From: Methanolobus chelungpuianus
Lineage (GTDB): Archaea; Halobacteriota; Methanosarcinia; Methanosarcinales; Methanosarcinaceae
Reading direction: 5' to 3'
Length of the DNA stretch: 64,000 nt
NCBI RefSeq assembly: GCF_024500045.1
Contig: NZ_JTEO01000006.1
Span: 186,001-250,000 of the forward strand
The position numbers and the translations under genes were made by a program. Position 1 is the first letter of the stretch, and each line of letters begins with the position of its first letter. The notes beneath the pieces are model-generated. The model was given only the letters and a program-made list of their open reading frames with translations. It was not told the origin of the DNA and made no database searches. Below are positions 1-64,000 of the stretch, one piece after another.

Positions 1-501
1 AAACAGATAATAACTGTTGGGGTGTTAATAGCGGGAGTTCTGTTGTTCTCAAATCCTGCCCTGGCAACTACTGCGAAGATTACAGACCAAGATGCATTTG
101 CGAGCCTGACGGCCCCTGATGACCTTTACAGTGAACTGGAAGAACAGATACTGCGTTATAACTCCAGGCTGGATGATGTTCCCTGGATTGTTAAAAGGAT
201 AGCAGGGAACGATGTGATACTTTTTGACATAACTACCGCTGAGGGTGAGAAACTTTATGCGCAGGTAATAACCAATAATGGAGAGGTCCTGTACTATGAA
301 AAAGTATCCTCACCTGCCGAGGTCGATCCTTCTGTCACCGTCACGACTGATGAAGAGACAGCCAGGGAGATAATTGATTCAGACAGTCCCTACAATGAAT
401 TTAAAGATGCTTTAGGCAGGGAAGAAATATCTGTAGAGACAGAGAGCACCCTGAAGAGGATCGCGCTTGGGACACTCATGACAGTAAATAAAGTACTATA
501 A
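1..501 (+). CDS. Secreted protein, 5' end cut by window edge
   Basis: The reading frame is open from base 1, so the true start lies before the window. The first 21 visible codons encode a hydrophobic segment ending in NPALA, which looks like a signal peptide with its cleavage site. The mature part, about 145 residues, is acidic and hydrophilic and has no cysteine or further membrane segment. A GTG at 22 could be read as a start, but the upstream residues KQIITVG continue the hydrophobic core, so a start further upstream is more likely. I do not recognise the family. A stem-loop follows the stop codon. Export from the cell is inferred from the signal peptide only. Confidence 0.6.
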   Translation, partial: KQIITVGVLIAGVLLFSNPALATTAKITDQDAFASLTAPDDLYSELEEQILRYNSRLDDVPWIVKRIAGNDVILFDITTAEGEKLYAQVITNNGEVLYYEKVSSPAEVDPSVTVTTDEETAREIIDSDSPYNEFKDALGREEISVETESTLKRIALGTLMTVNKVL

Positions 502-527
502 ACATGCTAAGGCGCTACAACAAGCCA

Positions 528-561
528 TCTGGCGGCTGCCCGGGAACACAACACCGCCAGA
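528..561 (+). terminator. Stem-loop after the first gene
   Basis: An 8-bp perfect inverted repeat (TCTGGCGG and CCGCCAGA) encloses an 18-nt loop and is followed within a few bases by a run of T. It lies 26 bp after the stop of the first gene and before the next gene's RBS, so it probably ends that transcript. Confidence 0.5.
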
Positions 562-654
562 AGACTATTTTTAACTCCCATACTTAATATACTATAGGTA
601 TCTAAAGATATACGTAGGGGATATAACGAGCTCTAAAGGAGAGGCCTTCCACAC

Positions 655-1284
655 ATGAGTGATAAGAGGCCCTTTTTGACCGGCGAGATCGGACGCCAAT
701 TAATACATATGCTGACGGGCGCAGGCTTCATTATTGCCATTTATTTATCGGGAGACCACGCGGTACCGGTATTCGCAGTCCTGCTGGCTGTAGCAGTGTT
801 TATGTCCGTATTGTTCAAACAACCTGATATTTCCAGGAAAACGCCGGGTATTTTCCGCAGATTCGCAAGGCCACGGATACAAACAGTAAAGATGCAGGGA
901 ACCATACTGCTGCTCTCAGGAGTACTTGTCACTTTGTTCTTCTTTCCCAGGAACATAGCTTACGCTTCAGTTGCCATAGTTGCTCTTGGTGATTCGATCG
1001 CCACTGTAGTAGGCGTACTTATAGGAAGGCATAGGCTGCCCTATTCGAAAAGCAAGACTGTTGAAGGAACAGTGAGCGGACTGGCTGCCGCCTTTGCCGG
1101 AGCTCTGCTGTTCGTGAGTCCTGTCCAGGCAGCTGCAGGAGCATTAGGTGGCATGTTCATTGAGAGCGTTATCAAACTGCAGACGGTAAGGAAAGTCAGC
1201 CTGACCGGTTTGATAAAGTTCTTTCTTAATGATAATTTCCTGATCCCGGTCTTTTCAGCCATGGTGATGTTTGCCATCAGGTAG
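655..1284 (+). CDS. Diacylglycerol/polyprenol (dolichol) kinase-like membrane protein
   Basis: A 209-residue protein with about five or six membrane helices. Signature motifs of the SEC59/VTE5/dolichol kinase-like family are visible: ALGDSIATVVGVLIGRHR near residues 110-125, and KTVEGTVSG near 134-142. Members use CTP or another nucleotide to phosphorylate a polyprenol, phytol or diacylglycerol in the membrane; the substrate here cannot be told. In archaea a role in dolichol recycling for glycosylation or in lipid synthesis is plausible. The start is supported by AAAGGAGAGG about 10 bp upstream, and TATA-like TTAATATACTA lies near 585. The gene is convergent with the next one on the other strand, only about 47 bp away. 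Confidence 0.8.
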   Translation: MSDKRPFLTGEIGRQLIHMLTGAGFIIAIYLSGDHAVPVFAVLLAVAVFMSVLFKQPDISRKTPGIFRRFARPRIQTVKMQGTILLLSGVLVTLFFFPRNIAYASVAIVALGDSIATVVGVLIGRHRLPYSKSKTVEGTVSGLAAAFAGALLFVSPVQAAAGALGGMFIESVIKLQTVRKVSLTGLIKFFLNDNFLIPVFSAMVMFAIR

Positions 1285-1331
1285 AGACAAAAAGCAAATA
1301 AGGGCAAGGCACCCTCAGGCATGTAAGGCGT

Positions 1332-1823
1332 TTAGATACTCGTACTGCTGCTAAACGCTTCCAGCGCACGGTCCCTTCTGTCATCCATGGAAGAGACACC
1401 ATCAAAGTCTCCACGCAGGGACTTGAGCGCATACTTCTCGACATCTATTTCCTTCCGGGTACGCACTCCCAGCCTCCTGAATAGTGATACAGGAGGACAC
1501 CAGCCCTGAATAGCATGCTGCAGCAGGAAACCTGTGACTATCCCGGATAGGAGGAACCATCTTTTACTCCTGGAGAATCCAAGCACCACCCCAAGAGAAG
1601 CCAGGATACTTGCATTGGTTTCAAGAGTGCGCTCGATATCCCACTCTTTATCCAGTTTCTCGATCCTTCCGGCAACCTCATAATCGGGCCTTTCTGCATA
1701 ATACATTACACTGTCTTTGATCTCCCTGTTTATTTTCTCGTTTATCTTCCGGGGCGTGTTAGCCCGTACCCTATCCCCTTTGACCAGTTCTTCACGATAG
1801 TTCTCGTTAGATATTGATTCCAT
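1332..1823 (-). CDS. DUF2892-like membrane-associated protein
   Basis: About 163 residues. The N-terminal half is charged and probably helical. A hydrophobic stretch near residues 75-105 (ASLGVVLGFSRSKRW to FLLSGIVTGFLLQHA) would form one hairpin or two short membrane helices, followed by GWCPPVSLFRRLGVRT. The arrangement resembles the DUF2892/YgaP membrane domain, in which such a WCP-type end follows the hairpin. The function is unknown. I chose ATG at 1823 because GGAG is 9 bp upstream; a GTG at 1829 is in frame but only 3 bp from that RBS. Confidence 0.6.
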   Translation of the reverse strand: MESISNENYREELVKGDRVRANTPRKINEKINREIKDSVMYYAERPDYEVAGRIEKLDKEWDIERTLETNASILASLGVVLGFSRSKRWFLLSGIVTGFLLQHAIQGWCPPVSLFRRLGVRTRKEIDVEKYALKSLRGDFDGVSSMDDRRDRALEAFSSSTSI

Positions 1824-1960
1824 TATCACCTACTCCCGCCAGTCCCCGACCCAGCACACCTGTTCCGCACACCGGATCATAAAAAGAGTATATGTGCAAT
1901 CCTATAAAGATGCGGAGGAAACGATTATATAATCCCGTTTAAGAAATTTAGCGGGGACTT

Positions 1961-2689
1961 TTGTTGGATAACAGGGATATTGCCGATCCTGAGAGCGATG
2001 GGACACTGCAGGAAAGAGTGGAGTATCCGAATGTACTACTCACAGGCACTTTCAATTTCCTCAGGGGCATAGCATATCCCAAGAGTTCTATCAAGTTACT
2101 TGGCCTGTCAGGGAAAGTAGTAGGGATGGAAGCACTGGGAGGAGCTTTTTTCAGTCCAGGGTGCTGTTCATTGACCTGAGCAGCTTTGAGTCGGAGAATG
2201 AAAAGCTCAGGAACGTTATCCGCAAAGCTGCAGAGCGCAGGATCGGAGTACTGTTGCTGGCCCTCCCCAGGGACGCTTTTTTCGGCAGGGAGAACTCCAT
2301 CAACCTGTGGGTGGAAGATTGAAGCCCTGACTGGGATATCAGCATGGAACTGGGAAATATGGATCTCTCCATTCTCATAGTAGATAAGCTCAAAAAGAAC
2401 TGGAAAGCAGAGCTCAGAATGATAAGCTGCATGCAGGATCAGCTTGATACCCAGGAAAGCGCAGGAATACCTGAATAACCTTGCCGAGATAGCGAGGATA
2501 CCGAACGTTATAGCGGAAGTGATACCCGGCGATATGCAGGCCGTCCTATCAAAGGCACCACAGGCCTCCATTAACATATTCAGCCTGGACCTTGGGCCTG
2601 ATTTTGATCTCATACGCATGGCTGTGGAAAAAACAGGATCATCATGCCTGTTCGCACTGGACCCCGGAGAAGAGAACGCACTTGCATGA
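1961..2689 (+). pseudogene. Decayed C-terminal domain of a cation-chloride cotransporter/amino-acid permease-like gene
   Basis: Three reading frames join into one domain. Frame one (1961 to about 2150) reads VEYPNVLLTGTFNFLRGIAY. The frame then shifts and continues with VLFIDLSSFESENEKLRNVI and INLWVED. A TGA at 2320-2322 follows, a likely CGA to TGA change, and coding resumes with SPDWDISMELGNMDLSILIV. Another shift near 2440 leads to AQEYLNNLAEIARIPNVIAE and finally GSSCLFALDPGEENALA with a stop at 2689. These phrases resemble the soluble C-terminal region of prokaryotic SLC12-type (APC superfamily) transporters. No membrane region remains upstream, so this is a degraded remnant of about 240 residues. 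The family assignment comes from memory of the motif pattern. Confidence 0.6.
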
Positions 2690-2811
2690 GCTTCTTTTCA
2701 TCCTTGATCGCTGACGTGGAAAATCAAAGAACTCCTGAAGGGATGACGCGGGCCAGGACCCGGTCCCCTTCAGGATCGTCCCGTATGTTTCTTATGCAGC
2801 CGGTCTTCCAG

Positions 2812-3366
2812 CTACTTGAAAAGTGAAGCACCCGCAGCCTTTGCGTCTCCCATCAGCTTTGCGTTCTCCTTCACTCCACCCGGAGCATGATGTCCTGCGT
2901 CTATGAAGGTGCCTTTCACGTCCATCCCGAACATGCCCAGGGTTCTTGAGAATTCATCATAGACACCGTTGAAGGAGCCTGCTTCAGGAGCACCGTGTGC
3001 GCCCACAATCACAACCTTTTTCCCGACGCTGATACGTGGAGTAAAATCCGGATTCACAAGTGCCCAGCAGCGGTCAATGAACTGGCGCATCTGGCCCGTG
3101 AACTGGAAGAAATAGATCGGTGAACCGAATACGAAACCGTCTGCGTTCTTCAGGGCGTCGTATGCCTTTGACATATCATCCCTGATCTTGCAGCCATCGA
3201 TACTCCTGCAGTAATCACAGCCCTGGCAGCCCTTAAGGTTCATATCGTTTATGTAGAACTTCTCTACCTGAGCTCCTGCCTCCATGGCCCCGTCAAGTAC
3301 CTGCTGCACCAATACATCCGTATTCCCGTTCTTCCTCGGGCTTCCAACAAAACCAACTACTTTCAT
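2812..3366 (-). CDS. Iron-sulfur flavoprotein (Isf/flavodoxin-like NAD(P)H-dependent oxidoreductase)
   Basis: A 184-residue flavodoxin-fold protein. GSPRKNGNTD near residues 8-17 is the FMN phosphate-binding loop. The cysteine cluster CQGCDYCRSIDGC (Cx2Cx2Cx5C) near residues 47-59 matches the compact 4Fe-4S motif of archaeal iron-sulfur flavoproteins. FGSPIYFFQFTGQMRQFIDR is the conserved second flavin loop. Isf proteins of methanogens transfer electrons from ferredoxin and can reduce oxygen species or small oxidants. I chose ATG at 3366 over upstream ATGs because GGA lies at a normal distance and homologous proteins begin MKVVGFxGSPR. It is divergent from an HxlR regulator 150 bp away, which may control it. 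Confidence 0.85.
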   Translation of the reverse strand: MKVVGFVGSPRKNGNTDVLVQQVLDGAMEAGAQVEKFYINDMNLKGCQGCDYCRSIDGCKIRDDMSKAYDALKNADGFVFGSPIYFFQFTGQMRQFIDRCWALVNPDFTPRISVGKKVVIVGAHGAPEAGSFNGVYDEFSRTLGMFGMDVKGTFIDAGHHAPGGVKENAKLMGDAKAAGASLFK

Positions 3367-3516
3367 TGCGATCATTTCCTTTTTTAACATTCTTGATCTC
3401 ATGACGCTGTTCTTTAACAGTATCATACAGTATTGGCAGTTAATAAGCAGCGACTATATTTATATATCATACACTCACTTTTGAGAGGAACTAACAAAAA
3501 GGATAGTAATGTTATC

Positions 3517-3879
3517 ATGCTCATGGAGAACGAGGCAAAAGATGCCGGAAGATGCAACGGGTACAAGTGTCCTGTGGAAGCAACTCTGGATGTCATAGGA
3601 GGAAAATGGAAACCTCTTATCTTGTGGCAGTTGAAGGAAAAGACGTTCCGTTACAACAGCCTGCAGCAAGTCCTGCCAGGCATTTCTCCCAAAATGCTGA
3701 CCAAGCAACTCAAGGAACTGGAAGAGGACGGCCTTGTAAGGCGCAAAATGTACCCGGAAATACCTCCGCGGGTGGAATATTCGCTTACGGATTTCGGAAG
3801 AACTGTCATTCCCGTACTGGAGGAGCTCTGCCGCTGGGGAGAAGGATACATGCAGCAGCGTGAATGCACTGGCAGGTAA
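3517..3879 (+). CDS. HxlR-family winged-helix transcriptional regulator
   Basis: About 120 residues with the full HxlR signature: CPVEATLDVIGGKWKPLILW near residues 17-36, a winged helix with PGISPKMLTKQLKELEEDGL, and the wing RVEYSLTDFGR. The cysteine just before Pro in the first helix is the residue used for redox or aldehyde sensing in several family members, and a second cysteine (CNGYKC) is five positions earlier. The start is ATG 3517, or ATG 3523 two codons later. A TATA-like ATATTTATATA at about 3457-3468 would place transcription initiation near 3490. Divergence from the iron-sulfur flavoprotein gene suggests that it is the target. Confidence 0.85.
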   Translation: MLMENEAKDAGRCNGYKCPVEATLDVIGGKWKPLILWQLKEKTFRYNSLQQVLPGISPKMLTKQLKELEEDGLVRRKMYPEIPPRVEYSLTDFGRTVIPVLEELCRWGEGYMQQRECTGR

Positions 3880-4036
3880 GGCATATTATACACCGTAAAT
3901 TATTAAAAGGATTAGATATTATGTTCAACTGGTATAGTTGGCTTTCTGAGATGTGTATATTTTATCGTACATCCCCTTCAACTTGCCCGTCAGTTTGGCC
4001 ACATCTCAGGCCACAGCCATGAGGATTCGGCAGGCC

Positions 4037-4156
4037 TCAACTCTCTTTTCTCTTATCCCTCTGGCTGTCCCTTTCGGGTTCCTTTTTGGCAACATCCATG
4101 ACCAGGTGATTACATCGCCCGCTTTTGGCCCCGCATACACTGCAATATCTTGGCAT
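4037..4156 (-). CDS. Possible 39-residue zinc-binding microprotein
   Basis: A short frame beginning MPRYCSVCGAKSGRCNHLV, with Cys5, Cys8, Cys15 and His17 spaced like a zinc knuckle or CPxCG-type microprotein. The rest is very charged (KKEPERDSQRDKRKES). AGG lies 6 bp before the ATG. It sits alone in an otherwise empty 430-bp region, on the strand opposite both flanking genes. The metal-ligand spacing is the main support. The frame is short enough to be chance, and this sequence may instead be the start of a decayed longer gene. Confidence 0.35.
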   Translation of the reverse strand: MPRYCSVCGAKSGRCNHLVMDVAKKEPERDSQRDKRKES

Positions 4157-4321
4157 ATGAACCTGTATTAATGAACCGAGCCCGGGATATAAATGTTGTG
4201 CGCCCCGGTATTCCCCAAGAAGGATAAGCAGATCAAACTACGTATAAATAGTACGACTCATATAAACTGAATAGTGGAAAGGGTATATCCGGATTGCAGA
4301 TTTCTATAGGATGTGCGGGAA

Positions 4322-5107
4322 ATGGAGAAAGCTCTGCTTGACATAGTCTTCAGATCAGAGAAAAGAAAGAATATTCTTCTACTATTGCATGATGGAGCAA
4401 GGGAAATGGAAGGTATCTTCAAAACCCTTGGAACAAGCAGGCAGGCATTACTTCCCCAGATGAAGATACTTGAGGAATCATACCTTGTTGTCCACTATGA
4501 CGACACCTACGAACTCACACCTGTAGGAAAACTGATAGTCGACGAAATGGCGCCTTTCATAGATACTGCAGATGTCTTTGATACCAATATCGAATACTGG
4601 GGAACCCGCAGCCTTGACTTCATCCCATCGCATCTGTTTAAAAGAATAAGTGAACTCCGACGATGCGAAGTTGTGAATCCCTCAATAGTGGAGGCACACG
4701 AGATAGACAGAAGATTCTATGAAGCAACCAAACGATCCCGGTCACATTCTGCAGTTACTGCGCTGCTTCACCCGAACTTTACGGAAATGGCTTATGAACT
4801 GATAGACTGCGGGGTGAGACTGGATTTTGTGATCTACCGGAAGCTGTATGATAAGTTGATCAGGGATAATTATAGCAGCCTTGCAGGACTTCTTCGGAAT
4901 GATCTTGTCCACATTTTCGTTTTCCCTGGAAAAATGGATTTTAAGTATGTCTCATACAATGACCATTGCATCATGCTGGACCTAATAAGAAATGACGGGA
5001 GAATTGATAATAGCTACCTGCTGTGCAGCAGCAATGATGCCCTCCAGTGGGGGAGAGAGTTTTTCGAGTATTATGTAAATCGATCAGTTCCCTTAACAGA
5101 GATATGA
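4322..5107 (+). CDS. FilR1-domain (DUF1724) methanogen transcriptional regulator
   Basis: About 261 residues. Residues 1-80 form a winged helix-turn-helix (ILLLLHDGAREMEGIFKTL, SRQALLPQMKILEESYLVV, YELTPVGKLIVDEM). The remainder matches the FilR1/DUF1724 sensor region typical of methanogens, seen in DTNIEYWGTRSLDFIPSHLF and in the ending SSNDALQWGREFFEYYV. Relatives include the Msr regulators of methyltransferase genes in Methanosarcina and FilR1 of Methanothrix (Methanosaeta). The effector here is unknown. ATG 4322 has AGGA 10 bp upstream; GTG 4313 is in frame but too near that site. The gene converges with a hybrid histidine kinase with a 42-bp gap, a possible functional pair. Confidence 0.8.
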   Translation: MEKALLDIVFRSEKRKNILLLLHDGAREMEGIFKTLGTSRQALLPQMKILEESYLVVHYDDTYELTPVGKLIVDEMAPFIDTADVFDTNIEYWGTRSLDFIPSHLFKRISELRRCEVVNPSIVEAHEIDRRFYEATKRSRSHSAVTALLHPNFTEMAYELIDCGVRLDFVIYRKLYDKLIRDNYSSLAGLLRNDLVHIFVFPGKMDFKYVSYNDHCIMLDLIRNDGRIDNSYLLCSSNDALQWGREFFEYYVNRSVPLTEI

Positions 5108-5149
5108 CCGCATTCACATAAGATCGTGCCAGATATAGTAATAAACCGA

Positions 5150-8100
5150 TCAATCGGCACAGATATCCTCCCTTATCAATGCAATTTCATTGCTCATTTC
5201 CTGCAATAACATCTCAACTGCCATATCGTTCTTTTCTGCTGCATCTTCAACCTTCGATGCTATTTCTGCCAGCATATTGCAGCCAATGTTCAGAGCGCTT
5301 CCCTTTAACTTATGGGCACGCCTCTTTAAGTCCTGCATATCATTTACCTTATAAGCCGCCCTTATATCTGCAAGGTTCTGATTGAAGGCGGCCATTGCAG
5401 TGGAAATGAGCGAATTGAACATCTGCAGGTCTCCGCCTATATTGCTCAGCAGTTGCTCTTTGTTGAAGCGATCGCAATCTGAGTTGCTGTCTCCCTCAGG
5501 TAACCCAGGCCTGTAATCACAGGTTGGCAACCATTTATGTAAAATATCCCTGATAGTTCCGGCGATAACAGGTTTGGTTATATAGTCATCCATGCCTGCT
5601 TCCATGCAGCGTTCCTTTTCCCCTTTCACAGTTCCTGCCGTAAGCGCTATTATAGGTACGCGCCTGTCATTTCCGCCGGTATCTGCCTCTATCTTCCGGA
5701 TGGCCCTGGAAGCATCATATCCGCTTAGCTCAGGCATCTGGATATCCATGAATACCATATCCGGCCCCGTATCCTTAAATGCCCGGACAGTCTGCTGCCC
5801 GTCAGTCGCTTTTATCAGCCTGGCCTGCGGGAACAGGCCCGAGATTATCGTGGATGCCAGGATCATGTTGATCTCATTATCCTCAGCGAGTAGTATCGTA
5901 TATTTGTCACAAGGCTCTCCTTCCGGTCTTTCCGGTCTGGTTTCGGTCCCTGCTGTGAGGAAAGTCTCTTCAGTGGAGCGGACGTGAGCAAGCGTCCTGA
6001 AGAACTCTGTGATCCTGACCGGTTTGGTGATAACGGACCGGATGCCCAATTCCTTGCATCCGTTGTGAACAAGGGAACTGTCCGGTAAGTTATGCATTAC
6101 TATGAACGATCCCATATCCCGGGAAAATGCGGATTTGTCCCTGAAGGCGCGCACGAGATCAAGACCGTTCATCAGAGGCATATCATAATCCACGATAAAA
6201 AGATCGTAATCGTGCTCGTCAGCCATGCAGAGAGCCTCTGCCCCATTGCCTGCAAGATCGACTTTGATACCTGCTGAGCGCAGCAGCCTCTCCAGAATGG
6301 AACGGCTTGTAATATTGTCATCCACTACCAACACCCGGCGGATGCCTGATAGATCGTAGCCGACGAACTGCTCCCCTTCCTCGGCCTCGAAGCTGACGGT
6401 GAAACGGAATGTACTTCCCTTTGCGGGCTCGCTTTCAAGTTCAAGCCTGGAACCCATTTTTTCAAGCAACCTGTTTGAGATTGTCAGTCCAAGCCCTGTC
6501 CCGCCATACCTGCGGGTGATGGAGCCATCTGCCTGTGAGAAGGAGTTGAATATACGGGAAAGGTTTTCCCTTGCAATACCTATCCCTGTATCCCTTACTG
6601 AAAATGTGAAATCGGCAAGTCCGGTATCTGTAACAGGCATCGCTTCTATTCTCAGTTCTATCTCTCCTGTTTCCGTGAACTTGACAGCATTGCCCAGCAG
6701 GTTAACAAGCACCTGTTTCAGTCTTAGCCTGTCAGCAATAACGTAGCGTGGCATTTCCGGAGAGATGTTGAGCAGCAATTCAAGTCCTTTCTCATGTGCC
6801 CTGCATTTTACAATGTCTGCAACCTGCTCGCATATTTCCGTGAGGTCGATCCTCTCAGTATCAAGTTCAAGTTTGTCAGCCTCGATCTTTGAGAAATCCA
6901 GCACATCGTTTATCAGGTCAAGCAGTGAGGTCGCTGAGGTGTAGACTGCTTTCATGTGCTGCATTTGAGCCTCCGTAAGTTCGGTTTCCATGAGCAGGTC
7001 GGTGAACCCGATTATACCGTTAAGGGGAGTGCGCATCTCATGGCTCATTACAGCAAGGAACTGGCTCTTGGCACTGTTGGCCATCTCTGCCTGGGAAGCC
7101 ATGTGATTGGCATGATCGGTTGCTTCTTTAAGGAGGCGATTCTTTTCAAGCAGTTCCTCTTCTGCAGTCTTCCGGGCAGTGATGTTACTTATGATCACCA
7201 TATAGCCTGTTATACCCCTATACTTGTCATTAAGCGGCAAAGATGTGACCGAAAGCCAGAAAGTAGAATCTTCAATGGTCATCTTTACTTCCCTGCTGTC
7301 CTTCATGCCCGTTTCTGACCCCTCTGTCAGAAGGCCCACCCAGGGAGCCGGGAGTTCCGAGACCCGCTTCCCCATATCTTCGGTTTTTATACGCAGATGC
7401 TTCAGTGCAGTATGGTTACAGTCCACTATCCGTCCTTCCATATCGAGGACTATCACGCTGTCCGGGATATTATCAAAAAGAAGACTGCGCGCCATGGGTG
7501 CGAAATCGAACAATTTGTAGCGGGTGAATCCTACATAGATGATGAATCCACTCAAGGTCATGGAAAAAGGCGCAGGATCAATACCCCAGGGTTTCATCCC
7601 TGCCAGGTACAACAAGAATGTCATGAAAGGGATAATGGAACCCAGCAACACAATGGAGACCTGTTTACGCAAGGCAGGTGAGGCCCCCAGCAGCATACCG
7701 AAAAGCAGGTTTACACCCAGAACGATGCAAGTGATTGTATATGCATTTTGCACCCAGAACCATATACCGGGTTCATAGACAGCCACAGGAAAAAGACCTT
7801 CGTTGGCAATATAGAAGTTTTTATGGAAAAGATCGTGATATTCAGTTGTAAAGACAAGTAAGAACGTGGTTAACGGAACGATCATGAAAGCAGCAATCAG
7901 TGAATTGGATGACCACTGCTTCTTCCCTGTGTAATTAATGGCAAAGAGCAGGAAAAAGAAAGGTATTGTGGAAACCCCTATGTATTCCAGCTTATAGAAG
8001 ACCAGGACCGTTTGCAGATCATAGGAAGATATCTCCAGTGCATAGAAGAGGGAATAAAACGCAGTGGATAGCAGCAACAATGAAAAGTAGCGGACACCCG

Positions 8101-8191
8101 GGGTCGTTTTGATCTTTTGTATATAGAAGGCCAGTAAGCAGAGAGCGAACACCGAGGCAATCAAGGGAATCGTATAAATATTGAAATACAT
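5150..8191 (-). CDS. Hybrid sensor histidine kinase: 7TM-PAS-HisKA-HATPase-REC-REC-HPt
   Basis: A 1013-residue multistep phosphorelay sensor. Residues 1-230 hold seven membrane helices of the histidine kinase N-terminal 7TM type. A PAS domain follows near 235-350, then a short coiled linker. The H-box SHEMRTPLNGIIGF carries phospho-accepting His384. The ATPase domain has the N-box VNLLGNAVKFTETG and the loop RRYGGTGLGLTIS. The first receiver has Asp668 (IVDYDMP) and the second has Asp816 (FMDIQMP). The C-terminal HPt domain carries His960 (HKLKGSAL). All phosphotransfer residues are present, so the relay can be complete within one protein and pass phosphate to a separate regulator. RBS AGAGGT lies 5 bp before the ATG. 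No adjacent separate receiver gene exists. Confidence 0.93.
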   Translation of the reverse strand: MYFNIYTIPLIASVFALCLLAFYIQKIKTTPGVRYFSLLLLSTAFYSLFYALEISSYDLQTVLVFYKLEYIGVSTIPFFFLLFAINYTGKKQWSSNSLIAAFMIVPLTTFLLVFTTEYHDLFHKNFYIANEGLFPVAVYEPGIWFWVQNAYTITCIVLGVNLLFGMLLGASPALRKQVSIVLLGSIIPFMTFLLYLAGMKPWGIDPAPFSMTLSGFIIYVGFTRYKLFDFAPMARSLLFDNIPDSVIVLDMEGRIVDCNHTALKHLRIKTEDMGKRVSELPAPWVGLLTEGSETGMKDSREVKMTIEDSTFWLSVTSLPLNDKYRGITGYMVIISNITARKTAEEELLEKNRLLKEATDHANHMASQAEMANSAKSQFLAVMSHEMRTPLNGIIGFTDLLMETELTEAQMQHMKAVYTSATSLLDLINDVLDFSKIEADKLELDTERIDLTEICEQVADIVKCRAHEKGLELLLNISPEMPRYVIADRLRLKQVLVNLLGNAVKFTETGEIELRIEAMPVTDTGLADFTFSVRDTGIGIARENLSRIFNSFSQADGSITRRYGGTGLGLTISNRLLEKMGSRLELESEPAKGSTFRFTVSFEAEEGEQFVGYDLSGIRRVLVVDDNITSRSILERLLRSAGIKVDLAGNGAEALCMADEHDYDLFIVDYDMPLMNGLDLVRAFRDKSAFSRDMGSFIVMHNLPDSSLVHNGCKELGIRSVITKPVRITEFFRTLAHVRSTEETFLTAGTETRPERPEGEPCDKYTILLAEDNEINMILASTIISGLFPQARLIKATDGQQTVRAFKDTGPDMVFMDIQMPELSGYDASRAIRKIEADTGGNDRRVPIIALTAGTVKGEKERCMEAGMDDYITKPVIAGTIRDILHKWLPTCDYRPGLPEGDSNSDCDRFNKEQLLSNIGGDLQMFNSLISTAMAAFNQNLADIRAAYKVNDMQDLKRRAHKLKGSALNIGCNMLAEIASKVEDAAEKNDMAVEMLLQEMSNEIALIREDICAD

Positions 8192-8478
8192 ACATACCTC
8201 TTGTTTTAATTGTGCGCACTCCTAGCAGACTGTTCCGGTGAAGGAACACCTTAAACAGTATGCATAAACCTGCCTATGGAAACCTTGCCTGAGAACATCT
8301 GTTATCTGTAAGCTCACTTGTGCACATGTCCGGATACTCTGCTGCTCACGCATAAATTACTCATTATGAACAAGTATTTTTATACATTTTAACTATATAT
8401 AATTACGTGAGTGTCAGGATTAAAAGAGTGCACCATCAAGATCAAATTGGCAGTATAAAAAAGAAAGAACATGAAGGA

Positions 8479-10749
8479 TCAAAGTTCCTTTTCACCTTTC
8501 TGCCGGTTTCTGGAAATCACTATCAATAGTACTAGTACCAATAGGATCCCGATACTCGCTGACCAATAAAAATGATCAGGATCGCTGTCATTATCATCCA
8601 GGCTGTCAACTTCAGCAGATAGTCCGGCATCACTTACAGGTGCTATCGCTACAGTATCCCCAACATCTGTCACGGAGAGCGCATAGAGTGAGAAATGGCT
8701 TATAATTGCGCTTGCCCTGCCAGTCTCCCAGTCTACCGTTGTTTCCAGAGAGATCCAACCGTCTTCAGACGTGCAAGTGTAGATGGCAGGGGTCCTGTCT
8801 TCAAAATCTGCAGGGTTGAAGTTAATTGAGACCATTACATCCTGGCTGAATACGGTCCCTGAGGGACCGAAGTCAAAATAAAGACCTGACCTGATCAGCT
8901 CTTGAGGGGTTCCTGGGGGCAGGGAAGCAGGAACGGTTATTATAATCCGATTAACAGGATTTCCATAAGGATCAAAAGCCTGAGTGCCCCCGTAGAGCGT
9001 CAAAGTGGTTGCTGAATCTGCTGATCTCACTATGGTGTCACTGATAAGCTGCCCATTCTCTCCCAAAGGCAGGTCAGTTACCGTTCCCTGTGACCTTATT
9101 CTTGCAGTCAGGGAGCTATCGCTGGAACCAGAAGAAACAGAACTTTCAGGATTCTTGAAGAGTGCAAATGTGCCAAACTCTGAGAGATTGGCATAAACAT
9201 AATTCCCAGCAGTGTCAAGTGATGTGTTTGTAACTTCTGTCCACTCTATGCCATTTAACCTGAACAGGCCTATCGAGGATTCACCTGTGCCACTCATTCC
9301 TGAATCCTTATAATAGAATGTGACGCCCATGTCACTTGAACTGTCAATAGTTACGTATCCATTTAAATTTCTTTTCCCGGGAAGGGCCACTGAACTCATG
9401 TCATCTCCGGCTACTCCTATTTCAGAGCCATCAACTACAAATGATATTTTAGCAGCATCAGATGTCAGAACTAGCTTATCTACTATTGTATTACCTGAAT
9501 AGCGAACGTGAATGCCGTAACCAGAATTATGCGAAGCGATGCTATCGGTGAGTCTATTGCTATTTGAGGATTCAACAAAAATGCCTGTTCCGGCATTGTT
9601 ATTGGCAGTGACAGCATCAAAACTATTGAGATTGGAAGATACCAGATGCACTCCGTAATAGTTTCCTGATGCTATGACATTCCTTACAGTTGAATTATTG
9701 GTGTATGCAAGCAATATACCATCATAACCGTTTGACAGCTCGATATCCCTTACAGTAATATTTGTGGAGTTTACCAGGCACACGAGTCCTGCATCCAAGG
9801 GCACTACTGCATCCGAGCGGTTGGTCCAATAATACAGTGGCTTACCGTCGACAAGATTTGTCTGGTCTGCATCATGCATAAAATGCTCCAGATCCGAGCC
9901 GAAAACCTCAAAGTTATAGTCATTCGATAACATCCCATTGCTGATCAAAGTATAGTTGACAGAGGTCCATATAGAGATACCATATTTGTTAGAGCTGACT
10001 GTATTGTCTTTCAGGGTGATGTCACTGGAGCTACTAAGGAGAATTCCATAACAAGTATTTGAATTGGCAGTATTGTTCGTTAAAAGGTTATTATCGCTAA
10101 GATGACCTATCTGTATACCTATGTAATTGAAGCTGGCATTATTGTTTGCGAATGTATTATTGCTTGAAGAAGTAGTTAGGATAATGCCTGCATAGTTATT
10201 GCTGTTAGCAACATTGTCAGTGAAGACATTGTTATTTGAAGAATCCAGGTAAACACCTGCATAGGAATTGGAACTGAGATTGTTATTTTGAATGATATTA
10301 TTACCTGAAGATTCGAGATAAATGCCATAGTGATTTGCATTTACCTGATTTTCGGAGAAGGTGCAATTGGAAGCTGAAATCACGTAGATGCCTGCTCTTC
10401 CATAGTAGCTCCCACCTGTGATATTGAAACCCTGGATAGTGACATTGCTGGCAGTTACTTGAAGAGTATGACCGGAAGATAACGAAGGTCTAATAAGGGT
10501 ATTTGCAGAACCGTTTTCTGAAATGATAGTCAGATTTGTCTTGCTGATGATAATATCCTCGTTGTAGACACCATCGCTCACAAGAATGATGTCATCCGGG
10601 CTTGCTGCAGTGACTGCAGCGTTTATTGTAGTGTAATCCTTATCACTTGGTCCGACAGTAATCGTTGCAGCAGATACGGTTTCAAGGCAAAAGAACAATA
10701 TCAATAATGTGACCAACCTTTTTAAGCCAGATTTGTTTATCCAAGCCAT
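8479..10749 (-). CDS. Secreted NosD-like right-handed beta-helix surface protein, C-terminally anchored
   Basis: 756 residues. It begins with a signal peptide (LVTLLILFFCLETVSA). A parallel beta-helix follows, with about 20 imperfect turns of the NNNxFxxNxxxxNxxxGIYLxSSxN kind typical of NosD/pectate-lyase-like repeats, interrupted once by a short loop (DQTNLVDGKPLYYWTNRSD). Residues about 560-700 form one or two beta-sandwich domains that end in HFSLYALSV. An acidic linker and a single membrane helix (IGILLVLVLLIVIS) with basic NRQKGEK anchor it to the membrane. Many NxS/T sequons suit S-layer-type glycosylation. Its role is probably cell-surface carbohydrate binding or adhesion. A long A+T-rich promoter region precedes it. 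Confidence 0.85.
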   Translation of the reverse strand: MAWINKSGLKRLVTLLILFFCLETVSAATITVGPSDKDYTTINAAVTAASPDDIILVSDGVYNEDIIISKTNLTIISENGSANTLIRPSLSSGHTLQVTASNVTIQGFNITGGSYYGRAGIYVISASNCTFSENQVNANHYGIYLESSGNNIIQNNNLSSNSYAGVYLDSSNNNVFTDNVANSNNYAGIILTTSSSNNTFANNNASFNYIGIQIGHLSDNNLLTNNTANSNTCYGILLSSSSDITLKDNTVSSNKYGISIWTSVNYTLISNGMLSNDYNFEVFGSDLEHFMHDADQTNLVDGKPLYYWTNRSDAVVPLDAGLVCLVNSTNITVRDIELSNGYDGILLAYTNNSTVRNVIASGNYYGVHLVSSNLNSFDAVTANNNAGTGIFVESSNSNRLTDSIASHNSGYGIHVRYSGNTIVDKLVLTSDAAKISFVVDGSEIGVAGDDMSSVALPGKRNLNGYVTIDSSSDMGVTFYYKDSGMSGTGESSIGLFRLNGIEWTEVTNTSLDTAGNYVYANLSEFGTFALFKNPESSVSSGSSDSSLTARIRSQGTVTDLPLGENGQLISDTIVRSADSATTLTLYGGTQAFDPYGNPVNRIIITVPASLPPGTPQELIRSGLYFDFGPSGTVFSQDVMVSINFNPADFEDRTPAIYTCTSEDGWISLETTVDWETGRASAIISHFSLYALSVTDVGDTVAIAPVSDAGLSAEVDSLDDNDSDPDHFYWSASIGILLVLVLLIVISRNRQKGEKEL

Positions 10750-11034
10750 TCAATTCACCTATTAGAAGTAGGTGAATATAATCACCGACATAGATATACT
10801 TATTTAATATATTATTTTCTCAAATACTTAAAAATTATAAGAGTTTAACCATAACAGAAATAAAACAGGAGAAGAAAAGGCACGTGCACTTGTACAAAAA
10901 GGTGGTTGGTATGCCAGCTAGTGCTAAAGACATGCTTCTGCCGCATATCATCGTGCTCTGTTCAGGAGATTGGCAAAGTCTTATTTAAGTCTTCTTAAAT
11001 TATTCTACAGTTTAGACGACTGTTTACCGGACAG

Positions 11035-11769
11035 CTATAAAGCCAAGCCAAGCAGCCATCTTGTAACGATGCCCACAAGCACTGCAGCAGTGAAGCTCAG
11101 GAGAGTGCCTATCAGTATATATTCACTAACTCTCCTGTCCGTGGTGAACCTGAATATAGACTTTGCAGCAACGAGAAGACCTATTGCCTGATACTGGTCA
11201 AGCAGCACAAAGGTCAGGATCAGGAACCGCTCCAGGCGGCCTATCCACAGGCCCGCGTTCAACAGGCCTGCATCCTCGGTCCCTTCCTTGTCACTGTGCC
11301 AGGGCCCGGTGAATTTACCAATAATGATCCCACATGGCCATATAACGACCACGTAGGCAACAAGCAGTATCCATAACCCTGCCCCGGCAAGAGGCAGCAA
11401 GATGGCTTCCGGGATAGACAGCGCGCCTGTGAAACCCGAGATCACAGCCCATAAGGCAAGGATTGTGAATAGATGGGCCACCTGGTCCAGAACGAACCAT
11501 TTGAGGTTGTCCTTGCGGCTGGATTTGAAGCCATCGATCAATATGTGCAAAGCCGCGTATGCCGCGAACAGCCAGGCATAACCGAAGGCTCCTGAAAGTA
11601 CGTATGCAAGCATTCCCGCCAGCAGGCCATGTACGTAAAGCCATCCGGAGCGCCATTTGTTCTCAAAGCGATCACTCACCATGGACCCTGTCTGGAACAC
11701 AAAATCGGCAAGCAGATGTGCAAGAATGAGTCTTGCCAACAGCGATATGTTCAGATAATCCAGGTCCAT
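11035..11769 (-). CDS. DUF3307 integral membrane protein
   Basis: About 244 residues with roughly six membrane helices. The N-terminal part has the DUF3307 hallmarks: LARLILAHLLADFVFQTGSM, the HG pair in LYVHGLLAGM, and ALHILIDGFKSSR followed by FVLDQVAHLFTI, where conserved His and Asp lie inside helices. The function of the family is unknown. ATG 11769 is preferred over an upstream GTG at 11778. It lies 27 bp downstream of a SatD gene on the same strand, and this gene pair recurs in bacteria and archaea, so the two probably form one operon and one pathway. Confidence 0.8.
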   Translation of the reverse strand: MDLDYLNISLLARLILAHLLADFVFQTGSMVSDRFENKWRSGWLYVHGLLAGMLAYVLSGAFGYAWLFAAYAALHILIDGFKSSRKDNLKWFVLDQVAHLFTILALWAVISGFTGALSIPEAILLPLAGAGLWILLVAYVVVIWPCGIIIGKFTGPWHSDKEGTEDAGLLNAGLWIGRLERFLILTFVLLDQYQAIGLLVAAKSIFRFTTDRRVSEYILIGTLLSFTAAVLVGIVTRWLLGLAL

Positions 11770-11796
11770 CAATATCACTTCTTATGCGGGTATCCC

Positions 11797-12486
11797 TTAT
11801 TGATCACTTCTTAGAAAGATATCCGGATATTTAAATAAGTTCTCGTAGTTAGCGATAAACTTTTTCACAGCATCAAAGCCTGCTGCCTTCAGGCTCTGGG
11901 AAACAGCGGACTGGGATTTCCTATGGCGGGCAGCTATTTCTTCCTGGGTTGAGCCCGAAAGCTTTTCCATTATCAGCTCTTTCTGAATACCTGTCCACCT
12001 GCCGTAAATGAGATCAAAGAACGCACACTGGGTTTCAAGCATCATGTTCAGTGCCGGACCCTGGGTGCTTATCAGCAGGCTTTGCTCTTTTTGTTTCATA
12101 CTGTCGAGCATTTTCCCTGAAAGCCTGAAAGCCGTTCCATCTGCCTCTCCTACATTGCCGGAAGGGGGAATATAGCCAACGGTCCCGATCCCTATTGAGA
12201 TCCTTGCAGAAAGGCCTTTCTCCTTAGCAGACAGATCAAGCATCAGCGACAGTAATACGGACAAGAGCAGGGCGCGTTCCGGCCGGGCAATAACTACCTG
12301 AAAACTGTCCCCTCTGAAGATTTCAAATGGCAGGAGAACAGTATCCTGAAGATGTAATTGCTCCCCTATCGACCCGAAGGACTCGCGCAGGCTGGAAAGT
12401 ACGGATTCCCTGTCCTGATATTCCAGTTCCGAGGACTTTACAAGATCCCCTGTTATGACTGCGCACAAATCATTTTTATGCATCAT
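11797..12486 (-). CDS. SatD-family protein with C-terminal helix-turn-helix
   Basis: 229 residues. The start AVITGDLVKSS and the central GDSFQVVIARPERAL and RISIGIGTVGYIP match the SatD family, whose fold is related to nucleotide cyclase-like domains. Residues about 170-215 form a sigma-70-like or ArsR-like helix-turn-helix (GSTQEEIAARHRKSQSAVSQ). This suggests a DNA-binding regulator that senses an unknown signal. It is the first gene of an apparent operon with the DUF3307 gene. Directly upstream are three equally spaced repeats that may be its own binding sites. Two tandem ATG codons (12486 and 12483) are possible starts. Confidence 0.75.
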   Translation of the reverse strand: MMHKNDLCAVITGDLVKSSELEYQDRESVLSSLRESFGSIGEQLHLQDTVLLPFEIFRGDSFQVVIARPERALLLSVLLSLMLDLSAKEKGLSARISIGIGTVGYIPPSGNVGEADGTAFRLSGKMLDSMKQKEQSLLISTQGPALNMMLETQCAFFDLIYGRWTGIQKELIMEKLSGSTQEEIAARHRKSQSAVSQSLKAAGFDAVKKFIANYENLFKYPDIFLRSDQ

Positions 12487-12519
12487 TTTACAATTCCATC
12501 CGATCGTTCATGGACTCGA

Positions 12520-12606
12520 GAACTTATATTAAGTAATTATTAGTTGTTAAGCTTATATTATAAGTTTATCGGCTGTAAAGCTTATATTTTCCGGTAAAAG
12601 ATATAA
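12520..12606 (-). repeat. Three direct repeats with exact 29-bp period upstream of satD
   Basis: The element AARCTTATATT occurs at 12520-12530 (one mismatch at the edge), 12549-12559 and 12578-12588, that is, at intervals of exactly 29 bp. A reversed partner (AGATATAAGTT) follows near 12600. The array sits between the start of satD and the end of sfsA, both on the minus strand, so it occupies the satD promoter. The equal spacing, near three helical turns, suits cooperative regulator binding on one DNA face. On the minus strand each unit reads AATATAAGCTT, so one or more copies may also serve as a TATA box. Confidence 0.55.
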
Positions 12607-12626
12607 GTTAGCGCCCAGCTAAATCG

Positions 12627-13373
12627 CTAAGGAGGGCAGACAGGGAGCTGTTTGCAAAAACATATAATCCCTGCCTTAAAAGCAAACAGCAAAGGGAACA
12701 CAGCAACACCCGATCCAATTGCCCTGCTGAACACCTCTGAGAACTCAGGATCTATTATTTCATTGGCTTTGAAACATTCAGCTTCAGGCCTGAAGATAAG
12801 TACAAGCATGGCGGCTTCATGACCTTCAGCCCTTGCTTTTACAAGCTCTTCGACGTGACGCCTCCCACGTGTAGTGGGCGCATCCGGAAAAGAGGCTACC
12901 CCGCCTTCTGCCAGCGTGCATCCTTTAACCTCTACCCATATATCCTTCCCATCCTTCCGAAGAAGATAGTCAAGCCTGCTGCTCCCATACTTCTGCTCCA
13001 GCAGGATGCTGTCACAATCACTCAGCAGATCCACGATACCATTTTCTATCACCCATCGTGATATCTGCCCGTGAAAAGAGGAGTTGATCAGTATCCAGTC
13101 ATCTGAAACCTTACCTGCTATCAGGTCCCATCCGGTCTTCCTCTTCAGGCCTGTCGCTTTTCTCAGGAGGACACTGCTCCCCGGATAGAGTATGTCCGTG
13201 AGCCTCCCAGGGTCATGCACATGAGCTTTTACATGCTCCCTTACCCCTCCGGTGCCCAACTCAACAATGGCAAGGAACCTGTTGGGCCTTGCTATGAGCG
13301 TACCCTGGACATCTGTACGGATGTGGATGACTTCGGTCTGATATCTGGCAGAATGAATCCTTTTATCTGTCAT
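12627..13373 (-). CDS. sfsA: SfsA family DNA-binding/nuclease protein
   Basis: 248 residues with the family blocks in order: RFLAIVELG, AHVHDPGRLTDIL, LINSSFHGQISRWVIE, SRLDYLLRKDGKDIWVEVKG and VASFPDAPTTRGRRHVEEL. The acidic and Lys residues of the RLDY and EVKG blocks form a restriction-nuclease-like active site. SfsA was named for sugar fermentation stimulation in E. coli; its biochemical role in archaea is not settled. ATG 13373 has GGATGA 6 bp upstream, better than GTG 13379. The C-terminal end (after FAFKAG) has a short Cys-containing tail of about 14 residues, a little longer than usual. Confidence 0.9.
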   Translation of the reverse strand: MTDKRIHSARYQTEVIHIRTDVQGTLIARPNRFLAIVELGTGGVREHVKAHVHDPGRLTDILYPGSSVLLRKATGLKRKTGWDLIAGKVSDDWILINSSFHGQISRWVIENGIVDLLSDCDSILLEQKYGSSRLDYLLRKDGKDIWVEVKGCTLAEGGVASFPDAPTTRGRRHVEELVKARAEGHEAAMLVLIFRPEAECFKANEIIDPEFSEVFSRAIGSGVAVFPLLFAFKAGIICFCKQLPVCPP

Positions 13374-13397
13374 GGGCACTCATCCAAAGATCATAAC

Positions 13398-13631
13398 TCA
13401 CCGGCCAGCCCGGATATGAGAATCAAGATATATTGCCACTGCACGGGCATATTCTCCTGCAAGGTGATGCTGATACAACCTGTAGGTAAAGAGTCCTTTT
13501 GTCCCATCGTGGAAGCCCATTCCCCCTGTACAGGTAACTGGCAGCCGTTTATGCCGTCCGGTGAGAATACGACTACTTCCCATATAGATATGGCTGAACA
13601 CAATAAAAGACATTGCAACAAATAGGATCAT
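13398..13631 (-). CDS. Possible small membrane protein upstream of sfsA
   Basis: 77 residues starting MILFVAMSFIVFSHIYMG, which would be a signal anchor or membrane helix, followed by a soluble tail with LYQHHLAGEYARAVAIYLDS that looks helical. It ends about 24 bp before the sfsA start on the same strand, as an operon partner would. No clear RBS is visible and I do not recognise a family. Another reading frame in the same stretch gives a similar-length hypothetical protein, so the choice is uncertain. Confidence 0.35.
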   Translation of the reverse strand: MILFVAMSFIVFSHIYMGSSRILTGRHKRLPVTCTGGMGFHDGTKGLFTYRLYQHHLAGEYARAVAIYLDSHIRAGR

Positions 13632-13643
13632 GATCGAGCTCAA

Positions 13644-14244
13644 GTCCTTTAAAACAAGAAAAGATTGATTGCGCAGCAGCAGAAAATTCTAGAATGAAAA
13701 GAATAAAAAAAGGATAGGAAAAGGACAAGAGAATAAAAACAATACAGGGAGCACAGGAAAGATCAAATAATAGAATTTACGTTATTCTGTTTTTTCCTGT
13801 GGGGGTGACTGTCGCTGGTTGGTGCACTGAGGATGCACTTGTGAAAGTAGCCGAAATGCATACGGCAATAACGCTTCCCTGCTGTATCAGATCAGCCTTG
13901 ACTTTCACTTGCGGAGTAGAATCCTGTCTTTCGTTGTTCCTGGCAGGATGCTTATCCCGGCAGTCCCATGCGAATAGAACTGCAATTGAGGATAAGTGTC
14001 CATCTTACTTAACATAACCGATGATTATTCAAAAGCAGTTGCCTTTTATTATCAAGACGTTAGAATTTAGGTATAGGGCTGCTGAAAAATATTAACTGCA
14101 TCAATCTGTCGGAAGAAAGAATCTTTTTGTTGACTGAACTTTAATTGCAGACTTAAATTTAATTTAGCAAGCCATCCAGGAAAGAATCTTCTGTCAACTC
14201 GGGAAAAATGCCCTGCACAGGAAATAAAGATTATCGGTGGGAAC
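13644..14244. other. Intergenic region without a convincing gene
   Basis: The first 150 bp are very A-rich on the plus strand. Between about 13790 and 14018 both strands carry short open frames: a plus frame rich in cysteine, and a minus frame broken near 13920 that reads KVKADLIQQGSVIAVCISAT. None has an RBS and a recognisable family. This may be a decayed gene. The segment 14020-14244 shows nothing definite. Confidence 0.4.
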
Positions 14245-14256
14245 GTTTTTTATATG
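14245..14256 (+). promoter_or_regulatory. TATA-box-like element before the candidate RNA
   Basis: TTTTTTATATGA resembles the archaeal TATA element. Initiation would be expected about 25 bp downstream, near 14275-14282, which is where the structured region starts. Confidence 0.35.
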
Positions 14257-14274
14257 AAAAGGTCAGTCTTAGGC

Positions 14275-14420
14275 TCAGATCTGAACAAGGTAGTATGAGG
14301 CGCCTGGAAACCACCACGCTTTAAGGCGCCTCTTTCCTTACGAATCCGAAATATTCCCCAATATTTCTTCTTAGGTTTGCGAGTGTCCCTTACTCGCAAT
14401 ACCTAGTAGGCATTTTTTGT
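14275..14420 (+). ncRNA. Candidate structured small RNA of unknown family
   Basis: The region has no open frame of useful length but contains two strong hairpins. The first pairs GAGGCGCC (14297-14304) with GGCGCCTC (14325-14332) around a 20-nt loop. The second pairs TTGCGAGT (14377-14384) with ACTCGCAA (14392-14399) around a 7-nt loop and is extended by TAGGT with ACCTA across a one-base bulge. A run of six T at 14413-14418 follows the second stem, as in an intrinsic terminator. With the upstream TATA-like element this looks like a free-standing transcription unit of about 140 nt. I see no tRNA, box C/D, SRP or RNase P features. The start point is an estimate. Confidence 0.45.
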
Positions 14421-14579
14421 ATATAACATGATTTGTTCTTAATTCTGCGAACTATATTATATTTCGGTCACAACTGATTATTTAGCGGCATTATAATTTC
14501 AGTTGCTTTTGAAATGATCTTGTCTCAGATACAATGATCAGGATACCTGAGCATGAGCTGAAACATATATTCAGACCAT

Positions 14580-15479
14580 TCACAGAGCGCTGATCTGATT
14601 TCCCTCGTATGCCCTTTGCAATTCCGCAATATCGAACTTTTTCATCTTAAGGAACGCTTCTGTTACCCTTGCCAGTTTTTCCGCATCCTGGGTCTTCATC
14701 ATCTCATCCATCACGGCGGGAACGATCTGCCATGAAACCCCGAACCGGTCCTTGAGCCAGCCGCACTGCTCGGCTTCAGGAACAGCCGACAGTTTACCCC
14801 AGTAGTGGTCGATCTCTTCCTGATCCTTGCAGTACACCATAAGGGAGATCGCTTCGTTGAATGTGAAACCGTGCGCATAAGCACTGTCCATAGCCGCAAA
14901 TTCCTGTCCCTCGAGGGTGAATGAGGCATGCTTTATTGTTCCTTCCCTGTCAGGCTCCTCACCTTTACCATACCTGAGGATATTGCCAATTTTTGCATTA
15001 TGGAACACGGAAGCATAGTAATTGATGGCCTTTTCCGCGTTCCCGCTCTGATCGCCGGTGAACAGGAGAGTCGGGGTAATCCTCTGTGCTATTTCAGTGT
15101 CGCCTTTGAACATTATCTGCCACGAAAGACCGTACTTATCCTCAGTCCACCCATACCTTTCACTGAAAGGATACGCGCCTAAAGGCATGAGCGCATTGCC
15201 TCCTTCGGACAGTCTTTTCCAGAGCGTATCCACTTCGTCCTTCGTGTCGCAGGCAACAAGGAATGATATGCTAGGATTGAACCTGAAGAGAGGATCTGCT
15301 GACAGAAGCATGAATTCCTGTCCTGCCAGCTCAATGGCAACTGTTTCCGCGGTCCCGGAAGGAGTATCAGGGAGAACGGTCCTGTTTTTGACCCTTGAGT
15401 TCCCGAAAAGGGAAGTGTAGAATTCTGCAGCTTCAACGGCCTCTTTGTCAAACCATAGATGTGGAACTATCTTTTGCAT
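14580..15479 (-). CDS. Tandem VOC (PhnB-like glyoxalase-fold) protein
   Basis: 299 residues made of two PhnB-type VOC domains, about 1-130 and 135-260. Both have the typical openings ([20 protein letters not shown], and [20 protein letters not shown]) and endings ([11 protein letters not shown], and [11 protein letters not shown]). The family (3-demethylubiquinone methyltransferase-like, a misleading name) has many duplicated members of unknown substrate. About 40 extra C-terminal residues form a helical tail. ATG 15479 is preceded by GGTGATC 3-4 bp away, a strong match to the archaeal 16S rRNA tail, and excludes the 20 upstream in-frame codons. Confidence 0.85.
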
Positions 15480-15698
15480 GCTGATCACCATTCTTACATT
15501 AAAAGCTGCAGTTATTGTATAAAGTGATGAAGGAAACAATGGTGATATGGATTGATTTCAGTTGAGCATTGTATTCAAATCTGACTACATATAAAGGGTC
15601 TCTAACTATTTGAGTCACCTCCATAGAAATCCTCCTTGAATCTATCCGTTTTTGAAATTATAGTAAAGTCCGGTTTTCTATAGGCCATGTCCAGATGA

Positions 15699-15710
15699 TT
15701 TATATAAATA
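15699..15710 (+). promoter_or_regulatory. TATA box for a leaderless small membrane gene
   Basis: TTTATATAAATA is a near-consensus archaeal TATA box. It lies about 25-30 bp before the ATG at 15729, so the transcript would begin at or next to the start codon. Confidence 0.5.
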
Positions 15711-15728
15711 TAAAATATATAAGTATAC

Positions 15729-15929
15729 ATGCAACCTTTTCAATCGTATACATTTACTTGGTGGCAAATAGGGATGTTTAAGCTTGCACTCCTCGCTATC
15801 GGCGTTGCTGTTGGTGCTTACTGGGACGATTTTTTTAGTAGATATTTAATAGCTTTAATTGCCATTGCAGTAATCACGAGTGCATACATAGCATACATAT
15901 CATTGAAACAGGCTAATCTGAGTAGCTGA
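15729..15929 (+). CDS. Small two-helix membrane protein
   Basis: 66 residues: a short aromatic N-terminus (QSYTFTWWQIGMFK), helix one LALLAIGVAVGAYW, a DDFFSRY turn, and helix two LIALIAIAVITSAYIAYISL. No RBS is visible, and the TATA box spacing indicates a leaderless mRNA. The hydrophobic pattern and conserved-looking WWQIGMFK opening suggest a real gene. The function is unknown; it is not adjacent to a same-strand partner. Confidence 0.6.
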   Translation: MQPFQSYTFTWWQIGMFKLALLAIGVAVGAYWDDFFSRYLIALIAIAVITSAYIAYISLKQANLSS

Positions 15930-16111
15930 CACCTTTTTTCAGAAGAGCTCTTCTCATTTTTAATCAATTGCCGAAAATAGGCATGTTTTAAAATATTATT
16001 GATTACGCTACATGACATTAGGACATAATTCAAACTCTAATCCATATATGCTGATCTTAATAGGTTTTCTACAGAGCCAAGATAATCTAATTCATAAAAA
16101 ACTAGTAAAAA

Positions 16112-16197
16112 CGCTGAGGGGGAGGTTCGAACTCCCGCAGCGCGTGAGCACTACCGGTTTTCAAGACCGGCGCCGTGGACCACTTGGCTACCTCAGC
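16112..16197 (-). tRNA. tRNA-Ser (anticodon TGA)
   Basis: On the minus strand the acceptor stem GCTGAGG pairs with CCTCAGC. The D arm contains AGCCAAGTGGTC, and the anticodon loop CTTGAAA lies between GCCGGT and ACCGGT and gives anticodon TGA. A long variable arm follows (GTGCTC ACGC GCTGCG region), as expected for serine, and the T arm has GGTTCGAAC-type loop GTTCGAACC. The discriminator base is G, as in serine tRNAs. CCA is not encoded. Confidence 0.93.
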
Positions 16198-16302
16198 ATA
16201 TTGGATTGTGGATGGTTCCTTAATAGCGGATTCAGATATAAGGCTTTTGATACTAAAACGATGTGGGAGATGTTGAATAAAGAATGAAGGGAGAGGGAGG
16301 GT

Positions 16303-17046
16303 TTATTCCTCGCTCTCTGTGGTCCCAGCTGCTTCCTCGGCGGGTGCTTCCTCTGTTGGCGGGACGTAGGGGTGCTTCTCTACGTACTCGAGGTGGGGGA
16401 TGCCGAGCCTTTCGATAAGTTCGCTGGCTATGTTCATCTTGCTGACAAGCCATCTCTGGTTGAAGCTGAGCTCGAGGGGTGTGACGATGCGGATAAGGTC
16501 GTCAGTGACCTCTGCCTCGATGTCGGTAACGCCGGTGTAGAGAGCGATGAGACCCTTGACCTTCTGGAGCTTGTCCTCGATCTTCTCTTCGATGGTGTAC
16601 TCGTACTCGACTTCCTTGCCTGCAAGGGCGTGGTTGAAGTCAACACGGACCCTGCGGCCAATGATCTGGGCGATGACTCCGCGCTTGCCGTTAACTTCCA
16701 CAGGCATGCCGGGGTATGGGTTCTTGCCCTTGAGCTGGTCGCCGAGCTTGGTCACGGACATGGTCTCTACAAGAGCAGGGTTGTGCTTACCGAAAGCCTT
16801 CTCAGGAGGAACGGTCAGAGTGCCGGAATATCCTGGTTCCTTGCCCACGAAGTCCTCGTCAAGGCCCTTGATGGTCTGGCCTGAGCCGACAACGATGATG
16901 TCCCCGCCGTAAACGCCGCGAGGGTTGAAAATACCGTTGTCCTTTGCAAGCTGCTCGTCGGTTGTGTCGAAAACCATGCCGTCACTGAACTTTCCAGTGT
17001 ATTTTATTCTAATGAAATCGCCTTTCTCGATTGCCAAATTGATCAA
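16303..17046 (-). CDS. FKBP-type peptidyl-prolyl isomerase, long archaeal (SlyD-like) form
   Basis: 247 residues. The FKBP part (about 7-150) starts KGDFIRIKYTGKFSDGMVFD and includes VVGSGQTIKGLDEDFVGKEP. An insert-in-flap chaperone domain is present (PEKAFGKHNPALVETMS to VDFNHALAGKEVEYEYTIEE). A C-terminal domain of about 80 residues is typical for the archaeal 26-kDa class. The protein ends in an acidic Ala/Glu tail. It would assist folding by cis-trans isomerisation of proline bonds and holdase activity. The start is uncertain: no ATG lies near the N-terminus, so TTG at 17046 or 17037 must be used. Confidence 0.9.
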   Translation of the reverse strand: MINLAIEKGDFIRIKYTGKFSDGMVFDTTDEQLAKDNGIFNPRGVYGGDIIVVGSGQTIKGLDEDFVGKEPGYSGTLTVPPEKAFGKHNPALVETMSVTKLGDQLKGKNPYPGMPVEVNGKRGVIAQIIGRRVRVDFNHALAGKEVEYEYTIEEKIEDKLQKVKGLIALYTGVTDIEAEVTDDLIRIVTPLELSFNQRWLVSKMNIASELIERLGIPHLEYVEKHPYVPPTEEAPAEEAAGTTESEE

Positions 17047-17133
17047 CTCAGTTAATTGGTTACTGCTCTATGAATAGAATTACCTGCACGCTATACTCAT
17101 ATTTCTTTAAGAACCTTTTGGCAGTCAGGACAT

Positions 17134-17880
17134 TCAGAAAGTGCTTCTGGAGACAATGTCCATTATAGTTTCCCTGCAGCTGCCCTCAACAGGTATGACA
17201 GAGTGCTTCGACGCCATCAGCCCGGCAAACTCTGAACAGAAGCCCGAAAGTGGTACCTTGTCGTCAGCCCACCACATCCGCCGGTAGTGGCTCAGGTAAC
17301 CAAAGCCTTTCCTGAACCTGTAATTCTCCCTGACCTTTCCCACGCCGGCAAGACCTTCCGACTCCAGCGGGAGTATCACAATATCGTTCAATTTCATGCC
17401 GATAGTAAAATTGAAAACATCCTCGGACCACACATCGAGTACCGATTCATCAAGCTCAGCCAGTTTTGTAACGATCATTTCCTTGATCTGCTCGCGCCTC
17501 TCGAAGTTATCGAACTTATGCATTGTCTCGTCAAACTGCCTCAGTTCCTGGTTGAAGCTCTTAAGTTTCCTGTTGAGATTATGCATCTTCCTGACCACTT
17601 CAGGGCGTTCGCTCTCCGAGGAAATATCAACACCCTTAGTAGCATCCTCGAACTCCTTCCTGAACCTGTCGTCAAACTCCCTGTACTGTTCGCCAAGATA
17701 GAAATGCTTCTTGTGGTCAACAGGCGTATCCCTCAGCTCCATGAACTCCTGACCGAACTGCTCCAGAAGATGCAGGTTCAGGTCCAGGGAGAGCACACCC
17801 TTCTCAAAACATTCCCTTTCCTGCTGCCCGCAGTACCCTGCACGCACTATCCAAACATTAGCCCTGTATTCGTAAACCAT
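17134..17880 (-). CDS. EVE/Mrr N-terminal-like (PUA-fold) domain split by a helical insert
   Basis: 248 residues. The start NVWIVRAGYCGQQERECFEK followed by GVLSLDLN resembles the first strand of Mrr N-terminal/EVE-type domains (WxVRAGxxG...FxEKGxVAIGW). Residues about 165-220, KLNDIVILPLESEGLAGVGK and YLSHYRRMWWADDKVPLSGF, match the later part (GDxVxLPLKxxxxxxIGxVxxxYxYR...HxRxVxWL). Between them about 115 residues are charged and helical, probably coiled coil (KLKSFNQELRQFDETMHKF). No nuclease domain follows. Such folds read modified bases or RNA in defence and translation proteins, so a modified nucleic-acid sensor is possible. The assignment is by pattern memory. Confidence 0.5.
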   Translation of the reverse strand: MVYEYRANVWIVRAGYCGQQERECFEKGVLSLDLNLHLLEQFGQEFMELRDTPVDHKKHFYLGEQYREFDDRFRKEFEDATKGVDISSESERPEVVRKMHNLNRKLKSFNQELRQFDETMHKFDNFERREQIKEMIVTKLAELDESVLDVWSEDVFNFTIGMKLNDIVILPLESEGLAGVGKVRENYRFRKGFGYLSHYRRMWWADDKVPLSGFCSEFAGLMASKHSVIPVEGSCRETIMDIVSRSTF

Positions 17881-18093
17881 TGTCTCTCGCCACAAGTATC
17901 AGCCGTTAGCTGACAGTCACTTATAGTTGCTTAAATAGATGATAGTTAGATATATCTAATAGAATGTGGTTTGTGATAAGCATAATGCATGAGAGCTTGC
18001 AGGTATTCCGTCCTGCACGAAAACACAAGCACGGCATATTTCTGTAAACGTTCATAACCCTCTATAATTCTCGGTCAAAACAGCGGACATACC

Positions 18094-19284
18094 ATGATGC
18101 CTGATGATTCGTACGATATAATAGTTGTTGGTGCCGGTCCTGCAGGTTCCACGGCAGCCATGTATGCAGCCCGGAGAGGCCATTCGGTGCTCCTGGTGGA
18201 CAAGAAGAAGGATATCGGCACACCCCTGCAGTGCGGCGGCTTCCTGCCCCATTACGAGACCCTGAGAGAGCTGGTCCCGAACGCGGAGCTGCCCTTCACC
18301 CTTGAGGAAATACCTGCATCCTGCATCCACACCACCACTTCCTACCAGCGCTTCATATCTCCCGATGGCTATTCAAAAGGCTTCAACGTCAGGGCCGATG
18401 CCATCGACCGCAGGCGCTTTGATAAATATCTCGCAAGACAGGCGGCAAAGGCAGGCGCACACCTGCTTGTGGGAACCAATGTCACTGAAGTGAGAGGCAC
18501 CGAACTTATGATGGACGGAGCTTTTGGCGATGCCATTGTCAGGGGCAAGGTCATCATCGGAGCAGACGGCCCCAACTCCGTCGTCGCAAAAGCCGCCAAC
18601 ATGCCCAGGAGTGCAGACCCCATGGGCACAGGCACGGCGTTCGAATACGAGGTCAGTGGCGTGGATGTGGACAGGGAAGCCGTTGAAATGTACTTCGGCA
18701 AGGATTACGTGCCCGGAGGCTACGCATGGATCATCTCCCAGGGAGAGGACACGGCCAATATAGGCGTCGGCATCCGCGAGGCAATGTTCGGGGAAGGGAT
18801 GTGTGCAAGGGATTACCTTGACAGGTTCATGCACAAGCATCCCATCGCAAGCAAAAGGCTTGAGGGCGCCTCAGTCCTGTCTATTGTCGCAGGCCTTGTC
18901 CCGGTTGGTGGCGCACCGAAGATGACCGCCACCAGTGACACTGTAATTGCAGGGGATGCTGCAGGACATATCATTGCCACCAATGGGGGAGGCATATCCA
19001 CAGCTATGGTAGGCGGCAAGATAGCCGGCGAAACTGCGGCCGACAGCCTGGAAGGCAGGTGCAGCCTCATCGAGTACGATAAACGCTGGAGGGAGCAGAT
19101 GGGACTTGAGATCAGGACAGCGGTCTATGCCCGCAGGCTCATGGACAAGCTCATGCTCTCGGACAGACTTATGAGCGCAGCCATCAGGGTCATATCACCG
19201 GAACACATGAAAGCCATCCAGTGCGGCCAGCTGCCCGATCCCGTCAAAAAAAGCCTCTTAAAACTTAATATAGGTCTTGAGTGA
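18094..19284 (+). CDS. Geranylgeranyl reductase family protein (archaeal lipid saturation)
   Basis: 396 residues. An FAD-binding Rossmann motif lies at the N-terminus (DIIVVGAGPAGSTAAMYAAR), followed by GTPLQCGGFLP. The GADGPNSVVAK and VIAGDAAGHIIATNGGGIST blocks are those of the GGR family. Members reduce the double bonds of geranylgeranyl chains in archaeal ether lipids (digeranylgeranylglycerophospholipid reductase), or related isoprenoids such as menaquinone-type chains. The normal archaeal length is about 390-410. A second ATG directly follows the first. The next gene starts right at its stop codon, so the two are co-transcribed. Confidence 0.88.
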   Translation: MMPDDSYDIIVVGAGPAGSTAAMYAARRGHSVLLVDKKKDIGTPLQCGGFLPHYETLRELVPNAELPFTLEEIPASCIHTTTSYQRFISPDGYSKGFNVRADAIDRRRFDKYLARQAAKAGAHLLVGTNVTEVRGTELMMDGAFGDAIVRGKVIIGADGPNSVVAKAANMPRSADPMGTGTAFEYEVSGVDVDREAVEMYFGKDYVPGGYAWIISQGEDTANIGVGIREAMFGEGMCARDYLDRFMHKHPIASKRLEGASVLSIVAGLVPVGGAPKMTATSDTVIAGDAAGHIIATNGGGISTAMVGGKIAGETAADSLEGRCSLIEYDKRWREQMGLEIRTAVYARRLMDKLMLSDRLMSAAIRVISPEHMKAIQCGQLPDPVKKSLLKLNIGLE

Positions 19285-19286
19285 AT

Positions 19287-19658
19287 ATGCATATATTTGT
19301 CTACGGTTCATTGAAGAAAGGATTCTCAAAACATGGACTGATGGAAGGCTCAGAACTCATCTGCAGGACCCGCACCCGGGAATGTTTTGCCATGATCGAC
19401 CTGCATCACTTCCCCGGTGTTCTCAGGGACCGGCAGGTTTCCCCTATATACGGCGAGGTCTATGATATCAGCAGCGAACTGCTGGGAAAGCTGGATGACT
19501 ACGAGGGTGATTGGTACTACAGGGAGCACGTGGAACTTGAATCCGGCCTTACGGCCTGGATGTATTTCCTCAGGGAAGCCCCATGCAGCGTGGAAAAGTG
19601 CGGTACTGTAACTGAAGGTATCTGGAAAGAAAAGCCTGTGGAGAATAAAAATGCCTGA
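19287..19658 (+). CDS. Gamma-glutamylcyclotransferase (AIG2-like) family protein
   Basis: About 123 residues with the family opening HIFVYGSLKKGFSKHGLM, the core PGVLRDRQVSPIYGEVYDIS, and LLGKLDDYEGDWYYREHVEL with the catalytic-type Glu. Such small enzymes cleave gamma-glutamyl amines or peptides to 5-oxoproline; the substrate in methanogens is not known. ATG 19287 is preferred; an in-frame GTG at 19281 overlaps the stop of the upstream reductase gene. Its 3' end overlaps the start of the radical SAM gene by 8 bp. Confidence 0.75.
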   Translation: MHIFVYGSLKKGFSKHGLMEGSELICRTRTRECFAMIDLHHFPGVLRDRQVSPIYGEVYDISSELLGKLDDYEGDWYYREHVELESGLTAWMYFLREAPCSVEKCGTVTEGIWKEKPVENKNA

Positions 19659-20286
19659 TAGCAGCAAAGTTGACAGTAATAACTCACAAAACCGGTTCAC
19701 CGGGGGGACCATCGGCTATGAATCCCACGGGAACCTCTACCTTAATATTACAAACAGATGCACCGCAAAGTGCAGCTTCTGTATCCGTGATCTGTGTGAC
19801 GGCGTTTACGGTTATAATCTGTGGCTTACGGCAGAGCCCAGCTATGAGGAAATCATAAACGAACTTGAGAATACAGATCTCAGGCGATATAAGGAAATAG
19901 TGTTCACCGGTTTCGGGGAGCCAACATGCAGGCTTGATACGGTCCTCGGGATAACCCGCTGGTTGAGCGAAAGAGGCAAGCGGGTGCGCCTTGACACCAA
20001 CGGCCATGCCAAGCTCATGTATCCCGGACGGGACGTCGTAGCAGAACTCAAAGCTGCGGGCATGGAGTCAGTCTCCGTAAGTCTCAATGCGGAATCCGGG
20101 GAAAAATATAACCAGCTCTGTCACCCGGCTTTCAGCGATGCATATGATTCCGTCCTGGAATTCACGAAAGAAGCCGTAAAAGCTGGCCTGAGGACGCAGA
20201 TGACCGTTGTGGGCATGCCCCAGATAGATATCGATAAATGTGAAAGGATAGCGTATCGCCTTGGGGCCAGTTTCCGGGTCAGGTGA
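19651..20286 (+). CDS. Radical SAM protein of the TatD-linked type
   Basis: 211 residues. NITNRCTAKCSFCIRDLCDG near residues 32-51 contains the CxxxCxxC cluster motif for the SAM-cleaving 4Fe-4S centre. The motifs FTGFGEPTCRLD and RLDTNGHAKL follow as in the TatD-family-associated radical SAM group. The substrate is unknown. The protein ends FRVR, a little earlier than the group norm as I remember it, at a palindrome that carries both its stop codon and that of the convergent engB. It overlaps the cyclotransferase gene by 8 bp. Confidence 0.8.
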   Translation: MPDSSKVDSNNSQNRFTGGTIGYESHGNLYLNITNRCTAKCSFCIRDLCDGVYGYNLWLTAEPSYEEIINELENTDLRRYKEIVFTGFGEPTCRLDTVLGITRWLSERGKRVRLDTNGHAKLMYPGRDVVAELKAAGMESVSVSLNAESGEKYNQLCHPAFSDAYDSVLEFTKEAVKAGLRTQMTVVGMPQIDIDKCERIAYRLGASFRVR

Positions 20287-20291
20287 GCTCA
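20284..20291. other. Palindrome formed by two convergent stop codons
   Basis: TGAGCTCA contains the TGA of the radical SAM gene on the plus strand and the TGA of engB on the minus strand, with only two bases between them. There is no room for a separate terminator, so the two transcripts must overlap at their 3' ends. Confidence 0.8.
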
Positions 20292-20915
20292 GAAATACCT
20301 GAACAGGTCGTCCCTTTTCTCGGCATGCAGGCGCTGCCGGATAATTGAGTTGAGGGGCTTGATCTTACCCTGTTTTGCGCTTATGGGCGCAATGGAATCT
20401 ATCCACTGTCTCCAGGGAGGCAGCATCCCTAGCTTGTCCGCGATGCCGTCGAGGATATCGTTCTGCTCCTCTTCCTTCAGCTTGTCCATTTTGTTGACAG
20501 CCACAACCGTGTCGATGCCGAGCTCCCTCAGGAAGTCATACATCTCCAGGTCTATGGGTATCTCGTTCCTTGACTCCCAGCGGTCCACAACCTCCACGAA
20601 CACGGGGCCGTCGACAACCATTACAGCAAGCCTGATACGCTCAGTGCCTCTCTCTATGTAGCGCACGATCTGGTCCTTCACAATGTCCTGCTTGCGCTCC
20701 TTTACGCCGCTCATGAACCCGAAACCGGGCATATCGGTAATTAGGAGGTCTGAGAAACGTATCTGCGTGGGTTTCAGTGTGACGCCGGGGCGCTTGCCCA
20801 CCCTCACCTTCTGTCCGGTGAGCTCCCGTATAAGGGAAGATTTGCCCACATTGGACCTGCCCACGAACACTATCTCAAAATTCACTCCTTCAGTAATATC
20901 GTCATTATCAGCCAT
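20289..20915 (-). CDS. engB: Probable GTP-binding protein EngB
   Basis: 208 residues with G1 VGRSNVGKSSLIREL (about 17-31), G2 PGVTLKPTQIRF, G3 DMPGFGFM and G4 AVNKMDKL. This is the circular-order-normal TrmE-Era-EngA-EngB-Septin class. EngB proteins take part in ribosome assembly and division in bacteria; archaeal members are conserved but less studied. The start codon overlaps the end of the DHH phosphoesterase gene (ATGGCTGA), so translation is coupled. Confidence 0.9.
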   Translation of the reverse strand: MADNDDITEGVNFEIVFVGRSNVGKSSLIRELTGQKVRVGKRPGVTLKPTQIRFSDLLITDMPGFGFMSGVKERKQDIVKDQIVRYIERGTERIRLAVMVVDGPVFVEVVDRWESRNEIPIDLEMYDFLRELGIDTVVAVNKMDKLKEEEQNDILDGIADKLGMLPPWRQWIDSIAPISAKQGKIKPLNSIIRQRLHAEKRDDLFRYF

Positions 20916-21951
20916 TATAACTCACACTTAAGACCTTCCCTTTTTCAGCACCTATTGCAGCATCGAGATCCTGCAGGAAATCCACAAAGGATGCAGCCGG
21001 GATCCTTGCTCCGGCAGCCGAAGCATGTCCCCCGCCTGTGCCCCCATGCTTCAGGGCCACAGTCCGCAGCAGCCTGTTCAGGTCTATATCCGCCCGGGAT
21101 CTGAGGCTCATATCATATACATCCTTATGCTCGCGGTACTCGGCAGCAATGCCCACTCCGCGCATACCATAGGATGCTGCGTAAATAGCAGATTTGGACA
21201 TATAGCCTTTCGGGTCGATCACATAGGCCAGGTTCTGGAGGGATGTGACATCCTTTTTGATCCTCAGCCTGAGGGCTTCCTCAGCCCTTGCACCCTCCCT
21301 TGCGATCTCTGGAACGGAAGGGATCTCCGTGGGAATGGTATCCCGTGAAAGAGGAAGGAGCAGCTTCCTCTTGAACTCATAATTGCGGCCCATGTGAATA
21401 AGGGCCTGGATCAGGGTGCCTGCCTGGAAGAAAAGGCTCCTCTTGTCCCAGTCCTGCAGCCACTCTTTAATGGAAGGGGTATTGTCGTAGTAGTCCCCTA
21501 TAGCCCCGTAGATAGCCACCCTGCGCATGTCACTGTTCAGCCGGTCCTCAAGCACCTTGTATGTCAGTTCGGAAGCGCACATGCTCAGGTCATTATGGAG
21601 CCAGTCCACGTCCCAGCATTTATCAGGCAGGGGATGATGATCAATGTATATGATGTTCGTATTACGGGAAAGTTCCTCAAGCCGATTGAACAGTGCTGTG
21701 CACGACCTTGCATCAATGGCGATATCACAAATGATGACATCCCTGAAACCTTCAGCCATTCTCAGGTCGTCAAGCACACCTACTGGCGAAGTAAAATAAA
21801 CTTCAGCCTCAGGGTAAGCACTTTTGGCAATAGCTCCTGAACAGACGCCGTCAGAATCGCCATGCGTCAAAATGAGGGACCTGTCAGTTCTACTGTTGGA
21901 GGAAGACCTATACTTTGGCCTGCCCCTTATCTTTGTTTCTGATCTGTTCAT
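20908..21951 (-). CDS. DHH-family phosphoesterase (RecJ-like)
   Basis: 347 residues. A basic N-terminus of about 25 residues precedes the DHH catalytic motifs: LTHGDSDGVCSGA (I), VIICDIAIDARS (II), YIDHHPLP (III) and AIGDYYDNT (IV). The DHHA1 motif GGTGGGHASAAGARIP is near residue 300. These ligands bind two metal ions for hydrolysis of nucleic acid or nucleotide phosphoesters. Archaeal relatives include the RecJ-like GAN exonucleases and nanoRNases; which applies is not evident. Overlap with engB indicates an operon. Confidence 0.87.
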   Translation of the reverse strand: MNRSETKIRGRPKYRSSSNSRTDRSLILTHGDSDGVCSGAIAKSAYPEAEVYFTSPVGVLDDLRMAEGFRDVIICDIAIDARSCTALFNRLEELSRNTNIIYIDHHPLPDKCWDVDWLHNDLSMCASELTYKVLEDRLNSDMRRVAIYGAIGDYYDNTPSIKEWLQDWDKRSLFFQAGTLIQALIHMGRNYEFKRKLLLPLSRDTIPTEIPSVPEIAREGARAEEALRLRIKKDVTSLQNLAYVIDPKGYMSKSAIYAASYGMRGVGIAAEYREHKDVYDMSLRSRADIDLNRLLRTVALKHGGTGGGHASAAGARIPAASFVDFLQDLDAAIGAEKGKVLSVSYNG

Positions 21952-21982
21952 CTGTATTAAAAGGAAAGCACTATCAACTATT

Positions 21983-23248
21983 TTACTTTTGCCTAAGACC
22001 GGATATTAATTGCCTTACAGCATCTATCAGGTCATAGAATATCCGGAACATCCCGTGATCTTCCTTCAGAGGCTCCGGCTGTTCTGCACTCTCGCCGGCG
22101 CTTGTATACTCCGGGTAGCCCGTATCATAATAGTCTGCCGGTCTGTCCTGTTCGCCATATTCCCGGACATAAAGCATATAGCGCCTTGAGTAAACTACAT
22201 CCTCGTAATCCCTGGGGTCCTTAAAGCTTGCTTTTGCTGATGGCATTACAATATTGCCTGCCTTTCCCATCCTTAGGGAATACTCCAGGGTGATATTTTC
22301 CGAAGGATACAGTATCCTGCTGCTGCCGGTAGTGCCCTCCATCAATACGGCACCCTGGGGAAGCTCATCGGAAACTGACACATAGGCAGCCCTGTCCCCC
22401 TCATTTACAGCCGTTACCCGCATCCGGATAATATCATTAACCTGCACGCTTTCCGCAGAGTGGGCCTTCGTAAGATTGATATGCGGACCATGTACAACGA
22501 ACTGCGTATCGTTCAGGACTTTGCTGTAAACCCGCCCGTCCATCCGGACCAGCACCTGCGTACCGGTAAAATTGTAAGTGCCGGGCCTTAGTGCCTTCAG
22601 GGAATACTGGAAAGACTTCTGTCCCTCCGGAGCAAGGGTGCAATTCCATTCCATATCCACATCAGGATCAAATATGAGGCCATCGGGTATTGTCTGGACA
22701 ACTTGTATCGACGTCGGAACAAACCTGAGATTCCTCACCTTGATCTCAAAGTGGCCCCGCTCACCCATGTAGACCTCTTTTGCCCTGTTCTCCTCCACTG
22801 AGATTGTCGCATCTATCTTCTCTATCACGACCTCCCGGGACGCGGTCACATTCGCAAGATAGACACTGATATTTGTATAAGGCACGGGGATGTTGCTGCC
22901 TGTGACGACGCTCAGAACAGTGACATTCAGCCTGTCCCCGAATATCTGATTATCCGGGATGTCTGAATTATTCCTGGCAAGGATAGTCTGCCATGTCTCG
23001 GAGCGGTTGCTCTTCACAGTAAGCATTACATAATCACTGTCAGTGTCAAAGGCTTTGGATGGTGAGAAGTCAGCGGCCTTTATCAGATAGCCGCTGGTAT
23101 TCACCTCCTGCCCCCAATAAAGGGTGTAGTTGCCTGCGTCGAGCCACTCAAGGCCATCCTCATCGGTGAATGAACCGGCACTCGCAAGGCCGGACAGGCA
23201 CAGCAGGGATACCAGCAAGCAAGCAACTCTGAGATATACCGGGTTCAT
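21983..23248 (-). CDS. Secreted BatD/DUF11-like protein, last gene of the KaiC operon
   Basis: 421 residues. The signal peptide LRVACLLVSLLCLSGLASA is followed by a domain (DGLEWLDAGNYTLYWGQEV and YLIKAADFSPSK) that is homologous to the N-terminus of the preceding gene's product. Residues about 170-360 form two or three immunoglobulin-like DUF11/NEW3-type domains. Unlike its neighbour it has no PGF-CTERM or obvious terminal membrane helix; it ends in an amphipathic FRIFYDLIDAVRQLISGLR, so it may sit at the membrane face or bind the neighbour. The ATG lies 5 bp after the upstream stop codon and has no separate RBS, so translation is coupled. Confidence 0.7.
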   Translation of the reverse strand: MNPVYLRVACLLVSLLCLSGLASAGSFTDEDGLEWLDAGNYTLYWGQEVNTSGYLIKAADFSPSKAFDTDSDYVMLTVKSNRSETWQTILARNNSDIPDNQIFGDRLNVTVLSVVTGSNIPVPYTNISVYLANVTASREVVIEKIDATISVEENRAKEVYMGERGHFEIKVRNLRFVPTSIQVVQTIPDGLIFDPDVDMEWNCTLAPEGQKSFQYSLKALRPGTYNFTGTQVLVRMDGRVYSKVLNDTQFVVHGPHINLTKAHSAESVQVNDIIRMRVTAVNEGDRAAYVSVSDELPQGAVLMEGTTGSSRILYPSENITLEYSLRMGKAGNIVMPSAKASFKDPRDYEDVVYSRRYMLYVREYGEQDRPADYYDTGYPEYTSAGESAEQPEPLKEDHGMFRIFYDLIDAVRQLISGLRQK

Positions 23249-23253
23249 AACAA

Positions 23254-24852
23254 TTACTGCTTTTCCCTGCGCCTGATCACTGCAAAGGCACATCCCAGAA
23301 CGAATATCATAAGGGATGCTTCAAATCCCGGCTGCACCCTCTCATCCGAGGGATCGGTGCTGTCAGTGGAAGGAGTGCTGCCTGATGTACCGCCGGAAGT
23401 GTCCGTCTTCGGATCATCTGCAAGCGAGGCAGAACCCTGCGCCTGCGGATCAACAACCGAGAGTACAGGCATATTTGATATCCTTTCGCCTTTGAACCCT
23501 TCCATATCAATGAACGTTGCAGCCGTTGCCGGGAGTTTTATCTCTCCTGCTTCCTTTGTCCTGATGACATAGGAATAGGTGGAGGACTTACCTCCTTTAA
23601 GCACTTCCTTGAATTCCAGGTTACCGCTTACGAAAGATACACTTGAAGGCAGGGTCTCTGACGTGATCACACTGGCATCCCTGTTACCCTGATTCTCAAC
23701 CTTTACAGTGACAGTCGCTTCCTTACCCGGATTTACGGAAGAAGGGCTTATTGTCTTGGTAAGCACTATATTGGGCCCGTTCACTGTGACCTCGGAGGTT
23801 ATTGATTTGAATGTGCGCACTTTGCCGTCAGGAGCCGTGAATGTCGCAATCGTTGCAGGAGGTGTGTTCTTGCCTGTTTTTACAGGTTTCATCGTATATT
23901 TGAGCAGGTCCGATTTTGTCTCACCCGGTGCAAGGGAAACTGTGGTCTCCAGATTGGCATTGTCCTGCAGCTCAAAGTATTGATTAAGGGTGTCTGTAAC
24001 AGTTGCAGAACTTACACTGTAGAGGCCTTTGTTGTAGACGCTCACCGTTACATAAACAGACCTATCCATGTATATTTCCTTTGGAATGCTCTTGGTGATG
24101 ATGAGTTCGACAACAGGCTCTATGGTGAGTGTCTTCTTTCCTTCGTTGGTGTGGATCTGGTTGTTGATATCCCTGGAGCTTGTTGTGACTTTGAAGTCGA
24201 CCTTTGTCTGGTCCCAGTATTCAGATACCTTGAACTTGACAACTATAGGCTCAAGAACATCATCTTCCTTCACGTCTGTATAGCTGTACTTCAGTTTTCC
24301 TGAAGTCTGCTCCATTCCGCACGGGTCAATCTCAACATCCATATTGAAGGCTTTGGCATCCCCTTCGTTCTTGATCTTGATAGTTGCCGTAACAATAGAT
24401 GAACCCGTCAGCCTCGGATCATATGTAGCCGGATCTTTATCGGTGGTGATCTCGATCTTCATCTTGGGATAGGCTCTCTTATACACTTTGATGGCAGCCT
24501 TGGGGTCCTTCATGTTGCCGGTCCACGGATCGATATTAAGGGTTACCGAATCGACAACCACTTTTACGTCGTTACCGTTTTCCGTATCACGATATGTCAG
24601 GCTTTCCCCCACTCTCACAGGAGAAATAGCTTTTACCTGATTGTTGCTGGTTATGCTGATACTGACAAAGCCGTCAGTATTGAAGTCCTCGGCTTTGATG
24701 ACATAAGTGTCCATGGCAAGGGTAGCTCCCCAGCCAAGGGTACCGCTCTTGGTCGCACTGTCCGCCCATTCAATATCATCAGCGGTATAGGCTAATGCAG
24801 GCAGGCAGAGAAGCATCAATGAAAATAAAAAGATAAGGGATTTTCGGAACAT
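23254..24852 (-). CDS. PGF-CTERM surface protein with Ig-like (DUF11) domains
   Basis: 532 residues. The signal peptide (SLIFLFSLMLLCLPALA) precedes an N-terminal domain (DIEWADSATKSGTLGWGATL, YVIKAEDF) shared with the next gene. Three to four beta-sandwich repeats follow, with NKGLYSVSSATVTDTL and NQGNRDASVITSETLP as recurring DUF11 phrases. A Ser/Thr/Gly/Asp-rich linker leads to QPGFEASLMIFVLGCAFAVI and basic RRREKQ, which is a PGF-CTERM signal. Archaeosortase A processes such tails and attaches the protein to membrane lipid. RBS GAGGATGAG lies before the ATG. It is the third gene of the KaiC operon. Confidence 0.8.
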   Translation of the reverse strand: MFRKSLIFLFSLMLLCLPALAYTADDIEWADSATKSGTLGWGATLAMDTYVIKAEDFNTDGFVSISITSNNQVKAISPVRVGESLTYRDTENGNDVKVVVDSVTLNIDPWTGNMKDPKAAIKVYKRAYPKMKIEITTDKDPATYDPRLTGSSIVTATIKIKNEGDAKAFNMDVEIDPCGMEQTSGKLKYSYTDVKEDDVLEPIVVKFKVSEYWDQTKVDFKVTTSSRDINNQIHTNEGKKTLTIEPVVELIITKSIPKEIYMDRSVYVTVSVYNKGLYSVSSATVTDTLNQYFELQDNANLETTVSLAPGETKSDLLKYTMKPVKTGKNTPPATIATFTAPDGKVRTFKSITSEVTVNGPNIVLTKTISPSSVNPGKEATVTVKVENQGNRDASVITSETLPSSVSFVSGNLEFKEVLKGGKSSTYSYVIRTKEAGEIKLPATAATFIDMEGFKGERISNMPVLSVVDPQAQGSASLADDPKTDTSGGTSGSTPSTDSTDPSDERVQPGFEASLMIFVLGCAFAVIRRREKQ

Positions 24853-24904
24853 TGCTCATCCTCATGCGTTAGTAGTAAAAATTAAGAAGATATCATTTTT
24901 AGGA

Positions 24905-25405
24905 CTATTCTTTCGGTATCAGTGACTTGAAGCCCTTGAGCTGGGAAGGCCTGTCAATTACAGTGGTCCTGGAAGTGGAGGTCGGGAGATCTGTAAGCGC
25001 AGGCTGCTGTATAAGTCCTGCAGTATTATCGTCCGCTTTACGCTGGCTTTTGTAGCCCGCTTCAATGGTGTGCTTTACGCTTAGCTCCACAGGATCTGAG
25101 AAAAGGTTCGCTCTCTCTGCTTGCTTTTCCGAGCTCCTTTTGGACATGTCGACCTTGAGATCCCGCTCCCTGGCCCTGGAGCCATATTCCTTGCCGTCCC
25201 TGTAGTTCTGCATTACAAGTTTCCCAAGACCGGACTCCCTTGCAAGGTCTTCCAGCATCGAGTATTGCTCGCTGACCCAGCCGAGCTCGGAATGCTTATG
25301 GTATCCTACTTCAAAACCGAGTTTATAGGCACTTTTGACAAGCTCGTCGACCTCAGACCTTGTGAGCTGCGCTTGCTCCTCTTTCTTTTTGAAAAACCTG
25401 ACCAT
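24905..25405 (-). CDS. Hydrophilic protein of the KaiC operon, family not recognised
   Basis: 166 residues, strongly charged, with no signal peptide or membrane segment. The N-terminal part (FFKKKEEQAQLTRSEVDELV, FEVGYHKHSELGWVSEQYSM) looks helical, and the C-terminal 50 residues appear disordered (rich in Ser, Thr, Pro). It begins 12 bp after the stop of the KaiC-like ATPase gene and ends 52 bp before the PGF-CTERM gene, all on one strand. A role as an adaptor between the cytoplasmic ATPase and the membrane is possible but is only an inference from position. Confidence 0.65.
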   Translation of the reverse strand: MVRFFKKKEEQAQLTRSEVDELVKSAYKLGFEVGYHKHSELGWVSEQYSMLEDLARESGLGKLVMQNYRDGKEYGSRARERDLKVDMSKRSSEKQAERANLFSDPVELSVKHTIEAGYKSQRKADDNTAGLIQQPALTDLPTSTSRTTVIDRPSQLKGFKSLIPKE

Positions 25406-25417
25406 AGCCTCACATCC

Positions 25418-26161
25418 TCATTCAAGCATTCCCAGGACACACAGGCCCCTTTCATTAAAACCCACGCTGCGCAGGTTACAGTCGTGCTTCGTCCCTCTCA
25501 TCTTGATGATCTGGATAGCGCGCGTCATTGTCTTATCATAGAGGAAATTGTGCAGGAATATGACCCCATGTGATGCGAACTGTTCTGTGGAATATGCCGT
25601 GGGGTCCGTCATCTCGGATATAAGTATCGTGGTGCAGCCCAGCTTCTTCAGGTTGCGTATGAACCTGCTCATCTCCTTTTCCTGGAGGGACATGTCCTTT
25701 GATGTGAAACGTATGGCTGAGACCGAATCTATCACCAGTCTCTTTACACCGTACTCAGCAACATATGATGCAATTTCCTTATACACCGTTGCTGGGGAAG
25801 GTGCCCCGTGGTCTGCCGGAGAGTTGATCATATCATGGTCATTAAGACCGCTTTCATGCAGCTCATCAATAAAACCATAGTCCATCCTTGGCCCAAGGTC
25901 CGCAAACAGGAGCTTATGCATCTTGATGAGGGTTATAACGTTCATGGAGTAATTGGACATATCATCGATGATGTTCTGCGGGCTCTCAACGAGGCTTACA
26001 TAAAGACCTACTTCCCCAAGCGCCGCCCCCTGTGCAAGGTACTGGACGCAAAATGTGGTTTTGCCGCTTCCGGGAGGACCACTTAGAAGATAAACACGTT
26101 CCGATAGTAGTCCTCCTTGCAGGATCTCGTCAAGACCATCAATTCCAGTTCTAATTCTCAT
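25418..26161 (-). CDS. KaiC-like RecA-superfamily ATPase
   Basis: 247 residues, one KaiC domain. The opening RTGIDGLDEILQGGLLSERV leads to Walker A GPPGSGKTTF near residues 29-38. Walker B is RLVIDSVSAIRF near 145, and SLQEKEMSRFIRNLKKLGCT follows. Catalytic glutamates characteristic of KaiC-type proteins appear in YVSLVESPQ. Single-domain archaeal KaiC proteins act in signal transduction and motility (compare FlaH), but this one has no nearby archaellum genes. It heads a four-gene operon with an unknown hydrophilic protein and two secreted proteins. The upstream region is A+T-rich and shared with divergent nif3. Confidence 0.85.
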   Translation of the reverse strand: MRIRTGIDGLDEILQGGLLSERVYLLSGPPGSGKTTFCVQYLAQGAALGEVGLYVSLVESPQNIIDDMSNYSMNVITLIKMHKLLFADLGPRMDYGFIDELHESGLNDHDMINSPADHGAPSPATVYKEIASYVAEYGVKRLVIDSVSAIRFTSKDMSLQEKEMSRFIRNLKKLGCTTILISEMTDPTAYSTEQFASHGVIFLHNFLYDKTMTRAIQIIKMRGTKHDCNLRSVGFNERGLCVLGMLE

Positions 26162-26327
26162 AAGGTGCCCTCGGTAAATATATTATCTTTTATTATATTT
26201 ATTACGTGCAGATATATTACTGTTATTATGCAGCTAATAATATACATAATAGTATTATACATATTAGTATCCTAATTACCTTCCAGGCTGCGACAAATTG
26301 AAATTGATTGGAAAATATCCTTTATCT

Positions 26328-27068
26328 ATGAAGCTATCAGATGTAGTTGCCACCTTGGAACAAATAGCTCCTCCTGAACTGGCAGAGGATTTCGATATTG
26401 GCAGGATTGGACTCACCCTGGATCTTGAGAATGACATTCAGAAAATTGCCGTGTCTCTTGATCCTACACGGTATGTGCTGAAAAGAGCAGCAGATATAGG
26501 AGCGGATCTGCTCATAACACATCACACCCTGATCTTCCACCCATTGAACCTCATCAATAAGCCTCTTGCGGAAATTCTCAGGATAGCCCTGGACAACAAT
26601 ATCTCATTGTACTCGATGCACACCAATCTCGATAAGGCAAAGGGAGGCATCAACGACGCACTTGCAAGAAGGATAGGCCTTTCCAACATTGTTGATACCG
26701 CGGTCGGAAAGATCGGGACTGTCAGCTCCTGTCCTGCCGAGACCTTTGTGAACCACGTTGCAAAGAGCCTGGATACCCATGTCCAGTTCACGGGCCGCAA
26801 GGAAGAGATCAGCAAGGTCATGGTCTTTGGAGGAAGCGGCTTCAGGAACGAGTACCTCGCGGTGGCAAAGCAGTATGATGTCGATGCCTATGTTTCTGCA
26901 GAGCTGAAGCATGACATCATCCGCTCATGGGAGGACATGCTGCTGGTGGACGCCACCCACTACGCAACAGAGAATCCGGGCATGCAGGACCTATGCACTG
27001 TGCTGGAGGAGAAGCTGAGGCTTGACGTGGAATTCATCGACCACAACCCTTTCATCGAAGTACTCTGA
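26328..27068 (+). CDS. Nif3-like dinuclear metal-centre protein
   Basis: About 246 residues. The N-terminal motif LEQIAPPELAEDFDIGRIGL stands where most relatives have WDNxGLxVG, so this copy diverges at a normally conserved site. Metal ligands are visible in LLITHHTLIFHPL and the later THYATENPGM. Family members form hexameric toroids and are annotated as GTP cyclohydrolase type 2 homologues or NIF3; the physiological reaction is unclear. ATG 26328 is a better start than TTG 26298. A 52-codon charged protein gene follows 12 bp downstream and is probably co-translated. Confidence 0.85.
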   Translation: MKLSDVVATLEQIAPPELAEDFDIGRIGLTLDLENDIQKIAVSLDPTRYVLKRAADIGADLLITHHTLIFHPLNLINKPLAEILRIALDNNISLYSMHTNLDKAKGGINDALARRIGLSNIVDTAVGKIGTVSSCPAETFVNHVAKSLDTHVQFTGRKEEISKVMVFGGSGFRNEYLAVAKQYDVDAYVSAELKHDIIRSWEDMLLVDATHYATENPGMQDLCTVLEEKLRLDVEFIDHNPFIEVL

Positions 27069-27080
27069 GGTTGCAGGGCT

Positions 27081-27239
27081 ATGCCAGACGGTGATTCACA
27101 CATAGATGAAGATGAACTGGAAAGAATGCTGGAGGAACAGTCAAAGCTCAAGGAAAAGCCCAAGCACAGAGGCTACGGCGACTATGAGAGAAGAGGCATC
27201 TACAGGGGCCCTGATGTAAAGAACGAATCAAAGGATTGA
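27081..27239 (+). CDS. Small charged protein coupled to nif3
   Basis: 52 residues beginning MPDGDSHIDEDELERMLEEQ with a basic centre (KLKEKPKHRGYGDYERRG) and an end IYRGPDVKNESKD. AGGG lies just before the ATG, and the start is only 12 bp after the nif3 stop codon. The first half is probably a helix with clustered Glu. The placement, RBS and amino-acid composition support a real gene, although it is short. I do not recognise a family. A role as a small partner of the Nif3 protein or of nucleic acid is a guess. Confidence 0.6.
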   Translation: MPDGDSHIDEDELERMLEEQSKLKEKPKHRGYGDYERRGIYRGPDVKNESKD

Positions 27240-27265
27240 AAGACGGTCTCCAGCCGTCCTCAATC
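27234..27265. terminator. Hairpin bridging two convergent stop codons
   Basis: GATTGA (27234-27239) pairs with TCAATC (27260-27265), and inside that GACGG pairs with CCGTC around a 7-nt loop. The outer stem contains the TGA of the small charged gene on the plus strand and the TGA of trm56 on the minus strand. It can act as a terminator for both directions. Confidence 0.5.
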
Positions 27266-27805
27266 TCGTCCTTCCAGCCTGTTATCAACGACCTTCTTCC
27301 CGCGTTCAGCCGGGATGATCTTCAGTTCCCCGCCAGCGAACTCTTTTTTGAGGGGATCGGTCGAAGCTATCCTGTCAAGGGTCACAGCCACTGCAGCGAC
27401 CTCCGAATGGGGCTGGTTCCCTACCGCAACATTCCAGTCAGCCATTTCGTATATCTCGAAGGGTACTTTCTCGGCTCCCACGACTATCAGGAGCTTCTCA
27501 CACTGCCCAATATCGCTGGCTGCGTCAGGAAGGTTGACCCCGTACATGGACAGGTGACATACCTTGCCACCTTCTTCCTTCCATTTTCGTATCTCGGCCT
27601 TCCAGTTTACATCGTTCCTGACGTAGAATTCCCCACCCCATCTTTTTGCAACGTCCATGATGTTCTCTGCGAGCTTACTGTCATCCGATGCCAGCAGCAT
27701 GCCCTCGGCCCCGAAGGCCCTTGCAGTAAGCCCGACATGAGTGGTTATCCTCTTATCCCTCACAGGACGATGGCCAAGCCTTAATATAACTATCCTCTTC
27801 ATCAT
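27260..27805 (-). CDS. tRNA (cytidine-56 2'-O)-methyltransferase
   Basis: 181 residues, matching archaeal Trm56 in full: VILRLGHRPVRDKRITTHVG near residues 5-24, AFGAEGMLLASDDSKL, YGVNLPD and LIVVGAEKVPFEIYEMADWN. The GAEKVP and GNQPHSEVAA blocks form the SPOUT trefoil knot that binds SAM. The enzyme methylates the ribose of C56 in the T-loop of archaeal tRNAs. It begins 8 bp after the AMP phosphorylase stop codon, so the two share a transcript. Confidence 0.92.
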   Translation of the reverse strand: MMKRIVILRLGHRPVRDKRITTHVGLTARAFGAEGMLLASDDSKLAENIMDVAKRWGGEFYVRNDVNWKAEIRKWKEEGGKVCHLSMYGVNLPDAASDIGQCEKLLIVVGAEKVPFEIYEMADWNVAVGNQPHSEVAAVAVTLDRIASTDPLKKEFAGGELKIIPAERGKKVVDNRLEGRD

Positions 27806-27813
27806 GCACCCTT

Positions 27814-29334
27814 TCAGAGTCCCTTGACCTCGTCAACTCTTTCAATGAGCATGCCTTCGACGAAAATTGGCGGGAACTCCCTTGCATATCTTACTGCGTC
27901 TGCAAGCTTCTCTTTCTTGTCGGCATAGACGGTGAGCACAGGCTGGCCTTTCGCCACGGATTCACCGCGCTTCTTGTGGATAAGGACACCTGCCCCCTTG
28001 TCGTTGGGAGCGCCTGCGAAGCGTGCCAGCTGGACGATCCTCTTGTTATAGAACTCGATGATATACCCGTTGGAGGGTGCCAGGATCTCCGCAGTGTGCT
28101 GCCCAACAGCTATATCCCTGTAACTGACATCAGGGTTACCGCCCTGTACCTCGATTATCTCTTTCATCTTTGCCAGGGCCTTGCCGTTCCTAAGCGTTTC
28201 GAGAGCAAGCTCCCTTCCCTGGCCACGTGGTGCGGCTCCACCCATCTCAAGCAGCATGCCTGCTATAACGACACTCTTCTCGATGAGGCTGTTGGGACCT
28301 TCCATTGTCTCAAGGACCTTCAGGGCCTCCCTGACTTCAAGTGCCGGACCTACTGTCCTTCCCACAGGCGAGGCGCCGTAGGTCAGGGCGCAGTCCACAT
28401 CCATGCCCAGGCGCTCTCCAAGGCTTATGAGATCCCTCGCAAGCTTGCGCCCGGCCTTCACATCGAGTATCTTGGTGCCGGGACCTATTGGTATATCCAT
28501 GACGACCTTCTGGGCACCTACAGCGCCCTTTTTGGCCATGATGGAGGCAAGGAGCTGGCAGTGGGGGTCGACTGAAAGCGGGTACTCGATCTTGATAAGC
28601 TTGTCGTCGGCAGGCGCAATGTTGGTTCCGCCTCCCCATACGATGACCCCCCCGACCTTTTCCGTCATTTCCTTGATCTGCGTGGCTGTGAAGTCCACCG
28701 GCGCCAGGATCTCCATCAGATCTGCAGTGCCTCCGGCCCCGGTTATGGCACGGGAGCTGGTCTTTGGTATGAGCAGGCCGTTGGCCGCGACTATAGGAAC
28801 AACCAGCAGTGTTATCTTATTCCCTGGAACACCGCCTATCGAGTGCTTGTCCATTATAGGGGAAGTGGAGAACTTTATCTGTTCCCCGGTCTCGATCATA
28901 GCCCTTGTAAGCCATTCGGTCTCATCCTCTGAAAGGTCCCTTATATAGGTGGATGTAATGAAAGCGGCAAGCTCAACATCGCTCAGGTTCTCCTCAACTA
29001 TATCCCTCACAAGGAGGTTCACCTCGTCCCTTTCCAGTTTCTTGCCATCCATCACCTTGCGGACTATATGGGCAGACTTGGGCTTCTCCGCGGGCTCAAC
29101 ATCGACTGTCTCGGTCCATTCCTTGCGGAGCTGTTCCTGTACCTCATGGTAGACGCCTATCATTCCCGGGGCTATCATATCTTCCGTGAAATCCACTATT
29201 GCAGTCAAAGTAGCGTGATTACGCACCCTTACCCTGTCACCCTCATAGACGCCAAGCTCCTTGGCATCCAGTGTGTTCATAACGACCTTGTATTTACCGA
29301 CCTTGATATCAATAGGCTGTACTTTTAACTGCAT
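27814..29334 (-). CDS. deoA: AMP phosphorylase
   Basis: 506 residues of the archaeal thymidine-phosphorylase family, with an extra N-terminal domain (about 1-85: LKVQPIDIKVGKYKVVMNTL) not found in bacterial DeoA. Substrate motifs include DKHSIGGVPGNK, KTSSRAITGAGGTADLMEIL and the phosphate loop LVVPIVAANGLLIPKTSSR. It converts AMP (also CMP, UMP) and phosphate to base and ribose-1,5-bisphosphate. This feeds R15P isomerase and form III Rubisco in the archaeal nucleoside pathway; neither is in this window. ATG 29334 follows GGTGGAACC closely and excludes 15 upstream codons. Confidence 0.93.
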   Translation of the reverse strand: MQLKVQPIDIKVGKYKVVMNTLDAKELGVYEGDRVRVRNHATLTAIVDFTEDMIAPGMIGVYHEVQEQLRKEWTETVDVEPAEKPKSAHIVRKVMDGKKLERDEVNLLVRDIVEENLSDVELAAFITSTYIRDLSEDETEWLTRAMIETGEQIKFSTSPIMDKHSIGGVPGNKITLLVVPIVAANGLLIPKTSSRAITGAGGTADLMEILAPVDFTATQIKEMTEKVGGVIVWGGGTNIAPADDKLIKIEYPLSVDPHCQLLASIMAKKGAVGAQKVVMDIPIGPGTKILDVKAGRKLARDLISLGERLGMDVDCALTYGASPVGRTVGPALEVREALKVLETMEGPNSLIEKSVVIAGMLLEMGGAAPRGQGRELALETLRNGKALAKMKEIIEVQGGNPDVSYRDIAVGQHTAEILAPSNGYIIEFYNKRIVQLARFAGAPNDKGAGVLIHKKRGESVAKGQPVLTVYADKKEKLADAVRYAREFPPIFVEGMLIERVDEVKGL

Positions 29335-29455
29335 GGTTCCACCTTTTTTAGTACTGTCAAATGCACTACTAGATAACAACTAAGGGTAAATATGTTTATG
29401 GTAGTTGTGCTTAAATATGGAAAATATGATGGAAATGCTTCAAGCAGGCAATGTT

Positions 29456-29749
29456 CTAAACCTCTGCAGTCACTTCCATCTGACACTTAGAGGATGCTCT
29501 GTCCTTACTGGTGCGGAAGAGATTGCTGGTCAAGCAGACCATCCATCTCCAGTGCAGTACGACGTGAATGACTGAGAATGCAACCATGATAATCCCGATC
29601 TGTTCATGCATATGAAGCCATTCCCTTCCGTCCAGCCCCAGGTAGCTTATACCCTTGCCTCCGTACATCAGGATCCCTGAAAGACTCACTATAAATGACT
29701 GTGCCAATAGTGGGATGTCCACGATATAATTCAGCTTTGACCTGTTCAT
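29456..29749 (-). CDS. DUF4405 cytochrome-b-like membrane protein
   Basis: 97 residues from ATG 29749, which has AGGAG 6 bp upstream (earlier in-frame starts lack it). Two or three membrane helices are visible: VDIPLLAQSFIVSLSGILMY and IIMVAFSVIHVVLHWRWMVC. The histidines in LHMHEQIGI and IHVVLHWRW have the spacing used for heme ligation in the DUF4405 family, so a small b-type cytochrome is possible. The C-terminal tail (RTSKDRASSK) is soluble. It has no same-strand partner and begins after a 340-bp region lacking other genes. Confidence 0.7.
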   Translation of the reverse strand: MNRSKLNYIVDIPLLAQSFIVSLSGILMYGGKGISYLGLDGREWLHMHEQIGIIMVAFSVIHVVLHWRWMVCLTSNLFRTSKDRASSKCQMEVTAEV

Positions 29750-30092
29750 TCTAAACTCCTGTTTTACTTCTTTATCCTTTGGTTCTCGTTTCAACCCGAT
29801 TTTAGTTCATGAGTGATGATAAGATCACATACACTGTTGCAGAGGTAGAGGTTGTTCGTTGTGATAGTTTGCAGTGGTTGGTAGTGCTGCATATGTGATC
29901 TTAACAATCCCCTGATCCGGAAGTTCAAATAAATAGATGCTTACAAAAAATTGAGCCTCAAACAAACTTAGTATGACTAATGAAGGTTTAGTGAACCTTT
30001 GATTGCCTGAGAAAGCTTTACATAACAGATAATGATGCCGAAGCCTCAGTGCAACCACTGTACTTAAAAACAATCAGTAGTGATACGTTTCT
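29750..30092. other. Intergenic region with one small hairpin
   Basis: This gap contains no supportable gene. A 6-bp stem (AAGGTT 29983-29988 and AACCTT 29994-29999, 5-nt loop) is present upstream of the guanine deaminase gene. No strong TATA element or repeat stands out. Confidence 0.4.
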
Positions 30093-30554
30093 ATGAATTA
30101 TTTCATGCAGACAGCCATAGATGAAGCCCGGCACGGGATGGACCATAATCACGGCGGACCCTTCGGTGCGGTGATAGTAAAGGACGGTGAGATCATCTCC
30201 AGAGCCCATAACGAAGTACTCAGGACAAACGACCCCACGGCCCATGCGGAGATACTGGCCATAAGGCAGGCTTCTGAGCTGCTTGACAGGTTCGACCTGT
30301 CAGATTGCGAGATATACACCACCTCGGAGCCCTGTCCCATGTGTCTTGCCGCTATTTACTGGGCGCGCATCAGGACAGTCTATTTCGGCTCCGGCAAGGA
30401 AGATGTTGCACGCATAGGATTTGATGACAGCCGTTTCTATGAGATAATCAGGAGTGGGAATGGTTCGGAGCTCAGCCGTATCAACATCGAAAAAGAAAAA
30501 TGCCTGGAGCTGCTTAAGCGCTGGGAAAAGAAACCGGACAAGCAGATGTACTGA
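30093..30554 (+). CDS. guaD: Guanine deaminase (cytidine-deaminase fold)
   Basis: 153 residues of the zinc deaminase superfamily. Zinc ligands are His51 (TAHAE, with catalytic Glu53), Cys81 and Cys84 (EPCPMC). The phrases GGPFGAVIVKDG, NDPTAHAEILAIR, CLAAIYWAR and IGFDDSRFYEII, with the ending KPDKQMY, closely match bacterial GuaD rather than TadA. It would convert guanine to xanthine and ammonia in purine salvage or degradation. It stands alone on the plus strand; a mechanosensitive channel gene follows 86 bp later. There is no clear RBS, so a short leader is possible. Confidence 0.85.
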   Translation: MNYFMQTAIDEARHGMDHNHGGPFGAVIVKDGEIISRAHNEVLRTNDPTAHAEILAIRQASELLDRFDLSDCEIYTTSEPCPMCLAAIYWARIRTVYFGSGKEDVARIGFDDSRFYEIIRSGNGSELSRINIEKEKCLELLKRWEKKPDKQMY

Positions 30555-30640
30555 AAAGTAAGGGGAAACATCAAGTATATTAAGTAACTTTGTTTAAAAT
30601 ATATTAATAAGAATAAGGGCCTGCAGGCGGATGGACAGGA

Positions 30641-31825
30641 ATGCCACTTCAAGATTTTGCAGTAAGTATCGTATCATTTGCTATCACATTATTGCTTTTG
30701 CTCGTGCTCAGTTATCTTTTCAGGAAGAAGGCATTCTTCTCAAAAGACAGGATAATACAGCAACTGGTCATTCTGATCATCCTTGCTGCCGGCCTCGGGA
30801 TAGCAGTACTGACCCTTCCCCTGAGCACTGATGACAAGAACCTGATCCTGACCCTCGCAGGTATCGTTATCGGTGCAGCCATCACCTTTGCTTCGACCAC
30901 ATTTGTCGCCAACGCCATGGCAGGCATAATGCTCCGGCTGATCAACCCTTTCAGGAGAGGGGATTTCATAAAGACCAACGACACCTTCGGAAGGGTGACC
31001 GAGATAAATTTCCTGCACACCCAGGTACAGTCTGTTGACAGGGACCTCATAATGATACCGAACAGGATGCTTGTATCATATCCGCTCAAGACCATCAGGT
31101 CATCGGGTACGATCATTTCTGCAAGTGTTTCCCTTGGATATAATATATCACGCAAGACCATTGAAAAGAACCTGCTGATTGCAGCCGAAAGGACAGGGCT
31201 TGAGAACCCTTTCGTGCATGTCACCGAACTGGGAGATTTTTCTGTCACCTATAAAGTTGGAGGATTGCTCAGAGACGTGGAAAGCATCATAACAAAGAGG
31301 TCCGATTTTAAAAAGAATGTCATGGACTCACTTCACGAGGCTGACATTGAGATCGTTTCACCTACTTATACGAACAGGAGAAACCTGAAAGACGATTACG
31401 TATGCATACCTCCTGAAGAGAAGGGAGGAACACCGGTAATGCACGATGAGTCAATACCAAAGACCGAGGACATTATATTCGATAAGGCTATCGAGGCCAG
31501 GAACCTGGAAGCCATATACACCAACTGGGAGCGCTTTCCCGAAAGAAGAAAAGCGATAGAGGAAAGAATAAAGGAACTGCCGGATGAGAAAGCCCTGGAA
31601 AGCATGAAGATTGAACTAAGGTCGCTGGCAGAGCAGGAACAGGAACTGAAGCCTTCCCTCGACCTACTGAAGAGCAAAGCTGGTATCAGGAAGGATATGG
31701 ACGAAGAGGAGAGGAAGCATATCCTTGACATGATAGCTGACCTTGATACAAGGGAACATGCAATAGATGACAGATACAGTAAACTGGAACTCAGGGTTGA
31801 TAAGTTACTTGAGGGACGTACATAG
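30641..31825 (+). CDS. MscS-family mechanosensitive channel with C-terminal coiled coil
   Basis: 394 residues. Three membrane helices lie at about 5-28, 42-62 and 65-100. The third contains IVIGAAITFASTTFVANAMA and leads to INPFRRGDFIKTNDTFGRVT and MIPNRMLVSYPL, the MscS pore and beta-domain signature. The cytoplasmic domain continues to about residue 265. A charged region of about 110 residues follows, predicted coiled coil (LRSLAEQEQELKPSLDLLKS), which is longer than in E. coli MscS and may add oligomerisation or gating control. It releases solutes on osmotic downshift. RBS-like GGATGGACAGGA precedes the ATG. Confidence 0.9.
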   Translation: MPLQDFAVSIVSFAITLLLLLVLSYLFRKKAFFSKDRIIQQLVILIILAAGLGIAVLTLPLSTDDKNLILTLAGIVIGAAITFASTTFVANAMAGIMLRLINPFRRGDFIKTNDTFGRVTEINFLHTQVQSVDRDLIMIPNRMLVSYPLKTIRSSGTIISASVSLGYNISRKTIEKNLLIAAERTGLENPFVHVTELGDFSVTYKVGGLLRDVESIITKRSDFKKNVMDSLHEADIEIVSPTYTNRRNLKDDYVCIPPEEKGGTPVMHDESIPKTEDIIFDKAIEARNLEAIYTNWERFPERRKAIEERIKELPDEKALESMKIELRSLAEQEQELKPSLDLLKSKAGIRKDMDEEERKHILDMIADLDTREHAIDDRYSKLELRVDKLLEGRT

Positions 31826-31916
31826 ATTTTTATATAATCGAAGGAATGGTTCACCGATGGCAGCGCCATACAGATAAAGAAAAGATGAATTGAATCAAAG
31901 GTTGTTTATTCTTTCA

Positions 31917-32804
31917 ATGATGATCGGTGTGCTTGGACCAAAAGGTTCCTACTCTGAGAAAGCTGCTGGACAGTGGCTTGCTGAAATATTTCCCGGGGAA
32001 ACTGCTAGTATCCACTCTGAGAGTTGCCGTGACCCTGTCCTGCATTATTGCGACGATATACAGGATGTTTTCTCATTCCTTAGAGAAGGTCCCGTGGATA
32101 TTGGCCTGGTGCCCGTGGAGAATTCCATTGAAGGTTCTGTAGGAGTAACCCTTGACATGCTGCTGGAGCATGATGTGACCATAATCGGTGAGACCGTTGT
32201 TGCCATCGAGCATTGCCTGCTTTCAAAGGGCAGAAAGGAAGACATAAGGATAATACTCTCACATCCCCAGGGTCTTGCACAGTGCAGGCATTTCCTGAAG
32301 GAGAATTTCAGGGGAGCGGAGCTGAGGACCACAGGCAGCACATCCCATGCTGCAAAACTGGCCACGGAGTTCGAGGAGATGGCAGCCATCGCATCCCGCG
32401 AGTCGGCTCAGACGTACGGCCTCAACATCCTGGTATCCAATATCCAGGACAGGAAGCACAATCACACCCGCTTCCTGATAATGGTGCGTTCGGATGAGGC
32501 TTCTGCCGGATACCCCTACAGGAGCTATGAGGACCGCACTTACAAGACATCCATAATAGTGTATCTGGACCGCGACAGGCCAGGAGCTCTTTACGAGATA
32601 CTCGGGGAATTTGCCCGCAGGAAGATAAACCTCACCAGGATAGAATCCAGGCCCTCCAAAAAGACTCTTGGGGACTACCTGTTCTATATCGATCTTGAAG
32701 GCAGGACGAGCGATGATATTATAAAAGAAGCAATATATAATGTAGAGTCAAAAGTCGGCATGTTAAAGATGCTTGGCTCCTATCCTGCATCAGAGCCAGT
32801 GTGA
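31917..32804 (+). CDS. pheA: Prephenate dehydratase
   Basis: About 295 residues. The dehydratase part (1-180) starts IGVLGPKGSYSEKAA and includes VPVENSIEGSVGVTLDML and the catalytic region ETEF-type ATEFEEMAAIASRESAQTY with the TRFLIM strand. A C-terminal ACT domain follows (YKTSIIVYLDRDRPGALYEI, ESRPSKKTLGDYLFYIDLEG), which binds phenylalanine for feedback control. It makes phenylpyruvate for Phe synthesis. Two in-frame ATGs at 31917 and 31920 are possible starts; the earlier frame extension from 31890 uses a weak TTG. The gene order next to the MoxR block appears unrelated. Confidence 0.93.
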   Translation: MMIGVLGPKGSYSEKAAGQWLAEIFPGETASIHSESCRDPVLHYCDDIQDVFSFLREGPVDIGLVPVENSIEGSVGVTLDMLLEHDVTIIGETVVAIEHCLLSKGRKEDIRIILSHPQGLAQCRHFLKENFRGAELRTTGSTSHAAKLATEFEEMAAIASRESAQTYGLNILVSNIQDRKHNHTRFLIMVRSDEASAGYPYRSYEDRTYKTSIIVYLDRDRPGALYEILGEFARRKINLTRIESRPSKKTLGDYLFYIDLEGRTSDDIIKEAIYNVESKVGMLKMLGSYPASEPV

Positions 32805-32844
32805 TCGAAGAGACAGCGGGCCACGACAACAAGCGGTACTTATC

Positions 32845-33717
32845 ATGGACATCAGGAAATTCGTGCAAACACAGGAAGCTGCCCTGAAGAGATACCGCAG
32901 GACATATAAGCTGCTCGACTTTCTCACGATCCTTATCCTCATTTATACATTTCTTATCTTGCTGAGTGCCGATCAGGCACTGCCGTTCATAAAGAGTTTC
33001 GAGGTTCGCTCAGGAACAAGTTATGATCTTGCCGGGTTCAGTATACCTTTTGCAACAGTGGTGCTCCTGGCCCTGTCTGCGCTTGTGTCTCTGGCGTTAA
33101 CCCTTATCATTCACATAAGGGACAAGAGGATCAATACCATCGGGCTCGTAGAAGAAAAATATCCAGGACTTCGGGAAAGGCTGCGAACCGCCTATGATAA
33201 CCTGGACCTTGACAATATCATTGCCAACGACCTGCGACAGGCAGTATCGTCATCCGTGGAAAAGGTAAGTTCTTCCGCTTTTCTAAGGAAAAGAAGGATC
33301 AACTTTGGCATAATGGTGATAATAGTCTCCGTTATCTTACTGGCCTTTGTCACTATGAACAGCATACACGTAGTGGACCCCGGTGACTGGGAAAACGTAC
33401 TCGATGATCTCTTTCCGGACAGCTCGGATGATGACCTCTTCGAGATAGATGAGGACACTCAGGAGAATACAGGCGCGGAGAACATTACAGGAGAGCCGGC
33501 AGTGATAGTGGTGGAAGGGACTGAGGTGGACCTTAGCCTGCCCCCCGGATCGGGAGTCGGCTTTAACGAGGGCAATGACAGCGAGCAGGACACGGATTTT
33601 GTGCCTTCATCGTCCTACGAGATCGATGCCATATCCTCACAGACCTATTATGAGAGCTTCCCTGAAGGCTATGAGAGCGTTATCAAGTCATACTTTGAAC
33701 AGATGGCTCAAAAGTAA
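32845..33717 (+). CDS. Membrane protein preceding MoxR, family uncertain
   Basis: 290 residues. Two membrane helices lie near residues 24-42 (LDFLTILILIYTFLILL) and 65-90 (FATVVLLALSALVSLALTLI). A cytoplasmic segment follows, then a third helix near 155-172 (FGIMVIIVSVILLAFVTM). The C-terminal 115 residues are very acidic (DLFPDSSDDDLFEIDEDTQE) and probably outside the cell. It resembles a family that precedes MoxR genes in haloarchaea and methanogens, annotated DUF7502 as I recall. It begins 40 bp after pheA and 69 bp before moxR on the same strand. It may anchor or be assembled by the MoxR/VWA machine. Confidence 0.65.
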   Translation: MDIRKFVQTQEAALKRYRRTYKLLDFLTILILIYTFLILLSADQALPFIKSFEVRSGTSYDLAGFSIPFATVVLLALSALVSLALTLIIHIRDKRINTIGLVEEKYPGLRERLRTAYDNLDLDNIIANDLRQAVSSSVEKVSSSAFLRKRRINFGIMVIIVSVILLAFVTMNSIHVVDPGDWENVLDDLFPDSSDDDLFEIDEDTQENTGAENITGEPAVIVVEGTEVDLSLPPGSGVGFNEGNDSEQDTDFVPSSSYEIDAISSQTYYESFPEGYESVIKSYFEQMAQK

Positions 33718-33786
33718 CATAACTATAGATTTAATCACTGATCACATTAACCAATATCCAAAGGACGAGAACAAAGGAGAGAACAA

Positions 33787-34758
33787 ATGGCTAGCGACAT
33801 GAACTCAAGGGATCTGACACAAACATACAGGGTTGCCGGGGATATGTTTGCCACCCTTTTCAGAGAGATCGGAAAAGTGGTTGTCGGTCAGGACGAAACC
33901 GTAGAGCAGATAATCATTGCGATACTGTGCAACGGGCATGCCCTGGTGGAAAGTAACCCGGGACTTGGCAAGACGCTCACAATATCCACAATAGCAAAGG
34001 CGCTGGATCTTAACTTCAGCAGGATACAGTGTACCCCTGACCTCATGCCTGCAGACATCACCGGAACCCATATCATCGAGGACGTGGGCGGCTCAAAGCA
34101 GTTCAAGTTCGAGGCCGGACCGGTATTTGCCAATATCGTGCTGGCGGATGAGATCAACCGTGCATCCCCGAAGACACAGTCAGCACTCCTTGAGGCCATG
34201 CAGGAAAAGCAGATCACCGTGGGCAATGATACTTTCATGCTTGAGCAGCCGTTCTTCATCCTTGCAACCCAGAACCCCATAGAGATGGAAGGAACTTTCC
34301 CGCTTCCAGAGGCCCAGCTTGACAGGTTCCTCCTCAAGATCCTTGTGGATTACCCGAAATATGAGGATGAGATCGAGATAGTTAACCGCTACACCCGCTC
34401 AATAATGCCCACCGTCGGCAAGGTCGTTAACAAGAACTCCCTCCTCGACCTGCAGAAGCTCACAAGGGACGTGCCAATCGCAGACGACATCAAGAGCCGT
34501 GTCATCAAGATAGTCATGAGCACCCGTATCAGGAACGAGTTCATTGAATACGGCGCTTCCCCAAGGGCTTCCATTGGACTCATCCTTGCGGCAAAGGCAA
34601 GGGCCCTGATAAAGGGAAGGAACTATGTGAGCAACGAGGATATCGATGCCATGGCCTACCCGGTGTTAAGGCACAGGATAATCCTTACCTTTGAATCAGA
34701 AAGGAAAGGTATCACAACTGACCAAGTCATCAGGAACATCCTTGAAAAGATCAAATAA
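33787..34758 (+). CDS. MoxR-family AAA+ ATPase
   Basis: 323 residues. Walker A is in ESNPGLGKTLTISTIAKAL near 56-74. Walker B is VLADEINRASPKTQSALLEA near 120-139, followed by sensor motif ILATQNPIEMEGTFPLPEAQ. The lid domain ends with NEDIDAMAYPVLRHRIILTF. MoxR proteins act as chaperones that insert metal cofactors or assemble complexes, usually with a VWA protein partner. Here DUF58 and two VWA-domain genes follow directly, as in other MoxR clusters. GGAGAGAACAA precedes the ATG. Confidence 0.93.
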   Translation: MASDMNSRDLTQTYRVAGDMFATLFREIGKVVVGQDETVEQIIIAILCNGHALVESNPGLGKTLTISTIAKALDLNFSRIQCTPDLMPADITGTHIIEDVGGSKQFKFEAGPVFANIVLADEINRASPKTQSALLEAMQEKQITVGNDTFMLEQPFFILATQNPIEMEGTFPLPEAQLDRFLLKILVDYPKYEDEIEIVNRYTRSIMPTVGKVVNKNSLLDLQKLTRDVPIADDIKSRVIKIVMSTRIRNEFIEYGASPRASIGLILAAKARALIKGRNYVSNEDIDAMAYPVLRHRIILTFESERKGITTDQVIRNILEKIK

Positions 34759-34796
34759 TCCCGGTCCCCGACCAAAACCTAATCCAATAACCGGCA

Positions 34797-35678
34797 ATGA
34801 GCGACAAGAAACATACCATAGATGTTGACTTCTTCAGGCAGCTTGACCGCTTCACCTTCATGGTGAAGAAGAGGATGTCGAGCACATATGCCGGAAGCAG
34901 GCGCTCTCTCCATAGCGGCAAGGGGCTTGACACCGTAGGCTACAGGGAATACAACAGGGGAGACGAACTCAAATCCGTTGACTGGAAAGCCTATGCGAGG
35001 TCCGAGAAGCTCTATGTGCGCCAGTTCGAGGAGGAGAAGTCACTCACCACGCACATCCTGCTGGACGCCAGCAAGAGCATGGACTACGGTAGCGGCGACA
35101 TCTCCAAGTTCGAGTACGCAACAATGCTGGCAGCAGGCTTTGCATATCTTGTCACAAGGGATAATGACAAATTTGCCATATCCACCTTCTCCCAAGAAGC
35201 GGACATCACAAAACCACGCAGGGGAAGAAGGTATCTCCTGCAGACCATCGAACGGCTCGAGAGCGTGAAGCTCGAAGGCAGGACCAATATAGACCATGTC
35301 ACCAACCTTTATTCGAAGGCCATCAGTTCGAGGTCACTTATAGTAATCATATCTGATTTCCTTGATGACCCCGCATCCATCGAGTCAGCCATCTATCGCT
35401 TTGCCGATCATGACCTCCTGCTTGTGCAGGTGCTTGACAGGACAGAGAGCATGCTTACCCTGCACGGGCACAGCAGGCTGGTGGACGTAGAGACCGGGGT
35501 CAAGCTGGACACCTACGTCAGCGAGGACTTCAAGAGCGAATACAACAAAAAGCTGGCAGAGCATATCGCCAGGATCACTGCGGCATGTGATAAGGTAGGT
35601 GCCGAGTTCTACACTGTCAGCACGGACGTACCTATATTTGATGCGTTCCTCAATACTATAAGCAGGAGGATGTGGTAA
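34797..35678 (+). CDS. DUF58 (VWA-like) protein
   Basis: 293 residues. It starts DVDFFRQLDRFTFMVKKRMS and has the DUF58 signature EYNRGDELKSVDWKAYARSE near 46-65. A VWA-like core follows: THILLDASKSMDYGS carries the DxSxS-like metal site, with later SLIVIISDFLDDPASI. These proteins partner with MoxR ATPases. The stop codon overlaps the start of the next gene (TAATG), indicating translational coupling. It lies 38 bp after moxR. No signal peptide is present, so it is cytoplasmic or membrane-peripheral. Confidence 0.9.
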   Translation: MSDKKHTIDVDFFRQLDRFTFMVKKRMSSTYAGSRRSLHSGKGLDTVGYREYNRGDELKSVDWKAYARSEKLYVRQFEEEKSLTTHILLDASKSMDYGSGDISKFEYATMLAAGFAYLVTRDNDKFAISTFSQEADITKPRRGRRYLLQTIERLESVKLEGRTNIDHVTNLYSKAISSRSLIVIISDFLDDPASIESAIYRFADHDLLLVQVLDRTESMLTLHGHSRLVDVETGVKLDTYVSEDFKSEYNKKLAEHIARITAACDKVGAEFYTVSTDVPIFDAFLNTISRRMW

Positions 35679-37549
35679 TGCCTTTTGAGACCCCCCTCGC
35701 GCTCGCCGCCCTTGCAAGCGTGATACCCCTTATACTGCTCTACCTGCTGCGCCCCAAGCCGCTTCAGGTAGTGGTGCCTTCGCTGATGTTCCTTATGAAC
35801 ATCAAGGAAGAAAAAAAGCGCTTCTACACATCGATAACCAAACTGATAAAAGACCCGCTGTTCCTTATACAACTCCTTGTGCTTATACTGCTGGCACTTG
35901 CTGCAGCAGCGCCTTTCATCGAGACGCAGGAGCCTCTCAGCGGGGAGCATACTGTCATAATCATCGACGCATCCGCCAGCATGCAGACTGACAACAGGTT
36001 CAGCGACGCGCTCTCAAAGGCAGGTGACTATGTAAGCAAGAAGAATACCATCATCCTTGCAGAGAACGTACCCGTGACAGTACTTGCCGACGGCGGTTCC
36101 TCGGCAGCCGATGAGACCCTGAATACGCTTAAGCCCAAGGCAGTGGTCGCAGATATCTCCGCGGCCGTCTCGGCAGGCATGAGGACGCTATCCCAGGAAG
36201 GCGGGAGGATAGTTGTGATATCCGATTTCTCTTACTGGGACGGGGATGACCCAGTGAACGCCAAGAACCTCGCCGAGTCCTACGGACTGCAGGTTGAGTA
36301 TGTCCTTGTGGGCAGCAGCACCGACAATGTGGGCATCATCCAGGGAGAGGTCTCAGCGGTTGACGGAAGCTACACCTATGCGGGGATAGTGAAGAACTAC
36401 AATAACGGCAGGCAGTCCGTGAGACTGGATGTTGTTAATGAGGACGGAAGCTCACAGCAGGTGAACCTTAACGTGGCTGCCCGCTCCACACAGCAGTTCA
36501 AGGTGACAAACCTGAAGCCCGGCATAAGTGAAGTAAGGATCGCAGCTGCCGACAGCCTCATGGTCGATAACGTGGCATATATATCGGTCCCTCCCTCCGC
36601 ATCAAAACAGATGCTTGTGGTTTCGGATACCGGGAAGCTCCCTTCCCACACCGCGCTCTCGCTCATGCCCAATGTCAGGACCAACCTGCTTGAAGGAGTG
36701 CCTTCGGACCTTTCCCGGTACAGCGTGGTCGTGGTTGCCACTAAGCAGAGGGCTCTTGCATCAAACGAAATAGCCACCCTCAACAGCTTTATCAGGAGCG
36801 GCGGCGAGGTAGTGTTCATAGCAAGCGATGCGCTGGCTTCGGATAAGGCCGGTACGGACATGCAGGAACTGCTTCCTGTCAGGACGGGAGATGTCGTGAG
36901 TGCCGAGAGAGGTGTAACGCTCAAGGTGCTCCAGGAAACGAGGCTCAGTGAGGACATACAGTTCAAAGAAGTGGCGGTGTACGAGTACCTCAACGCTACT
37001 GCAAGGAGGGACACAACGACCCTTGTATCAACCACTGCGGGCACTCCCATGCTGGTATACGGCACGCTGGGAGATGGCACGGTGGTCTACCTGGGACTGA
37101 ATGACGCCATGGGAGAAGATGCCTGGAACAACTTCCATAACCTTCCAGAATACCCGGTATTCTGGTTCAAGCTGGCCGGCTGGCTCGGAGGTACGGGAAG
37201 CGTTACGGATTACAACCTGAAGACAGGCTCGGTATCCGCACTTGCCAGGGAGCAGGAGATACAGACCCCCTCCGGCCTCGAAACAACATCAAGGGTGCTC
37301 TATGATGAGGCCGGGGTCTATACGGTGGTCGGAAAAAGGATTGCTGTCAACCTGTACAGCGACAGGGAGTCGGATACGACCCTCACAGGACAGGAGCTTA
37401 TCGACAGATCGAAGGCTAAGGACTCACCCGGCATCGTGCGTGCCAGCAGCTATACCGCAAAGAACTATCTGGACACATATATGATAATCATAGTTTTCCT
37501 GCTTGTACTACTTGAACTGCTGATAATTAGGAAGAGGGGTGAGCTCTGA
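35678..37549 (+). CDS. BatA-like VWA membrane protein
   Basis: 623 residues from ATG 35678, which overlaps the previous stop codon. The N-terminus has the BatA-type helix pair (ASVIPLILLYLLRP, then FLIQLLVLILLALAAAAPFI). A VWA domain begins at HTVIIIDASASMQTDN with an intact DxSxS MIDAS site near residue 98. A middle region has CARDB/Ig-like sequence. The second half includes a glutamine-amidotransferase-like fold (SNEIATLNSFIRSGGEVVFI). A C-terminal membrane helix (YMIIIVFLLVLLELLIIRKR) ends in basic residues. This is the classical aerotolerance-operon-like partner of MoxR. Substrate proteins are unknown. Confidence 0.85.
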   Translation: MPFETPLALAALASVIPLILLYLLRPKPLQVVVPSLMFLMNIKEEKKRFYTSITKLIKDPLFLIQLLVLILLALAAAAPFIETQEPLSGEHTVIIIDASASMQTDNRFSDALSKAGDYVSKKNTIILAENVPVTVLADGGSSAADETLNTLKPKAVVADISAAVSAGMRTLSQEGGRIVVISDFSYWDGDDPVNAKNLAESYGLQVEYVLVGSSTDNVGIIQGEVSAVDGSYTYAGIVKNYNNGRQSVRLDVVNEDGSSQQVNLNVAARSTQQFKVTNLKPGISEVRIAAADSLMVDNVAYISVPPSASKQMLVVSDTGKLPSHTALSLMPNVRTNLLEGVPSDLSRYSVVVVATKQRALASNEIATLNSFIRSGGEVVFIASDALASDKAGTDMQELLPVRTGDVVSAERGVTLKVLQETRLSEDIQFKEVAVYEYLNATARRDTTTLVSTTAGTPMLVYGTLGDGTVVYLGLNDAMGEDAWNNFHNLPEYPVFWFKLAGWLGGTGSVTDYNLKTGSVSALAREQEIQTPSGLETTSRVLYDEAGVYTVVGKRIAVNLYSDRESDTTLTGQELIDRSKAKDSPGIVRASSYTAKNYLDTYMIIIVFLLVLLELLIIRKRGEL

Positions 37550-39996
37550 TGGTCAGCTTCGAGCACCCGGAAATGTTCGGGCTTATCATCCCTGTGCTTA
37601 TAGGCGGAGCCTACATGCTCAGGAAAGCCCGGCAGAAAGGCCTCATAGTTTCCAGGATGATCGTCCTGACGCTGCTTATCATTGCACTGGCATCGCCCTA
37701 TACGTTGAGCCCAAGGGTGACCGTGGACGACAGCCCCAACCTTGTCCTGATAGCGGATGAGACTGACAGCATGGGACTGTTCGACAGGCAGGCCTCCACT
37801 AAGCTCTATGAGCACCTGGCAGCAAATACCCCCACGACCCTTGTGACGCTCAGCGGGGACAAGACCGCCCTGGGAGATGCGATAATGCAGTATGCCACCG
37901 GCGATAACCAGATACTGATGGTCACGGACGGGAACAGCAACAGCGGGGCTGACCTTGAGGAGGCCCTGAAGTTCGCGCAAGACATAGGCACGACTGTGTA
38001 CTATGTGCAACCGGACCTCATCTCCAATGATATCAGTGCACAGATCACCGGTGATAAAACGGTTATCGTGAACAACGAGAACCAGTTCAATATTGTCATC
38101 TCACAGGCAGGTACAGGAGAGATCAGTTACCGCTATGAGCTTTACATAGATGACCAGCTCGCAAGGAGCGCAAACGTGGTGCAGGTAGAGAAGCAGAAGA
38201 CCATACCGCTCCATCAGATCAAGTTCTCGAAGCTCGGTAAGCACACAATGAGACTTGTGGTAATCCCTTCCGGGGACGACACCGACGACATAAACAACGA
38301 GTTCTACAAAGCAGTTTATGCTATTCCCAAACCCAAGATTACCGCTATCGGTCTTGAGAGCGGCTCCCCGCTGGCATACTCTCTCCGCAACCTTTACGAT
38401 GTCTCGGCAGCATCCGATCTTTCAGGCATCGATGGCAAGAAAGCAATCGTAGTAGATAATGTGCATGCCAACTCCTTCTCACAGAGCGATGTGGCAAAAC
38501 TTAAGCAATTCCTTAATGACGGACATGGCATCGTGGTAGTGGGCGGCGATCGCTCCTATAATTTCGGTAACTACCTGGACTCTCCGATAGAGGAGATACT
38601 GCCGGTCGCTTCCAGGCCCACGGACTGGACAGGAGGGCGCAATGTGGTAGTTCTGCTTGACATCTCCTTCAGTACAGCTGCTCATGGCACCCAGGGAGAC
38701 ATTCTTGGGAACGCTATTAATATACTTGAGAATGAGAACCTGCGCGATGCCTATATGGGAGTCATTGCCTTCGGTACTGAGGGCTATGATGTTTCCAACG
38801 GGCTTGTCTATCTTGGGACAACTTCGAACATAGAGCTTCTCAGGTCCAAGATAGAGACTCTCACACCTTCCTCCACCAGTCAGACATCGCTTAACGAAGG
38901 ACTCCTGGTTGCAAAGGGCTGGCTAGATAACGAGGCAGGTGAACTTGACATTATAATCATATCCGATGGAGGGATTGAGAAGTCCTACGACAGCAGCCTT
39001 GACATTGCCAGGGAGATCACAGGAGATGGAGTGAACCTTTATTACATCCATATAAGGTCCAGTGCTCCCTCACAGTATGATGAGAGACAGGTTGCATATG
39101 CTCAGCGACTTATGGAAGAAGTGGACGGTACATATTTCAGTCTGAACCGGGGTGAAAGGGCCAACATTGTATTCCATGAACTGCCACAGCAGACCGAAGA
39201 AAATGAGAGTGCATTCGGCACCTTCCCGCTCATTGAACTCAACACACAGCATTTCATAACCAGGGATGTGGAAGTAGAGGGCGAGATAACAGGATACAAC
39301 GACGTCACGCCAAAAGCCGGCGCCGACAGGATCATTATTACCGCCACCGGCAAGCCGGTCATAACCACCTGGAGATACGGGCTTGGAAGGGTCGCGGCCG
39401 TTACGACCGATAACGGCGAAAGGGGAGGGAACAGGTGGGGAACTGCACTGTACTCAGGCAACAATTCAAGACTTATTTCCTCCACTGTGAACTGGGCCAT
39501 CGGCAACCCCCGTGAGGAAACGGGAGCCGTGGTGGAAGCGGCAGATACCTGGTACGGGACGCCTACAGACGTGGTGCTCACAATGTACGATACAGGCACG
39601 CCGATCCTCAAGCTCAACGGTAACAACGTCGATCTCTCCCTGACAGGCAACAATGTCTATGAGGCCAGTGTCAGCTCGAACAGTATAGGAGTTCACGACC
39701 TCTCAGGCTATCCCATAGCTGTCAACTATGCACTGGAATATCGCGATGTGGGACTTAACGAGGAACTGCCTGTGCTCATAAAGGCATATGGCGGCAGCAC
39801 ATATACCGAGGACGAGGCACGCGCCAGCCTGCTCACGGAGGCAAGGGAGAAGTCCGAGAAGCTGGTGCGCGACATCGTCAGCTACAAGATGTATTTCCTG
39901 ATCGCAGCCCTGATGATCTTCCTTGGCGAGGTCATCATCAGAAGGCTCAGGGAGATCAGGGAAATGAAGAAGATGCAGAGCGAGATGCAGGCTTAG
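37549..39996 (+). CDS. Large VWA/GATase-like membrane protein
   Basis: 815 residues; its ATG overlaps the previous TGA. Two N-terminal helices (LIIPVLIGGAYML and MIVLTLLIIALASPY) precede a first VWA-like domain whose metal motif is DETDS rather than DxSxS, so it is probably degenerate. A beta domain (140-260) and a GATase1-like region (AIVVDNVHANSFSQSDVAKL, near 300-355) follow. A second VWA domain with intact DISFS lies at about 370-540 (NVVVLLDISFSTAAHGTQGD). The protein ends with a membrane helix (MYFLIAALMIFLGEVIIRRL). It is the last gene of the MoxR block. It probably forms the extracytoplasmic part of the complex. Confidence 0.85.
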   Translation: MVSFEHPEMFGLIIPVLIGGAYMLRKARQKGLIVSRMIVLTLLIIALASPYTLSPRVTVDDSPNLVLIADETDSMGLFDRQASTKLYEHLAANTPTTLVTLSGDKTALGDAIMQYATGDNQILMVTDGNSNSGADLEEALKFAQDIGTTVYYVQPDLISNDISAQITGDKTVIVNNENQFNIVISQAGTGEISYRYELYIDDQLARSANVVQVEKQKTIPLHQIKFSKLGKHTMRLVVIPSGDDTDDINNEFYKAVYAIPKPKITAIGLESGSPLAYSLRNLYDVSAASDLSGIDGKKAIVVDNVHANSFSQSDVAKLKQFLNDGHGIVVVGGDRSYNFGNYLDSPIEEILPVASRPTDWTGGRNVVVLLDISFSTAAHGTQGDILGNAINILENENLRDAYMGVIAFGTEGYDVSNGLVYLGTTSNIELLRSKIETLTPSSTSQTSLNEGLLVAKGWLDNEAGELDIIIISDGGIEKSYDSSLDIAREITGDGVNLYYIHIRSSAPSQYDERQVAYAQRLMEEVDGTYFSLNRGERANIVFHELPQQTEENESAFGTFPLIELNTQHFITRDVEVEGEITGYNDVTPKAGADRIIITATGKPVITTWRYGLGRVAAVTTDNGERGGNRWGTALYSGNNSRLISSTVNWAIGNPREETGAVVEAADTWYGTPTDVVLTMYDTGTPILKLNGNNVDLSLTGNNVYEASVSSNSIGVHDLSGYPIAVNYALEYRDVGLNEELPVLIKAYGGSTYTEDEARASLLTEAREKSEKLVRDIVSYKMYFLIAALMIFLGEVIIRRLREIREMKKMQSEMQA

Positions 39997-40243
39997 ACAG
40001 ACCTTCAATGCCTGCATCTTTTGCTTTTAGGATACGCTGCGGTCTTCTCAACCTACATCATCTGTTATCAAATCGGATAACAAAGCTTTTTAGATCGTAC
40101 TTCCTGGACAGGAGTGTGCTGCACAGCTGCTTAAATAACCACAGGTTATATATTCACAATTGTTATATGCGAAACCAATAAATACTTGTTCCAACTACTA
40201 TACTCTGAAAGCGATCATGTGATCCAGAGGCACAGAGCCGTAA

Positions 40244-41578
<1,335 letters not shown>

Positions 41579-41579
41579 T

Positions 41580-43052
41580 ATGAAAAACGAGTCACTCGGG
41601 ATCACAGAGACGCAGTATTTTCACCTTCCCGGAGAGCTGCAGCTGGAAAGCGGGAAAAAGCTATCCTCGGTGACGCTGGCCTATGAGACCTACGGCAGCC
41701 TGAATCAAGACAGGAGCAATGCTATACTGGTATGCCACGCCCTCAGCGGGGACGCGCATGCGGCAGGCTGGCACCCCGGAGACCAGAAACCGGGCTGGTG
41801 GGACACCATGATAGGCCCGGGCAAGGCACTGGACACAGACAGGTACTTTGTGATCTGCTCCAACGTGCTGGGAGGGTGCAAGGGCTCCACCGGGCCCTCC
41901 AGCACCAACCCTGCTACAGGGAAGCCATATGGCATTGATTTCCCCGTGATAACAATAGGGGATATGGTGAAAGCACAGAAAGCGCTTACCGATCATCTTG
42001 GCATCGGAAAGCTCTTTGCTGCCGTCGGAGGCTCCATGGGAGGCGTGCAGGTGCTGCAATGGGCGGTATCTTATCCGGACTCCCTCAGTAAGGCTATAGC
42101 CATAGCGACAACATCACACTCATCCCCGCAGCAGATAGCCTTCAATGAGGTGGGCAGGATAGCCATCATCTCGGACCCTAAATGGAATGAAGGTAATTAC
42201 TATTCCCAGAGCCCGCCGGTCCACGGTCTTGCGCTTGCCAGGATGATCGGGCACATCACATACCTTAGTGATGATTCCATGCAGTATAAGTTCGGAAGGA
42301 GGCTTCAGGACAAGAACAAATACGATTTTGACCTGGCCTTCGATTTCGAGGTGGAGAGCTACCTGCATCATCAGGGGCAGTCCTTTACCAAGCGCTTCGA
42401 TGCAAACACCTATCTGTATATAACCAAGGCGCTTGATTACTTCGACCTGACAAAGAACGGCTCGCTGCGGGATGGACTGAGGGATGTACAGGCCAAGTTC
42501 CTTGTGATAGGGGTCAGTTCTGACTGGCTCTACCCGACCTATCAGTCCAGGGAGATCGTGGCGGCGCTGACAGCCAATAATAAGGATGCAAATTATCGGG
42601 AAATAGAATCCAACTACGGGCACGATGCCTTCCTGCTGGAGACAGGGCAGCTTAGCTACCTCATAACGAATTTCCTCTCCCATGTGAGCGTTGCGGACAT
42701 CATGAAAAAGGATATCGTATCCATTCAGGAAGGAATAAGCATCGAGGAAACTGCACGGGTGATGTGCAGGGAAGGGATAACTCACCTGCCGGTGGTTTCC
42801 AAAAGCGGCGAGCTTGCAGGGATAATCACCTCCTGGGACATATCCAAGGCGGTTGCCCTGAAATATACCTCTCCTGAACACATCATGACCAGGGAAGTCA
42901 TTACGGCAAGCCCTGACGAGTCTATCGAGAGTGCCGCAAAGAAGATGCAACGGAAGAATATCTCCGCCCTGCCGGTGGTGGACGCTGGCAGGAAGATACT
43001 GGGCATTATCGGCAGCGATGAGATCAACAGGCTTGTTGGCGGCTACATCTGA
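41580..43052 (+). CDS. metX: Homoserine O-acetyltransferase with C-terminal CBS pair
   Basis: 490 residues. The alpha/beta hydrolase part (1-365) has the nucleophile Ser152 in [13 protein letters not shown], the [12 protein letters not shown] loop and the catalytic His in [10 protein letters not shown]. Residues about 375-490 hold two CBS motifs ([20 protein letters not shown] and [20 protein letters not shown]). Ordinary MetX ends near 370. CBS pairs bind adenosyl compounds such as SAM, ATP or AMP, so allosteric control of methionine synthesis is likely. It starts 1 bp after metY and is followed by a stem-loop terminator. Confidence 0.93.
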
Positions 43053-43077
43053 GCTACATCCGGCTGATGATCTGGGA

Positions 43078-43121
43078 ACCGCTCCTTCCATTTAACGGCA
43101 GGGGCGGTACTTCTGTTTTTT
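43078..43121 (+). terminator. Terminator of the metYX operon
   Basis: ACCGCTCC (43078-43085) pairs with GGGGCGGT (43101-43108), one pair being G-T, across a 15-nt loop. A T-run follows at 43115-43121. It lies 26 bp after the metX stop. Confidence 0.55.
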
Positions 43122-43167
43122 GATATTTGATGCAGTACTTGCAACTGCTTATATAGACTGCTGCTTT

Positions 43168-43178
43168 AGTACAGTACT
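43168..43178 (+). promoter_or_regulatory. Possible operator before the HTH regulator gene
   Basis: AGTACAGTACT is a palindrome centred near the expected start of transcription. A TATA-like CTTATATAG lies at 43148-43156. The half-site CAGTACT also occurs at 43133-43139, 39 bp upstream of the one at 43172-43178. The regulator may control its own gene and the ferredoxin gene behind it. Confidence 0.35.
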
Positions 43179-43199
43179 GTTGATAAACAGAGGTAGCAT

Positions 43200-43571
43200 A
43201 TGATCGACTTTGCGTGTAAGGAGTTTGAGATAGAAGCTGTCATCAAGTGCGGGCTGAACCTGACAAAAGCCGATCTTGATGTGTTAAAGCATTTCCTTAA
43301 GTTCGGCCAGGACTGGCTCAACACGGACCATATTGCAGAGGAGCTCGGGCTGAACCTTTCGACGGTCCAGAGGAGCGTCAAGAAACTCTACGAGCGCAAC
43401 ATCCTGATCCGCTCCCAGAACAACATGGACGGCGGAGGATACTTCTTCGTGTATAAGATCCGCAGTAAGAAGGAGATCAGGGAACTCATCATGCAGGTAG
43501 TCAACAGCTGGGTGAACAGGGTCGATACGGAACTGCAGAGCTGGGCTGAAGAAAAACACGAAAAGAAGTGA
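43200..43571 (+). CDS. Winged-helix transcriptional regulator (TrmB-like HTH)
   Basis: 123 residues. A winged helix occupies about 18-90 (LTKADLDVLKHFLKFGQDWL, DHIAEELGLNLSTVQRSVKK, LYERNILIRSQNN). A short C-terminal helix follows (REIRELIMQVV-type segment, with Trp residues in VNSWVNRVDTELQSW). The N-terminal FACKEFEIEAVIKCGLNL contains two cysteines, Cys6 and Cys17, that could sense redox state or bind a metal. It is followed 84 bp later by a membrane polyferredoxin gene, and this pairing recurs in methanogens. RBS AGAGGTAGC lies before the ATG. Confidence 0.75.
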   Translation: MIDFACKEFEIEAVIKCGLNLTKADLDVLKHFLKFGQDWLNTDHIAEELGLNLSTVQRSVKKLYERNILIRSQNNMDGGGYFFVYKIRSKKEIRELIMQVVNSWVNRVDTELQSWAEEKHEKK

Positions 43572-43655
43572 TCATATCATAATTAATCGGTTTACAACAA
43601 TCAAGATCAAATCAAACGAATCCTCATCGAACAGTCTTAAATCAGGAGTGTAATC

Positions 43656-44270
43656 ATGCTTAAAATAACCCCATATCTCGGCATACTTGTGCTTATCGTG
43701 TCCATTGCAGGGCTCTGGTTCCCCCTGCTTGGCTATCTGCTGCTGGTGGTCTTTGCCACTCTCATGATAACCAGCATCTTCAGGGGAAGGTGGTTCTGCG
43801 GGAACCTCTGCCCCAGGGGAAGTTTCAATGACTTCTGGGTCGGTAAGATATCCAGGGGTCGGAAGATACCAAAGATCCTGAGAAGCTTCTGGGTAAGGGT
43901 CCCTCTCCTTGCATTCATGATGGTATTCATGGGTTACAGGCTCATGTCAACGCAGGGGCTCATCAACCAGATAGGGATGGTCTTTGTGATAATGTGCCTG
44001 ATGACCACAACCATAGCACTGATCGTGGGTGTCAGTTTCAGCCCCCGTACCTGGTGTACCTTCTGCCCCATGGGGACCATGCAGAACCTCATCGGAGGAA
44101 ACAGGTACAGGCTCCATGTGGACGATTCCAAGTGTATCGACTGTAACAAGTGCGAGAAAAAGTGTCCCATGCAGCTTGAAGTGCACACTAACGACCACAA
44201 GCCCGACTGCATAAAGTGCGGCAGGTGCGTGACATCGTGTCCCACAAAAGCACTGGCGTTCAGGAACTGA
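43656..44270 (+). CDS. NapH/MauN-like membrane iron-sulfur protein
   Basis: 204 residues. Membrane helices lie at about 5-20, 25-40, 85-105 and 110-135. Two loop cysteine motifs, RGRWFCGNLCPRGSF and RTWCTFCPMGTM, are the membrane-facing CxxxCP type. The C-terminal domain holds two ferredoxin motifs (CIDCNKCEKKCP and CIKCGRCVTSCP) for two 4Fe-4S clusters. Such proteins carry electrons between the quinone or methanophenazine pool and a soluble partner. It is probably expressed with the upstream regulator; the donor and acceptor cannot be inferred. AGGAGTG is located upstream of the ATG. Confidence 0.87.
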   Translation: MLKITPYLGILVLIVSIAGLWFPLLGYLLLVVFATLMITSIFRGRWFCGNLCPRGSFNDFWVGKISRGRKIPKILRSFWVRVPLLAFMMVFMGYRLMSTQGLINQIGMVFVIMCLMTTTIALIVGVSFSPRTWCTFCPMGTMQNLIGGNRYRLHVDDSKCIDCNKCEKKCPMQLEVHTNDHKPDCIKCGRCVTSCPTKALAFRN

Positions 44271-44325
44271 ACTCCTCGTCCGGCCCAGGCCGGAGGCCCT
44301 GATCGATTAAAAAAGGACTGATTCA

Positions 44326-44344
44326 GGCCCCTTCTGAAGGGGCC
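44326..44344. terminator. Perfect hairpin between convergent genes
   Basis: GGCCCCTT pairs with AAGGGGCC around a 3-nt loop, 55 bp after the ferredoxin stop codon and 43 bp from the stop of the opposing gene. It is symmetric enough to work in both directions. Confidence 0.5.
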
Positions 44345-44386
44345 ATGGATCTGTCTGTTCAGCCATTGATGGCTGCCATTTATTCT

Positions 44387-44887
44387 TCACTCGGTGTCTG
44401 CCTTGATACGGAAAACCTTTTCCAGTTCCATGCTTTCATCCGTGTCATCGACTGATACGGTCTTCCTGATCCTGTACTGTCCTTCCTTCACCCCATCTAC
44501 AAAGACCTCTTCAGGATTGAAGCTCTGGGTGAAGGCATCTCCGGGGGACAGGATGATCATATCCATTGTCACGATCAGGTCCATTTCCACAGCTTCCCAT
44601 TCCGAACTGCTTTCATTGAAGGCATCAACACTGAAGCTGCGCCCGAACATGAGGTTGGTGTTGCCTGTGTTCCTGACCTCAAGCTCGATATCATCGGATA
44701 TGCCATAGGTTTCCCGGGACAGGTTAAGAAGTGCTCCGGGAGTTGTTTCCACATTATCATCCTCATTCACTGCCTCATTGTCCAGGCATCCTGCAAAGAA
44801 CAGGAAGAGTGCAACCACTCCTATGGATACTAGAGGGATCCATCTCAATTTTGGGTTCTTGCCCGTAGTCAATTTGTTTTTGCCCAT
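44387..44887 (-). CDS. Lipoprotein with Ig-like domain
   Basis: 166 residues from ATG 44887. A basic N-terminus and the hydrophobic segment WIPLVSIGVVALFLFFAGC end in a lipobox-like AGC, so the mature protein would be attached by its cysteine. A short acidic linker leads to a beta-sandwich of about 110 residues (LNLSRETYGISDDIELEVRN, FGRSFSVDAFNES, GQYRIRKTVSV) like the bacterial Ig-like/BsuPI group of secreted domains. Its function is unknown; it is a probable surface or membrane-attached protein. It has no same-strand partner. Confidence 0.65.
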   Translation of the reverse strand: MGKNKLTTGKNPKLRWIPLVSIGVVALFLFFAGCLDNEAVNEDDNVETTPGALLNLSRETYGISDDIELEVRNTGNTNLMFGRSFSVDAFNESSSEWEAVEMDLIVTMDMIILSPGDAFTQSFNPEEVFVDGVKEGQYRIRKTVSVDDTDESMELEKVFRIKADTE

Positions 44888-45052
44888 AGTTATCATATCC
44901 ACTAAAGCCACAACAACTGATAAATCATTCTATAGCTACGGATTTGTTCGCAGTTACCAATCCAGTTCAGCATATACCACTCTTTTGCAGGATACCTTAG
45001 CAAGGATTTTAACCTTCGAAATCATACTCTTTTCAGGGTAGCAGGGATTCAT

Positions 45053-46153
45053 ATGAAAGGCAGATTTGCGATGTTCATGGCAGCATTGCTGCTTGTTCTC
45101 ATATTCAGCGGAACGGCATCCGCCCTGACGACACGGAGCGGCGATACTGTTGTGATAGATGATGTGATCGATGATGATGTATATATAGCCGGAGGCAGTG
45201 TCCTGATAAGCGGGACAGTCGTCGGTGACGTCGTGATAGCGGGGGGAAGGGTCGAGGTCAGCGGCAATGTGACCGAGGATCTCACTGTAGCAGCAGGAGA
45301 GGTAGTTATCACCGGTAATGTAGGTGACGATATCAGGGTTGCGGCGGGCAACCTGACATTTAACGGGGATGCCGGGAGCGATCTCGCCCTTTTCACCGGT
45401 GATACTGTCATTGGCAGGGAAGCGCTTATCGGGGGAGTGCTCGCGTTCTCGGCCGGCCAGATGGAAATGCTCGGGAATGTCACATGGGACCTTACAGGCT
45501 CGGCAGGCACCATGGTAATGGGAGGAAATGTTGGCGGGGATGCAGAACTTCAGTCGGGAAATCTTGAGGTACTGCCTGGCGCAAGGATAGAAGGCGACCT
45601 CAGGTACACTGCTCCTGAGAGGATCGAGGTTCCCGCAGGAGTGGTTGGCGGTGAGATATATTATAACATGATGTCCGACGGGAACAGTGAAATTGGAGCC
45701 TTTGTGGTACTCTGGTGGATAGCCAGTTTCCTTGCCCTTATACTTATAGGTCTTGTGCTCCTGGCGATATGGCCGGACAGGATGCAGCGCCTGGCAAGAA
45801 AGACATCGGATAGTCCGGGAAGGGCCTTTCTGACAGGGCTTGTGGTCGTGATAGCTGCATTTGTCATTTCAGTGGTGCTCATGCTTACGATCATAGGGAT
45901 ACCCTTCGGGCTGATAATACTGGTAATGACCATCATCCTGCTGTACCTGGCGAGGATAATCACAGGGCTCTGGCTCGGAAGGTGGATGTTCACAAAGATG
46001 GGAAGGGTGCAGAGACCATGGGTGGAACTGCTCTTCGGGTTATTTGCACTCCTGCTGGTAAGCGCCATTCCCGTTATAGGCTGGCTCGTGAGCCTGGCAG
46101 CTACCTTGATACCGGTAGGGAACCTGGCAGAAGAAACGAGGAGGCGGTTCTGA
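45053..46153 (+). CDS. Bactofilin-like polymer-forming domain fused to membrane helices
   Basis: 366 residues. A signal peptide (MAALLLVLIFSGTASA) precedes about 190 residues of short beta-helix repeats rich in Gly and Val (VLISGTVVGDVVIAGGRVEV, VVITGNVGDDIRVAAGNLTF) that resemble the bactofilin/polymer-forming cytoskeletal fold. From residue about 220 there are four membrane helices (VVLWWIASFLALILIGLVLL, FLTGLVVVIAAFVISVVLML, GLIILVMTIILLYLARII, LLFGLFALLLVSAIPVIGWL). The beta part would lie outside the cell, unlike cytoplasmic bactofilins. It may scaffold the envelope. RBS AGCAGGG is upstream. Confidence 0.7.
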   Translation: MKGRFAMFMAALLLVLIFSGTASALTTRSGDTVVIDDVIDDDVYIAGGSVLISGTVVGDVVIAGGRVEVSGNVTEDLTVAAGEVVITGNVGDDIRVAAGNLTFNGDAGSDLALFTGDTVIGREALIGGVLAFSAGQMEMLGNVTWDLTGSAGTMVMGGNVGGDAELQSGNLEVLPGARIEGDLRYTAPERIEVPAGVVGGEIYYNMMSDGNSEIGAFVVLWWIASFLALILIGLVLLAIWPDRMQRLARKTSDSPGRAFLTGLVVVIAAFVISVVLMLTIIGIPFGLIILVMTIILLYLARIITGLWLGRWMFTKMGRVQRPWVELLFGLFALLLVSAIPVIGWLVSLAATLIPVGNLAEETRRRF

Positions 46154-46291
46154 GTTTTATCCGGATATTGAGTAGAATGGATGCATCAGGATAACTGGCA
46201 TAAAAGTCAAAGTATAAATATTAAAGAGTATATCAGTGTTTTGACAAGCAACGCTTTTAGATTCCCTTTTTTAAGGGAGGTTTATTCCGAG

Positions 46292-46726
46292 ATGCAAAAG
46301 ATATGCACAGACATCATTATTGATGCACCGGCCGAGAAGGTCTGGAGCATCCTGACTGATTTTGAGAATTTTGATGATTGGAACCCCTTCATACAGGTCC
46401 GGAAGGGGAAACTTGAGACCGGCGCACAACTTGAGATCCTGCTTCGGCCACCCGGACAGAAAGCCATGACCATGAGGCCGACCGTGGTAAAGGTCGAGCC
46501 GGTCAAGGAATTTCGCTGGCTTGGGAGCCTCTGGGTCAGGGGCATCTTCGACGGCGAACATGCCTTCAGGATAGAGGAACTCGATGAGAACAGGTCACGC
46601 CTTATCCAGTGCGAGCGCTTCAAGGGAGTGCTTGTGCCGCTCATCCTTCACCTGATGGGAAAGAATATCGAGCAGGGGTTTGAGAGCATGAACCTCTCCC
46701 TTAAGAAGAAAAGTGAAAAGGCCTGA
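46292..46726 (+). CDS. SRPBCC-family (START-like) small-molecule-binding protein
   Basis: 144 residues from ATG 46292, with AAGGGAGG 11 bp upstream. ICTDIIIDAPAEKVWSILTD and FENFDDWNPFIQ form the typical SRPBCC opening, then LIQCERFKGVLVPLILHLMG and a C-terminal helix close the cavity. The fold holds a hydrophobic ligand; the ligand is unknown. It is convergent with citrate synthase, whose stop is 4 bp away, so there is no room for separate terminators. Confidence 0.85.
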   Translation: MQKICTDIIIDAPAEKVWSILTDFENFDDWNPFIQVRKGKLETGAQLEILLRPPGQKAMTMRPTVVKVEPVKEFRWLGSLWVRGIFDGEHAFRIEELDENRSRLIQCERFKGVLVPLILHLMGKNIEQGFESMNLSLKKKSEKA

Positions 46727-46729
46727 GCT

Positions 46730-47827
46730 TCAGATGTAGTTCGCCCTTGGCCTTATTACCCTGTTATGGGAATACTGCTCAAAGTAGTGAGACACCCAGC
46801 CTGATACCCTTCCTGCCGCAAACACAGATGTTGCAAGCTCAGGCGGGATCTCAAGATATTTGTACACCACAGCAGAGTAGAAGTCTACATTAGGATAGAT
46901 GGGTCTTCCCTTATTCTGCATGAACTCGCGGTACATGACCTGCTCCAGCCTCTCGGCCAGGTCGTACCACTGGGTATCCCCATGATCGTCAGCAAGCTTC
47001 TTTGCAATGTCCTTGAACAGCTTTGCCCTGGGATCGCAGGTCTTGTAGACCCTGTGACCAAAACCCATTACCTTCTCCTTCCTGGAGAACTTATCAAGCA
47101 CATACTGCTCCGCATTCTCATGTGAAGCAACCTCGTCAAGCATATCCATGACACCTTTGCGGGCGCCGCCGTGAAGAGGTCCTTTGAGGGTGCACAGGCC
47201 GGTTATCACAGCCGAGTAGATATCAGCCATGGTGGAAGCCGTTATCCTCAGGGAGAAAGTTGACGGGTTAAGCTCGTGCTCGGCACTCAGGATGAAGTCC
47301 TTCTCGATAGCCTCAGCTTCGATAGCACTCGGGACCGTACCCCTCAGCATGTATAGGAAGTTTGCTCCGTGGGACAGCTTCTCGTCAGGGGCGATGAGGA
47401 ACTTTCCGGTCTTATACCTGTGGACTGCAGCAACAAGGGTAGGAAACTTAGCTACCAGGCGAATGGATTTGTTCATATTGGCTTCCATGCTGCTGTCATC
47501 TTTTTCCTCGTCCATGTGGGCAGAGCAGCAGACAGCCGTCCTGAGGGAATCAAGGGCCTCTGTGCCATAGTTGCAGACCTTTAGCACGTTCAGGATCTCT
47601 CTGTTGATATAGCGTTCTTCTCTGAGCTTTCTTGAATATGCCTCGAGCTCCTGGGGAGCCGGTATCTTCCCGTATATCAGAAGATAGGATACCGCATCGT
47701 AAGGCATCTGTTCCAGTTGTTCGACTTCGATCCCTCTGTACCTCAGTATTCCCTCCATTCCGTCGATGGAACATATGCTGGTATCCAGAGCTATAACATC
47801 TTCAAGTCCTTTTTTCGTGTCTTGCAT
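46730..47827 (-). CDS. gltA: Citrate synthase
   Basis: 365 residues, the short archaeal/Gram-positive size. Catalytic residues are all visible: His184 in AEHELNPSTFSLR, His258 in GFGHRVYKTCDPRA and Asp315 in NVDFYSAVVY. Other blocks are CSIDGMEGILRYRG and GPLHGGARKGVMDML. It condenses acetyl-CoA and oxaloacetate. It ends 4 bp from a convergent SRPBCC gene, and its start is about 170 bp downstream of the aconitase stop codon, same strand. Together they supply citrate to isocitrate for glutamate synthesis by the oxidative partial citrate pathway. Confidence 0.95.
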   Translation of the reverse strand: MQDTKKGLEDVIALDTSICSIDGMEGILRYRGIEVEQLEQMPYDAVSYLLIYGKIPAPQELEAYSRKLREERYINREILNVLKVCNYGTEALDSLRTAVCCSAHMDEEKDDSSMEANMNKSIRLVAKFPTLVAAVHRYKTGKFLIAPDEKLSHGANFLYMLRGTVPSAIEAEAIEKDFILSAEHELNPSTFSLRITASTMADIYSAVITGLCTLKGPLHGGARKGVMDMLDEVASHENAEQYVLDKFSRKEKVMGFGHRVYKTCDPRAKLFKDIAKKLADDHGDTQWYDLAERLEQVMYREFMQNKGRPIYPNVDFYSAVVYKYLEIPPELATSVFAAGRVSGWVSHYFEQYSHNRVIRPRANYI

Positions 47828-47997
47828 ATAAGTGCCCCCTACGCAGAAAATCTACGTTACGGTAAAAAGATGCCTGAACGGATCCAGACATACCTTGTTA
47901 TAGAGTTCACTAAAGGTCCGTATCTTAATGATTGATACAGGACATGATCGGATAAATGAGTAATGCACATCAGAGATGTGGATGGTAGGTAAAGGGA

Positions 47998-50769
47998 TTA
48001 TTCCCCTTTAACCCTATCCCTCAGGAACTTGTGCAGGATGCCACCGTTCCTGTAGTATTCCACCTCTATGGCAGAGTTCAGCATTACGACCACAGTGAAT
48101 TGCTTCTGCTTCCCGCCAGCATCCCTGGCCACGACAGTAAGCTCACCGTAGGGCTCCAGGTTGTCGATTCCCTGGATATCGAAGGTCTCCGTGCCTGTCA
48201 GTCCAAGGTTCTCGGCATTCTCGCCATCCCTGAAGCGCAGCGGCAGCACTCCCATCCCTACAAGGTTACTGCGGTGTATCCTCTCAAAGGATTCCGCGAT
48301 GACCGCTTTCACGCCAAGGAGCTGAGTGCCCTTTGCAGCCCAGTCTCTGGAGCTGCCCGTGCCGTATTCCTTTCCTGCCAGGATAACGAGCGGAATGCCG
48401 GATTCCACATACTTCATGGCTGCGGAATAGATGTACATCTCTTCCCCGGTTGGGAGATAGACTGTCCAGGCACCCTCCTTTGCAGGAGTGAGCCTGTTCT
48501 TGAGGCGTACGTTGCCGAAAGTACCTCTCATCATGACCTCGTGGTTCCCACGCCTTGAGCCGTAGGAGTTGAAGTTCTTCTCATCGACTCCCTTTGAGAG
48601 CAGGTACTGGCCTGCCGGGTAGCTTGTGCGGATGGAACCTGCAGGAGAGATATGATCCGTGGTTATGCTGTCGCCCACCATTACAAGGACGCGTGCGTCC
48701 CTGATGTCAGCCAGGGGGGCTGCTTCCAGAGGGAAGTCCTTAAAGAATGGCGGTTCCTGGATGTAGGTGGAATCCTTGTCCCAGTCGTACAGCAGTCCGG
48801 AAGGTGCGTTGAGCTCTCTCCACAGGCTTGTCCCCTTGAAGACGCTGGAGTATTCCTCCTCGAACATCTCAGGAGTGACAAAGTCCTTTGTGTAACGGTC
48901 GACGGTCTCTTTTCCCGGCCAGATGTCCTTGAGATATACCGGCTGCCCATTAGGGTCACATGCTATGGGTTCGGTGCTGAGATCTATATCCACGGTCCCT
49001 GCAAGAGCATATGCCACGACCAGCATGGGCGATGCGAGATAATTGGCTTTGACCTGGGAATTGATCCTGCCCTCGAAGTTCCTGTTACCGCTGAGCACTG
49101 CTGCAACTGTGAGGTCTTTCTTCTCGATCTCCTTTGAGACCGCCTCGTTGAGCGGCCCGCTGTTGCCTATGCAGGTGAGGCATCCATAGCCTACAACGTG
49201 GAAGCCGAGCGCTTCCATGTATGGCATCAGGCCGGCCTCTGTTAGATAATCGGTAATGACGCGTGAGCCGGGTGCCAGGCTGGTCTTGACAAAAGGCTTG
49301 ACTTTAAGGCCGCGTTCCACTGCATTCTTTGCCAGGAGTCCGGCTCCCATCATAAGTGAAGGATTGGAAGTGTTGGTACATGAGGTAATGGAAGCAATGA
49401 CCACAGACCCATGGGTGACACTTACGTCATCGGCACACTTGACCTTCACAATGCCGGTATGATGCGGAGAGCCGGCAATGCTGTAGCCTCCGTCCCCGAG
49501 CCAGCGGCCATAGTCAACATCGCCGTTGGGTGATTTGCGGCTCTTTGCCTCGAAGGCCTCCTTCATGGCCTGGTGGAAGACCTTTGACATCTCCTGGATT
49601 GCAATGCGGTCCTGGGGTCGCTTGGGGCCTGCAAGGCATGGTGAGACCGTGCTCATGTCAAGTTCCAGCGTCGAGCTGAAAGCCGGCTCCGGAGAGTCCT
49701 GTTTCATGAAGAGGCCCTGCTCCTTGCAATACTTCCTGACCATGTCCACATGTTCCCTGCTCCTGCCGGTCTGGAGCATGTAGTCGAGAGTCCTCTCATC
49801 CACAGGACAGAAGCCCATTGTTGCACCGTATTCAGGAGCCATGTTCGCAAGTATCGCCCTGTCTGCCAGGTCAAGCGTCCTGTAACCCGGACCGAAGAAT
49901 TCCACGAACTTGCCCACGACTCCATGTTTCCTGAGCATCTGCACCATTGTCAGTACAAGGTCTGTGGAGCTGACGCCCTCCCTGAGCTCTCCTGTAAGCC
50001 GGAAACCCACGACTTCAGGGATCGGCATGTAATAAGGCTGTCCGAGCATGACTGCTTCGGCCTCGATGCCACCTACTCCCCAGCCCAGCACGCCAAGGCC
50101 GTTGATCATGGTAGTGTGGGAATCAGTGCCCACAAGGGTGTCGGGATATGCTACATCCTCGGACCCCTTCCTGACCACATGTACAAGGGGAGCCAGATAC
50201 TCTAAGTTGACCTGGTGGATGATACCGCTTGCAGGCGGCACTACCCGCATATTATCAAAGGCCTTCTGGGCCCAGTGAAGCACTTCGTAGCGCTCCTTGT
50301 TCCTGTGGAACTCGTACTTCTCGTTGCAGTGAAGCGCATAGGATGTGCCGTAGTAGTCCACCTGGATGGAGTGATCGATAACAAGGTCGGCAGGTATTAC
50401 AGGATTGATCTTCTTCGGGTCGCCACCGAGCCTCTGCATGGCAGACCTGATTGCAGCGAGATCAACAACAGCCGGGACACCGGTAAAGTCCTGCATTATC
50501 ACCCTTGAAGGGACAAAAGGGATATCGGATGCAGGAACTGACTCCGGGCTCCATTTCGCAAGGTTCTTCACATCTTCTGCGGTGATGATCTCACCGTCGA
50601 TGTTACGCAAAACATCTTCAAGTAAAACCCTGATCGAGTATGGCAAGCCTGAAAGGTTGACAATACCAAGTTCTTCCAGTTTTTTCAGGCGGTAGACAGT
50701 TGCCTTTTTACCGCCAATGTCAAGAGTCTGTTTAGCCCCGAAAGGGTCATTATCAAGAATACCTTCCAT
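47998..50769 (-). CDS. acnA: Aconitate hydratase, AcnA type
   Basis: 923 residues from ATG 50769, which has GGTGA 5 bp upstream. The 4Fe-4S cluster cysteines lie in SITSCTNTSNPSLMMGAG and in GYGCLTCIGNSGPL. Other conserved blocks are VPSRVIMQDFTGVPAVVDLA and DSHTTMINGLGVLGWGVGGI; the swivelling domain has YGTGSSRDWAAKGTQLLGV. It is the AcnA/IRP class, closer to bacterial than to the two-subunit isopropylmalate type that methanogens also have. It acts in the cytosol on citrate. A short Cys-rich reading frame precedes it by 27 bp on the same strand. Confidence 0.95.
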   Translation of the reverse strand: MEGILDNDPFGAKQTLDIGGKKATVYRLKKLEELGIVNLSGLPYSIRVLLEDVLRNIDGEIITAEDVKNLAKWSPESVPASDIPFVPSRVIMQDFTGVPAVVDLAAIRSAMQRLGGDPKKINPVIPADLVIDHSIQVDYYGTSYALHCNEKYEFHRNKERYEVLHWAQKAFDNMRVVPPASGIIHQVNLEYLAPLVHVVRKGSEDVAYPDTLVGTDSHTTMINGLGVLGWGVGGIEAEAVMLGQPYYMPIPEVVGFRLTGELREGVSSTDLVLTMVQMLRKHGVVGKFVEFFGPGYRTLDLADRAILANMAPEYGATMGFCPVDERTLDYMLQTGRSREHVDMVRKYCKEQGLFMKQDSPEPAFSSTLELDMSTVSPCLAGPKRPQDRIAIQEMSKVFHQAMKEAFEAKSRKSPNGDVDYGRWLGDGGYSIAGSPHHTGIVKVKCADDVSVTHGSVVIASITSCTNTSNPSLMMGAGLLAKNAVERGLKVKPFVKTSLAPGSRVITDYLTEAGLMPYMEALGFHVVGYGCLTCIGNSGPLNEAVSKEIEKKDLTVAAVLSGNRNFEGRINSQVKANYLASPMLVVAYALAGTVDIDLSTEPIACDPNGQPVYLKDIWPGKETVDRYTKDFVTPEMFEEEYSSVFKGTSLWRELNAPSGLLYDWDKDSTYIQEPPFFKDFPLEAAPLADIRDARVLVMVGDSITTDHISPAGSIRTSYPAGQYLLSKGVDEKNFNSYGSRRGNHEVMMRGTFGNVRLKNRLTPAKEGAWTVYLPTGEEMYIYSAAMKYVESGIPLVILAGKEYGTGSSRDWAAKGTQLLGVKAVIAESFERIHRSNLVGMGVLPLRFRDGENAENLGLTGTETFDIQGIDNLEPYGELTVVARDAGGKQKQFTVVVMLNSAIEVEYYRNGGILHKFLRDRVKGE

Positions 50770-50796
50770 GAATGTCACCTATGGTAATTAACACGA

Positions 50797-50919
50797 TTAA
50801 TATAAATGATTACTTAAACGGATTGTGCTCCCGCCCTCTGTACCGCCGCAGCAGCAATCCTCAAAGCCCGGATCATATTTCCCGGCTGCACCTTTTGCTG
50901 ATCCTATGTTACCGCCCAT
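50797..50919 (-). CDS. Possible 40-residue Cys-rich leader peptide before acnA
   Basis: The frame reads MGGNIGSAKGAAGKYDPGFE then DCCCGGTEGGSTIRLSNHLY and stops 27 bp before acnA. Three adjacent cysteines could bind iron or iron-sulfur clusters. No RBS is evident; an A+T-rich TTATTTATT about 20-30 bp upstream would allow a leaderless message. It may be a leader controlling an iron-sulfur enzyme, or a chance frame. The evidence is composition, orientation and spacing only. Confidence 0.35.
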   Translation of the reverse strand: MGGNIGSAKGAAGKYDPGFEDCCCGGTEGGSTIRLSNHLY

Positions 50920-51363
50920 AAAAAATCTACATGAATAAATAACTTTGCCTGCGTACACTACTTATGAATAACTATGAATAACCTGTCGAGAATATAAGGT
51001 CCCTGGAGCTCCTGTAAGTAACAACAAGATAGCCGTGATCAGCGCCCGCAACCCCGACCGGCTCTCTCGGCACACCGGCTTCTGGCAATAAAAAACGTGG
51101 GATTTCAAAACTCCGGAGAATAGCGCCGGACGAGGAAGATCACATAGAGGACCAGGGAAAGATAGAAAGAAAAGCTTCTAGTCCCGGGGATCCGGTTGAA
51201 GGCGGGGAGGGACATCCATCTGAGTGATCTGTATATGTAGCGAAGTCTTGCAGGAATACTTAAAATCAACCCGGAGAGCTCCGGCGAGGCCGGTACATTT
51301 CTGGGGAAGAGAAATAACGGCAACGAGGAAAGATTAGAGGATAATTTTATTTTGATGAGAATT
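50920..51363. other. Region without a supportable gene
   Basis: The most noticeable item is a minus-strand frame at 51105-51323 of 72 residues, with an aromatic hydrophobic end (FYLSLVLYVIFLVRRYS). It lacks an RBS and a recognisable family. The rest shows no clear structure. Transposase debris begins directly after this stretch. Confidence 0.35.
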
Positions 51364-51595
51364 TAACTGGGCCACTTATCCCGATTATTTTTGTGTACCT
51401 TATCCATCACTTCAACAAGCTCAACACTGCTTCTGTGGTCAGCATCAAGAGGATCATTCAACAAAACCAGTGTTAGAAGATGATAGTGAGTGTAAGTTAC
51501 CCTGGAATACTTGCAACTGTGCATATCTAAATGCGAGCTTCCTGATACAGCTAGCGCTGTGTCAATAGATTTTAAGTATCTGTTAAGATGCCATT
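51364..51595 (-). pseudogene. Transposase N-terminal fragment (copy 1)
   Basis: The minus strand encodes NRYLKSIDTALAVSGSSHLD followed by KYSRVTYTHYHLLTLVLLND and RSSVELVEVMDKVHKNNRDK, then a stop at 51364. The phrase YTHxxLLxLxLxxxxxxDYRSxVELVE resembles the opening of IS5-like transposases of methanogens. No catalytic DDE segment is present and the usual start is lost, so it is a fragment. A second related fragment lies at 63118-63300; both share the 20-bp string CCTGATACAGCTAGCGCTGT (51541-51560 and 63167-63186). Confidence 0.6.
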
Positions 51596-51613
51596 AAATC
51601 AGAGATTTAATGG
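51591..51613 (-). terminator. Hairpin after hcp copy 1
   Basis: CCATTAAATC (51591-51600) and GATTTAATGG (51604-51613) form a perfect 10-bp stem with a 3-nt loop, 20 bp after the hcp stop codon. It probably terminates or stabilises the hcp transcript. Confidence 0.5.
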
Positions 51614-51632
51614 GGGTTCTGGAGCCCAAATT

Positions 51633-53252
51633 TCATTTTAAGAGCCTCTCCATATCCTCTTCTATGGTTGTGTTCGGTGTAATAGCGAACTTCTCCACAA
51701 GCACTTTGAGGACATTTGGTGAGATGAATGCCGGAAGTGTCGGGCCAAGTGTAATATTCTTTATTTCGAGCCTCAAAAGGGTAAGCAATACAAGGACCGC
51801 CTTTTGTTCGTACCAGGCGATATTGTATGAGATCGGTGCCTCATTGACATCTGTAAATCCGAGTCTTGCCATAAGACCCTGTGCAATTACAATCAATGAG
51901 AATGAGTCATTACACTGCCCTGCATCAAGCACCCTTGGAATTCCATCAATTTCCCCCAGGTTAAGTTTATTGTAGCGATACTTTGCACATCCGGCAGTAA
52001 GAATAACGGTATCTTTGGGCAATGCTTCTGCAAAATCCGTGTAGTATTGCCGGTCTTTATGCCGTCCGTCGCAGCCTGCCATGACAATGAACTTCTTTAT
52101 CTTTCCTGTTCTGACAGCATCAATGATCTTGTCTGCATTAGACAACACGGAGTTGTAAGCAAAGCCTCCCATAATGGTACCTTCTTCCAGTTGTATCGGA
52201 GGTTCACATGTCTTTGCCTGCTCGATGAGAGCAGAGAAATCTTTCTTACCATTCTCTGCTTCAATATGTGTAACATCGTCATAACCTACGGAGCCTGTGG
52301 TGTATAGCCTGCCAATATAGCTATCCCTTGGAGGAATTATGCAGTTGCTTGTCAGTAATATCGGACCGTTGAAACTCTCGAATTCCTCTTTCTGATGCCA
52401 CCATGAACCTCCATAGTTGCCTACCAGATGTTCATATTTCTTAAATTCAGGATACGAGTGTGCAGGGAGCATCTCACCATGAGTATAGACATCCACGCCT
52501 GTTCCTTCGGTCTGATCCAGTAGTTGTTTCAGATCCTTCAGGTCATGTCCGCTTATGAGAATCCCGGGATTGCCTCTTGCTCCTATGTTAACCTGCGTAG
52601 GTTCAGGATTTCCGAATTCAGCTGTATTCACCCTGTCAAGGTCTGCCATCACATCAAAGCCTTTTTCCCCGCATTTCAGGACCAGTGAGATGAGATCCTT
52701 ATCGTTCAGGCTGTCATCCGTGGTTGCCACAAGCCCTTCTTCAATGAACGAGCTGACTTTCTTGTTGATATTACCAAGCATCATAGCATGATGTGCATAT
52801 GCTGCAATTCCTTTGATACCAAAGATCAACAGTTCCCTTAATGACCGGATATCTTCATTCTCTGTTGCAAGTATGCCTGTATTCCTGTCACTGAGGTTCG
52901 CAGGGGTCAAAGTTGCAATCTCGGGCAGATAGTTCTCATCAAGTGCATCGTTTTCCAGAAGCTTCTGCCTGATCTCATTCCGGATCTTGAATCCTCTGTT
53001 GATGCGCTCCTGAATTCCGGTAGCTCTGAAATCAGTATTAGTTATGGTTGAGAATAATGCATCAAGCATAAAATCATCAGTGCTCTTCTCGGAAACGTTT
53101 GCCTTTCTTGCTTTCTGGTTGTAGAATGCAATACTCTTAAGCACATAGATGAGATCATCCTGAAGGTCTGCAACCTCCCCTTTCTTACCGCACATCCCAT
53201 TCATTGTGCAGCCTTTCCCTTTCATTGTTTCCTGACACTGGTAGCAGAACAT
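51633..53252 (-). CDS. hcp: Hydroxylamine reductase / hybrid cluster protein, copy 1
   Basis: 539 residues. The N-terminal [20 protein letters not shown] begins a Cx2Cx8Cx5C cluster motif of the class found in strict anaerobes. Hybrid-cluster ligands appear in [44 protein letters not shown] and [11 protein letters not shown]. Hcp reduces hydroxylamine and, in vivo, probably NO, so it protects against nitrosative stress. GGTGAT lies 4 bp before the ATG. A TTTATATAAT box is present in the upstream region. A second, diverged copy is 8 kb downstream. Confidence 0.95.
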
Positions 53253-53463
53253 CGTATCACCTTTACTTTTTTACATATTATTGTCAGTAGGTACATATTT
53301 GCTTTGTGTGCTCCCACATTTTAAACCATTCCCTGAATATAATATGCAGTAAATTATATAAACATGGTACCGAGCCCTATATATAGAGCCATTACGTGCG
53401 GTTTTACTGAAAACAAGGAACGTGGAAAGAAATCTACTAATTGTGCAGTCCCCACCTCATTAT

Positions 53464-53931
53464 TTAACCCACACTGCTCTCCACAGGGCCGGATGGGACC
53501 TGCGGCCTTCTGTACTCGCCCATGAGTTCTCCTTTGGCAAGTATATGGGACTGCATTGCATCCTCTATCTCATTCCTGTCCTTCCCGGTGATGAAATCGA
53601 GCCGTGTGTCAAGGGCATAGGCCATGAAATAGTATCTGTGCGTGCCTTCGGAGGGACAGGGGCCGCAATATGATATCCTGTTGAAGCCGTTCATGCCCTC
53701 CACGCCGGGAACAGTGTCCTCGTCGATGTCTTCCACGAAATCAATGTTCCATACTATCCAGTGGGTCATCGTCCCAGAAGAGGAATCCACCCCATCGACT
53801 ATCACTACGATGCTCACTGTGGCAGATGGCAGATCCTCGAAACTAAGAGGCGGGCTTATATTCTCCCCGTCACATGTGTATCTGGCCGGTATCATCTCCC
53901 CATGCTTAAAAGCGCTGCTGGTAACTAACAT
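53464..53931 (-). CDS. YbhB/YbcL (PEBP, Raf-kinase-inhibitor-like) protein
   Basis: 155 residues from ATG 53931, preceded by GGTGA 8 bp upstream. Blocks RYTCDGENISPPLSFEDLP, SIVVIVDGVDSSSGTMTHWI, NRISYCGPCPSEGTHRYYFM and the C-terminal helix follow the PEBP pattern with the conserved GPxxPxxxxHRY. The ligand pocket is intact. Bacterial and archaeal members have no settled role. The start codon lies 4 bp after the upstream phosphoribosyltransferase stop (53936), so the two genes are coupled. Confidence 0.87.
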   Translation of the reverse strand: MLVTSSAFKHGEMIPARYTCDGENISPPLSFEDLPSATVSIVVIVDGVDSSSGTMTHWIVWNIDFVEDIDEDTVPGVEGMNGFNRISYCGPCPSEGTHRYYFMAYALDTRLDFITGKDRNEIEDAMQSHILAKGELMGEYRRPQVPSGPVESSVG

Positions 53932-53935
53932 ATCT

Positions 53936-54589
53936 TCACTCACCTTCCATTTGTTCTGTTTCACTGCAACCCTTATCGATTATTTCAAGTACCTCATCAT
54001 CGGAAACATCATACCAGTTCATGTAGACCTGGGCGACGGCCATGAAACGAGCAGGGATTTCCAGCACCACGAGCTCATCGACCATCCGGGACACCTCTTC
54101 AGCAACCTCCCTGCCGGCAACCGGCACTGCAACCACGATCTTCTCGGCATTCCTTTTCCTGCACAGCATTATTGATGCCCGCATAGTGGAACCCATGGCA
54201 AGCCCGTCATCGACCAGTATGACCGTCCTGCCCCCGATCTCCGGCAGCGGTCTGCCACCTCTGAGCACCTGTACCCTCCTGCGTATCTCCCCGGACTGCT
54301 CGTCAACTATCCTTTCTATATCCTCCGACGGCACCCACATTGCAGCATCCTCAAAAATGAAGACACTGTCATCTTCGGCTATGGCCCCGAACCCGGCCTC
54401 CGGATTATCGGGAAAAGGCAGCTTCCTTGTAACCAGCAACGAAAACTGAGCACGAAGGTGCTCTGCCACTATGCAACCCACCTCCACGCCGCCCCTGGGT
54501 ATGGCAAGCACCAGCACATTCTGGCCCCTGTACTTTTCCAGCCGGCTGGCAAGTTTCAAACCCGCATCCTTCCTGTCCCTGAATGTCAT
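53936..54589 (-). CDS. Phosphoribosyltransferase-fold protein
   Basis: 217 residues. It opens TFRDRKDAGLKLASRLEKYR and contains VLAIPRGGVEVGCIVAEHL. The PRPP loop is VILVDDGLAMGSTMRASIML, with the two acidic residues at VDDG. This class (sometimes fused with dienelactone hydrolase in bacteria) has no firm substrate. The ATG follows GAGGTG at a 3-bp gap. It begins 7 bp after a truncated short-chain dehydrogenase gene and is coupled to the following YbhB-like gene. Confidence 0.8.
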   Translation of the reverse strand: MTFRDRKDAGLKLASRLEKYRGQNVLVLAIPRGGVEVGCIVAEHLRAQFSLLVTRKLPFPDNPEAGFGAIAEDDSVFIFEDAAMWVPSEDIERIVDEQSGEIRRRVQVLRGGRPLPEIGGRTVILVDDGLAMGSTMRASIMLCRKRNAEKIVVAVPVAGREVAEEVSRMVDELVVLEIPARFMAVAQVYMNWYDVSDDEVLEIIDKGCSETEQMEGE

Positions 54590-54596
54590 CTGCACC

Positions 54597-54899
54597 TCAG
54601 CCTGTCAACAGTCTCCTTACAGCCACCCCGGAATTGTTGACAAGGAGACCCATTTTTCCAAAATGTTCCATGGGATCTGATACCATAGCGCAGACACCGG
54701 TTTCTTTCCTGATGTCAGTATCGACGGCCAGGGACTCCGACCCAATGTTCTCGACCGATCTGCGGACCTGTGCTATCTCGTCCCTGCTCCCCGCGGTCAC
54801 GACAATGTTCGCACCTTCTCTTGCAAGTGCAAGGCATGTGGCCTTTCCAATGCCCCGGCCCCCGCCCGTAACAATGGCTACGCTGTCCTTGAGCCTCAA
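54597..54899 (-). pseudogene. Truncated short-chain dehydrogenase (N-terminal part only)
   Basis: 100 residues that start as an intact SDR: DSVAIVTGGGRGIGKATCLA, ANIVVTAGSRDEIAQVRRSV, then LLVNNSGVAVRRLLTG and stop. Normal SDRs have about 250 residues; the Ser-Tyr-Lys catalytic residues are absent. The cofactor-binding half could fold alone, but loss of the active site suggests a 3' truncation, with the downstream phosphoribosyltransferase gene starting 7 bp after the stop. Reading-frame integrity of the remaining part suggests the truncation is recent or the fragment is retained. Confidence 0.65.
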
Positions 54900-54923
54900 A
54901 ATAACTCCCCTGAAAGTCCCGGA

Positions 54924-55277
54924 TCACTCCACTGTAACGGAACCTATCATTCCGGGATGTATCGTGCACGAGTAATTGAAGAGACCTGGTTCCTCAAAAG
55001 TATAGTTGAAAGTTCCGTCCGGTGATATCTCACCTGAATCAAAATCGCCGTTATCCGCAACTACATTATGAGCCGTCTTATCATTATTCGTCCAGGTAAC
55101 AGTATCCCCGGCAGAAACCCTGATGTCCTGAGGCAGGAAACGATAGTTCTGCATCGTGACATCTGTCGTTTCAATCTCTTCCGGGGGCTGGGCTTCCCCT
55201 GGCGACTGGTAATCCGTACATCCTGAGATAAAGGCTGCTGCTGCCAGCAGTGCAAGCACAAAAAGTATTCGTTTCAT
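54924..55277 (-). CDS. Plastocyanin/azurin-like copper lipoprotein
   Basis: 117 residues. The signal sequence ILFVLALLAAAAFISGC ends in a lipobox. The cupredoxin fold follows (QNYRFLPQDIRVSAGDTVTW). Type 1 copper ligands are visible as His70 (TAHNVV), Cys104, His107 and Met110 (CTIHPGM), with the usual Met axial ligand. It would be a membrane-attached electron carrier facing outside. A second cupredoxin, with Gln in place of that Met, is encoded 1 kb further on the same strand. It lies 24 bp upstream of the truncated dehydrogenase. Confidence 0.9.
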   Translation of the reverse strand: MKRILFVLALLAAAAFISGCTDYQSPGEAQPPEEIETTDVTMQNYRFLPQDIRVSAGDTVTWTNNDKTAHNVVADNGDFDSGEISPDGTFNYTFEEPGLFNYSCTIHPGMIGSVTVE

Positions 55278-55603
55278 AATCCTCCCCGACTAAAATAGGG
55301 TGAGCATAATTAATAGTGTTAGCGGAACTAAAATATTAGGGGGTTTGCATTATCCCTATTAGAATATTAAAGGAACAATATATACACCGCAAATAAAAAA
55401 ACATAAGACAGAGGCATTGGTGACAAACAACAATCTCATAAGCAGGCCAATAAGCGAGCTTATCCCACAGATGTGGAGGATATCCTGAGCAATATTAATG
55501 GGCCGAACCTGTCAGCAACCAGCAGGAGGGCATACACGATTGTTTTAAAGTGCTTGCTAAACAAGGTTGTCCCTGCACAGCCCCATTATAAAAAGATATT
55601 GAC
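55278..55603. other. Intergenic region with a possible gene remnant
   Basis: Apart from A+T-rich promoter-like sequence before the copper protein gene, a plus-strand frame at 55420-55488 reads NNNLISRPISELIPQM and then stops. That phrase resembles the start of MATE transporters. Only 22 codons survive, so no gene is called. Confidence 0.3.
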
Positions 55604-56038
55604 CTACATTGTGCCGATCTGCTTCATCAGGCCCACCAGATCGTAGAATAGTTTCTCTTCCACTATCTTCCCATTCTTCCAGTGAGCCACAGTACAGAAC
55701 TCCACCTTGAACTTCTTGTTCGTGGGCGGAATTAGACTGCCATCAGCTCCTTTCATTGGCCCCTTCATAGTTCCCGTGAACTCAGCTACGGAGCATGTAT
55801 AGTCGCCAGATCCGAAAAGGATCTTATAAGGATTGTTGACTATATGGTTATCCGGGAATACTTTGAAAAACTCTACAGCTTCGGCATGATGCGCGTGGCC
55901 GCCCCTTGTGGGCTCCGGCTGACCAGGCCAAAATACAGCTACATCATCCGCGTGGCGTTCGTTGAATGTTTCCCAGTCCTGGGAATTCCATGCATCATCC
56001 AAAGTTTTCATTAATTCCAAATTTTCTTCTACGCTCAT
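55604..56038 (-). CDS. SnoaL-like polyketide cyclase family protein
   Basis: 144 residues with the NTF2-like fold. ENLELMKTLDDAWNSQDWET opens the cone, and then VAVFWPGQPEPTRGGHAHHA and IVEEKLFYDLVGLMKQIG close it. The SnoaL-like ester cyclase group has many members of unknown substrate, and the catalytic Asp/His pair of true cyclases is not certain here. It stands alone on the minus strand. The ATG has no strong RBS; a TATA-like element is upstream. Confidence 0.85.
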   Translation of the reverse strand: MSVEENLELMKTLDDAWNSQDWETFNERHADDVAVFWPGQPEPTRGGHAHHAEAVEFFKVFPDNHIVNNPYKILFGSGDYTCSVAEFTGTMKGPMKGADGSLIPPTNKKFKVEFCTVAHWKNGKIVEEKLFYDLVGLMKQIGTM

Positions 56039-56310
56039 TTATAATTACCCCACTTTCAGTCTGAATCTTGTACCACCTATATGGTTCCAAGAAATACTTT
56101 TGTAGCTCCTGTTATATTAAAACTCTCTGTGAACAGCATCAAACGGCTACTTCATACTCAAAGATATGAATATTACACTACTGGAGAGAATATCAACTGA
56201 CCCTTTAGTAAAACACCTTTATGAGAAGGCCTGTAACTGTAAAAAAGGCAGGAAGCAGGCAGCAATTTTAATTTTCCTTCCCCGACAACAATCCCTACCC
56301 TTATAATGTA

Positions 56311-57120
56311 TCATCCTGTTACAATGACCTGCCCCGTGGTCTGATAAGGATGCACTGCACACATATAATAATAAGTGCCCGCTTCTGTGAATGTGTAGCT
56401 GTAGGAATCTCCCTGTCGCAGGGCTTCGGACCTGAACCCGCCGCCATCTATAGTATGGACTGCTGAATCCATGTTTGTCCACCTTACAGTGTCACCCACC
56501 GCAATGGTGACAGAAGCCGGATCAAAGTCAAAGTTCCTGATATTGACTTCAGTTACCGGGTAAGGAGTGCCTGTTATATAAGCAGTATAGATATAGTCAT
56601 TAGCTGCCTCTATGGAATGACAGTCCCGGCACGACTCAATCCTTCCCTCGATTATTACCTCCCCTTCCGGAGTGTAGGCAGCCCAGAACCAGTCATTGTG
56701 CTTAGGGTCATAATCTTCTACCTTGTAACGCACACCTATTTCTCTGAGCTCGCCTTCCGAATCATAGCTTTCCCTTACCACCATGCTCCCGTAAGGCAGG
56801 GCACCTGCCCTGTTCTCTATGGCAGGCAGGGCATTGTCCGAGACATAGGTGGTGAGCAGGGGACCGTGAACACTGACACTTGCATACCTCTCCTCCCTCA
56901 AAGGCCACAGGTCCCAGTTTCGGTAGCTGTTCTCTTCAGCAATGTAACTGTATACTTGACTTCCATTTGGTTCAGGAAGTCCTGTCTGCACGGGTTCGGG
57001 CTCAGCAGGAGGCACTTCCGGAATTTCTGTGCCTGCATCGTCCTCATCCTGTGCACCGGTACATCCGGTTGCCAGAAACACACCTATAAGAATAAGAAAG
57101 ATTATCATTTCAATCTTCAT
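56311..57120 (-). CDS. Lipoprotein fusing a cytochrome P460-like heme-c domain and a cupredoxin
   Basis: 269 residues from ATG 57120. The signal MIIFLILIGVFLATGC ends in a lipobox, and an acidic/Pro-rich linker follows. Residues about 50-175 resemble the cytochrome P460 domain (YIAEENSYRNWDLWP, YGSMVVRESYDSEGELREIG, YDPKHNDWFWAAYTPEGEVI) and carry one CxxCH heme motif, Cys164-Cys167-His168 (CRDCHS). Residues about 180-269 form a cupredoxin with ligands His222, Cys254 and His257. The axial Met is replaced by Gln260 (CAVHPYQ), as in stellacyanin. This combination in a methanogen suggests a membrane-attached redox protein outside the cell. Confidence 0.75.
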   Translation of the reverse strand: MKIEMIIFLILIGVFLATGCTGAQDEDDAGTEIPEVPPAEPEPVQTGLPEPNGSQVYSYIAEENSYRNWDLWPLREERYASVSVHGPLLTTYVSDNALPAIENRAGALPYGSMVVRESYDSEGELREIGVRYKVEDYDPKHNDWFWAAYTPEGEVIIEGRIESCRDCHSIEAANDYIYTAYITGTPYPVTEVNIRNFDFDPASVTIAVGDTVRWTNMDSAVHTIDGGGFRSEALRQGDSYSYTFTEAGTYYYMCAVHPYQTTGQVIVTG

Positions 57121-57289
57121 CAACAAACCCCGATTATATGATTGGCTGCTCAATTGAAATACTTTTATGTCCGAGAAAGGGTGCATTTATGCTGCACGCG
57201 GATAGAGCACTATTTGAGCACTGCCACAGCAAAACAGAGTAATGCCTGAAGATCAGGTAAAAGGTATAAAAGGAATTTAGGAGAATAGA

Positions 57290-57469
57290 TCAGGTTTCAA
57301 GTATATCTAGCGGCCTTTTCAGGAAGGCTTTGATCATTCCCTGCTCATCCACATCACCTGAAAGCTTGACCAGTTCCCAGCCGTCAATGCCAAGTTCGTT
57401 CAGGTCTTCTTTCATAAGGTCCCACTCTCCAAAACGAACTGATTTTATTTCATATTCCCATGATGTCAT
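57290..57469 (-). CDS. DUF4177 small protein
   Basis: 59 residues: MTSWEYEIKSVRFGEWDLMK then LNELGIDGWELVKLSGDVDE and a terminal AFLKRPLDILET. The WEYxxxxx...LNxLGxxGWELV...FLKRP pattern is that of DUF4177. The function is unknown. The ATG has GAGGTAA a few bases upstream, and TATA-like TTATATAAC lies further upstream on the minus strand. The product is cytoplasmic. It is not adjacent to a same-strand partner with a short gap. Confidence 0.75.
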   Translation of the reverse strand: MTSWEYEIKSVRFGEWDLMKEDLNELGIDGWELVKLSGDVDEQGMIKAFLKRPLDILET

Positions 57470-57783
57470 CTTTAATTACCTCTACTTGTCTACGAAAAGA
57501 TTATTTTCGTTATATAATACCCTATACCCACGACATATAAATAACTTTTCAAAAAACTAATTTGAGGGATAAACAACTTAACTTGATTATTCAGAGTATA
57601 ATACATTTCCCGGCCCAACTCTGCTAGGATAGCAAGGTTATTTCCTGTTAGATAAAAGGCCGAGTTAAAGCAATACAAAAGGACGTATACGTAATGGTGA
57701 TGCACGCCTACAATATAGAGAATCTGACTACAGGCGATATTTATGAGAATATATGAAAGACCTGCAAAAGGGGATGAGAAGTA
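57470..57783. other. A+T-rich region between DUF4177 and fwdD genes
   Basis: The sequence includes promoter-like elements for the DUF4177 gene. A minus-strand frame (57490-57705) reads as an aromatic, hydrophobic protein but has no RBS. No hairpin or gene is convincing. Confidence 0.35.
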
Positions 57784-58188
57784 TCAGATGATCTCCCTTA
57801 TCCCTGTTACTTTAGCTCCCTTTGCACTGGATGCAAGCACCTCGAAATCCTTGAACTCAGGCACTCCCGTGCCGCCTGCGTCTTCAGGCACCAGAACATT
57901 GGACCATGGACTGTTTACCATATAGGCTGTTCCTGTGTGTGGTTTCTCATAGCCGGAATTCCGGGCTTTCACTACCACCTTGCCAGAGCCGTTCTTCAGC
58001 ACGAGTGTATCACCTTCCTTTATAGCAAGTTTCGAGATGTCCTTCGGGTCGAGCCTGATGACAGCGGAGAGCTTCTCATAGTCTTCCCCGAAAAGTGATG
58101 CCACTTTTGCGGAATCCTGGAAGATATCCCTGTAAGTAACTATCTTCAGTTTTACCTCAGGAGCTGCAAGGAACTGTCCGAATCCCAT
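57784..58188 (-). CDS. fwdD: Formylmethanofuran dehydrogenase subunit D
   Basis: 134 residues. It is the molybdopterin dinucleotide-binding domain: RLDPKDISKLAIKEGDTLVL, NGSGKVVVKAR and GTAYMVNSPWSNVLV. In the Fwd/Fmd complex the D subunit caps the pterin cofactor held by subunit B. The complex reduces CO2 to formylmethanofuran with ferredoxin. Its ATG overlaps the fwdB stop by one base (TAATG). The genes for subunits A and C are absent from the neighbourhood. Whether tungsten or molybdenum is used cannot be read from this. Confidence 0.92.
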   Translation of the reverse strand: MGFGQFLAAPEVKLKIVTYRDIFQDSAKVASLFGEDYEKLSAVIRLDPKDISKLAIKEGDTLVLKNGSGKVVVKARNSGYEKPHTGTAYMVNSPWSNVLVPEDAGGTGVPEFKDFEVLASSAKGAKVTGIREII

Positions 58189-59465
58189 TATAATGCCTCC
58201 GATATACGTGTCATTACCTCTTCGTCCGAAAGCCGGTCAGTTTCAACGATCTGCTTCAGGCCGATCTCCACGCCGTCCATGCGAACGGCAGTACCACCTG
58301 ATTCTACGCCGACCAGGGCGCAGGGAATTGTAACTTTCGCCTTCACTGAGGTCAGGGTCTGGCAGGGGTCGATGGCTATCAGTGGTATTTCTTCAAGATA
58401 CCTTACCACCGAACGGGGCAGGCTTGTAAGCGGGTCAGCGCCTATAACAAGCGCCGCATCCACGGTCTTCTGTCTCAGTGCTTCCACAACCGAATACTCG
58501 GGCCCGTGCAGTATCTCGGCCCCGCTGAACTTTACCCGGTTGATGTACCCTGTTTCCTCGAACAGGTTCTGGTTGAAGCCTCTCATGTTGTAGTGGCCAG
58601 CCATGGGTATAAGATGGAAGTTCGAGACCGAGTTAAGTTTATCCATAAGCCTGTAGAGAGGTTCGCGGTCGTCAAGTGCATAGACCATTCCAAGACCTGC
58701 GAAGATGACTCCGAACTTTGCCTTCTTCAGTATGTTTGCAAGTTCCAGCAGCCTTTTCTTATCAAAGTCATAGGATGTCTTGGGGATCTTCCCGGAAAGA
58801 GCGCTCACCAAGGCATCCATGAATTCCACATCCCCTTTAACGGGTATCTGGTAGAGCCCGTTCTCACCGCAAATCTCGGCAGTGTCGGACTTCCTCACGT
58901 CGATGCATATTGCTGTGCGGTCCTCTTCCCACCCTCTCTGGCGCTCTTTGCCCCTGGGGAAGTAGGAGTAACGCGACATGTGCCTGGGATGCGAGTTAGC
59001 AGGATCCGCACCCCAGTAAACTATCACGTCGGCCTTATGCCTCACATCGTCAAGGGTGCAGGTCTTCAGTTTGCCTTCCAGGATTGCCTCCACCATGGGA
59101 CCTTGGCAGAATGATGAAGTGTCATCAATATAGCCGTTTATCTTCCTGGCAATCCCGATTGCTTTCTTCTGGGCAGCCGAGCTTGAATTGGCGTGCCCGA
59201 AAATGAGCGGCCTTTCAGCACTTCTCAGGATATCTGCCGCTTCCCTGATAGCAGAATCCATATCCGCCCTCTTTCCATTCACCATGCACCCCAGGGGATT
59301 GCTGCATCCCTTCATGAATGCGAATCCTTTCCTGCACGCAGTATGGACCTTGGCTACCTTTCCATCCTCAAGTCCCACATCGATATCATCGCACAGGAGC
59401 GCGCAGCCCGTACAGACGTAATGATCATTGTCCAAATTGATCCCCCTTTGCGAAGTTCCCTTCAC
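58188..59465 (-). CDS. fwdB: Formylmethanofuran dehydrogenase subunit B
   Basis: 425 residues. The N-terminal CTGCALLCDDIDVGLEDGKV binds a 4Fe-4S cluster, and the active-site metal ligand is Cys120 (numbered from GTG) in SSFCQGPMVEAIL. VYWGADPANSHPRHMSRYSY and DALVVGADPLTSLPRSVV-type blocks bind the pterin. It catalyses CO2 reduction in the complex with subunit D. The upstream GTG at 59465 is in frame, but TTG 59435 is preceded at 5-6 bp by GGGGATC, so the real start is probably TTG 59435. The ferredoxin gene ends 18 bp upstream. Confidence 0.92.
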   Translation of the reverse strand: MKGTSQRGINLDNDHYVCTGCALLCDDIDVGLEDGKVAKVHTACRKGFAFMKGCSNPLGCMVNGKRADMDSAIREAADILRSAERPLIFGHANSSSAAQKKAIGIARKINGYIDDTSSFCQGPMVEAILEGKLKTCTLDDVRHKADVIVYWGADPANSHPRHMSRYSYFPRGKERQRGWEEDRTAICIDVRKSDTAEICGENGLYQIPVKGDVEFMDALVSALSGKIPKTSYDFDKKRLLELANILKKAKFGVIFAGLGMVYALDDREPLYRLMDKLNSVSNFHLIPMAGHYNMRGFNQNLFEETGYINRVKFSGAEILHGPEYSVVEALRQKTVDAALVIGADPLTSLPRSVVRYLEEIPLIAIDPCQTLTSVKAKVTIPCALVGVESGGTAVRMDGVEIGLKQIVETDRLSDEEVMTRISEAL

Positions 59466-59483
59466 TGTATTATTATCATCCCA

Positions 59484-59945
59484 TCATACAAATTCTATTG
59501 CCTTTGTCGGGCAGGTATCGATACATGCAACGCAGAGAATCTTATTCTCCCCGAAGCGGCGGCACTCCTGGACATTGGCGGCCTTCACGACGCCGTCCTC
59601 AACTTTCAGGATCACCCTGTCGCATGTGGGAGCCTTGCCACTGCCTGCACCCATGGGATCGGCCGCAACATTGACAGGACATGCGACCACACAGTTACCG
59701 CATCCTATACACTTGTCAGCATGTACGATAAGCCCGGTTTCGGTGACATCTCCCACAGGAGTCACCATGCCGGAAAGCTTCTCATAGCTGGCCTTGTACT
59801 TCCCTTCCCTGACTAGAGGAAGGCAGTCCTCCACTTTGAGCTTGCGGGAAAGCAGGTCGACTGCAAAAGCCATGCAAGTGCTTTTTCCGCACTCCTTACA
59901 ATTGGTTTTTGGTAGTAACTGATATATTTCCATTACACTTGCCAT
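59484..59945 (-). CDS. Polyferredoxin-like protein of the fwd block
   Basis: 153 residues. The N-terminal PKTNCKECGKSTCMAFAVDL (about 12-31) is the Fe-S domain that, in acetyl-CoA synthase/CO dehydrogenase subunits, binds one 4Fe-4S cluster. Residues about 75-95 have CIGCGNCVVACPVN, and the C-terminus has CVACIDTCPTKAIEF, giving two more 4Fe-4S ferredoxin motifs. It probably delivers electrons to the Fwd proteins encoded next, comparable to FwdG. RBS CAGGAG lies 6 bp before the ATG. It begins 52 bp after the FTR gene stop. Confidence 0.85.
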   Translation of the reverse strand: MASVMEIYQLLPKTNCKECGKSTCMAFAVDLLSRKLKVEDCLPLVREGKYKASYEKLSGMVTPVGDVTETGLIVHADKCIGCGNCVVACPVNVAADPMGAGSGKAPTCDRVILKVEDGVVKAANVQECRRFGENKILCVACIDTCPTKAIEFV

Positions 59946-59997
59946 GTTTCTCTCCTGAGCGGGTATTCCGGACCACTGATGGACGCTCAGTTATATC

Positions 59998-60276
59998 TCA
60001 GTGACTGAAGAACAGTGAACAGTGGCAGCTGCCATTCTCTTTTATCTCATCATGGTGGTAGACACAGGGGCATATGATCTTGCGGTCCTGCTCCACATCA
60101 CCGCTGACTATACGGCAGGGGCAGTATTGTTTTCCGAGTTCTGCCCTGTTCTTTGCAAGACCTTCCACCACAAGCTGAACCATCTCATCGTCAGGATTTA
60201 ATTTGTAACCTTTCCTTCTTGCATATGCGGTTGCCCATGCGTGTGTTTTCTCCATAATAGGTTTAAGATGTGTCAT
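59998..60276 (-). CDS. Ferredoxin-thioredoxin reductase catalytic subunit
   Basis: 92 residues with the FTR catalytic cysteine pattern QYCPCRIVSG, IICPCVYHH and GSCHCSLFF, which hold the 4Fe-4S cluster and redox disulfide. It reduces thioredoxin-like disulfides with electrons from ferredoxin. No separate variable (FtrA) subunit is here, as usual for archaea. GGAGATTTTT precedes the ATG. The position between a ferredoxin gene, the fwd genes and a cupin suggests it uses the same ferredoxin pool. Confidence 0.92.
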   Translation of the reverse strand: MTHLKPIMEKTHAWATAYARRKGYKLNPDDEMVQLVVEGLAKNRAELGKQYCPCRIVSGDVEQDRKIICPCVYHHDEIKENGSCHCSLFFSH

Positions 60277-60396
60277 AAAAATCTCCGTTATCAGCTTTAA
60301 TGATGAGAAATATTGTCGCTTATACCATTAATCTATTTTCCTCCCCTACGGAAAATAAATGAAAGGGGCAGGCATGCCCGGTCATTCCATTGCCTG

Positions 60397-60735
60397 TTAA
60401 AGCAGCTTTGTCTGATCGGTCTGTCTTGGAACCTTTACAACCAGAAAACGGAACGTTCCGGTACCTTCGTTCATAAGCCTGTGGGGTATCCTGGCAGGGC
60501 TCTCTATGATCATATCTTTTGATACCTTCTCCTGCTCTTCCCCGATCTCGACGATCCCCTCACCTTCAAGCACGTAGAAGAAAACGTCCACCGGAGTCAC
60601 ATGTTTCTTAAGTTTCTCCCCGGGCTTGAGCTCGATGTGCATTACCTGTGCATGCTCGGTATCATATAGTTTCTTTACGGAAACCCCGTGAGGGTTTTCC
60701 CTGTCAGGTTCATTCCCGAAACTTGTGATTCTCAT
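60397..60735 (-). CDS. Cupin-domain protein
   Basis: 112 residues, single cupin fold. EHAQVMHIELKPGEKLKKHV, DVFFYVLEGEGIVEIGEE and ARIPHRLMNEGTGTFRFLVV carry the two cupin motifs with metal-binding His and Glu candidates. The bound metal and function are unknown. AGGAGG precedes the ATG at 6 bp. It lies between hcp copy 2 (38 bp) and the FTR gene (120 bp) on the same strand. Confidence 0.82.
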   Translation of the reverse strand: MRITSFGNEPDRENPHGVSVKKLYDTEHAQVMHIELKPGEKLKKHVTPVDVFFYVLEGEGIVEIGEEQEKVSKDMIIESPARIPHRLMNEGTGTFRFLVVKVPRQTDQTKLL

Positions 60736-60773
60736 TTTTGCCTCCTGTTATATCAAAGAAAGAAAATAAAAGT

Positions 60774-62390
60774 TCATAGAAGGACCTTGAGGTCCTCCTG
60801 AACTGTTGTGTGCGGCCTGATGTTGAACTTCTCGACCAGCACATTGAGTATGTTGGGCGAGATAAACGCCGGCAGGGTGGGACCGAGAGTTATGTTCCGC
60901 ACTCCAAGGCTCAGCAACGCCAGCAGCACAAGCACGGCCTTCTGCTCGTACCATGCGATGTTATATGCTATTGGAAGGTCGTTGATGTCCTCAAGTCCGA
61001 ATGCTTCCGCAAGTTTCTGCGCAATGACCACCAGCGAATAGGAATCGTTACACTGGCCTGCATCCAGGACCCTTGGGATACCTCCGATGTCTCCCAGATC
61101 AAGCTTGTTGTAGCGATACTTGGCACAGCCCGCAGTGAGGATAACGGTGTCCTGCGGCAGGGCCTTTGCGAAATCCGTGTAATAGCTCCTTTCCTTGTGC
61201 CTGCCGTCGCATCCGGCCATGACCACGAACTTGCTGATCTTTCCGCTCTTGACAGCATCCACTATCTTATCGGCAACTGAGAGAGCTGATGCGTGTGCAA
61301 ACCCTCCTACGATGGAGCCTTCCTCGAGCTGCTCGGGCGGCTTTGATTTCTTCGCCTGCTCGATTATGGCATAGAAATCCTTTGTGCCGTCTTCCTTTTC
61401 CTCGATGTGGGTCACACCCTCACATCCTACAATGCCTGTGGAGTATATCCTGTCAGTGTATGTTGCTTTCGGAGGTACCAGGCAGTTAGTGGTCATCAGT
61501 ATGGGACCGTTGAACTTCTCGAACTCCTCTTTTTGCTTCCACCACGCGCCTCCGTAATTGCCTACGAAGTTATCATAGTTCTTGAATGCGGGATAACAGT
61601 TTGCAGGAAGCATTTCCCCGTGGGTGTACACGTCCACGCCTGTACCCTTGGTCTGCTCAAGGAGCTGCTCGAGATCACGCAGGTCATGTCCGCTTATGAG
61701 TATGCCCGGCCTGTCGCGAACTCCTATGTTCACTTTTGTGGGCTCGGGGTTGCCGTAGGTGGAAGTGTTTGCCTTGTCCAGCAGGGCAAGCGTTGTGACC
61801 CCCATCGAGCCGCATTCCATTACAAGGCCCACAAGCTCATCGGCTCCGACCTTGTCGTCTGTTGTTGCCACAAGGGATCTTTCCATAAACTTGAATATTT
61901 CATCGTCCTTGAACCCGAGCACATAAGCATGGTGGGCGTAGGCAGCTATGCCCTTGAGGCCGAAGATCAGCAGCGACCTGAGTGAACGGATATCCTCATT
62001 ACCGGGAGCGTTAAAACTTGTGTCTATACCCTTGATGCTTTCAGGAGTGACCTTTGCAACTTCCGGAAGCTCTCCAAGGGAAATGTTTTTGCTTACCAGC
62101 TTTTGTTTAATGCTGTCCCGTATATCAAAACCTTCCCCGAGGAGTTTCTCAGCATTTTCCTTACTGAAGTTAGTGTTTGTAAGCGTGGCGAAGAGCCCGT
62201 CAAGCATGAACCTGTCCGTTCTTTCCTCGTTGACCCCATGCTCCCTTGCTTTCATATTGTAGAAAGCGATGCTCTTCAGCAGATATATCAGGTCGTCCTG
62301 CAATTCGGCGACCTCGCTCTTCTTTCCGCAGACACCCACTTTTATACAGGCCTGCCCACTTGCTGTTTCTTCACACTGGTAACAGTACAT
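60774..62390 (-). CDS. hcp: Hydroxylamine reductase / hybrid cluster protein, copy 2
   Basis: 538 residues from ATG 62390, preceded by GGTGA at 5 bp; the longer in-frame extension is not needed. [20 protein letters not shown] begins the same Cx2Cx8Cx5C cluster motif as copy 1. Conserved hybrid-cluster regions are the same ([40 protein letters not shown]). The two copies are clearly homologous along their whole length but differ in many surface positions, so the duplication is not recent. It heads the block that includes cupin, FTR, ferredoxin and fwd genes. Confidence 0.95.
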
Positions 62391-62402
62391 TTGTTTCACC
62401 AC

Positions 62403-63117
62403 TTATATCCTGATATCTTTTTGATACTAAGATATTGGAGGTATTTGCATATAAGTGAGGTAGTTTCCGGTTGGATACCTGAAAGAACTCTTGGGTGTGA
62501 AGGGGTAAAAAAGGAAATGGTAAACTGCTCACCAATTTTCTCTACACCGGAAGTGATACTTACTTAAGAAGCAAAACTATATCTTTCCTAAAGTCGTCAT
62601 TTCTGCAAAAAGATTACAAGAATGGCATCCTATCGGCAAAATTAATTTACAATTAACGCTCATCGTACCTATAGTTTGCGGTTGAAGCCAATTTAATTTA
62701 CTCTTTTAATTTGCTTTTATATAATGTCTTCCTATATTTCATGACATTCGAGTAGATTAAGGGACCTACGATGTAAGTATCACCCTAGCTCTGCTCCAAA
62801 AATTGATTTCCTCCTCAAGAGCCCCTTTTATAATACTAGGAAAATGAAATCCAATTGAAGATTGTTAAAGATTTTGAATGATGGTCTACAAGGCCAATTT
62901 CCTTGAGCAGATGCGGAGACTTGCCAGACTCCTTTGCAGAAACTGAACATGTCAGCACTTATCAGAACCAGACCAAAGTAATATGTGAAACCAGAACTCT
63001 ATGCAGCCGTGAGATAGAATACGACTGCAGTACCCCATCGGGTGGAAGGAACAGGATTGTAATAAGAGCCGAGCGGTTGACTTCACTGCGGAGTGTTACT
63101 CAAAGGGGTAGAACAAT
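62403..63117. other. Long intergenic region without a supported gene
   Basis: A plus-strand frame near 62880-63121 is open, but it does not resemble a known family and lacks an RBS. No repeat or hairpin of note was found. The region is A+T-rich and close to transposase debris, so it may contain decayed mobile sequence. Confidence 0.35.
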
Positions 63118-63300
63118 CTAAGAGAAAAGCAGATCGAAAAGACTGTATATCTGCAAATGTGAGTTTCCTGATACAGCTAGCGCTGTATCAACAAACTTTA
63201 AGTATCTATTCGACAAAACACTAATCATACCCTTTGTGTTTTTTCTGCAAACCTGGACTTTAAGCCTTCGTGTCCATCTTGATCCCATCGTCTTTGCCAT
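63118..63300 (-). pseudogene. Transposase N-terminal fragment (copy 2)
   Basis: The minus frame begins MAKTMGSRWTRRLKVQVCRK and continues SNRYLKFVDTALAVSGNSHL, then departs from the family and stops after about 60 residues. The middle matches copy 1 at 51364-51595. This copy retains the N-terminal start that copy 1 lacks, while copy 1 retains more of the next segment. Both lack the catalytic core. They show that a related insertion sequence was once active here. Confidence 0.55.
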
Positions 63301-63465
63301 TATTGACAAAACCTTTATGTACTAATAAAATCTCCTTATCATTAATCCTGATATATGTCTGTGCAGGATTCAGTGGGAATCTAATCTTTAATATGTGGGC
63401 GGGTATGTGAATGAATTATAATAGCGGGAGCTTTATAGAAATTATTCATATTTAGGCGATTAGCC

Positions 63466-63494
63466 AAAACACCGTTTAAAGAGGTGTTTTTTTT
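63466..63494 (+). terminator. Intrinsic-type hairpin with T-run
   Basis: AAAACACC (63466-63473) pairs with GGTGTTTT (63483-63490) around a 9-nt loop; the T-run extends to 63494. No recognised plus-strand gene ends just upstream, so it may close a short untranslated transcript beginning near 63415 after a TTTAATAT-like element. Confidence 0.5.
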
Positions 63495-63620
63495 AAGCAT
63501 CATTGATGAAAAGACCTGATTGGGCTGATTAATCTCGATTTGATAAGAGGTCTACAGAGTTAGAGGCAGGTTCACAGTGTGAATCCAAAAACGAGATTTA
63601 TATCAGAGGTGGGTGATAGT

Positions 63621-64000
63621 ATGAAAAATAAGAATGAAATATTTAGACGCTTATATGAGCGGGGAAGACGAAAAAAAATCAATGATATAGCCGGATCTAC
63701 TGGATTGTTGCTTATTATCGGAATACTGTTCTCAGTACTTATTTTAAGTGGCAGTGCAGCCGATACAAACAATTCTACATCTTCTGACAATGTTAGTACA
63801 GCTGCAGACAATAGCTCTATTATTAAAGCAGCAGAAGACAATAGCTCTATTATTAAAGCAGCAGAAGACAATAGCTCTATTATTACAGCAGCAGCAGACA
63901 ATAGCTCCATTTTAAATGAAGATGCAGTTCAAGTTAATTTTAAGAAGGAAAAATACAACAAACTATTGAAAAAAATGAAAGATGAACCTGCTCTGAGGAA
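63621..64000 (+). CDS. Secreted repeat protein, 3' end cut by window edge
   Basis: The frame runs 126 codons from ATG 63621 to the edge without a stop. GGTGAT lies 3 bp before the ATG. A basic N-terminus (RRLYERGRRKKIND) and the hydrophobic segment STGLLLIIGILFSVLILSG form an N-terminal signal or anchor. Then a 10-residue unit NSSIIKAAED recurs four times, the DNA being a 30-bp tandem repeat at about 63800-63910. Each unit has an Asn-Ser-Ser glycosylation sequon. A Lys-rich segment (FKKEKYNKLLKKMKDEPALR) follows. It is probably a surface protein; the family cannot be named from this part. Confidence 0.6.
   Translation, partial: MKNKNEIFRRLYERGRRKKINDIAGSTGLLLIIGILFSVLILSGSAADTNNSTSSDNVSTAADNSSIIKAAEDNSSIIKAAEDNSSIITAAADNSSILNEDAVQVNFKKEKYNKLLKKMKDEPALR

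Follow-up and report, generated by a model that had tools for sequence, protein, structure and literature searches.

The fusion gene and its neighbourhood

The window (the whole stretch of 64,000 nucleotides of Methanolobus chelungpuianus DNA that was analysed) has, at 56311-57120 on the minus strand, an open reading frame of 269 amino acids that joins a c-type heme domain of P460 fold to a type 1 cupredoxin in one probable lipoprotein; this is confirmed by translation, Pfam and the comparison with orthologues. An ATG at 57186, upstream of the start of the gene, is likewise in the open frame. The N-terminal signal is closed by the motif FLATGC with Cys20 (57061-57063; all features of the gene are on the minus strand) as the probable lipidated residue: the lipobox was called by eye, with no predictor used, and the Cys is kept in the orthologues.

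The signal is followed by a linker of low model confidence and by the P460-family domain (residues 65-179, 56584-56928), which matches PF16694 (Cytochrome_P460) with 34.7 bits at a cut-off of 27 and contains CRDCH (residues 164-168, 56617-56631), a CxxCH site of c-type heme attachment with His168 as the proximal ligand. The cupredoxin domain (residues 188-267, 56320-56559) matches PF00127 (Copper-bind) over residues 191-267 with 33.1 bits (cut-off 21.2) and Cupredoxin_1 with 27.7 bits (cut-off 27); for all domain calls in the fusion, the curated cut-offs of Pfam served as threshold. This C-terminal domain has both the fold of a type 1 cupredoxin and its His, Cys and His ligands, namely His222 (56455-56457) and the pair Cys254-x2-His257 (56350-56361), all of them invariant in the intact orthologues. 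Copper-bind and Cupredoxin_1 were the only Pfam families found for the copper domain, with no sequence match to the phytocyanin family (stellacyanin), and its best NCBIfam model is amicyanin, with a score under the cut-off of that model. An earlier note on this DNA, made from the letters only, had described a heme-c P460-family domain and a cupredoxin in one lipoprotein of a methanogen. This is borne out: the reading frame and the positions that it gave for CRDCH, His222, Cys254, His257 and Gln260 agree with the translation, both domains are above the Pfam cut-offs and conserved in the genus, and the host, a Methanolobus, is a methanogen.

The AlphaFold model of the mature protein (mean pLDDT 79.7, pTM 0.56) consists of two confident beta domains, the relative placement of which is not fixed. 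In the heme domain, which is predicted to have helices and five beta strands, most residues have a pLDDT above 75; the low confidence near the heme motif and in the linker is expected for a model without heme. Foldseek matches the copper domain best to 5fc9, a structure of the purple cupredoxin from Nitrosopumilus maritimus, with a TM-score by target length of 0.77; amicyanins come next, and the M98Q mutant of amicyanin (2idt) is among the solved chains closest to the copper domain. The best 50 Foldseek matches are all cupredoxins or multicopper proteins and include no P460 fold, because cupredoxins took up the listed matches; the P460 half is assigned from Pfam, alignment and predicted secondary structure. 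Structure prediction, which the earlier note had proposed as a check, thus agrees with two separate domains and leaves the P460 half without confirmation by fold search. Another of its checks, a search for cytochrome c maturation genes, found CcmE and two CcmC/CcmF-type proteins encoded in the genome of the fusion; in Methanosarcina, ccmABCEF suffices for the attachment of heme c (PMC9084895).

A second cupredoxin lipoprotein, with a Met axial motif (CTIHPGMIG), is encoded on the minus strand at 54924-55277 and is the likely redox partner of the fusion. A Met-type cupredoxin gene adjoins the fusion also at the loci L039, L040, L041, L046 and L105, and L083 has the same order; no such gene was found beside the fusion in L042-L045. 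A SnoaL-like gene between the fusion and the cupredoxin was set aside, as it is not conserved at this place. Locus comparison identified two further conserved neighbours on the same strand, a phosphoribosyltransferase-domain protein (53936-54595) and a PEBP/YbhB-family protein (53464-53964); the short-chain dehydrogenase at 54597-54899 (minus strand) is truncated to 100 amino acids and is intact, with 232 amino acids, at the same place in relatives (e.g. L039).

Two hybrid-cluster (prismane) proteins (51633-53252 and 60774-62402) are encoded within 11 kb, one to either side of the fusion. As these Hcp proteins are related to hydroxylamine and NO, a nitrosative-stress island was considered and rejected: Hcp is not generally conserved beside the fusion and is present in all 15 Methanolobus genomes tested, with the fusion present or absent, as well as in genome G130, so that the nearby Hcp genes are no signal. 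In the loci read, multiheme cytochromes are absent from the surroundings of the fusion; a protein with six CxxCH motifs is encoded elsewhere in the genome (L055). At 63572-63910, the window also has a low-complexity open reading frame with repeated ELLSSAALII units.

Distribution and conservation of the fusion

Intact orthologues of the fusion are present in 9 of 27 Methanolobus genomes, and a tenth genome (G023) has a copy that is broken across frames (L046:9380-10300), either a pseudogene or an assembly error. The intact orthologues are 64-82% identical (a search for relatives with a single sequence gave only two, both Methanolobus, with 74-76% identity), and the CxxCH motif and the His/Cys/His set are invariant in them, indicating that the fusion is more than chance. 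Wherever synonymous change is short of saturation, dN/dS relative to the window copy is 0.05-0.21 for the heme domain and the copper domain alike. These values indicate strong purifying selection on both domains, and both halves therefore look like working parts.

P460 domains are present in 47 of the 238 genomes of the class, and the fusion holds the sole P460 domain that was found in its genome. In a phylogenetic tree of P460 domains, the nine Methanolobus fusions form one clade (support 100/99). In genomes G007 and G013, a separate P460 gene adjoins a Met-type cupredoxin gene, and the neighbours of this pair (a phosphoribosyltransferase and a cytidylyltransferase-like gene) are of the same kinds as those of the fusion; the pair thus looks like an unfused version of the fusion locus. 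Fusions of P460 and cupredoxin domains are also found outside the genus: L083, from a different genus of the family (genome G130), has such a fusion followed by a second cupredoxin gene, and a third family is represented by one genome with a strongly diverged fusion (L062). The P460 tree is compatible with a single origin of all fusions and also with several origins. In three genomes of another family of the order (L051:10273-11145, L107:7208-8071 and L108:6544-7416), the P460 domain is followed in the same protein by a cupredoxin-like domain in which the copper ligands are missing. A plasmid search gave, among the matches listed, matches to the cupredoxin domain only.

Two further features were observed in the course of these comparisons. 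A cupredoxin-like family of Methanolobus, with a member in the genome of the fusion itself (L056:8508-8873) and others in L093, L094 and L096-L099, has no ligand Cys (YYLLSHPWTGSG and similar) and is 45-53% identical to the copper domain of the fusion. In L049, L053, L054, L057 and L058, a stand-alone P460 gene is found between a YcaO/TfuA-like gene pair and an aminotransferase-like gene; this locus is conserved and is near a metal ABC transporter (gene names were assigned by eye).

The heme domain

A sequence search of the PDB with a Methanoperedens-like P460 query identified 7s5o (NeCP-beta) as the best solved match of an archaeal P460 member, and also 7ead (TtCP-beta); both are cytochromes c'-beta. 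Kelch designs that matched the P460 domain of the fusion itself were rejected, as the short match (YDPxHNDW) is due to chance. Met79, Ala109 and Arg46 of NeCP-beta, as listed in a published table (PMC11928373), are positions 59, 89 and 26 of the 7s5o chain, and this constant offset of 20 served as check of the position mapping.

In the alignment to 7s5o, the place of the Lys that cross-links the heme in cytochrome P460 (NeP460 Lys70, NeCP-beta Met79; Table 2 of PMC11928373) is taken by Arg116 (56773-56775). All nine Methanolobus fusions have Arg in this column, as against Lys in 32 further archaeal sequences of the P460 alignment and Met in L062. The Arg116 codons differ synonymously among the fusions (AGG, AGA, CGG), which shows that the Arg is maintained. 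In the column of the distal carboxylate (NeP460 Glu96), which acts as proton relay in hydroxylamine oxidation, the fusions have Gly129 (56734-56736); the matching residue in McCP-beta and TtCP-beta is Gly82 (PMC11928373). The fusion thus has neither of the two residues that characterise a strict cytochrome P460, and what it does have, as judged from Pfam, alignment and predicted secondary structure, is the same fold without the cross-link Lys, which is characteristic of cytochrome c'-beta. With both exchanges, the fusion resembles cytochrome c'-beta and not the hydroxylamine-oxidising P460. Judging from these residues, the heme domain is P460 by fold only, not in cofactor chemistry, and the description as 'P460-like' in the earlier note is right for the former and wrong for the latter.

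A further residue of possible importance is His85 (56866-56868), part of a near-invariant HG motif of archaeal P460 domains and possibly located in the distal pocket: it is invariant in one alignment of these domains; L107 has Asn instead. In stand-alone P460 lipoproteins of methanogens (L080, L072, L074, L064 and others), the cross-link Lys is invariant, although formation of the known heme cross-link requires oxygen or peroxide (PMC11928373), which makes its retention puzzling.

The copper site and its axial residue

The ligand loop of the window protein reads C-A-V-H-P-Y-Q-T-T-G and is one residue longer than the loops of amicyanin (C-T-P-H-P-F-M-R-G) and L083 (C-T-I-H-P-Y-M-E-G). An axial Met, which is usual but not universal in type 1 cupredoxins, follows His257 neither in CAVHPYQTTGQVIV nor in any orthologue; the two candidates for the axial place are Gln260 and Thr261 (56338-56343).

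Residue 260 is Gln in seven, Lys in one and His in one of the nine intact orthologues (Arg in the broken copy of G023). All nine have Thr as residue 261, with a third codon base that is free to vary (Val in the broken copy). The Met-x-Gly register of amicyanin ahead of the last strand, which is also found in plastocyanin and azurin, lands on Thr261 in the fusion. In agreement, the last strand begins one residue past the Met in the AlphaFold model of L083 and one residue past Thr261 in that of the fusion, with Gly second in both, and L062, which has a loop of the same length as the fusion, has Met in the Thr261 column. Among loops of this length in 394 genomes, Met is four residues after the His at at least 150 sites versus about 50 by control, and three residues after the His at about 63 sites versus about 53 by control (control totals were summed by eye). 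The gap placed by HMMER and MAFFT falls after Gln260 and pairs it with Met98 of amicyanin, and two Methanoperedens-like cupredoxins with the same loop length (L142 and L143, genome G038) have Met three and Gly six residues after the His (HPNMPHG, HPAMPGG), an uncommon loop.

Strand register, invariance and substitution pattern point to Thr261 as the residue in the place of the Met, whereas gap placement points to Gln260, so that either may be axial. Gln260 is not conserved and may have no contact with the copper. What stands of the type 1 site that the earlier note had described are the invariant ligands His222, Cys254 and His257; its axial Gln has become doubtful.

Possible functions of the fusion protein

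We tentatively favour a redox protein with two centres, anchored to the membrane, in which the heme binds a ligand and the copper exchanges electrons with the neighbouring Met-type cupredoxin. The fusion itself, its ligands, its substitutions, its conservation and the presence of the neighbour can be read from the sequences compared here. The lipoprotein would be anchored to the outer face of the cytoplasmic membrane and would, when loaded with heme and copper, have two redox centres. The heme, with His168 as proximal ligand and, by homology, a probably open distal face, would bind a small molecule; with Arg116 and Gly129, it would not carry out hydroxylamine oxidation of the P460 type. The likeliest ligand may be NO, as this is one of the ligands studied for the hemes of the c'-beta class, for which a gas-binding function was proposed (PMC11928373), and as the Nitrosopumilus purple cupredoxin, which has the nearest copper fold, is capable of oxidising NO to nitrite (PMC6790972). 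The copper site would be trigonal (His222, Cys254 and His257) with no Met, and would exchange electrons with the heme and, probably, with the cupredoxin encoded at 54924-55277. Blue copper sites usually have potentials well above zero. Given that the potential of McCP-beta is -205 mV (PMC11928373), electrons would flow from heme to copper if both centres have potentials typical of their families.

The adjacent P460 and cupredoxin genes of G007 and G013, the order of fusion and cupredoxin in L083 and the Ccm genes argue for this model. The near-invariant His85 could count against it: as a possible sixth ligand of the heme, it would leave this centre to carry electrons only. In a rival reading, which we consider somewhat unlikely, the two centres hand on electrons along a chain at the outer face of the membrane, perhaps to an acceptor outside the cell, and neither catalyse a reaction nor bind a ligand. 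His85 as sixth ligand would fit this reading, cupredoxins are indeed mostly electron carriers (PMC4059628), the genome encodes the protein with six CxxCH motifs, and Methanosarcina is known to pass extracellular electrons through MmcA (PMC11024163). However, none of the loci read has a multiheme cytochrome adjoining the fusion, and nothing observed supports the link to extracellular electron transfer that the earlier note had suggested. Moreover, what the P460/c'-beta fold is known for elsewhere is the binding of ligands, not the carriage of electrons (PMC11928373), and an intact fusion in only 9/27 Methanolobus genomes indicates that the protein is not in a core chain.

We consider it unlikely, in the light of the loop comparisons, that Gln260 is the axial ligand of a copper site of the stellacyanin kind and lowers the potential of the copper, which the earlier note had proposed. 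The gap placement, the M98Q amicyanin among the closest solved chains and the register of the two Methanoperedens-like loops are consistent with it, and any of Gln, Lys and His could be a ligand; against it are the variation of residue 260 beside an invariant Thr261, the start of the last strand in the two models, which aligns Thr261 with the Met of L083, and the Met counts, which are well above control four residues after the His and near control at three. In a nitrite reductase, Thr at the axial place caused a rise in potential of 100 mV (PMC4059628); by this precedent, Thr261 in the place of the Met would raise the potential, opposite to the stellacyanin argument.

Speculative and rather improbable is the idea that both metal sites were altered together in the Methanolobus lineage, the heme losing its cross-link Lys and the copper its axial Met, and that both are open to an outside ligand: the protein could then be an enzyme that handles NO in a single chain and without oxygen, with NO bound by the heme and the electron taken by the open copper. 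It is very improbable that the protein is a cytochrome P460 that oxidises hydroxylamine and passes the electrons to its own copper domain: membership in the Pfam family and the upregulation of the P460 gene of Methanoperedens under conditions of DNRA, accompanied by the release of N2O (PMC12909507), would fit, but Arg116 and Gly129 replace the cross-link Lys and the distal carboxylate, no cross-link-deficient P460 characterised to date is active and the need of the cross-link for oxygen or peroxide (PMC11928373) is a poor fit to a strict anaerobe.

Relation to known proteins

Cytochromes c'-beta (NeCP-beta, 7s5o; TtCP-beta, 7ead; McCP-beta, 6hih) have Met or Phe at the cross-link position, where the fusion has Arg; the fusion further differs from them in being cupredoxin-fused, membrane-anchored and archaeal, and known c'-beta sequences are described as proteobacterial (PMC11928373). 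In Methanosarcinia, stand-alone P460 lipoproteins such as L074 and L080 have the same lipoprotein domain, mostly 35-51% identical to that of the fusion, but are unfused and have kept the cross-link Lys; L074 and L071 adjoin a cupredoxin gene. The L083 fusion shares the P460-cupredoxin layout and the trailing cupredoxin gene with the Methanolobus fusions but retains both the Lys and the canonical axial Met (HPYMEG), and is outside the Methanolobus fusions in the P460 tree. Amicyanin has the fold, the trigonal His-Cys-His ligands and the C-x2-H spacing in common with the fusion and differs in its axial Met98 and the loop that is shorter by one residue. Nmar1307 (5fc9) shares the fold and the His-Cys-His ligands, but is a single-domain protein; it is said, by Hosseinzadeh in 2016, to be a purple cupredoxin with an open axial site.

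A modelling study of 2015 noted P460-type monoheme cytochromes in archaea (PMC4429474), and a review of the P460/c'-beta superfamily from 2025 has no mention of archaea, methanogens or fusions (PMC11928373). In the literature searched, which took in only a minority of subscription papers, no paper was found that brings P460 and cupredoxin domains together in a methanogen. What is new in the fusion is how two domains of known kinds are combined, together with a change at each metal site that is specific to the lineage.

As a methanogen protein that fuses P460-type heme and copper domains and has a key residue changed at each site, the fusion extends the known range of the superfamily. It also provides natural variants for two chemical questions, the substitute for the heme cross-link in anaerobes and the copper site without an axial Met.
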